A stretch of DNA of 35,501 nucleotides from Stramenopiles sp. TOSAG23-6 (Eukaryota; Sar): NCBI GenBank assembly GCA_900128565.1, contig LT635943.1:1-35501 (forward strand). Direction: 5' to 3'. The notes beneath the pieces are model-generated. The model ran no database searches. It had not been told where the DNA came from and saw only the letters and a list, made by a program, of their open reading frames with translations. Made by a program: the position numbers and the translations under genes. How positions within the stretch are numbered: position 1 is the stretch's first letter; the number at the start of each line of letters is the position of its first letter. This document shows, piece by piece, positions 1 to 35,501 of the stretch.

Positions 1-54
1 GAAGAAGAAGAAGAAGAAGAAGAAGAAGAAGAAGAAGAAGAAGAAGAAGAAGAA
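1..54. repeat. (GAA)18 microsatellite
   Basis: Eighteen perfect GAA units open the window. Read on the + strand the frame continues as Glu-rich, then two Gly codons and a short tail, to a TAA at 82-84. It could therefore be the C-terminal end of an acidic protein lying left of the window, or simply non-coding microsatellite. Nothing in the sequence decides between these. Confidence 0.9.
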
Positions 55-582
55 GGAGGAGAATCTTTCACCAAGGTAGAGTAAGGAAACAGAGGAAGAA
101 GATGAACAACAACAACAATAAATGAAATTCTGATCTTATTTGAAGATAGAATAAAAAAGATGCGAGAATACATTATAAAGTTTATTACAGTGGAGCCTTG
201 AGAATACTAGTTATAAGAAAACATTAGCAAAGAAAATTTTCCTTGCCGTGTTTTCTCTCGCATTTTCTCTATATAAGATATACTCTCTTATTATAAAGTA
301 TATCCTTCATTTATTACAATAGAATAAACCAGATACTTTATTCAACCGTAACCCTAACCCTAACAAAAAAATAGAATAAACCAGATACTTTATTCTATAT
401 CAGTAATATCAATAACAACCCTACTAGTGCCCGCTCCTCTGGCAAAATTATCTTGACGTAGGTCATCCATCATCAATTTTTATCAATTCAAATGGGTATC
501 TTGGTGTAAACCCGTTGTTTGTTCAACATTCTTTCAACACCTGTGTAAACTTTCAAGTACTGAGTGTCTTGTTTTCCCTATA
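55..582. other. Intergenic region upstream of the RING gene
   Basis: No convincing gene is seen here. The segment is AT-rich and contains a short direct repeat (AATAGAATAAACCAGATACTTTATTC at about 320-345, near-repeated at about 371-396). Between the two copies lies a telomere-like ACCCTAACCCTAAC box. It probably holds the promoter and 5' leader of the RING-finger gene that starts at 583. Confidence 0.6.
350..364 (+). promoter_or_regulatory. Telomere-like CCCTAACCCTAAC box
   Basis: ACCCTAACCCTAAC lies about 220 bp upstream of the RING gene start. Related boxes occur near 18216-18230, 22162-22176 and 24209-24222, each within about 100-230 bp upstream of a start codon. In plants telo-boxes (AAACCCTAA) act as promoter elements of growth-related genes. 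A similar role here is an inference; a short interstitial telomere repeat is the alternative. Confidence 0.4.
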
Positions 583-1239
583 ATGGGACAAGGTCCACCA
601 TCATCGTCATCAACAGGAGCCGTTTTGTTCGAAAGAGCAATATCTGCAGAGGAGACTGATCACACAGGAAAATGGATGGTGAATATCAAGTGGAATGGCA
701 GTGCTACCCTCATAATTGGTTGCAACGTTGTCAGCTGGAAAGGCACACACGCAACGTTTGAATCTGGAGATGCAAAATGGTCGATAAATAGCGATGGTAG
801 TGCCCGTCTTACCTGTCGTTTTTTTGTCCCTTGGCAGACAAGCGCATGGACTCAACAGGTTGGCCTTGATGAGTGTCTAGAGCTCACATTTCAAAATAGA
901 ACAGCAAGCGGATCATTTCGAAGGACTGGTGAGGGTGGACTACCTGCGTCTGCAAACTGGATTGGTAGGGACTCATCAGCAGGACCACGACTTCGCACTG
1001 CGCTAGAAAACGACCGCGTCAACCAGGAGGAAATGTGCCCAATATGTTTTGATGAATTTGACACCGCAGAAGTGAGGAAAGTTTTGACTCCCTGCCAGCA
1101 CGCTTTTTGCATTCGTTGTGTTGTTTCCGCTCTGGCTATTAGACCACCTACAAACCAAGGCGCATGTCCCCTATGCCGTAAACAGACACATGTCGGCGAT
1201 CTGTACTACGAACACAACAAGCAGTTTGTGATGCAGTAA
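583..1239 (+). CDS. RING-finger protein, probable E3 ubiquitin ligase
   Basis: This single-exon gene encodes 218 residues. A C3HC4 RING occupies roughly residues 151-197: CPIC, then CQHAFCIRC, then CPLC, with correct Cys/His spacing for two zinc ions. RING domains recruit E2 enzymes, so a ubiquitin ligase role is the family expectation. The first ~130 residues are rich in Trp, Gly and short beta-strand-like segments (WNGSATLIIG, WKGTHATF, WSINSDGSARL). They look like a compact beta domain that I do not recognise and may bind the substrate. The first ATG is used and no intron is needed. The stop is only about 50 bp from the stop of the convergent dehydrogenase gene, so the two 3' UTRs must overlap. 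Confidence 0.85.
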   Translation: MGQGPPSSSSTGAVLFERAISAEETDHTGKWMVNIKWNGSATLIIGCNVVSWKGTHATFESGDAKWSINSDGSARLTCRFFVPWQTSAWTQQVGLDECLELTFQNRTASGSFRRTGEGGLPASANWIGRDSSAGPRLRTALENDRVNQEEMCPICFDEFDTAEVRKVLTPCQHAFCIRCVVSALAIRPPTNQGACPLCRKQTHVGDLYYEHNKQFVMQ

Positions 1240-1292
1240 GTAATCATATTGTTACAGAGGGACTTATTGACTTGTATAAAAATCGCTTTTAT

Positions 1293-2469
1293 TTAATCAA
1301 ATCCTTCAACGTTTTTATGTTTTACAACATATCCACCCATATCTCCAGAACCCTGTTCGACAGTGTATGCCCAGTCTTCAAATCCTTTTACATGAAGTTT
1401 ATCTTTTGAAAGCCCTGAGTCTTCTTCTTGAAGTTTAGCAGGATGACTTGAACCACATTCATCTCCATACACTGACATAGCACGTCTATATGTATTTTAG
1501 AAAAATATTTCAAAAAAAAATCGTTACGTACAAAATTTCGTACGAAAAAAAAATCGAATTTGAAAAAAAATAAAACATACATATTTTTGAAAAAAAATAA
1601 AACATACATATTTGTTCACTTAATCCGAACATTGGGGTCGGTTGACCAACTCTCTTTGACATTTGATCACCAATATTAAGATCTTTACAATGAAGCTTGA
1701 TTTCAAATCCTGGATCGAAACTTTGGTTATACATTAGAGGAACTTCAGTTTCAAATACATATGAGTTTCCCGCCGAATATCTAACACCATCAAAAAATTT
1801 ACGTAAATCTACACCAGATTTTTTTGCTAACATTGCAGCTTCCCCAGCAGCAATAAGGTGGACTCCGGCTAACTGATTTGTAATAATTTTAACAACAGAC
1901 GCTGCTGGAGTATCTCCCATCCGCAGAACTGTGTTTGCATAACACTTCATCAAAGGTTCCCATTGATTTGATAGGGTCTCATCACCCCCAACTAAAACAG
2001 TCATCATTCCAGCTTGTAATAATTGCAACCCACCTGTTAATGGTGCTTCAAGAGAAGGTATTCCTTTGGCTTTAGCCAACATATGCAGTCTTGTTGACTC
2101 ATCTGGATCTGTGGTTGTATGATCTATCCAAGTTGTTGCACCATTTGAGTCTGCAAGAACATCCAGTAAACCACCAAAATCAGTACCCTCGCCTTCCATA
2201 ACTAGGCGAACATGAGGAGGAGCAGGCAAAGCAGTGATCAAAACATCAGAACCAGTTGCTGCTAAAGACGGAGTATCCACCCAAGTTCCACCTGCAGTTT
2301 GTATTTCCTCGCGATTTTTGTTTGATACGTCAGTCACCAAAACTTCGTGACCTTCTTTGAGCAAATTAATTGCCACGGCACGCCCGATTTGGCCTGCACC
2401 AACAACACCAACTTTTAATGAAGATGTCGCAATTGAAGACAAACAACGAGATATACACGGAGAGAGCAT
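1293..2469 (-). CDS. 3-hydroxyisobutyrate dehydrogenase-family NAD(P) oxidoreductase
   Basis: Exons complement(1610..2469) and complement(1293..1491) join in frame to 352 residues. The N-terminus (MLSPCISRCLSSIATSS) is Ser/Arg-rich and lacks acidic residues, which suits a mitochondrial presequence. A Rossmann dinucleotide motif GAGQIG follows at residues 24-29. The all-alpha domain carries the catalytic-lysine helix VVKIITNQLAG (Lys about 194), as in the HIBADH/beta-hydroxyacid dehydrogenase family. HIBADH acts in mitochondrial valine breakdown, but related glyoxylate/succinic semialdehyde reductases cannot be excluded. The exons are separated by introner 1492-1609; splicing joins FGLSEQ to IYRRAMSVYGDE, a natural continuation of the last helix. 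A TTG codon upstream is in frame, but ATG at 2469 is the first ATG. Confidence 0.85.
1492..1609 (-). mobile_element. Introner copy 1 (HIBADH-family gene), 118 bp
   Basis: This copy starts AT-GTATGTTTT, holds TTCGTACGAAA and GTACGTAACGA, and ends TTCTAAAATAC followed by AT. Removing 1492-1609 (AT...AC), or the equivalent 1490-1607 (GT...AT), restores the frame. The nearest 3' AG (ATATAG) gives the wrong frame. The first 27 bp are tandemly duplicated, so a second donor lies 27 bp inside the intron. Confidence 0.85.
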
Positions 2470-2865
2470 GGTATTCAATATTGTCCAAATATTGTGGAAT
2501 TAATAGTAGGTAGTACTTTCGTAAGACTTGTGTCTTGATCGTCGTCTTCTGAGATTTTTGACCGAATGGTTGGTTACCCGGTAATCACCCAGTCAATTAT
2601 TTTTTTTTGTCGTGATGTCCAACACGAACAACAACAACAAGTTCTCCAAACCTACTATACGTATACGTACACCTACCAAGGTTTGTTGTTGCGGATATTG
2701 TTCATCACTGACCTAATATCATTATAGTCAGATTGCCAATCGAGTCGTAGGTACATTTTTATTGACGTTCATAGCAAAGACTTTGTAGCGCACCGGAAAA
2801 GATTGTAAAGCAAAACGCTGACTTCAAGGTTCTCCACGTTACATTACTTTATAGTATTAAATATA
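2470..2865. other. Divergent promoter region between dehydrogenase and PSMG4-like genes
   Basis: This stretch has no gene. It holds the 5' regions of the dehydrogenase (-) and the proteasome chaperone (+). A near-palindrome GGTTACCCGGTAATC lies about 105 bp upstream of the dehydrogenase ATG and is shared with two other intergenic regions. A palindromic TATACGTATACGTA tract lies near 2655-2672. Confidence 0.6.
2572..2586. promoter_or_regulatory. GTTACCCGGT motif, site 1
   Basis: GTTACCCGGTAAT is a near-perfect inverted repeat: TTACC, a central C, then GGTAA. The 10-mer GTTACCCGGT recurs at 8031-8040 and 27911-27920, each time about 90-105 bp upstream of a start codon. It is probably a transcription factor site; the factor is unknown. 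Confidence 0.5.
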
Positions 2866-3285
2866 ATGAATACTTCTGCAGTATCCGCCGCAACTCGCCT
2901 GTATACCCCTGTAACTCCGCATCTATCCACTGAATCATTCGAAGGTGCCTATCAAGATGAAAAATTTGTTGGTGAAATTATTCACCTCAAAGATAGTTGC
3001 TTTATTTGGTTGGGTCTTCCGACTGACATTCCATGCTTTTCAACTCTTGTTTCTGCGGTCAAACTGAATGGTCTAAATAGTTCTGTCGCAGCTACTTCAT
3101 TATTTTGTGCCGGGAGTTCTAGCTTGGATACAACTACTTGTGAAACACTTGGAAGTAGGATAACTGTGAAGACAGGAAAGCATACAACTATATCGTGTAA
3201 CTTACCACCTACCACTTCACCGAGTCTCGTTAAAATGGCAGAGAAAATAATAATAAGTCGTCTTAAAGAAAAGTCTATTCAGTAA
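2866..3285 (+). CDS. PSMG4: Proteasome assembly chaperone 4-like protein
   Basis: This single-exon gene encodes 139 residues, close to the family's usual length of about 120-145. PSMG4/PAC4 helps build the alpha ring of the 20S proteasome together with PAC3. The recognisable part is the C-terminal half: SLDTTTCETLGSRI, then KTGKHTTISCNLPPT, then a closing amphipathic helix MAEKIIISRLKE. This matches the family pattern of a DTTS-x-x-LA-x-RL-x-KKT segment, a SYNL strand and an ENRIKEE helix. The middle strand FIWLGLP matches the LLWVG strand. The call rests on remembered motif similarity, so the family assignment is likely but not certain. Confidence 0.7.
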   Translation: MNTSAVSAATRLYTPVTPHLSTESFEGAYQDEKFVGEIIHLKDSCFIWLGLPTDIPCFSTLVSAVKLNGLNSSVAATSLFCAGSSSLDTTTCETLGSRITVKTGKHTTISCNLPPTTSPSLVKMAEKIIISRLKEKSIQ

Positions 3286-3373
3286 AATTTTAAATTTATG
3301 AACTATTTCATTTTGTTAACAAAATTTGCTTGTACTATTTTAGATGATATATATTCCAGTGACTTGATACTAA

Positions 3374-5275
3374 TTAAAAAAATCCACTAAGTGCGCTTTT
3401 TTCTGATTTTTCATCTTTGGAACGCGTAAATCTATTAGCAGTAGAGTCGCGATGTTTTCGTATTGCAGCGTCTCGTTCCTTGGCTAATCTCTCTTGCTTA
3501 AGCTTCCCTGTTGTATCTTCTTTCTCACGCTGAAGTTGAGCCATTCTGTTGACAAGACCAGACGTAGCATTACCATCCGCAGCTTCTCTCTTTTGCCTTT
3601 GTACTTCTTTCTGCACTGCTGTGAGATCTTTATGAAGTTGTCGAATGTTCCAAACACCAGTACCAGTATCATAGTATGCAGAAAGGTCTTCATCTGTTGT
3701 GTATGAATCTAGTGATTTTAATAATTGCCACTGTAACTCAGGTGAAATCTTTGTGAAATCTATTTTTTCTGGCGGAATTTTTTCCTCTGTACTGTCAATT
3801 GTATCTTCTTCTTCTTCAGGATGTAACATTCTCCACGATTCATAATTTGGATGTTCTTTATGAGATTCTCTTCTATTTTCACACAACCAACTATTAAGTT
3901 GTGTTTCGGATAATTGAGAGGGTGGTGGTTGATTTTCTATTATCTGCCATTCTTCATCAGTTCGCTCTATCTCCACATCGGCAACAACCATAGCTTTTGT
4001 TTCATTCAACACATCACCATATAAGTCATCATCTTCATCATCATCATCATCACTAAAAACAACTTCTAATGGATTTGAATTCTCATTAAGAAACGAATGA
4101 ATTCGATCTCGGACTAAACTCATCATTTCTTTACCTTCCACCTGACAATGTGTACCATGAAAACAACATATAAATGCATGAACATCAAATACTGCTTGTA
4201 AAGAACCATCTTTTAAATTGCGAAACACTAATGAAGGTGTCGTATGTGTTGAACTCCAACGGGTTGGACCTGTGTTGCTGGAAAAATATTGTTTTACTCT
4301 ACATTCGTTAGGTACAAAATTTAGTATGAAAAAAAAATAAATTTAAACATAAAAATGAAAACATACCACATCCTGACACTCCTCGCTCCCAATCCTGTAC
4401 CTCTAATTCAGCGTATATATCAGAAATACGCATATCATGTGTTAGACGAGCAGTACCAACTTTTGCCCCTGTACAACAAACTAAACACCAACACTTTGCA
4501 AAAATAGTATCTGATGAAAAACGAGGAGCATCGAACCATCCAGTTGGACAACAGGGGAAACATTTACCTGTTTGTACCATATTACTAGTGCTTCTACATC
4601 GAATACATTCTCCAAATGTTTCACAACAACTATAACTAGTTTCTTCTATAGTGCATCTATCGTTTACTTTATCGAAAGTTATAGTTCGTGAAGGAGGAAC
4701 ACAACAACCACAACAAAAAGAAATCCAGAAAAAGAAAAATGTATTTTCTAAAAANATTTNAAAAAAAAAAAANCTAAANTTTGTTAGGTACAACATTTCG
4801 TATGAAAAATAAATTCGAAATTGAAAAAAAAATAAAACATACATACAAGCCACCACCAAGAGTTACCACCGAAACCCTCTATTGCATCGCGGTCTACATA
4901 TGTATGGTTTAACATAAGTGATGCATGACCATTACTAAATAAAGCAGAATTCAAAGCTTGAAGAGCTTTCCATTGTTGTGCTTCGCCATATTGTGGAGAC
5001 CAAGAAATTTTGTCTCCCATGTTAAAAGCAATGAGCCCATAGATCGACATGATGAACCAGAGCCATAAGATGAACCATATTAGTTCGGACAGGATTTTTG
5101 AAGAAACTGGATGCGTCTTGATTTCAAGTACTTCAAGATTCTGTGAAAATTCAGCAGTTTCCAGGAAAGCCCACTTATTATCAGTATGAGGTCTTGAAAC
5201 ATTTGTATCGGTTGGTCGCAAATGCCGAAACTCTGGATGGGTTTTGGCGTATCGCTTTCTAATAAATTTTCTCAT
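3374..5275 (-). CDS. Cys-rich multi-pass membrane protein of unknown function
   Basis: Three exons, complement(4845..5275), complement(4367..4740) and complement(3374..4269), join in frame to 566 residues. I do not recognise the family. Visible features are a hydrophobic helix around ELIWFILWLWFIMSIYGLIA, a second made across the first exon junction (WWWLV joined to FFFFWIS), and a Cys-rich stretch (CCGCC, CCETFGECIRC, CFPCC, CWCLVCC). An acidic low-complexity run (FSDDDDDEDDDL) follows, and then a long charged coiled-coil C-terminus. The N-terminus is uncertain. The frame stays open upstream of ATG 5275 to a TAA at about 5353 and encodes another strongly hydrophobic segment (CICYFFCIIYYASYQ), so an upstream exon may exist. 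The gene carries two introners, one without and one with a 3' AG. Confidence 0.65.
4270..4366 (-). mobile_element. Introner copy 3 (unknown membrane protein), 97 bp, GT-AG
   Basis: The donor is GTATGTTTTC, the body has CATACTAAATTTTGTACCTAACGAA, and the acceptor is CAACACAG followed by GTCC. GT-AG splicing yields ...SGCG-PTRW... in frame. Unlike most copies it is not preceded by AT, and its end is ACAG rather than ACAT. Confidence 0.85.
4741..4844 (-). mobile_element. Introner copy 2 (unknown membrane protein), 104 bp
   Basis: The copy starts AT-GTATGTTTTA, contains TTTCGAA, CATACGAAA and GTACCTAACAAA, and ends AGAAAATAC followed by AT. Removal as AT...AC (or GT...AT, 4739-4842) joins WWWLV to FFFFWIS in frame. 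Four ambiguous bases (4755, 4760, 4773, 4779) lie in its homopolymer tracts, which suggests a collapsed or poorly resolved repeat. Confidence 0.8.
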
Positions 5276-5650
5276 CTGATAACTAGCATAGTAAATAATA
5301 CAGAAAAAGTAGCATATACACACAATATAGTCAGATTTCTCGAAATAGTCTTATATAAACATGTAAAAAGCAGAGAATTGGCGGTACTCTTTAAATAAGA
5401 AGAAGGTATAGTCGCGACATCACATCATTGATTGATCGTTTTTTGTCAATTTGAATCCGACAGACCTGTTTTCGTTTTTGTTTAAAAGAAGAAAAAACTG
5501 TGTTTTTCAAACTGGATGAAGCTCTCTTCTTCTGCTGCATACACACACACAAACTCTCTCTCCGTCGGGGTATTATTACGGTGTGTATCTCTGGTGTGGT
5601 GGTTATTCGTCCTTGAAGTTTCCAAAGTAGCTGTATAATTAAAAGATCAA
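5276..5650. other. Divergent promoter region between membrane protein and chromatin-reader genes
   Basis: There is no separate gene here. The first ~80 bases on the - strand are open in frame with the membrane-protein gene and may belong to it. The rest holds pyrimidine-rich and (CA)n-like stretches (CATACACACACACAAACTCTCTCTCC near 5538-5563), which suit 5' leader or promoter sequence of the gene starting at 5651. Confidence 0.5.
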
Positions 5651-7773
5651 ATGTCAGGATATGTTAGACGCTCAGTTCGACGTCCAGGTAGTCAACAGTT
5701 GGAACGGAGTGATGTGAAACGACTTATTCACCTTATTAAGAACAACGACCGGTCCATTAAAGTACTTCGCCTGAAAAACTTTTTATTAGCTGAACCGAAC
5801 CAAGTAGTTATTGAGGCTGTTCTGGATGCACTCTATGACAACGCCGTGGTTGAAGTTCTATACATACAGAATTTTATACATTGTATTTACTACAAAGATA
5901 TTGTAATAATGCTCACTCAACACTGCTCTTTGTCACTCACTTTTATATACTTATTTCACAAATATTACGCACATTATATGAAAAGGCAATGTTAGATCCA
6001 CAGCTTGAAAAGCTCGCTAAAGTCCTTAGACGAGGGAGAATCTGGGCTGTTAATGTAGGTGAAAACTTTAGCATATCTAATAAAGCATGGGCTAAATTTG
6101 CTGAGGAGTTGCAGTTCACAAATATTACACATATGTATGCGAATAGTGAAACAACACTTCCTCCAGAAATAAAACTTCGTATGCGTAATGTAATACGGAA
6201 TAATCGTAAAACAGATCGACGACATCGTTCTTTACAGCACTATGATGTAATTAAAGAAATTGGTCAGATGTGGTGGAATCCGAGACTTCCAATTTGTCGT
6301 GCTTTGGCAAGAAATTCAAAAGTAGCTTGTTGGTCATGTTATAGTAACATTGCTTGCGACACTATCATGCACTGTTCTGGATACGGCTGTCAAGCTCAGT
6401 ATCATTTAGACTGTTTAGAAAAGGATAAAATTTTAAGATTTCAGTCAATGAAAAATGAAGATAAAACTTCAAATTCAAATGATAAAATAAATGTTTTGAC
6501 TTCAAAACCTGCAGAATCTACTTTATTGATGTCAAAAAAGGATAATAAATGGTTTTGTAGTTTCTGTCTAGATAATAAAATATCAAAAAAACGAGGAAGA
6601 ATTTCTACTATATCTCAAGAATCAAGAAATAGTTATAAATCAAAAAATGCACGAAATGAAAGAAACAATGATAAGTTTTTGAGTATATTAGTAAAACGAT
6701 GCTCAACTCTAGGTCGACGAATTATTGTACGCATGACAGACAATGAGGAAATAAACACAATTAACAGTAGTAGGAACTCACAAAAAAGTATAATTAAAAA
6801 AAGTGATAAAACAGAAAAATCCTTTATTGGAAAATGTCAATTCCGTAAAAAAACAGTCAATGTATCTCTGAAAAATAGCAAAAAGACAAATAATCAAAAT
6901 TCTTTTCAAAACAACAACCATAGTTATGTAAATAATTGGCGTATTGGTCATATAATTCGTCAGAAAGGTCGTTGTGGACCCGTTTTAGTACATTTTCCNG
7001 TCCAAAATAAAAAAGCGAATAAAAAGTCTAAAAAATCTTGTATTGAAGAAAAGTGGATTTACTTAGATGGACGTGATAGTTTTAGTTATTGTATTGGTAC
7101 AGAATTCGTTTGGGCAAAGTTATCTTTCAAAAATGGATATCATACCCTCTCAAATGTAGATGATATTGAAACAACAGATCATATATGGTGGCCAGGTGAA
7201 GTATTTTCTTTTTCTGAAGATTGTTGTGCTGAAGTAAAGAAAGAACGCAATGGTGAAAAATTTATTGTTTTATTTGGAAAAAATGACAATTTTGATAAGA
7301 ATAATCAATGGAAGACTTCAATGTTATCATGTATACCTAACATTTCATCATGTATCTTACCAATGCATTCTACTTGTACTACAATGAAAAATCAATCAAA
7401 TAATTTGGAAATAGAAATTATCAATGAACATATTTATTGTAAAAATAATGAAAATAATGAAGCATGGATTGCAGCACTCAATCAAGCAAAACATGAACTA
7501 GGTGTACAATACAAACTACAACAAAATCAAATTGCTGCTGAAAAGTTACGTCAAGCAGGTGAAATTGCTAAAAGTTCTACACCGAACAAAGTTTACCATA
7601 GTACTTCAAGGTCTACAGAAAATGGACCACCAAGTCCTGGACATGCAAAAAAAAGGAGAATTCAAAATGATGAAATGGTTGCTAGAGCTCTCGCATTTGC
7701 TGATCGTTCACTGCAAGAAAGACAAATTGCAACACTTGCATCCACCAAAGCCAGTTTAAAAAAACAAAAATAA
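5651..7773 (+). CDS. LRR / PHD-like zinc finger / PWWP-like protein, candidate chromatin reader
   Basis: Exons 5651..5882 and 5996..7773 join in frame to 669 residues. The first ~150 residues look like degenerate leucine-rich repeats (IKVLRLKNFLL, VVEVLYIQNF, RIWAVNVGENF). A Cys/His cluster at about residues 187-266 has PHD-like spacing: CWSC, C, CSGYGC, HLDC, then CSFC after a long basic insert. A PWWP-like module follows, with FVWAKLSF at about 447 and the signature WWPGEVFSF at about 475. The C-terminus is a helical charged tail. PHD and PWWP modules read histone tails and methyl-lysine nucleosomes, so a nuclear role is inferred. One ambiguous base (6999) leaves one residue unknown. The gene holds the only complete intron here that is not an introner. 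Confidence 0.75.
5883..5995 (+). other. Ordinary GT-AG spliceosomal intron, 113 bp
   Basis: The donor is GTATTTACT and the acceptor ATGTTAG. Splicing joins ...LYIQNFIH to Y-PQLEKLAKVL in frame, within the LRR-like region. It has no GTACCTAAC core and no inverted ends, so it does not belong to the introner family. The exact acceptor is inferred from frame and could be off by a few codons. Confidence 0.6.
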
Positions 7774-7828
7774 TAAAGCTTTGTGCTGCCGACGAACAAA
7801 AAATAATAAAGCTTTGTGCTGCCGATGA
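7763..7828. repeat. Tandem duplication (about 32 bp x 2) at a gene 3' end
   Basis: Two adjacent near-identical units, ACAAAAATAATAAAGCTTTG plus TGCTGCCGACGA and then the same with GATGA, span the stop codon of the chromatin-reader gene. Each carries an AATAAA-like hexamer, so the putative polyadenylation signal is doubled. Confidence 0.85.
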
Positions 7829-8122
7829 CATTTGTCTTCAAGACTTTTGTTGAATCCAATAGTAAATATAATATCAACTTTAAAAAAATCCTTTAAAATG
7901 TCTTTATAAAAAAGTTATATATAATATGAAATTTCTAATTTATGTTTTGTAAATGATGATGGAGGAAAAAAAGAAAAGTTAAAATTTTCATAAAAACAAA
8001 AAAAAGGTTCAAAAATTTGTGTTACCCGGTACTTTATAGTCAGCTTTTTTCTCACAAAAAAGTCACCATAATATTCGAAATGCTTTTTATATATTTGTGA
8101 AATTGAGAGTGTATTTACAATT
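7774..8122. other. Intergenic region between chromatin-reader gene and Pus10
   Basis: AT-rich, with no gene seen. It contains the second unit of the 3'-end duplication and, about 90 bp before the Pus10 start, the shared GTTACCCGGT motif. Confidence 0.6.
8031..8040 (+). promoter_or_regulatory. GTTACCCGGT motif, site 2
   Basis: This is an exact copy of the 10-mer found near 2573 and 27911. Here it continues TTACCCGGTAC. It lies about 85 bp upstream of the Pus10 start codon. Confidence 0.5.
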
Positions 8123-9670
8123 ATGACTTCACCCTCAAATGTTTCACTTGCAGATACTGCTGCAAAGTTGGGTTGTTGTCCAGCTTGTGTCTTTAGATTA
8201 ACGGCATCTTCCTCTAGTCTTTCCAATACGTCTTTTATTACGCCAGTAGATCTATCTACCTCAGATCAGCGTTGTATCGCGTGTCTTGGATTGCTACAAA
8301 AGCCAATGGATGAAATTGTGGCTCTTGTAAAAGACAAGGTTGTACAAGGAGGATACAAGCTTAACAAGAGTATTGTCGTTGATTTTTCATTACCCCCTTC
8401 GATATTAGTTCGAGAGTTTAGCATATGGCTCCAACTCGCTAAGACTCATGGCTCATCAGTATGTGGAGCCCCTCCAAGTTCATCGTCCTATTCCAGTCTT
8501 CGCTGTTTGAAACTTGCTATTCGAAATCGACTGAACCCATTATTAGCTAGTGCATTGGGTGTACCTGTAAGAGTTGCTTTAAGGAAACCTGCAGACAATA
8601 AAAAAGATGTACCTGTGGGTCAATTTAATATTCATATATTATTTGACCACTCAAAATCACAGGCTGAGTGTGTAACTATAAACCCTAAAAAATCTGATAA
8701 TAATCAAAAAAGAAGTCGTAAACGTAGACGTATTGAAACTACACCAAAAGATACAATTGCATCTGTTGTAAAAAACTTGCGTAATTTTGGTATCATGGTT
8801 GTTCAAAAAGGTATAGATGCTGTAATAGCTATGCCTGGTTTCAACTCGTCTCTAGTTGTAGTAGATGAGGCTCCTTCTTATGATATTGTTCTTTCTCGCA
8901 GCCCTATATATTTGATGGGTCGTTATATGAAGTATGCTCGTGGAGTGAGTCAATCGCCATGGTTTATTGATAATAAAAGAATGGCTGATACCTCAGTTCA
9001 TGAACTAATTGCAATAGCACCACTCAATCATTTTGGCGTAGACAAAGATTCATGTAAATTTCATACTGCAGGTCGAGAAGATGTTGATGTTCGTATGCTT
9101 GGTCGTGGTCGTCCTTTTGTTCTTGAGATTTTAAATGCTAAGCATGCATCCTGTACCCCGAGTGATTGTGTGAAATTAACTGATGAAATCAATGCATGTG
9201 CACCTGCTGAAGCTGTAGTGTCGACTGTAGATCATAAGAAATACAATGGTGCTGTTCAAGTACGTGATTTTTGTTTGTCGTCTCTTGCTGCATTTGATTT
9301 ATTAAAAGCTGGAGCTGAGTCAAAACGAAAGACATATTCTGCAGTATGTTGGATATCTAGAGATATTTCACAGGAAGAATTAAATTCAAAATTAGCAACA
9401 CGTAAAGATGTTTCTGTAAAACAATTGACACCTATCAGAGTCATGCATCGACGTACGGTTATGGTAAGAGATAAAATTGTTTATAATATTCAATGTAAAT
9501 TCATAAATAAGCGATGGTTTGTTTTAGAACTGGAAACTTCTGCGGGAATGTATGTTAAAGAATTTGTTCATGGAGATTTAGGTAGAACGACTCCCAATGT
9601 TGCTTCGATATTAGGCAATGACTGTAAATGTGATATCATCCAATTAGATGTTATGGAAGTACTGATGTAA
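8123..9670 (+). CDS. PUS10: tRNA pseudouridine synthase Pus10
   Basis: A single exon encodes 515 residues, close to human Pus10 (about 530). Pus10 makes pseudouridine at positions 54/55 of the tRNA T-loop in archaea and many eukaryotes. The N-terminal Cys pairs CCPAC (about residues 18-22) and CIAC (about 51-54) fit the zinc-binding accessory domain. The catalytic domain carries AGREDVDVRMLGRGRPFVLE at about 315-334, whose aspartate in DVDVR is the family's nucleophile. The C-terminal block (TSAGMYVKEFVHGDLGRTTPN) is the conserved Pus10 ending. ATG 8123 gives a full N-terminal domain. The last codons and the stop are duplicated just downstream. Confidence 0.93.
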   Translation: MTSPSNVSLADTAAKLGCCPACVFRLTASSSSLSNTSFITPVDLSTSDQRCIACLGLLQKPMDEIVALVKDKVVQGGYKLNKSIVVDFSLPPSILVREFSIWLQLAKTHGSSVCGAPPSSSSYSSLRCLKLAIRNRLNPLLASALGVPVRVALRKPADNKKDVPVGQFNIHILFDHSKSQAECVTINPKKSDNNQKRSRKRRRIETTPKDTIASVVKNLRNFGIMVVQKGIDAVIAMPGFNSSLVVVDEAPSYDIVLSRSPIYLMGRYMKYARGVSQSPWFIDNKRMADTSVHELIAIAPLNHFGVDKDSCKFHTAGREDVDVRMLGRGRPFVLEILNAKHASCTPSDCVKLTDEINACAPAEAVVSTVDHKKYNGAVQVRDFCLSSLAAFDLLKAGAESKRKTYSAVCWISRDISQEELNSKLATRKDVSVKQLTPIRVMHRRTVMVRDKIVYNIQCKFINKRWFVLELETSAGMYVKEFVHGDLGRTTPNVASILGNDCKCDIIQLDVMEVLM

Positions 9671-9773
9671 AATAGTAAGCAATAATAAATTAGATTAGCA
9701 ATAATAAATTAGATGTTATGGAAGCATCAATGTAAAATAGTAAATAGTAAGTAATAATAAGCAATAATAAATG
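9643..9773. repeat. Imperfect tandem duplication of the Pus10 3' end (about 65 bp x 2)
   Basis: The segment ATTAGATGTTATGGAAG...TGTAAAATAGTAA...AATAATAAA occurs twice in a row. The first copy contains the last codons and stop of Pus10; the second (from about 9708) repeats them with small changes as downstream non-coding DNA. Nested AGCAATAATAA repeats add to it. Confidence 0.8.
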
Positions 9774-9813
9774 TGATTTCAAAATTATTTTTTTTTTGTC
9801 AAATTTCTAAAGT

Positions 9814-12401
9814 TTAAAATAATCCACTAAAATTGTTTGTCATATCATTCAAAGAAGAACTGTCTTCAAGAATACTACTAAACTTCAAACTGTTCAATAA
9901 GTTGACATCTAAATTCATAGTAATAGCATCATTTTTTATGCTTTTGCTTTCATCCTTTTTAGTTTCACTCAACATGATCTTCTTTTTCATAGTAGATGTC
10001 GTAGAAACCCTTTCATTTTTCATTTTAAGTTTTGCTTCTTTTCTCTTCAAACGATCTGCACGTTTTGCATCTCTTGCTTTTAACATGGCTTCATGAGAAA
10101 TTTGAGCAGGTGTTTTTGTACGAAATTCCATCGCCCCAGAGTTTAAAAGTTCTTGAAATGAAGTATCATTTGCCAATACTTTTTCAAACATCACACGTAC
10201 TCTTCTTAATTCAGATACTGAGCATATACATGCAAGAAGTTCAGACAGAGTTCGTTTTTCTAATGGCTCTTTAAACGCGGCTACAGGTGAAGTTTTACAT
10301 GTTCCAAATATGCTTGGATTTGCAACAGCAAGTAACATAAGTGAACGTTCACCATTTAATTCAGATAATTTTTTCAGAACATTTTTTCTGGAATCAGAAG
10401 ATGGAATTGGTATCAATTTACGATTTTCTTCATCCACATCTTTACTCTCAACATCATCATGAATGAGATATGCTGACTTTGCCATCATATCACACGTACT
10501 TGTAGAAGAATCGCGAAGTAAACTGTATAACTTTACTGCAGCTAAACGAGAAGTATGTATTGTGAAAAAAATTAAAATTATGTTTTTGTTAGATACAGAA
10601 ATTGGTACTACAATAAATATATTTGAAATCCATAATAAAAAAATACATCACTATCTTCAACACATCCAGGAATCCATCCAGGCATTCCTCCTTCTTTAGG
10701 CTCAGCAGTCCAACCTATTGAATCGTGAAGTAATGTCGCAATATCAAATTCTTCTCCTTTTGAATTACATTCCATAGCTAATTGTACTTCTGCACAATAA
10801 CGTTGTGTTGCTACATCATCTTCCTTGGAAAGANCTTTTGCTTTTTGAAGTTGTGTACGAGCAATAGTAGCATTTTTTTTATCTGGAGGATTTGATGATT
10901 CAGAAATCTCTAGAAGTTTTGTAAAATCCTGAATGGCTCCTTTCCAATCTTTAAAACCTAATCTCGCCATCCCACGCCTGTAAAAAGCTTTACTATGTAG
11001 TGGTGATATTAAAATTACCTCATCAGCTGCAATAAATGCTTCTATATAACGGTGAAGACGTAAAAGTACAGCAGATCGATTAGAAAGAGCAGCTACATCT
11101 GAAGGATTCAATTCAGCTGCTATATCATAATATTTCAAAGCTTTCGCATAATCCTTTTTACGAAAACAAACATTTCCCGCCTCTCTTTGTGCATTCGCTC
11201 GAACTTCTCTATCATCTACAGTAACACTTTTACTACTCAAAGACTTATCTTTACTGGTTGATGAATCCTCAGAGGAATATTTTTTTATATCCATTTCAAT
11301 ATCAGAGGAATATTTTTTTATATCCATTTCAATATCTCTTGGGTATATTGGAACTCGACCACTTTCAGTTCCTTTTAAAATGTCTTCACATTCTTTACGT
11401 GTCCGTGGAACAGAAAACTCTCCACTTTTACTTACTATATTATTTGGATAATAACGAACCCATGTATAACCTGAACGACGTAGAATCGAAGCACAAGAAA
11501 TTATAGAATCACTACTACTACTACTACTAATAGGATCGATAGGAATTAGACGGAACGGTAAAGTATGAACAATTGCAAGTGGAGTTTTTTCAACCCAGTC
11601 AAGTGTCAGATCACCCATCAAACATAATCCAATAGGATTTTTTGAACCAGAAGTGAGAACATGATTTGCTGCAACAAACATAGCAACTACATCACCTGCA
11701 TTACTTGCAGGTCTTTTTCGATCCGCTAGAATATTTGGAAATAAAACTACTCGTGTTGCATCAAAGCCATCTTTCCACCCACTTGATGCACAATTTGTTG
11801 GATGTACATCCCAAGCTCTTGTATGTGCAGTACGTTGAGATAACTCACGCGTTGCCATATCTAGAGATTTCGCAAAGGAAATACCCCAGTGTTGTAAAAG
11901 TGTATCAGTCACAGGGACACATGAACTTCCCAAATCCAGAATAGTGACTAAGGCTAGGCTATCCGTAAACATATTTTCTATACCAAGCATTGAACAGTAT
12001 GGTACACTTGTCTTTTTAGGGAGAGCTTTGTTTTTTTCAATAATCCATGAACGTGTAGTGAGCAGTGGTCTTAGTTTGCCACTAGCTGTATCAAGTGACA
12101 TCATCGATGAAGTCTCTGCATCCATCGAATTCTCTGCTTTCGAATTAGTACTATTATCAGAAGAAAAATATGTTTGAATACATTGTCCAATGAAACATGC
12201 TCGGTCAGTGTCAGTTTGGCATTGCTGGGAATATTGTCCAAACATGGTCAAAAGTGGAAGCTGTCTTTCTGATCCATTCACGGAAAGTGTCATTAAACCA
12301 GTATTACTGTCTACAGGCGTATCCTTTGTCACCTCCACATGCACAACTTTTGCAGCTTCCTGAAGAAGCCGCGTCACAAAACTTTGTAGTTTTTCTGCCA
12401 T
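9814..12401 (-). CDS. TPR-repeat protein with large N-terminal region, function unknown
   Basis: Exons complement(10649..12401) and complement(9814..10556) join in frame to 831 residues. Residues ~1-390 form a globular region I cannot assign. It contains LVTILDLGSS, TRVVLFPNILADR and MLGIENMFTDS, with a strand/helix look. Residues ~395-500 hold at least three TPR units (NAQREAGNVCFRKKDYAKALKYYDIA begins the array; then LSNRSAVLLRL; then AFYRRGMARLGFKDWKGAIQDF). TPRs of this type often bind Hsp70/Hsp90 C-termini. The C-terminal part is helical and very Lys-rich (ARDAKRADRLKRKEAK). An 11-residue unit (DIEMDIKKYSS) is repeated in tandem before the TPRs. One ambiguous base lies at 10834. Start ATG 12401 is followed by an amphipathic helix. 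Confidence 0.75.
10557..10648 (-). mobile_element. Introner copy 4 (TPR protein), 92 bp
   Basis: A diverged copy that starts AT-GTATTTTTTTATT, contains GTATCTAACAAAAACAT and ends TTTCACAATAC followed by AT. Removal as AT...AC (or GT...AT) joins VEDSD to TSRLAAVKLYSLL in frame. Without it the C-terminal 224+ residues would look like a separate gene. It keeps the ATGTAT/ATACAT ends. Confidence 0.75.
11269..11334. repeat. Perfect 33-bp in-frame tandem duplication inside the TPR gene
   Basis: Two identical 33-bp units lie head to tail and encode the 11-residue unit DIEMDIKKYSS twice. Perfect identity at the DNA level indicates a very recent slippage duplication, or possibly an assembly artefact. 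Confidence 0.95.
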
Positions 12402-12705
12402 TGGAGAAATTGAAGTTTGATACGCTTCAACAAATAGTGCTGAGAAACTTGGACTGAGCTTGTCTTGTATTTACTTTTTGAGGTTTTGTTTGTTGCTGAT
12501 GATGTCAGTCATCAAAAAAATGTCCAAAAAAATCGATTTGATTTTTCAAAAAATAAAAATAAATTCGAAATTCACGAAAGAAGTCGAAGAAGTTGAACTT
12601 CGCGTCACTCATCAAAGATTTGAATTTGAATTTAAATTGATTTCAGGAATAACAAAATCTATCTACCTCCATTCTTCCACTCTCCACTCTGAAAGTGCGT
12701 TTAGA
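12402..12705. other. Divergent region between TPR gene and coiled-coil gene
   Basis: This is the shared promoter region. On the + strand it is open in frame with the coiled-coil gene and contains upstream ATGs (for example MMSVIKK near 12499), so an N-terminal extension is possible. A-rich stretch 12519-12566 (AAAAATAAATTCGAAATT within it) resembles the reverse strand of the introners and may be an old fragment. Confidence 0.45.
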
Positions 12706-15700
12706 ATGTCGGGGGAATTAGATGTAGCACAATTAAAAAGTGAATTGAATGATGTATTAGCTGAGTTATCGAGATCAAAATTAGCACCAGAGTTATCTAC
12801 GAAACTCCAGAGCTCCCTACAGAATTATGGAGTTGATGAGTGTTCGAAGTCTCTGTACAATTCTACGTCGAAATCTTCACTTAGAGAAGTTACAAATGTA
12901 AGTGACTCTGAATTTCTTGATGTTGATTCACCGATCCATAATACAATGAATTTTTCATTTTCGCATGATAATTTATTCGAGCATAAGCAAGAAAATATTG
13001 GGTTGTCGAGTTCGCTTCACTCTCCGGGGTTGTCTGTATCTTATCCGGAAGATAATCTGAGTAACAAAAATAATCAGTGTGCTACTGAACTTCTTCACGG
13101 TAGCAACATATCACACATTCCCGGTCAAGTTTTGGATCCTGTGACAGGATTATTACGGCGAAGGCTTGCTGAAAAAGCGCATGGTGAAGCGCAATTAATA
13201 CTTCGTTTGAAAGACGGTGAAGCAGCGATGGAACAAATGCAGGGTCAATTATCACATGCAGAGGCAGCAGTTCAAGATCTCAGACAAATGATCAGTGATC
13301 GGGATCATCAAATACAAGATATGCAACGCCGAATTGAATCGGAGCAGGCTCGTGTTGATGATTTACTACGTGATAGAGAAGATCAAATGGAGCGCACAGT
13401 CACGTTAGAAGCTGAGCTATCTCAATGGGAGAAAAAACACTCACAGCAACAATTAGAAATGCGTTCATTAATTGCGCGTGAGAAAGAGATGCAAAATAAG
13501 TTAGATGAATCAGTAGTTTTGAAAACACAATTAAGAAGTAGATGTACCGAGTTATCCAGGGAGGTTCAAACTGAGAAAGAAGATGCAGCTCACAGACAAG
13601 CACAGATTACTGGAGATTTACAGTTTTCGCAGCAAACAGTTTCGCGTCTTCAAGTGGAATTGAGAGACACAAGAGATGGCGCAGTTCGTGCAGAAACCGA
13701 TTTAAACAGCATGGAAGCAACTGTGAAACAAACACGTTCATTATTAATGCAACGAGAAGAAGAAATGGCTGATCAAATTCGTTCATGGTCTCGTAAAGAA
13801 AGAGAACTTGAAGGAGCGATACTTGCTGCTCAGTCAAACACACAGCAAGAAAAACGAGCAGGTGAAATGCTGGTTGCGGAAATTCGTAGAGTTGAAAAGC
13901 GATGTGCTGATCTTGAATCCAGGCTCACAGAAAAATCTGCAAAAGAACTTCAACTATCAAGAATAGCAAGTGAAAGTCAAGCAAAAGCAGCAATGATGGA
14001 AGATCGCTTAGAAGAATGGCGTCGAGGTGAATCTCAATTGAAGGGTCATATCAATCAGTTAGAAAATTCTTTGCGTAATGAACAGGAGAAATTAGCAGAT
14101 TCAAATAGAGAAACTACTTTTGCTCAGCGTAAAACAACTGAAGAAAAGGCGAGGAGTGCTTCATTACGTGAAGAAATTGAAGCTGCAAGAATAAAAGATT
14201 TAGAGAATTATAGAAAAATACAAACGATAGATGCTGAGCGCAGGCTTATAGAAGGGAAATTATTGGCACAGAAAGAAGTAGAAAGTAGATCGGCTGCATC
14301 ACTAATAGCACTTGAGCAACAATGTGAGACATTACGTGGTCAATTAAAGTCATCAGAATTAGTCGCTTCAGATACACAACAAAAGCTAGCCGTTGAACGT
14401 GGAAAAGTACATGCTGCTGAGCAGAGACTTAAGGAGCAGCAAGCTGCTGCAATGGAGGAAGCACATACTCATAGAATGCAAACTACCGCTTTGCGTGCAA
14501 AGATATCAGATGAAAATGAGGCATTGCATCAAACTCGATCACGAGTGAAGGATCTAGAAACACGTGTGGTAGGCGGAGAGAAGGAAATCGCCCGCCAGGA
14601 AGAGTTACTAGGTAACGTTCGACAACAAGCCGATGAAAGAGATCATGATAGACTGAATGAAATCACTGCTCTTCAAGTTGCATTACAGGAAGCAGAAACT
14701 CAACAGAAGAGTATGACACAAGAATTAGTAGATACTGAGGATGTAGTGCGTGTACATGCAAGTCGTATTCGTAATTTGAAATCAGAGGCAGAAGAATGGC
14801 AACGACAAGTAGAAAGTCTTCGAGAGTCTCTCGTAATAGCTGATGAGCGAACTGAAATAATTCGTGGTGAAATTGAAATTGTAAATAAATCGCTTGAAGA
14901 AGAAAAAATGAAGAGAGCCACTTCGGATATGGCGGCATTGACAGCCAAGGAGGCAGAGCAGATGGCAAGGCGACAGATAGAAAAAATGAAATTACATGAG
15001 CAACAGAATGAACAATGTGTTCATCAATTAGAAAGGCGTGTAGAAGAAGCAAATAGATTGCGAGAGGTTGCAGAGAAGGCGCGTACTAGTGCCCTAGAAG
15101 ATTTAGAACGAGAGAATGAAAAGTTATCTAGTATGGATCATAAACTGAACACTGTAAAGGAGGAAAATAGTCAATTGAAAGCACAAATACAAGAGAAAGA
15201 TACAGAGGATGCCTGTAGAGGTGACCAACTTCTTGCTTCTCGGGCTGAAGTTCAGAAAGCAAATAAAAGAATACGAGAAATTGAAGAGAAATTAATTAAA
15301 TCACGTAGAACGGAGGATGCAAGTCTTCGTGAATTAGAATTAGCTGGTATGGCGAAAGAGCGAGTCGAGAGTGCTCTGAAAGAGGAAAGTAGATTGAGAC
15401 ATGAGGAACGTAGTAGATTTCAGTTACAGACAAAACTTTCATTGGAAAAAGGTAATGAAATGTTAAGCGACGCAGGCCAAAGAGCTATAGAAGCAGAGAC
15501 GCGTTGTCGCGAACTGACAGTGGCATTAGTAAACCAAAATGCTTCGACAGAAAAGATATCAATGAAGCTCAATGATACTTCCGAAAAAGTCGGGCAAGTA
15601 ACTGCGCGTGCTCTGGGTGCTGAACATGCTCTAAGTAAGTTAGAAAAAACACTTCATACAACAGAAACAGAAACATCAACATTACGTATGCAAGAGCAAC

Positions 15701-16266
15701 GACATCGGGAAGAAAACAAAAAATTGAAGCAAAGAATCCAAGAACAGGAGAAAGCACGTCTTAAACAAGTAGATAAATTGCGCCTCTCTCATATCACAGA
15801 ACAGCGAAGATCTGCTCAATTATTAGAAGAGATTGACGAAGTACGTCTAGCCCAAAATATTACAAATGAGCGATGTAACAATGCTATAATAAAAGCTAAT
15901 TTGGCCGAGGCAGAAGTTGTCCAGGTACTAAACTTACGCCACAACACTCTTTCTAAGCTCGAAGAATTTAGGAAGAATAATTCAAGAAATTACACTACAT
16001 CTGTTACAATGGAAGATGATGCATCAGATGATGTAGGTGCAATTGAGTGCAAGGGGGATATTATGGATTCAAAACAGTTAAAAGATATAACTAGTGAAGA
16101 TAAAAATACCACAAAATACATAAATTCATTTCTTGAAAAGCACAATAGCTCAAATGTCGATCAACATGCAGATGATCGAAATATTAATAAATTACACAAT
16201 CAGTATGATGAATTTCAAGACAGTGATAGTAAATATGGAACTTTAATTATTCCAAGACGGCGATGA
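12706..16266 (+). CDS. Giant coiled-coil protein (1186 residues)
   Basis: A single 3.56-kb exon. From about residue 150 to 1100 the protein is an almost unbroken heptad-like coiled coil rich in Glu, Gln, Arg, Ala and Leu (for example RLAEKAHGEAQLILRLKDGE and LEDLERENEKLSS-like blocks). It has a Ser/Asn-rich head and a short acidic tail. No motor, membrane or enzymatic domain is visible. Such proteins are typically structural or tethering factors of centrosome/basal body, flagellar root, Golgi or nuclear envelope. A rootletin- or golgin-like role is possible but cannot be told from this sequence. MSGELDVAQLKSEL at 12706 was chosen as start; in-frame ATGs about 200 bases upstream would add ~70 residues of unlike composition. 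Confidence 0.75.
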   Translation: MSGELDVAQLKSELNDVLAELSRSKLAPELSTKLQSSLQNYGVDECSKSLYNSTSKSSLREVTNVSDSEFLDVDSPIHNTMNFSFSHDNLFEHKQENIGLSSSLHSPGLSVSYPEDNLSNKNNQCATELLHGSNISHIPGQVLDPVTGLLRRRLAEKAHGEAQLILRLKDGEAAMEQMQGQLSHAEAAVQDLRQMISDRDHQIQDMQRRIESEQARVDDLLRDREDQMERTVTLEAELSQWEKKHSQQQLEMRSLIAREKEMQNKLDESVVLKTQLRSRCTELSREVQTEKEDAAHRQAQITGDLQFSQQTVSRLQVELRDTRDGAVRAETDLNSMEATVKQTRSLLMQREEEMADQIRSWSRKERELEGAILAAQSNTQQEKRAGEMLVAEIRRVEKRCADLESRLTEKSAKELQLSRIASESQAKAAMMEDRLEEWRRGESQLKGHINQLENSLRNEQEKLADSNRETTFAQRKTTEEKARSASLREEIEAARIKDLENYRKIQTIDAERRLIEGKLLAQKEVESRSAASLIALEQQCETLRGQLKSSELVASDTQQKLAVERGKVHAAEQRLKEQQAAAMEEAHTHRMQTTALRAKISDENEALHQTRSRVKDLETRVVGGEKEIARQEELLGNVRQQADERDHDRLNEITALQVALQEAETQQKSMTQELVDTEDVVRVHASRIRNLKSEAEEWQRQVESLRESLVIADERTEIIRGEIEIVNKSLEEEKMKRATSDMAALTAKEAEQMARRQIEKMKLHEQQNEQCVHQLERRVEEANRLREVAEKARTSALEDLERENEKLSSMDHKLNTVKEENSQLKAQIQEKDTEDACRGDQLLASRAEVQKANKRIREIEEKLIKSRRTEDASLRELELAGMAKERVESALKEESRLRHEERSRFQLQTKLSLEKGNEMLSDAGQRAIEAETRCRELTVALVNQNASTEKISMKLNDTSEKVGQVTARALGAEHALSKLEKTLHTTETETSTLRMQEQRHREENKKLKQRIQEQEKARLKQVDKLRLSHITEQRRSAQLLEEIDEVRLAQNITNERCNNAIIKANLAEAEVVQVLNLRHNTLSKLEEFRKNNSRNYTTSVTMEDDASDDVGAIECKGDIMDSKQLKDITSEDKNTTKYINSFLEKHNSSNVDQHADDRNINKLHNQYDEFQDSDSKYGTLIIPRRR

Positions 16267-16391
16267 CAATGTTTTTAATTTGTTTATTATTATTTATAAA
16301 AGATGTAGTATATAAGTAGTTAATTTGCTATGTAACAAACAAAAGAAAGTCACTAGTAAAACAAACATACAAAATAGAAACATCTTTTTTA

Positions 16392-18116
16392 CTACTTGGT
16401 CTCTCTGAATTCCTTTGCAAATTCACGAACACACTGTACAATAGCATTTTCGAGTAAAGGGATTACACTCTTTGCTCCTACCATATGCTCAGCTTTAGGC
16501 GAATTATTGAGCTTTAACTGATTTACCTCAATATTTTCAACTTCACCTGACTCAATCTCTGAAAGGACAACATGGTCTACTTCAGCATATACTAACTTAC
16601 CCTTAATAGTAGTCCCATCGGGAGCTGTGACAGTAAATGCAACAGTAAAATTGGATTCAAACATGTAACGTTTCTTTTTACGTATTACAGCAACTGAGGC
16701 TTCACAACCAACTTTTGTAGGTGCTGATGCTGATGCACGAATGCTATATTTCTTTGTTTCTTCTTGTACATTATTTTGTATTGAAAAGGTTTGATCAGCA
16801 ACACCACGCTTCAAACAAGAAGTTAGACAAGTTTTTGCCCAAACACTAACGTCAAGATCTTCCCATGTTTTGTAAAAAAATATGACAAATTGGATGTTTT
16901 TGTTTAGGTACAAAATTTCGTATGAAAAAAAAATAAATTTAAAATTCATGATGAAAACATACATGTTGTCCCTGACGCATTCCATGAACTTCCAGCACAA
17001 CCTGAAGCACGTAATTGTGCATCATTTTCTAATTGTTTCTTTAAAGTTCTAGGTGATAAAGCTTTTGGTTTGATATCACCGATGAGGGAAGTGTCTTCTT
17101 TAGAAAGTTCCCGTTTGAAGTAACAATATCCTTTCTCTTTAATATTTCGCATATCGTCATGTATTTTGGAAAAATATTTCAAAAAAAAAAAAACTAAAAT
17201 TTGTTAGGTACTTTTTTTGTTTAAAAAAAAAAATAAAACATACATTTTCACTTTTTGTTAATGTTGTACGTTCTTGTTGTATTGGTTTATTTGCAGATAA
17301 TAATGTTGGTGGAGGTGGGGCCATTTTTTCCTTTCGATTTTTATCTTTTTCTTTTAATCTCGCTTTTGCAAGTTTTTCTTTCTCTTCTTTTTCAGCTTTT
17401 TCAGCAGCTTCGCGGACTTTCTTTTTTTCAGCAGCAATATCAGCATTTACAGATGCAACAATGGCTTTACGTGACCGATCATGAATTTGTGGTCGCAAAC
17501 GCTTATATGCCTTCATTGCTTGTTTATGACCCTTTTCAATGTTTAATAATACAAAAAAGTCTCTAAACGCTTTTTCCACAAAACCTAATTTTTCTTGAGC
17601 TTGACCCCGACGAAATAAACCCTTTATCAAACCTAACTCCAAAGCTTCTTTTGTTGGTTCTTTACCAGATTTGAAATCACACATTTTACTCGAAAGAACT
17701 TGATTGCAGTCCTTTAGAGCTTTCTCTGCAATAGACGAATCATCTGGTGTACACAGTTTTACATAACAAAAAGCGCGGTTCAAAAGGATTTTAGACTTCT
17801 CAACCTTGCGTTGTCGTTTTGTCTGTTTCGATATTAATTTTGATTCTTCCGGCAACTCTAGAAGTGCAGCGTCATACTTTTTAACAGCATTCGTGTAGTC
17901 TCCAGCTTTAAATAGAACATTTCCTTCAGATTTCTCCGCGATACAGGCTGCAAGCGGCGGTGCAAGGTCTGGGTCGTCAATGTTTTCAAAACGGGAATAG
18001 TTGTTTACATCAGAAGTTGTTTGGTTAGAAGTGGAAGATATACTACTAGAATTAACCTCTTCTGAATTTTTCTCCACACTATCAGTAACACATTCCATAG
18101 GTGTATTCATAGTCAT
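16392..18116 (-). CDS. TPR-Aha1 fusion, probable Hsp90 co-chaperone
   Basis: Exons complement(17246..18116), complement(16965..17160) and complement(16392..16866) join in frame to 513 residues. Residues ~45-205 are a TPR domain (AEKSEGNVLFKAGDYTNAVKKYDAAL, KILLNRAFCYVKL, GLFRRGQAQEKLGFVEKAFRDF) of the type that binds the EEVD tail of Hsp90/Hsp70. A Lys/Glu-rich linker follows, with a KGYCYFKRELS block in exon 2. From about residue 345 comes an Aha1 N-terminal-like domain: SWNASGTTWEDLDVSVWAK across the junction, then long beta strands (YMFESNFTVAFTVTAPDG, IKGKLVYAEVD, GEVENIEV). Aha1 stimulates the Hsp90 ATPase; its C-terminal SRPBCC domain is absent here. Putting TPR and Aha1-N on one chain would give two Hsp90 contacts. 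Two introners interrupt the gene. Confidence 0.8.
16867..16964 (-). mobile_element. Introner copy 6 (TPR-Aha1), 98 bp
   Basis: The copy starts AT-GTATGTTTTCATC, contains CATACGAAATTTTGTACCTAAACA and ends TTTTTTTACAAAAC followed by AT. Removal as AT...AC (or GT...AT) rebuilds GTTWEDLD, in which the Trp-Glu pair is conserved in Aha1 proteins. The next 3' AG (GGGAAG) would delete that conserved Trp. Confidence 0.85.
17161..17245 (-). mobile_element. Introner copy 5 (TPR-Aha1), 85 bp
   Basis: The copy starts AT-GTATGTTTTA, contains GTACCTAACAAATTTTAG and ends TTCCAAAATAC followed by AT. Removal joins TKSEN to DDMRNIKEKGYCYF in frame. The internal TTTTAG lies far upstream and gives no sensible junction. 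Confidence 0.8.
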
Positions 18117-18215
18117 TAAATTACTGCTGTATTTCAGTGCTTATGTATATAATAAGGTAGTCTATTTCTACTGTATTGAGTGTGTACCTTGTAAGTTTTA
18201 TTACCAGTCAGCGTG

Positions 18216-18230
18216 AAACCCTAACCCTAG
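18216..18230 (+). promoter_or_regulatory. Telo-box AAACCCTAACCCTAG
   Basis: This 15-mer lies about 100 bp upstream of the TPR-Aha1 start. Its exact reverse complement occurs at 22162-22176 upstream of another gene. It resembles the plant telo-box; its function here is inferred. Confidence 0.45.
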
Positions 18231-18359
18231 CGCTATAGTATGGCATAAGAAGTAAAATAAATGAATATTCAGGGGAACTTTATAAAATGAACAGTCGCTA
18301 AACTTTCAAAAATACATTTTTCAAAAATATGGTACTACAAGATTTATGTTTTTCACTTG

Positions 18360-19766
18360 TTAAAACTGTGCAGCACACCGACCAATAATATTCACTACTT
18401 GGTCGATTTGATGTTCATTAATACAAAGAGGTGGTGCTAATCGAATTATATGCTCATGAGTCGGTTTTGCAAGAACTCCTAAATCTTTCATATCCATACA
18501 AAAATCCATAGCTGTTCGATTATTTTTTGGTGTAATTATTATTGCATTAAGTAGACCTTTACCTCTAACAATCTCAATAGGAGAAGAATCGCCACCTACT
18601 TTCTGAACTTCACGAATTCCTCTTCTTAACTTCGAACCCAAGTGTTGTAAAGAAATATTTCAAATTAGACATTCGTTAGCTATGAAATTTCGTATGAAAA
18701 AAAATAATAAATTCGAAATTGAAATGAAAACGTACATAATTTCTGCGTTTTCTGCCAGATTTTCATCACGAATCACTTCTAGTGCAGCAGTAGCTACTTT
18801 ACATGCTAATGGGTTACCTCCAAATGTTGAACCATGTTGGCCTGGTCTTATAGTGAGCATAACCTCATCAGAAGCTAAAACAGCTGAAACGGGTAAAATC
18901 CCACCGGATAAAGCTTTCCCTAGGACGAGTATATCAGGTTTTACTTGATCATGGTCACATGCTAATAATTTTCCAGTTCTTGCCAAGCCTGTCTGTACTT
19001 CATCAGCGATCAATAAAACATTATGTTGACTGCATATATCCTTGGCTTGTCTCATGAAACCTTCATCAGGAACTACGACACCAGCTTCACCTTGAATCGG
19101 TTCAACCATAAAAGCAGCACAGTTGGGATCACTAACAGCTACTTTCAAAGCATTCAAGTCATTATATGGAATTTGCTCAAATCCAGGGACAAAGGGACCG
19201 TAATTTGTGTAACTTTCTGGATCAGTTGATGAAGATACAGCTGCAAGAGAACGACCCCAAAAATTATTATTACAAAATACTACCTTTGCTTCGTTGCTCG
19301 GAACACCTTTTACTTCATATGCCCATTTACGACTAAGTTTAACTGCTGTTTCTCCACCTTCTACCCCCGAATTCATCGGAAGTACGCGATCGAAACCAAA
19401 GTATTCGGTTATAAAGCGAGAATATGGTCCAAGAATGTCATTATGGAACGCACGAGATGTCAAAGTCAAAGTCTGAGCTTGTTCTGTTAACGCCGAGATA
19501 ATCTTTGGATGGCAGTGGCCCTGATTGACTGCAGAGTATGCTGATAGAAAGTCAAGATACTCTTTTCCATCGGTATCCCATACATGTACTCCTTTTCCAC
19601 GAGCCAACACTACTGGCATGGGATGATAGTTATGTGCTCCATGTTTATCTTCGAGCGCCATACAAGTATTACCACTTGCTGGGAAAGATGTAATGCTGGG
19701 TTTGGAAATTGCAGCTGCTCTTGCACTCGATCTTCTCACAGCTCCAAGCATAGAACTAGATACCAT
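18360..19766 (-). CDS. OAT: Ornithine aminotransferase, mitochondrial
   Basis: Exons complement(18738..19766) and complement(18360..18641) join in frame to 436 residues, the usual OAT length. The enzyme moves the delta-amino group of ornithine to 2-oxoglutarate using PLP, linking arginine/ornithine to proline and glutamate. Class III transaminase signatures are visible: [68 protein letters not shown], and the PLP-lysine motif LGKALSGG (Lys about 284). The C-terminal [11 protein letters not shown] is typical. Starting at [20 protein letters not shown] gives a good mitochondrial presequence; an in-frame ATG 96 bases upstream would add a less suitable extension. The junction [14 protein letters not shown] matches the human ENAEKLG region without gap. 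Confidence 0.93.
18642..18737 (-). mobile_element. Introner copy 7 (OAT), 96 bp
   Basis: The copy starts AT-GTACGTTTTCATT, contains TTTCGAA, CATACGAAATTT and CTAACGAATG, and ends TTTACAACAC followed by TT. No 3' AG gives a frame. AT...AC yields Ile-Leu-Gly; the shifted GT...TT cut (18640-18735) yields Ile-Met-Gly. This copy can separate the two splice models, because the mRNA would read UUG or AUG. Confidence 0.85.
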
Positions 19767-20229
19767 CGTGAAAGAATGGCAATTTAGAAGTGTGCTTAAA
19801 ATTAAACGGTTGGCAAAAAGAGACACCTCCTCTGTCTTGATCTTGAACGACTTCTCTCGCATGTCTTTTTCAAAATGGTTTTCGTTTTCTTCAGTTTTTG
19901 CGTTTGAAAAAAAAAAAAATGAAAAATTAATATTGAAATTTAACGGCTGGTGGTTACGACTACTACTACTACTTATACTTACGCCACTACAATCTCAAAT
20001 CGCTATACTATCGGAGCTTACAACCAAAGGTACACAATAATTTCATCAAATATTGTTTATGCGCCATAGCAGTTTAACAAGTCATAGAAGATCATTATCT
20101 ATTGAAGCTATTCCCTACGTGCATATTCTTTGAATAATAGCTTTAAAAAAAACAACGTCTTCTAATTTACAGAAATACGTTTTTTGACATTCTTTTATTA
20201 CCATTCATTCTATTCTCATCCAAGTAACT
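19767..20229. other. Divergent region between OAT and a small acidic-protein gene
   Basis: No gene is seen. The first 96 bases are open in frame with OAT and most likely are its 5' leader. A poly-A run and a (CTA)n stretch (ACTACTACTACTACTTATAC near 19960-19980) are present. The rest is AT-rich 5' flanking DNA. Confidence 0.5.
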
Positions 20230-20556
20230 ATGTCTAAAAATCAGGAAGGAAAAAACGAAGTTGAACAATCTAGTGTCTCAAGTTTACTTATGCAAGCATA
20301 TGTATTAGTAGAGCAAAAACAATTTGAAGAAGCTCAACGTTTACTTCAACAAGTTCTTAGAGAAGAACCTAACAATTCGTTGGTTATAAAATATCAGCAA
20401 GTCCTTGAAAAGGCTCAAAAGCACGCTGAAGAATCTGACTCTGAGGATTCTGATGTTGAGAACAGTGGTGAAAGTGATGGTACTGATGATACTTCAGACC
20501 TGGATACTACAGAATGTGATATTTCAGTGGATAATGACATTGTACATAGTAAATAA
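20230..20556 (+). CDS. Small acidic TPR-like protein, possibly ERICH2-like
   Basis: A single exon encodes 108 residues. The first ~65 residues form two helices of a TPR-like hairpin (SLLMQAYVLVEQKQFEEAQR, then LLQQVLREEPNNSLVIKYQQ). The rest is an acidic Ser/Asp/Glu tail. The helix pair resembles the conserved C-terminal segment of vertebrate glutamate-rich protein 2, which I recall as a short helical repeat with a Pro-Asn/Glu-Asn turn. The similarity is from memory and short, so the name is tentative. It could equally be any TPR-adaptor fragment. Confidence 0.6.
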   Translation: MSKNQEGKNEVEQSSVSSLLMQAYVLVEQKQFEEAQRLLQQVLREEPNNSLVIKYQQVLEKAQKHAEESDSEDSDVENSGESDGTDDTSDLDTTECDISVDNDIVHSK

Positions 20557-20780
20557 AGACATTTTTAAATCTTTGTTTTTCAGACTTTTTCTATCTAGGT
20601 ACACGAAATATTGATCAATTTTAATAGCAAAAACTGTTCAGTCCACGACGAGTACAAAAAATGTTGACCTAGAGCTACTGTTTACATAATTGGTTACTAT
20701 ATAGTAGTACATCTAATTACTTCTAGACTCCCGTCATAATATATATTGAGTCATTTTTGTATACACATACATATTTGGTC

Positions 20781-22043
20781 ATGTTTTCAGGAAAGTCAAG
20801 CCGCCAGAATGGTAGTCGTAGGCATAGATTTAAAAAAGAGCAGCGACGTTTACAAGAAAAGAATAAGTTAATTGACGCAGAAAATGCCACTAAACGAGAA
20901 AAGAGGCTGGTGAAAAGGAAAAAGTTGTCTGATAAAACAAAGAAAACAAATCTCAATGTGGAGTTTGTTGTCGCTGCAATAGAAAAACTTGATGAACGGA
21001 AAGGTTCTTCTTTTGGGGCTATTTCAAACAAATTAATTAAAGGAGGGTTCATGGTAAACAACCCTACAATGATTCGTCGTGCTGTACAAAAAGGTGTTGG
21101 AGTAGGTCGCCTTATTAAAGAAGGCGCTCGCTTTAAAGTTAACCCTAATTCAAAACCATTATTTAAAGATGAAAGCCCAGCAGATATTCACGAAGATGTT
21201 GTGCGGACGAATATGCGTTCACGCCTCGTGTTTTCTGGGAATCGTTTTAGAGTAGATGATAGAATTGAAGCTCGTTACAACGGTGACGATGAGTGGTATA
21301 CTGGTTTTATAGCAGCAGTGAGAAGTGACTTTACATATGACATAGCATATGATGATGGTGATATGNAGGAAAGAGTCCCACCTGAATTTGTTAGAATCGA
21401 AAAAAAATTAAGTTGTACTAGTCCTTCAGCTGTTGACAGTCAAAACGAAAATCGTTTGAAAAGTTCAAACCTAAATAGCCCTCAAGTATTTTCAGATGCC
21501 TATGTTGAGAAGGATATGTTGACGTCTTCTAGTACTAGTCCAAATTCAATGAATTTTGAATCAAACATTAAAGAGGAGAAGAAACGATGTTCAATGAAAA
21601 GAGTCCAATTTGAAATAAATGATGAAATAAATGATGAATCCAATGAACCCTCCAAAAAAAAATCGTCTATTTTGTTAGGTACAAAAAACAAAAATATTGA
21701 CCTGATGCAAACAAAAGGTTTTAAGATCAAAGACTTAATTATTGGTTCAAGTAAAAGTGAAGCTATTAGTGGTAGTAAAATTACAGTTTCATACAAAGGA
21801 AAATTACGTCATACAGGAAAAATATTTGATCAATCTAAAAGTTTTTCATTTACAATTGATGATGGTAATGTTATTAAAGGTTGGGATATAGGTATACTTG
21901 GGATGCGTATTGGAGGTAAACGTAGATTGACAATTCCATCAAGTTTAGCCTATGGTACCACGGGGTCACCTGGAGGCGTTGTTCCACCTAATTCAACATT
22001 AATATTTATAGTCAAATTAATTGGTATTGATACAATTGTTTGA
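20781..22043 (+). CDS. H1-like / Tudor-like / FKBP peptidyl-prolyl isomerase
   Basis: A single exon encodes 420 residues. A basic head leads into a winged-helix linker-histone-like segment at about residues 58-122 (FVVAAIEKLDERKGSSFGAI, then VNNPTMIRRAVQKGVGVGRL, GARFKVN). At about 153-206 lies a Tudor/Agenet-like fold (DRIEARYNGDDEWYTGFIAA, YDIAYDDGD). From about 311 to the end is an FKBP domain with VSYKGKL, GKIFDQS, the core VIKGWDIG, GGKRRLTIPSSLAYG and VVPPNSTLIF. These FKBP active-site residues look intact, so rotamase activity is expected. Nuclear FKBPs act on histone prolines; the extra domains suggest direct chromatin binding. One ambiguous base is at 21366. The first true ATG is 20781. 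Confidence 0.85.
   Translation: MFSGKSSRQNGSRRHRFKKEQRRLQEKNKLIDAENATKREKRLVKRKKLSDKTKKTNLNVEFVVAAIEKLDERKGSSFGAISNKLIKGGFMVNNPTMIRRAVQKGVGVGRLIKEGARFKVNPNSKPLFKDESPADIHEDVVRTNMRSRLVFSGNRFRVDDRIEARYNGDDEWYTGFIAAVRSDFTYDIAYDDGDMXERVPPEFVRIEKKLSCTSPSAVDSQNENRLKSSNLNSPQVFSDAYVEKDMLTSSSTSPNSMNFESNIKEEKKRCSMKRVQFEINDEINDESNEPSKKKSSILLGTKNKNIDLMQTKGFKIKDLIIGSSKSEAISGSKITVSYKGKLRHTGKIFDQSKSFSFTIDDGNVIKGWDIGILGMRIGGKRRLTIPSSLAYGTTGSPGGVVPPNSTLIFIVKLIGIDTIV
21650..21700 (-). repeat. Possible exonised introner fragment in the FKBP linker
   Basis: On the + strand an A-run is followed by CTATTTTGTTAGGTACAAAA and an A-rich tail. This closely resembles the reverse strand of the introners (A-run, CTAAAATTTGTTAGGTAC, A-rich). 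It lies in the low-complexity linker before the FKBP domain and is read through without a stop. Chance in A-rich DNA is a real alternative. Confidence 0.3.
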
Positions 22044-22079
22044 AATTAAAAAGTATATAAATTCAATTTGTCATATAGT

Positions 22080-22098
22080 CATATATATATATATATAG
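22080..22098. repeat. (TA)n microsatellite
   Basis: A short run of TA units lies in the 3' flank of the FKBP gene. Confidence 0.85.
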
Positions 22099-22161
22099 TG
22101 AATAAATTGTTTGAATGATGATGAATGTTTTATTTTTATTACATTTTGAATGGTTATCTAG

Positions 22162-22176
22162 CTAGGGTTAGGGTTT
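22162..22176 (-). promoter_or_regulatory. Telo-box, reverse copy
   Basis: CTAGGGTTAGGGTTT is the exact reverse complement of the 15-mer at 18216-18230. It is followed by GTAGGGTAGGGT and lies about 170 bp upstream of the gene at 22344. Confidence 0.45.
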
Positions 22177-22343
22177 CCTAGTAGGGTAGGGTCATTTTTG
22201 AGATTGACTTGACATCTGAACGTTACACAAATTTTATGTCAAAATATATATCACGTTGTGAAACACTTGACGGTACCTTCCGCTACAAATCTTGGTAAAG
22301 AGCAGCATTCAACACAGTTAAAGCTAAAGTATTTTTCAATACA

Positions 22344-23051
22344 ATGTATAGCTCAAAGCTTCCTCATTCAAAAGCTGATATGATGCATAACTTTGGAGTG
22401 AAAACAGGTTATTTACATCAAGGCGATAAATATGTCGACTCTCAAGTTGAAAAGAATGAACGTTGGGGTGGCAAACAGTTTAAGGTATTACAACAACCAC
22501 AGCCATTCAGCAAATTCATCTCATTAAATCGTGTTCCTGGTGAGACGTATAGTTCCGATCCTTATTTCAAGCCCAATCCATCGCATAAGTATACTAAAGC
22601 TCCCGCTTTTGGCAGTGGAGATGCTGCGAAGCGTGACGAGTATTCTAATGAGCTCGCTGTTATTGGACTTCGTGAAAAAATAAGAAAAGAAAATAAGCGT
22701 ATGGCTTATCAAGGGTATAACCGTGAATTACAGGCTAAACTTGCCGGGGATATGGTGTTAAGTCCTCAAGAAAAAACCAAAAGGATTCTTGCAGGGCAAC
22801 ATAAAAGTTTGTTTGATTCTGTGAGCGAAGAGGGTAATCAAGACCGTTTTGCAGGAAAAAACAAGATAGATGTTGGAAAAAAGAAATCTGTACACACATT
22901 AAATCACGGACCGCATTGGACAACAAACAGTGAAATTGGTGAAACGGCTCATAATCGCACTGATACAATGGTTAGGACGGATACTCACGCGACACCACAT
23001 GCAACAAAAGAATTTTATGATACAATCTCAAATGAAGGTTATGACGCTTAA
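22344..23051 (+). CDS. Hypothetical basic protein, possibly cilia-associated
   Basis: A single exon encodes 235 residues with no signal peptide or membrane helix. It is rich in Lys, Asn, Gly, Tyr and His and has short extended motifs (GYLHQGDKYVDSQ, SDPYFKPNPSHKYTKAP, AFGSGDAAKRDEY), with one helix (LAVIGLREKIRKENKRM). This irregular, Tyr/Gly/Pro-motif style is seen in many ciliary microtubule-associated proteins such as the CFAP96/C4orf47 group. The resemblance (GDKYV, then a K-AP-x-GSG-like block) is weak and from memory. No catalytic motif is visible. Confidence 0.7.
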   Translation: MYSSKLPHSKADMMHNFGVKTGYLHQGDKYVDSQVEKNERWGGKQFKVLQQPQPFSKFISLNRVPGETYSSDPYFKPNPSHKYTKAPAFGSGDAAKRDEYSNELAVIGLREKIRKENKRMAYQGYNRELQAKLAGDMVLSPQEKTKRILAGQHKSLFDSVSEEGNQDRFAGKNKIDVGKKKSVHTLNHGPHWTTNSEIGETAHNRTDTMVRTDTHATPHATKEFYDTISNEGYDA

Positions 23052-23300
23052 TTAAAAATTGACGGAAATAATGTATGATACAATCTAAGGTGAAGCATAT
23101 TGGGACGTTTCATAATGACATTGATCGGAAATATTTTTATTTATTATCACGTGATTGTCTCAATGTAATGTAATCATTTATGTAACAATTTATTTTTCTT
23201 TGCAACTCAAAATAAAAGAAGAATTAGTAAATTTCTTTTTATTTTTTGTCTCTATTCAATTGATCAGTATATATACAAAATAGCCAAGTAATTACATAAT

Positions 23301-24011
23301 TTATAAAGCACGATAGGAAAGTATCATAGACCAAAGAACTCCTGCAGTGTTACTTGCAAGAGGTCTCAGTTTGTGCGGAACATTTTGGAAAACAACGAAC
23401 ATCACAGGGACCCAAAATTTCCATCCTGTGACGAGAACATTCCAGAAAAGAAGCAAAGCTCTCTTATGTGACTTTTTACAAGAAGAAACGACTTCTTTGT
23501 TGAGCATAGAAATAAAACTTGAAGTATCACTTTCGCTCAATGTAATTATGTTCTTATATTTACTATACAGAGTAAGTCTTGAAACTATTCGATTGAAAAA
23601 TGAAACATAGAACAAAAGTATATAAGTAAAAGGTCCAGAAAATAAAGTACGGTCTAATATCGTTCTCACAATTAGGTTTTGTGGTCCATAAAAACGCAGA
23701 AACTCCAACCAGAAATGAACTAATGGTCCTGTAAACAACATACCGTGACTTGCCATTGCTGATACACTAACCCAATTCACACTATTTCGCCATTTGATGT
23801 GTGGTATTTTTCTTGATTTACGCATAGTTTGCTGCAGTATTTGCCCCAAAATACTTCCTAATGCTGCTGTACAACCAGCCGTCAGACTTTTTACCAACAA
23901 TGGGTATTGCTTCAAAAACCTCATATATACTTCCTCCGTACACTTGAAAAAATTTGGCAGGTCACTTTCCTCCTCCTGAGTATTATTTCCATCACGGCTT
24001 GTTTCATCCAT
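23301..24011 (-). CDS. Mpv17/PMP22-family membrane protein
   Basis: A single exon encodes 236 residues. Family pattern in order: YPLLVKSLTAGCTAALGSILGQ (N-terminal helix; the usual GD is replaced by GQ), MASHGMLFTGPLVHFWLEFLRF (GP-x-x-HFW motif), VRTILDRTLFSGPFTYILLF (DR/DQ...P helix) and WKFWVPVMFVVFQNVPHKLRP (W-x-x-W-P...N-x-x-x-VP). The end LWSMILSYRAL matches the W-x-x-YLS end of the family. Members sit in inner mitochondrial or peroxisomal membranes as channel-like proteins. The N-terminal ~25 residues are acidic and not presequence-like, so mitochondrial targeting is not obvious. Confidence 0.88.
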   Translation of the reverse strand: MDETSRDGNNTQEEESDLPNFFKCTEEVYMRFLKQYPLLVKSLTAGCTAALGSILGQILQQTMRKSRKIPHIKWRNSVNWVSVSAMASHGMLFTGPLVHFWLEFLRFYGPQNLIVRTILDRTLFSGPFTYILLFYVSFFNRIVSRLTLYSKYKNIITLSESDTSSFISMLNKEVVSSCKKSHKRALLLFWNVLVTGWKFWVPVMFVVFQNVPHKLRPLASNTAGVLWSMILSYRAL

Positions 24012-24594
24012 GCTGTATTTTTAATGAAAGCTTATTGTTTGAGTAGGCATGACGTGGTTACTCAATTTCCGAAGATCTCTGGTATCAATCTTTAATGTTG
24101 AGATAGTGTTGGTGATCAGTGTTGGTTTTCTTTTATTGCTGTGTTGATTTAGATTGTAAAATAATTATTGTTCATGTTCTAACATGTGTGGCTGTCATAT
24201 TCTAAGTCAAAACCCCAACCCTACATCCAATAATTCTGGTACTAGTTTTTTGTAGCTGGTTCCTACGTTAAACAAAGCTAGCTGGTTCCCTGATCTTAAG
24301 ATTAGTACACACGAGTTGTGATATTCACCCCACCCACCACCACCACCTTCTTTAATGAATTATGGTACACTTTAGATGCCTTTTTATATTAAATTTTAGC
24401 AAAGCTACCTGATGTTTCGATAACATGCAACGTTGAGTTATTAAAATATTGGCACAATTCGTCAACAGCACCTATTTTATTTCGAAAAATCAAAAAATAA
24501 TTAATAAAAAGAATGATTTTTTATAATATTTTCAACATCAAATAGTATGATTATTCCCTATATTTGAGTATAAATGAAGTGCTTGAGTTTGACA
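24012..24594. other. Intergenic region, no gene seen
   Basis: It contains the 5' flank of the Mpv17-family gene and the 3' flank of the basic hypothetical gene. Noted elements: a telomere-like AACCCCAACCCTACA at about 24211-24224, an 11-bp direct repeat TAGCTGGTTCC (24253-24263 and 24279-24289), and a CCA-rich stretch CACCCACCACCACCACC near 24330-24348. No tRNA or other RNA gene was recognised. Confidence 0.55.
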
Positions 24595-25323
24595 TTACAT
24601 TGTCGATTCTTTGGTAACAAAGCATGGGGAAAATAATTTTGAAAATAGATTTTTTCTTTTTTGTCCTGACGTCATACTGTGGCGGCTTTGGGATATACGC
24701 GCGGCTTGTTTTTGTAAGAGATAATGTATCTTTGCTTCTTCTTTAGCTGCTTGTATAGCAAGAAGTCCTTCACCAATAAAAGCTAGCTGAAAAGCAGATA
24801 ATTTTTCTCCTGATGTAAATGCCTTTTTCCACTGTTGAGAAAGTAGTTCAACATGAACATCATTAATATCTTTTCGATGCAATTCATAATTTTTCGCACC
24901 ACAAAGAAGAGGATGTCTAAGGACATTTGCGAATTCCATTGCATGGTTTCTTCGATGAACTGCTGCATTAAGAATTGGATGAGATAAGGTAGGCAAAAGT
25001 TTCACTTTGTGATCTTGTTTCTCTTCCCTTGAACGTTTAAAATTATCAGCTGAAAAAGGAACTTTTTCATGAACACGTTGCATAGCACTCATATGACGAC
25101 GACGATAAGATGTTCGTTTGCACAAAGACATATATGATTTGGGGACTTCTTCGTGTACAAAACGAAGGGTTGTTGCGTGAGCACTTCTGGCAGCTGCAAC
25201 GGCTTCGTCATTTTTTCTCTTTTTCTCTTTTTTTGCACTTTTTGTTTGAATTAGATTTGATGAAAGCTTCTTAACCATTTTACGGAATACACCTTTTTTT
25301 TTTGAAACGTGTGGTGAACCCAT
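24595..25323 (-). CDS. Basic, helical hypothetical protein (242 residues)
   Basis: A single exon. The protein is strongly basic, with Lys/Arg clusters at the N-terminus (KKEKKRKNDE) and through the middle (CKRTSYRRRHMSAMQRVHEK), and has a long amphipathic helix near the end (LSAFQLAFIGEGLLAIQAAKEEAKIHYLL). No membrane segment, zinc site or enzyme motif is seen. The length and lack of stops over 242 codons support a real gene, but I do not recognise the family. Nucleic-acid or cytoskeletal binding would suit the charge, which is only a guess. Confidence 0.65.
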   Translation of the reverse strand: MGSPHVSKKKGVFRKMVKKLSSNLIQTKSAKKEKKRKNDEAVAAARSAHATTLRFVHEEVPKSYMSLCKRTSYRRRHMSAMQRVHEKVPFSADNFKRSREEKQDHKVKLLPTLSHPILNAAVHRRNHAMEFANVLRHPLLCGAKNYELHRKDINDVHVELLSQQWKKAFTSGEKLSAFQLAFIGEGLLAIQAAKEEAKIHYLLQKQAARISQSRHSMTSGQKRKNLFSKLFSPCFVTKESTM

Positions 25324-25668
25324 ATTGGTATGTGCTGTTCGAAAAGGTCACGAATAATGTATATTATACGTAAATGATCTCGATAAGAAAGGGATATATC
25401 GCTCTCTCTCTCTCAAGGTAATAAAGATCTCTCTCTCCTTGTCAAGCAAAGCTGAGGAGGATTCTTCTTCAAGATTTCAAAAAATTCGTCAGCTGCGTTT
25501 TTGGCGCGCAAACCTGTTTTTCTTATAAAGAGTCAGAGAAGCGGAGAGACATGACCGACTCCACTCCACTACCTATTATTTCATAATAACTCCTACAAGC
25601 TAATAATTACAAGGTTACTGCTTTCATTCTCCGTTCAAGATTTTGTAGAATAGCTGTTTTTCTCTAGT
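25324..25668. other. Divergent promoter region
   Basis: No gene is seen between the basic hypothetical (-) and the oxygenase gene (+). It includes CT-rich runs (CTCTCTCTCTCTC at about 25401-25414, and a second shorter one) that suit promoter or leader DNA. Confidence 0.5.
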
Positions 25669-27171
25669 ATGGTAAACACAGTATATAGTGTATCTGAGAA
25701 CGATAATGGTCTAATGTTAGGTTGGCGAAGTAGTAGTGACGAATCAGACGAGAGTGACACAGATATTTGTGAATCATCGACAGATTCGGGAGTATCTGAT
25801 CTTCTAAAGGATGCAACTTTATTACAAGAAAATGCGCTTACTCAAGAATGTCTTGACAATGTAGAAAAAAAACTGAAGTCGGCATTACATGCAGCAAGCA
25901 TGTCTTTGGATCCATCGTGTTATGCTGGTGTAAGAGACAGATTGACACTACTATTATGCCAGCAAGGTGAGAGTCGTACGGAAGATGCATTACGTTTGTT
26001 GCGTTCGGGAGGTTATTTATATAGGTTATCACGAGGAGTTTTACATTACAAAGAAGCTTCTCAAGTAGAAAGTGAAAGAATGATCAAAACCTGTGCAGAT
26101 GATTCTCTACAAGAACAGTGTTCAAAAGATGAAGTCCAATATCAAAACTTTATAACTGTGCTGGATAATGCAATACCAAGTAAAATGTTTCGTGTAGTTC
26201 AAGAGGCATTTGCACCGACTTCTCTATTTTGGGAGGCACATAACTATGGTTCAGATAATCAAGGTTATTTTTCATATCTTCATCCGCTACAGCCAATTTT
26301 AACTGCAACAAAAAATGCAAATTCTAATATGCCTATACTTGAACAACTCATTTCTCATATATATAGTCTTGCAGTTATTCGTTTTCCACAACTCAAAAAT
26401 GCAAATTTTGCAGAGTGGTGGGCCCATTGCCGACCTCACTGTTCTGGTCATCAAATGCACTATGATTCAGATGCAGAAGGGGAATCTACTGGAACTGGCC
26501 CGCGACATCCAATACTATCTACTGTTTTATATCTCACTGATACTGTCGGTGGACCCACATTAGTCACAACACAAGACCGAAGAGGGAGTACACCTGAAAC
26601 ACTTGCATCACATGGTTGGATGAGTTACCCAAAGATAAATAGATTAAGTATGTTTGATGGTGGAGTTTTACATGGAGTGATTCCAGGCCGAGGTCTCCCT
26701 ACAAAACCAAATATAAAGGACAATAAAGAAAACGGTCAAAATGTAAAGTCTCCGAGAAGAATTACACTAATGATTGCATTTTGGAAAGACATTAAATCTC
26801 GACCTCGCCCATCAGATGGTACATTTGGTGCAAGTATGTTGTTTCCTAAAGTATCAAAATTAGATGACTATGATACAAATAAGTCAATGCCGTGTACCAA
26901 AACAATTGAGAAATGGTTGAAATCTTCGGCGACTTGTGTTCCTTTATTACAAAATGATATAATGAATGGTGATAGTACCATTGCTCAGGAAATAAGGCCT
27001 CCATTAATTTGTCCGGTTTGGGAACGTGTTGAAGAAATTTCACTGAATCAACTTGAAAAATCCCATCAAAGTAATGTAGATAAATCAAAGAAGACAATGC
27101 ATGTGAATATACCAAAAGTGAGTGATCTTAAACAGCTTCCCAGTTATCATTTATGTTTTCAAGGATTTTAA
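25669..27171 (+). CDS. 2-oxoglutarate/Fe(II)-dependent oxygenase family protein
   Basis: A single exon encodes 500 residues. The double-stranded beta-helix core is seen at about residues 225-370. The HxD metal pair is in CSGHQMHYDSDAEG (His ~264, Asp ~266), followed by STVLYLTDTVGGPTLV. The distal metal histidine is in MFDGGVLHGVIPG (His ~335). A likely 2-oxoglutarate-binding basic residue is in PRRITLMIAFWKD. This order is that of prolyl-4-hydroxylase-like enzymes, which hydroxylate protein side chains with O2 and 2-oxoglutarate. The N-terminus is acidic (SDESDESDTDICESSTDS) and has no signal peptide, so a cytosolic or nuclear enzyme is likely. The substrate is unknown. Confidence 0.8.
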   Translation: MVNTVYSVSENDNGLMLGWRSSSDESDESDTDICESSTDSGVSDLLKDATLLQENALTQECLDNVEKKLKSALHAASMSLDPSCYAGVRDRLTLLLCQQGESRTEDALRLLRSGGYLYRLSRGVLHYKEASQVESERMIKTCADDSLQEQCSKDEVQYQNFITVLDNAIPSKMFRVVQEAFAPTSLFWEAHNYGSDNQGYFSYLHPLQPILTATKNANSNMPILEQLISHIYSLAVIRFPQLKNANFAEWWAHCRPHCSGHQMHYDSDAEGESTGTGPRHPILSTVLYLTDTVGGPTLVTTQDRRGSTPETLASHGWMSYPKINRLSMFDGGVLHGVIPGRGLPTKPNIKDNKENGQNVKSPRRITLMIAFWKDIKSRPRPSDGTFGASMLFPKVSKLDDYDTNKSMPCTKTIEKWLKSSATCVPLLQNDIMNGDSTIAQEIRPPLICPVWERVEEISLNQLEKSHQSNVDKSKKTMHVNIPKVSDLKQLPSYHLCFQGF

Positions 27172-27353
27172 TTATTTTTTATAAGGCTGTAAATAAAAGT
27201 ATGTTATCACTTATAAAAGAAGTATATTTTCAAAATATACTATAGACAGTACTTTTATTTGCAGATGGTACATTTATGGCATATACTTGAGTGAGAAGAG
27301 TACATATCAGTTGATATAAAATACTTTTATTCATTTTAATAATATGTTATTTA

Positions 27354-27821
27354 TCATCGCGGTAGCTTTTCATTGGCTCTTATTGGTACAATCAAATGCA
27401 ACCGAGTAAACTGCCATAATGATAGCCCTGAGATTATTATGAATATGAGTCCGAAAACAACTCTATAAACAAATCCAGTATCTTTTTCAACATCTCCAAG
27501 TTCTTCTATTTGTTTTTCCACACTTTTTGTTGCAGGACCACGAGGACAAGAGACTATGAATAAAATAACAACTAAAAGAATACTGCTTCCAATCGAACAG
27601 AAATAACAAAACTGGCGATGTAGTATTCCCCAAAGAGTAACACCGACACAACCAAGTAGAAATAATAATATGACAAAGACTCCAACACCAACACCAAGTG
27701 GACGTGGACCTGTAATTGCATCGTCCTCAGCTGCAAGAACTCTATAACAACTAAGCATCAAAAGGAAACTCAAATATGAATACATTTTATGTGTTGAAGT
27801 TGAATAGAATTTTGATTTCAT
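27354..27821 (-). CDS. TMEM218: TMEM218-like ciliary transition-zone membrane protein
   Basis: A single exon encodes 155 residues. After a hydrophobic N-terminus that may be a signal peptide (MYSYLSFLLMLSCYRVLAAE) come three membrane helices: LGVGVGVFVILLFLLGCVGV, SIGSSILLVVILFIVSCPRG and VVFGLIFIIISGLSLWQF. TMEM218 is a small three-helix protein of the ciliary transition zone. It begins with a similar LGVGAGVFIL motif, has a P-RG turn after helix 2, and ends after helix 3 with a short IxA-type tail, all seen here (VPIRANEKLPR). The call is by remembered pattern. If right, it says the organism builds cilia. Confidence 0.7.
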   Translation of the reverse strand: MKSKFYSTSTHKMYSYLSFLLMLSCYRVLAAEDDAITGPRPLGVGVGVFVILLFLLGCVGVTLWGILHRQFCYFCSIGSSILLVVILFIVSCPRGPATKSVEKQIEELGDVEKDTGFVYRVVFGLIFIIISGLSLWQFTRLHLIVPIRANEKLPR

Positions 27822-28050
27822 TTTTATCTACGTTGTAGGGAAAACCTACGACCACTGTCAGTTTTATAGAATGAAACAAACAACCGTTACTTGCAAGAAA
27901 CGCTTAGTACGTTACCCGGTCCACCGCCAACCGGATTGCAAATTGACAAGCACGTGTTGCGAAACACATACAAAACAACTTTGGTTTTTTAGCTATCATT
28001 CATTGTAGTTATTACGGTAGAGCTACAAGGACTGGTAGTATTATAATAAA
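27822..28050. other. Divergent promoter region between TMEM218-like and COX10 genes
   Basis: No gene is seen. It contains the shared GTTACCCGGT motif and a CACGTG hexamer near 27951, which is the core of E-box/G-box sites. Confidence 0.5.
27911..27920. promoter_or_regulatory. GTTACCCGGT motif, site 3
   Basis: This is the third exact copy of the 10-mer (others near 2573 and at 8031). It sits about 90 bp upstream of the TMEM218-like start and 130 bp upstream of COX10, in a divergent promoter. Confidence 0.5.
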
Positions 28051-29580
28051 ATGTCACATATATACGTTTCTAGTTTGATGTGTGCGATGAAACAGTCAAT
28101 AAGACCCGTTTGTCGAGCAACTTATATGAACAAAGCATTGCATCCGGGGCATAGAAAAGTGGTGATACGTTCCTTCCCAACAACGTATTCAGCGTCGTGT
28201 ATGAGTTCTTCATCTCGAGTGGTATCATCACAAGTAGTCTCTCCTAGTGTTACGACAGCTGATTCTTCTGCTGTAACTAGGCAAACTCCGCTGTCTGCTA
28301 AACGTGAAAGTATAGGTACATGGATTGGTATTTATAAAGAACTTTCGAAGCCCACACTTAGCTCACTCGTTGTTGGTTCAACTTCTGCTGGTTATTTAAT
28401 GGCCGGTGGTCCTATTAATGCTACTGCACTTGCAGCGGTATGTGTTGGTACTACTCTCCAAGCTTGGAGTGCAAATACATTTAATCAGGTTTGGGAAGTA
28501 AAAAATGATGCATTAATGAAACGAACTGCTCGTCGTCCTATGCCGACGGGTAGGATAAGTGCAGCTCACGCCTTGACGTGGGGTTGTTCATCAGGTATAG
28601 TAGGTACTGGCATTCTTCTTGCTGGTTGTAATCCACTGACAGCTAGTATAGGTGCCCTAAATATTGCATTGTATACTCTCATATATACTCCAATGAAAAC
28701 AAGAAGTAGATGGAATACTTGGGCTGGGTCAATTGTTGGTGCTTTACCTCCAGTGATGGGTTGGACTGCAGCTGGAGGTTCTTTACTCTCACCAGAACCA
28801 ATGCTTATTGGTACAACTTTATTTTTATGGCAGTTCCCTCATTTTTTTTCTCTTGCGTGGCGTTCACGATTGGATTATAAAGCCGGGGGGTATAAAATGG
28901 TCCCTGTAATGGACAAGTCTGGTCAGTGGACATCTTCTTTAATAGAACGATATATAATGTATATAGCACCTTTACCATTATTATCTAGTTACTTTGGTCT
29001 AACATCAGGAATGTTTGCAATTGAGAGTGTTGTTTTCAATGGATATTGGTTATGGATGGCACGAAAATTTTCAAAGAAGCGTACAAATAAGCATGCACAG
29101 CAGGTATTTCGTGCTTCATTGTGGTATCTTCCTGTGCTTTTAACACTTATGGTGTATCATTCGAGGAATTGGGATGAGACGAACAATTCAAAATCTAAAA
29201 GTCAAATGACAAATCTGATGGATAATGATATAAATAGTGCTTTTGATCTTAGCACAAAAGGTGCAAGAATTCGTGGCGATAAATTAGGTTTATGGGCAGA
29301 AGAAAAACTTGGTGAAATTAGATCTCAAGTATCTTCTTTATGTCCTCATGAGTGGATTGTGAATACTCCAGAAAATAATATAGAAAATACTAAAGATGTG
29401 AACAAACCTGTTATCATGAATGATTGTGTTGAAAATTCTAGTGGATTGCCCTTAGCTGACGATGATACTCCATTGACATCAACACCATCATCATTACTTA
29501 TTTCATTATGTCCTTCTGTGTTTTCGAAAACAATGAATAGTTTAGATGAAACTGTTACTGTTGTAGAAAAAAAGAAATAA
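28051..29580 (+). CDS. COX10: Protoheme IX farnesyltransferase (heme O synthase), mitochondrial
   Basis: A single exon encodes 509 residues. COX10 attaches a farnesyl group to heme B to make heme O for cytochrome c oxidase, in the inner mitochondrial membrane. The first ~85 residues are Ser/Arg-rich with almost no acidic residues, a mitochondrial presequence. From about 95 to 375 come the UbiA-fold helices. The prenyl-diphosphate motif is around NTFNQVWEVKNDALMKRTARRPMPTG (about 137-162), and a second conserved region follows (LFLWQFPHFFSLAWRSRLDYKAGGYKMVPV). This WQ(F/M)PHF block is highly typical of heme O synthases. The last ~125 residues are a hydrophilic Asn/Ser-rich extension that most family members lack. 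Confidence 0.93.
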   Translation: MSHIYVSSLMCAMKQSIRPVCRATYMNKALHPGHRKVVIRSFPTTYSASCMSSSSRVVSSQVVSPSVTTADSSAVTRQTPLSAKRESIGTWIGIYKELSKPTLSSLVVGSTSAGYLMAGGPINATALAAVCVGTTLQAWSANTFNQVWEVKNDALMKRTARRPMPTGRISAAHALTWGCSSGIVGTGILLAGCNPLTASIGALNIALYTLIYTPMKTRSRWNTWAGSIVGALPPVMGWTAAGGSLLSPEPMLIGTTLFLWQFPHFFSLAWRSRLDYKAGGYKMVPVMDKSGQWTSSLIERYIMYIAPLPLLSSYFGLTSGMFAIESVVFNGYWLWMARKFSKKRTNKHAQQVFRASLWYLPVLLTLMVYHSRNWDETNNSKSKSQMTNLMDNDINSAFDLSTKGARIRGDKLGLWAEEKLGEIRSQVSSLCPHEWIVNTPENNIENTKDVNKPVIMNDCVENSSGLPLADDDTPLTSTPSSLLISLCPSVFSKTMNSLDETVTVVEKKK

Positions 29581-29888
29581 ATTGAATAATTTGTTGAAAG
29601 AAAACAATTTTAGAAAATATTATAAAAATCAAAGATAAAAAATCCATTTTTTTTGTTATTTTTGTTAAATTTGATTTCGATGGATTTCGTGATATGAATC
29701 ATATGATATCGATATATCGATATTATAATATCAATCAATAATTTTGGCGCCGAATTTTTTTTTTGATTCCTCGTTTTTTGGAATGTCGAGAATGGTTCGT
29801 GGACAAAAGAGAGAAGTGAGAGAGATACAAAAGCTTCACACAAGTAAGAATCGTAACTTTCTGAAGAAACTTCAAATTAACAGTGAAA
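29581..29888. other. Intergenic region upstream of the RNR gene
   Basis: AT-rich; no convincing gene. A small open stretch at 29744-29888 overlaps the RNR start in another frame and is judged leader sequence. A palindromic ATATCGATATATCGATAT tract lies at about 29706-29723. Confidence 0.5.
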
Positions 29889-32542
29889 ATGTTTGTTGTA
29901 AAGCGATCAGGAGAGAAACAGCCTGTGCAATTTGATAAGATTACTGCTCGTATCAAAAAGCTATGCTGGGGTCTTGCTATCGATCCAACTTTGATTGCTC
30001 AAAAAGTTGTCATGGGTGTTTATCCTGGTGTGACAACCGTTGAACTTGACCGTCTTGCTGCTGAAACTGCTGCGTACTCAGCAACTGAGCATCCAGATTT
30101 TTCAAAGCTCGCTGCTCGCATTGAAGTATCTAACCTTCACAAAAATACTCTAAAGAGTTGGGCAAAGACCTGCAAAGTTCTTCACTCGTATGTTCATCCA
30201 AAGACAGGCCTCAATGCCTCTCTTATTTCCGACGACGTGATGGAAATCGCAGAAAAGTATGCTGATCAACTCGACGCAGCTATTATATATGATCGTGATT
30301 ATGATTATGGTTACTTTGGATTCAAGACCTTAGAGCGTGCATACCTACTACGTGTAAACGGAGTAATTGTTGAGCGTCCTCAACACATGCTCATGCGTGT
30401 CGCAGTTGGTATACACAAGGATAATATTCCAAAAGTTTTGGAAACGTATGAAATGATGTCAACTAAACATTACACACATGCAACACCAACCCTATTTAAT
30501 GCTGGTACTCGACGCCCTCAAATGTCATCCTGTTTTCTCATGACTATGAAAGAAGACTCTATTGAAGGAATTTATGACACTCTTAAAAATTGTGCATGCA
30601 TCTCGAAGTATGCTGGTGGTATTGGTATTTCAATTCACAATATTCGTGGATCTAACTCCTATATTCGTGGAACCAATGGTTCTTCAAATGGTCTTGTACC
30701 AATGTTGAGAGTTTTTAATGATACTGCTCGTTACGTTGATCAAGGGGGAGGAAAACGAAAAGGATCTTTCGCTGTTTATCTCGAACCTTGGCATTGTGAT
30801 ATTCTTGAATTCCTTCAACTGAAAAAGAATCATGGTAAAGAAGAAGCGCGTGCAAGAGATCTCTTTTATGGACTTTGGGTTCCTGATTTATTCATGGAAC
30901 GCGTTCAAAAGAATCAAGATTGGAGTCTCTTCTGCCCAAATGAATGCCCAGGTCTCGCTGATTGTCATTCGGAAGAATTTGTAGCTCTTTATACTAAATA
31001 CGAAAACTCAGGCAAAGCTCGTACAACGATGAAAGCTCAAAAACTTTGGTTTCAAATATTGGAGTCTCAGATCGAAACCGGAACTCCCTATATGTGTTTC
31101 AAAGATGCTTGTAATAGCAAATCTAACCAAAAAAATCTTGGAACTATCAAATCGTCAAATCTTTGTACTGAGATTATGGAATATACTTCACCAGATGAAA
31201 TTGCTGTCTGTAATCTTGCGTCTATCAATCTTTCCAAGTTTGTTGATGCTAAAAATCGAACATATGACTTTGAGAAACTCGTCAAGGTGTCTGAAATGTG
31301 TGCATATAATTTAAATCAAGTCATTGATTTGAACTACTATCCAGTTGAAGAAGCTCGTAATTCAAACATGCGTCATCGACCAATGTATGTTTTATTTTTT
31401 TTCAATATCAATTTTTTTTTCATACGAAAGTTTGTACCTAACGAATTTTTTTTTGAAATATTTTTCCAAAATACATTGGTATCGGAGTTCAAGGTCTTGC
31501 TGATGCTTTTATGCTTATGAAATATCCTTGGGAATCTCCGGAAGCGAAACAATTGAACAAAGATATCTTTGAAGCTATTTACTATGGTGCCATGAAATCA
31601 TCCATTGAATCTGCTAAAAAAGATGGACCGTACTCTACATTCCAAGGATCACCTCTTTCTGAAGGCAAGTTTCAATTTGATTTATGGGGTGTCACACCAG
31701 AATCAGGTCGTTTTGATTGGGATGCTCTTCGTACTGAAGTCATGAAACATGGTGCTCGTAATTCACTTCTCATTGCTCCTATGCCAACAGCTTCTACTTC
31801 TCAAATATTGGGAAATAATGAATGTTTCGAACCATACACTTCAAATATTTATTCACGTAGAGTTCTTGCTGGTGAATTTACTGTTGTCAATCGACATGTA
31901 CATTATCATCATTTATTTCATTTTTTTTTTTAAAACAAAAATCCTACAATTTCACAAACCTAACGAATTTTCAAATATAAAACAACATATTGTTTAACAA
32001 CACAGATGCTTACCGAACTAATTGACTTGGGCCTTTGGACACCTGAAGTTCGTAACCAGTTAATTGCTGATGGTGGCTCTGTTCAAAATATTCAAGGAAT
32101 TCCTGATGAGACAAAACAATTATTTAAAACTGTTTGGGAAATTAAACAAAAGTGTTTACTTGATATGTCAGCTGATCGTGGTGCATATGTATGTCAGTCA
32201 CAGTCTCTTAATGTTCATATGGCTGCTCCTAATACTGGAAAACTCACATCAATGCACTTTTATGCATGGAAAAAAGGACTGAAGACTGGAATGTATTACC
32301 TACGAACACGACCAAAAGTTGATGCAATTCAATTTACTGTCGATCAAGCTTCATTGAAGGTCACTCGAGCAATGAAAGACACTACTATCTCTGGCACAGA
32401 AAACAAAGCTCCTACAAATGTTTTGAAAGTAAAAAAAGAAAGTGCATCAAAATCAGCGCCTGGTAGTGGAAGTTGGAGTAAAGCTGGACCAGTTGCACCG
32501 TCTAGAAATGAAGTTGAAGAGTGCTTGAACTGTGGATCCTAA
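29889..32542 (+). CDS. RRM1: Ribonucleoside-diphosphate reductase large subunit (class Ia)
   Basis: Exons 29889..31382, 31475..31897 and 32006..32542 join in frame to 817 residues. The enzyme reduces NDPs to dNDPs with the R2 subunit. Seen in order: N-terminal ATP cone ([20 protein letters not shown]), the active-site Cys in [13 protein letters not shown], loop [33 protein letters not shown], the Asn-Cys-Glu radical site in [26 protein letters not shown], and the C-terminal redox pair in EECLNCGS. Exon 1 joins exon 2 as [16 protein letters not shown], exactly the conserved family sequence, which fixes the first intron's ends. Exon 2 joins exon 3 as [14 protein letters not shown]. The GTG two codons upstream is not needed; ATG 29889 gives the standard N-terminus. 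Confidence 0.96.
31383..31474 (+). mobile_element. Introner copy 8 (RNR intron 1), 92 bp
   Basis: The copy starts AT-GTATGTTTTA, contains CATACGAAAGTTTGTACCTAACGAA and ends TTCCAAAATAC followed by AT. The protein is so conserved here (HRPIGIGVQG) that the cut must be AT...AC (31383-31474), GT...AT (31385-31476) or TG...CA. No GT...AG choice fits. This is the strongest single case for a non-AG acceptor. Confidence 0.93.
31898..32005 (+). mobile_element. Introner copy 9 (RNR intron 2), 108 bp, GT-AG
   Basis: A diverged copy with donor GTACATTATC preceded by AT, core CAAACCTAACGAA and end TTAACAACACAG. GT-AG joins VVNRH to MLTELIDLG. The shifted AT...AC cut (31896-32003) is also in frame and would give Gln instead of His. 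The family alignment favours His. Confidence 0.8.
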
Positions 32543-33054
32543 GAGACGTGTACTGTGTGTACGACGTAGACTAGAGCATTTGCAATTTTACGATGTTGGG
32601 TATTTCTACGAGCATCCAACTGTTCATCAGAGTAGTAATATATGTTGATTATTTCTTTTTTTTATATTAATTGGCATACATAAAATTATTCAAAAAGACG
32701 ATTGCTATCATATTCTTTTTCATTTACTTTTTTTGAACTCTTTTGCGTAAAAAATATTTTTTAATACAATGAAAAACATAAAAAAAGATAAAGTAACAAA
32801 CAATAATAAACAAAAATAACCAGTCAAGACCATTTTACTGATAAAGTGCACTTACACCACCACAAAATAATATAAATAATAATTGTGTTTTGGTCTAAAG
32901 TAAGTAATAATATATAGCTCAAACTAAAACATCTATACGACATACTAAAAATGTACATCATATACTTGCATTAACTTGAACAAATTATTTGCGACATATT
33001 CTTAAATGAAAACATCTAAATATACGTCACCAATTCATGAAACCAATACATTGA
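32543..33054. other. Convergent 3' flanks of RNR and uL3 genes
   Basis: About 510 bp of very AT-rich DNA between the two stop codons. I see no ORF, RNA gene or introner copy in it. Confidence 0.6.
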
Positions 33055-34233
33055 TTAAGCCGCGATTGGAGCCTTGGAAGCAAGTGGACCAAGAGTCTTA
33101 TCTTTTTCAGCAGCAGTTTGAAATCGACCGTGACCAAATTTGGAAGACGTATCGATAAAGGAAAGAACAATTTCTTCACGAGCTTGAATAGAGACATTTG
33201 GTACAATGCTTTTACGGAGAGTGATGACACGCTTCTTGCAACCTACAACACAGCCCTTGAGCATAATCCAGTCATTACGGACAATACCGTAGTGAGGGAA
33301 ACCACCCATTGGAGTGATAGATTTAGCTGTGAGATCAACTTCTGTGGAGCATGAAGTTTCATCTCCTTTCTTACCGATGCGGTAAATCTTCTTGTTGACT
33401 TCGGTACGGTGATGGTAACCATTCTGACCAGCACGAGCAACAGAGAATGACATACGAGCAGGATGCCATGAACCAATACAAGCGACCTTGCGAAGACCAC
33501 GGTGAGTTTTTCGTGGAAGACGAGATGTTCCCCAACGAGTTGTTACACCTTCAAATCCTTTACCCTTGGTTACACCAATGCAATCAATCATTTCATCCTT
33601 GTTGAAAACGTTATCAATTGGAATTTGCTGTTCGAGAAGAGAGGTAGCAAAATCAACCTTTGCTGCAACATCACCACCGTTAATTTGGATTTCCATGACG
33701 TGAGCTTTCTTCTGGCGGAGGTTGAGTTCCTTCATCTGAGTGTGCGCGATGACACGGATGACTTGGCAGTATTTCTTCATGCGAGCAAGCTCATTGTTAA
33801 TGTCCTTCTCGGATTCAGTACCGTACTTCTTAGCAAACTTGGTGAAAGCTTTTTTCTTGGAAGCGTACCAGTTCTTGTAGAAGCGGCGTCTGACGCAATC
33901 ACTCAAGTGCTGAGCCCAGACAGTGGTAAGAGTACGGAGGCCACGTGGAGTTTCGACGTAACCAACAACTCCTACAACAATCATTGGTGGGGTTTCAATA
34001 ATGGTAACAGCCTCAACGATCTCTTTCTTGTGGAGACCAGAGCCAAGACGGTCAACAGTGCGCTGGATGTGAGTCATACCAGCCTTGTAGCCCATGAAAG
34101 CGGTAAGGTGAGGTGCGACGGAAACATCATCCTTTGGAAATTTACGGATGCGACCACGGTGACGTGCGCAACGCTTACGTGGGAGGAACCCAAGGGAACC
34201 ATGACGAGGAGCTTCGAATTTACGGTGAGACAT
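33055..34233 (-). CDS. RPL3: 60S ribosomal protein uL3
   Basis: A single exon encodes 392 residues, the standard eukaryotic uL3 length. uL3 is an early-assembling core protein of the large subunit, reaching the peptidyl transferase centre. The N-terminus [20 protein letters not shown] is essentially invariant in eukaryotes. [37 protein letters not shown], the [26 protein letters not shown] block (with the His that is methylated in yeast) and [20 protein letters not shown] ending are all present. Its DNA is visibly less AT-rich than its neighbours, as expected for a highly expressed gene with codon preference. It has no intron, although many low-expression neighbours do. Confidence 0.97.
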
Positions 34234-34537
34234 TTTAGTTTATAGTGGTGTTAAGTGCTCAGAACAACAAAAAAACAACCACACGAGACAGCGACAACCA
34301 CTCTTCAAAAGTCGCGTGTGACTGACTACATAAGCAAAAATTCAGAAAAAGCAGGTTTGCGCAAGAATTTTTTTTTCTGAAACGTCCAAAAAAATAAAGA
34401 GTTTTTCAACTCTTCTTTTGAGTTAATCCAATAGAGCTACTAATATTTATCATATAGGTAGTAAACAATTTAAATTCATTCTCCCAAGGACATGTTCTCA
34501 TGCATCATTCAACATGTCATGAATACTAAACTGCGTC
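34234..34537. other. Divergent promoter region between uL3 and the channel gene
   Basis: No gene is seen. It is AT-rich, with poly-T (34369-34376) and poly-A runs in the uL3 5' flank. No telo-box or GTTACCCGGT site was found here. Confidence 0.5.
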
Positions 34538-35441
34538 ATGCGTAGTAGAATATCCAGAGTCGAACCTGATATAATCATTGATACCAATGATCGACATTGC
34601 AAAAATGGTAAAGTTGTGCCGACAAAAAACAGTGATACTGAAAAGGCTGCTATCCCTTCCCTACCATCAATAAAACAACCACCAATAAGCGACGGAGTAG
34701 TTATAATGAAACAACAGCTAGCAAAAATGAAACGAGATCATCTTTTCTATTTAAATCGTGCTACGTCACCTTGGATGCTTTGGTGGGATATATATATCAT
34801 TCTTCTTTTAGTATACACTGCTATAGTCACCCCCTATCAAGTAGGCTATCTATCACCTGAGTATAATATTTTTTTTTACATTGATCGTCTGATTGATTGT
34901 AGTTTTGCATTAGATATGGTATTCTGTATATTTACAGCAATATGGGATGAAGAAAATGAACGATGGGTTTATGACCACAAAGCAATTCTTTCTAATTACT
35001 TTCGGTTTTGGTTTTTTATTGATTTTGTTGCAATCATTCCATTTGACTGGTTTGCTTTAGCAGGTGAAACAAATGGTGAAAGGGTACCTCAATGGATGGT
35101 TTATATGAGAGTTTTACGCCTTACGAGATTATTGCGTTTGTTTAAATTATTTGGTTTGCTTCAGAAACGAAATTACAATGTATACTTTGGAATTTCATAT
35201 AGTATGTACGTTTTCATTAGTAATTTCAAATTATTTTTTTCGTACGTAATTTTGTACCTAATGAGAAAACAGTGACATATTTTACACTACACATGATTTC
35301 TATATCAAAATGTGTTTGTATAATTGCCGTTGTAGCACATTTATCTGCTTGTTGTTGGGGTTTAGTAGGTAGTATTGAATTAGTTGATTGGACTGGATGG
35401 TTCGTTCATTATGGTATACAAAATGATACAGAAGTTTATAT
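34538..35441 (+). CDS. Voltage-gated cation channel, EAG/CNG-type (3' part outside window)
   Basis: Exon 34538..35201 is followed by exon 35273..about 35441; the gene runs off the window. The N-terminal ~75 residues are hydrophilic. S1 (WWDIYIILLLVYTAIVTPYQVGY) has the T-PY motif typical of EAG/HCN/CNG channels. S2-S3 follow (DRLIDCSFALDMVFCIFTA; YFRFWFFIDFVAIIPFDWF). S4 has regularly spaced arginines (VYMRVLRLTRLLRLFKLF), the voltage sensor. Exon 2 gives S5 (CVCIIAVVAHLSACCWGLVG) and the turret before the pore. The selectivity filter is not in the window, so K+ versus mixed-cation selectivity cannot be told. The reading frame turns T-rich after DTEVY, probably because a second intron starts there. 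Confidence 0.82.
35202..35272 (+). mobile_element. Introner copy 10 (channel gene), 71 bp, GT-AG
   Basis: The shortest copy: GTATGTACGTTTTCATT, CGTACGTAATTTTGTACCTAATGAG, end AAAACAG. GT-AG joins GISYM-TYFTLHMISIS in frame; AT...AC would not. The T-rich segment between branch-like core and acceptor is lost, which brings the core to within about 12 bases of the AG. Confidence 0.85.
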
Positions 35442-35501
35442 GTTTTCAAAATTGGATTGTTTACCTACATTTTTTTTTTTTTTTTGGTAAAAAAATTTTG
35501 A
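35440..35501 (+). mobile_element. Probable start of a further introner, cut by window edge
   Basis: After GAAGTTTAT comes AT-GTTTTCAAAATTGGATTG, then TTTACCTACA and a long T-run. This resembles a diverged introner 5' half with its ACCTAAC core. The channel's coding sense is lost at this point, which supports an intron starting here. The 3' end is not in the window. Confidence 0.4.

Follow-up and report, generated by a model that had tools for sequence, protein, structure and literature searches.

Few eukaryotic signals are as constant as the AG that ends introns, and the locus studied here raises the question of how an intron can be removed where no AG acceptor fits. The window, i.e. the whole stretch analysed, is the 35,501-nt contig LT635943.1 of Stramenopiles sp. 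TOSAG23-6, taken from a partial assembly of 8.03 Mb in 408 contigs. The host is probably a MAST-3 stramenopile, a single-celled marine flagellate. The first intron of the RNR gene in this window was examined together with related elements in the window and in the rest of the genome, focusing on their boundaries, reading frames, flanking dinucleotides and splice signals.

RNR intron 1 and related copies in the window

In RNR, the exon upstream of intron 1 ends with ...CGA CCA AT (CGACCAAT) and the downstream exon starts with TGG TAT CGG (TGGTATCGG). When a 92-nt unit and intron 2 are taken out, the gene encodes an 817-aa protein which aligns to human RRM1 without gaps over RHRPIGIGVQG. From the branch motif to 60 nt into the exon two AG were found, both of which give a shifted frame with stops, and the original prediction that no AG acceptor fits this intron thus held. 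Judged from the sequence, the unit (31385-31476) must be removed if a normal enzyme is to be made. The introner-type introns of the window are listed in Table 1, where left and right refer to the dinucleotides adjoining the element on its two sides.

Table 1. Introner-type introns of the 35,501-nt window (positions on LT635943.1) in the reading in which the left dinucleotide would be exonic
Feature	Position	Strand	Ends	Remarks
RNR intron 1 introner	31385..31476	+	GTATGT...ATACAT	left AT 31383-31384 read as exonic, right AT 31475-31476 as intronic
RNR intron 2, diverged introner-like copy	31898..32005	+	GTACAT...CACAG	left AT, right AG, giving a GT-AG intron
Channel-like gene (named by eye), introner-like copy	35202..35272	+	GTATGT...AACAG	
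HIBADH introner	1490..1607	-	GTATGT...ATACAT	5' part of the element tandemly repeated
Membrane-protein introner	4739..4842	-	GTATGT...ATACAT	some N inside; no open AG alternative
Same membrane-protein gene, second introner	4270..4366	-	GTATGT...CACAG	left TG, right AG; keeping the right copy gives a stop
TPR-gene introner	10555..10646	-	GTATTT...ATACAT	
TPR-Aha1 introner a	17159..17243	-	GTATGT...ATACAT	
TPR-Aha1 introner b	16865..16962	-	GTATGT...AAACAT	
OAT introner	18640..18735	-	GTACGT...ACACTT	left AT, right TT

A cut comprising the element and one copy of the flanking dinucleotide gave an in-frame join in all ten introner-type introns examined. Seven of them do not end with AG (RNR intron 1, HIBADH, the first membrane-protein copy, TPR, both TPR-Aha1 copies and OAT) and three do (RNR intron 2, the second membrane-protein copy and the channel-like gene). 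Openness of AG alternatives was tested across 90 nt, and among the non-AG copies only RNR intron 1 and the first membrane-protein copy have no open alternative. In-frame exonic AG at 6-27 nt, the use of which would delete 2-9 residues, were found in HIBADH, TPR, both TPR-Aha1 copies and OAT; in OAT the residues that would be deleted occur in relatives. The six copies which had been predicted to behave like RNR intron 1 do join in frame at the element, but the strict proof by reading frame fails for five of them and holds for the membrane-protein copy.

Several features of these sequences are recorded here as observations. Given the repeated 5' part of the HIBADH element, removal as one intron and stepwise removal are both conceivable, and the same applies to a kinesin gene (L056, 171-355) in which two complete introners lie head to tail in one intron. 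A near-palindromic CRTACGAAATTTTGTAC is located immediately 5' of CTAAC in many introners (31420-31440 of the window and others). At 340-400 the window contains a short interstitial, telomere-like CCCTAACCCTAAC with a direct repeat of AGAATAAACCAGATACTTTATTC on its flanks.

Family size, boundaries and reading frame

A genome search with the RNR copy returned 1626 first-look candidates, among which 40 were scored, all with E < 1e-30. The strict pattern GTATGTTTTATTTTTTTTC-N50-80-AAAATACAT gave 112 matches genome-wide, counted without deduplication and with duplicated contigs included, versus 0 for the reversed control. For the statistics below, 64 sequences (323 kb) yielded 382 anchors, which were aligned to two consensus forms; a score of at least 70 retained 135 copies and deduplication left 128, 7 of which had too little flanking sequence for the frame test (n = 121). 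Selection in these main statistics was by alignment score, instead of the GTA[TC]GTTT start and the ATAC required for an earlier 62-copy set. The 128 deduplicated copies have differing flanks, i.e. they are similar introns at unrelated coding positions, as is expected of introners. Because the sequences were partly fetched by likeness to non-AG copies (L001-L030 through similarity to the RNR copy, L051-L063 through similarity to a TPR-Aha1 copy), the dinucleotide shares describe this sample and are not a genome-wide census.

Inverted copies were observed inside contigs C2 and C396, and the same locus is repeated on C388, C69 and C64 (L002-L004, L019/L020 and L044-L048). Such loci are what amplified single-cell DNA predicts, so that copy counts need deduplication. 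A PRP4-like gene (L029; PRP4 and WD40 families), belonging to the U4/U6 particle of the splicing machinery, itself holds an introner, flanked by TT and TG. The introner core had 0 exact matches in IMG/VR, a search from which records near the window's genome were possibly excluded.

The first dinucleotide of the element is GT in 117 of the 128 copies, AT in 8 and GA in 3. On the right side AT was found in 93 copies, TT in 12, GT in 6, AG in 5, AC in 4, CT, AA and TG in 2 each, and GG and GC in 1 each. AG is the junction dinucleotide in only these 5 of 128 copies, so most sampled copies do not carry the terminal AG of U2-type introns; anywhere from the branch motif to the element end, AG is present in 39 of 128. 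The element ends with ATAC in 85 of 128.

Open frames (up to 120 nt per side) were joined in 95 of 121 copies when the element was removed with one dinucleotide; with the cut shifted by 1 or 2 bases, the counts were 17 and 24. Among the 77 copies with one open frame per side, 67 were joined at the unit, and 4 and 6 at the shifted cuts; the binomial probability of 67/77, given one third, is 2e-22. Splicing to the first AG left the frame open in 38 of 114 copies, which is the chance level, and in 4 of these 38 the AG is the one at the junction itself. Five introner genes were tested against solved relatives, and RNR, kinesin, a Has1-type helicase, urocanase and a calcium-dependent kinase all align through the junction, the helicase with a one-residue gap five residues upstream of it.

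Flanking duplication, splice signals and rival readings

Flanking dinucleotides were equal in 54 of 67 well-preserved copies (score >= 120), compared with a shuffled mean of 43.3, and none of 20000 shuffles reached 54, as is expected of a target-site duplication of 2 bp. TT pairs with TT in 4 of 7 copies with TT on the left versus 1 of 60 others (p 0.0002), and matching beyond composition is clear only at the two positions adjoining the element, not at neighbouring ones. The signal is weaker in all 128 copies, where 84 match versus 66.5 in shuffles, or 8 of 39 versus 3.9 when the left copy is other than AT. A right copy that was simply intronic would be expected to have diverged more than the left one, but in AT-type mismatches of the 128 copies a left dinucleotide other than AT was counted 17 times and a right one 13 times, which counts against the intronic reading of the right copy; either selection partly maintains the right AT as an acceptor, or a duplication never arose at some sites.

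The original prediction allowed the boundary pairs AT...AC, TG...CA and GT...AT. All three are indeed possible, and because a 2-bp repeat flanks the element they appear to be one cut slid along the target-site duplication; GT...AT is favoured at the discriminating sites. In kinesin (L056, L064), DSLGG, the sequence of the solved kinesins shown, results if the left TT is kept, and DSHGG if the right AT is kept. At RNR intron 2, His, which is shared with human RRM1, is encoded with the left AT and Gln with the right AG. Among 44 mismatched copies, keeping the right copy created stops in 2 (L024 and window 4270-4366, whose right copies are AG) and keeping the left copy in 0. OAT reads Met with the left copy, as in its relative P0241; among 120 listed proteins 58 have Met and 55 Leu. 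Since kinesin, RNR intron 2 and the two stop-codon cases keep the left copy, the evidence indicates that the left copy would be exonic and that the intron would run from GT through the right copy, i.e. GT...AT in RNR; AT...AC is probably not the chemical boundary. The RNR unit as originally placed, 31383-31474 in the AT...AC reading, is the same unit, now better set as in Table 1. Few sites are decisive for this register, most mismatched sites being uninformative, and in a diverged urocanase copy (L013, start ATACG) the right copy, with its residue entered by hand, fits the solved relative better.

Conservation of signals was assessed in 61 diverged copies with a mean identity of 0.79 at non-T positions. 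G+1 was kept in 55 copies and T+2 in 60, and both A of CTAAC were intact in all 61; the final C of ATAC was retained in 45 and AT on the right side in 37. CTAAC falls in the search anchor, which inflates its conservation; the donor is not so affected. A U1-like donor and a branch motif, the latter partly favoured by the anchor, are accordingly both conserved as in U2-type introns. The distance from the branch A to the cut has a median of 36 nt, with 33-45 nt in the central 80% (n = 120). As candidate terminal inverted repeats the ends offer GTAT/ATAC plus little more; when the 59 best-scoring copies were folded, 33 had paired ends, against 9.5 expected in mononucleotide shuffles, and 26 lacked this pairing. 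The exon-intron ends of RNR form CCAATGTAT/ATACATTGG. Paired element ends are a possible structural aid.

Four other readings of these introns were weighed. Introns of the minor (U12) spliceosome have an RTATCCTT donor and the branch motif TTCCTTAAC near the 3' end. Although AT...AC is among the possible boundary readings, a minor-spliceosome AT-AC class is scarcely credible here, and the original prediction was right to separate the family from it: the donor is GTATGT or GTACGT, CCTAAC lies 33-45 nt from the cut (central 80%), which is unlike the U12 consensus, and a U12-like pattern had 2 matches in the genome versus 4 for the reversed control. Very improbable, too, is ordinary GT-AG splicing to an AG inside the following exon, which would shorten the proteins a little, as published gene models have it. 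Five of the seven non-AG window copies do offer an in-frame AG 6-27 nt downstream, and the AG at +15 is the one chosen in the published OAT model P0242, but RNR intron 1 and the first membrane-protein copy have no open AG alternative, first-AG splicing stays at chance, and RNR, OAT and kinesin would each lose conserved residues.

The paired ends, including those of RNR, would suit an excision guided by RNA structure, in which pairing of the ends joins the exons without the usual reading of splice sites, as proposed for the introners of Amoebophrya and the nonconventional introns of euglenids. We consider this improbable, as donor and CTAAC have the conservation typical of U2 introns, GT-AG members occur within the same family and even the same gene, and nearly half of the folds (26/59) lack the pairing. 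The rival to which we would give most room, though still an unlikely one, is that of U2-type AT-AC (NN-AC) introns, with the cut after the constant AC of the element, the left copy intronic and the right copy exonic. Such a cut would agree with the frequent ATAC end, would yield an identical mRNA wherever the duplication copies match, and fits the one diverged urocanase copy better; in addition, the diverged U2AF1 of Fritillaria is described as preferring AC-ending triplets in the available part of PMC13326754. It would, however, give DSH instead of DSL in kinesin, remove the conserved His at RNR intron 2 and create stops in two copies; conservation of the terminal C does not exceed background, and the intron would start two bases ahead of the U1-like GTATGT. 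Ciliate-like excision at the DNA level was set aside, the donor, the branch motif and the AG-ended members making RNA splicing likelier.

Proposed mechanism and relation to known introners

We regard it as likely that the family is an introner with a U2-type donor, a CTAAC motif and an acceptor supplied by the duplicated site, and that it is removed precisely. The element would be a non-autonomous, DNA-transposon-like introner of about 90 nt which inserts at mostly AT dinucleotides and leaves a 2-bp target-site duplication. Its first bases (GTATGT or GTACGT) would serve as a U2-type 5' splice site, and a branch-point-like CTAAC would lie some 36 nt upstream of the 3' cut; the element would bring no AG of its own. 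Removal would extend from its first base through the end of the right duplication copy; the left copy would stay in the exon, leaving the protein unchanged. The acceptor would be whichever dinucleotide got duplicated, usually AT and also TT, AC, CT or GT, and a point change making the right copy AG would produce an ordinary GT-AG intron. The 3' cut would be chosen by its distance from the branch point, perhaps aided by the paired element ends.

Because donor and branch motif are normal, AG-ended members exist in the family and in the RNR gene, and their AG lies at the right copy, the simplest reading seems to be a U2-type spliceosome that is lenient about the 3' end. The original prediction had suggested a U2 spliceosome tolerating a non-AG 3' end, and with the U2-like donor this still appears the best reading. 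The balance tips slightly towards the stronger claim that the major spliceosome of this MAST-3 lineage has dropped the AG requirement and cuts by distance from a strong branch point, the final two bases being those duplicated by the transposon. The U1, U2 and U6 families and U2/U6 core sequences gave no match, to which no weight attaches given a partial assembly, silent controls and candidates only partly scored; U2AF1, with no match and no candidates in the partial assembly, carries no weight either.

The original prediction knew of no such introner family in a protist, and in this respect it was mistaken. Over 60% of the RNA-seq-supported introns of Amoebophrya are non-canonical, and some of these are introners that carry inverted as well as direct repeats (Farhat et al. 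2021, PMC7789003, available part). The likeness is considerable, i.e. a protist with mostly non GT-AG introns, border repeats, end pairing and transposon-like spread; the Amoebophrya introns are, however, described in that part as having no clear end signature, direct repeats of 3-5 nt and inverted repeats of 8-20 nt (PMC7789003), whereas the present family has a conserved GTATGT/GTACGT donor, CTAAC, a 2-bp repeat, short end repeats and a stramenopile host. With a 2-bp repeat and a conserved donor (repeat lengths read from the sequence), it does not conform to the Amoebophrya type. Introner families with target-site duplications, e.g. in Chrysochromulina, carry their own 5' splice site and take the 3' site from the duplication (Gozashti et al. 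2022, PMC9860276, available part). These resemble the present family in being DNA-transposon-like, with their own donor, a duplication-derived acceptor and an unchanged protein; they differ, as far as the available text goes, in duplications of 3-9 bp (4 bp in Chrysochromulina) and GY/AG sites, against 2 bp and mostly not AG here.

Major-type splicing of non-AG 3' ends, including AU and AC, is reported for Fritillaria borealis, a tunicate with duplicated U2AF subunits shown experimentally (PMC13326754, in part); the present case differs in concerning one element family with a canonical donor. Euglenid nonconventional introns share non-canonical borders and an RNA structure joining the ends (PMC4770533, in part), but the present family has a conserved canonical donor, a branch-like motif and AG-ended members. 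A small AT-AC class is enriched in one Demutovirales family among Mirusvirus introns, the branch motif of the order being WCTAAC (PMC12768974, in part), and these AT-AC introns may merit a check for 2-bp duplications.

For MAST-3, single-cell assemblies of 18.9 Mb (MAST-3A) and 21.1 Mb (MAST-3F) have been published (Seeleuthner et al. 2018, PMC5778133), and the present genome is probably a single-cell genome of this kind. In that text "intron" occurs twice, at least once in the methods, and "splic" is absent; PMC8163842 lacks "intron" and has "splic" once, in a reference title, and PMC12614181 contains neither. A duplication of 2 bp giving AT, with removal taking place all the same, is described neither in the available text of the papers cited nor in the titles and abstract beginnings of the listed papers on introners since 2022 and on introns in MAST-3. 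Non-canonical introners and duplication-derived acceptors are, on the partly available sources, already known as a kind; what appears to be new is a canonical donor and branch motif combined with an acceptor dictated by the insertion duplication.

The closest matches of the window's intronless RPL3 (33055-34239), excluding itself and three longer, partly covering proteins, were P0005, an 87% EukProt relative, and P0006 (GSMAST32.ASY1.ANO1.2408.1), which by eye is the window's RPL3 minus missing stretches. The OAT query returned the relative P0241 and the same-genome model P0242 (GSMAST32.ASY1.ANO1.2403.1) among its matches; in P0242 a forced AG join 15 nt inside the exon loses (M)GSKLR, and further pieces are missing. 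When the RNR segment was compared with transcript-derived proteins, none of the 120 listed was near-identical (best P0121, 85%). With protein stretches missing from two published MAST-3 gene models, protein annotations for these marine protists may have to be revised.

In such a family donor and branch motif are normal and the duplication determines the acceptor, which isolates one variable and opens the choice of the 3' splice site to testing. The family would also illustrate how introns could arise from a transposon that brings no acceptor, AT-to-AG forms in one genome being possible intermediates. If this is true, tolerance of a missing AG would let an element without an acceptor become a main source of new introns, which could later turn into GT-AG introns by one base change.
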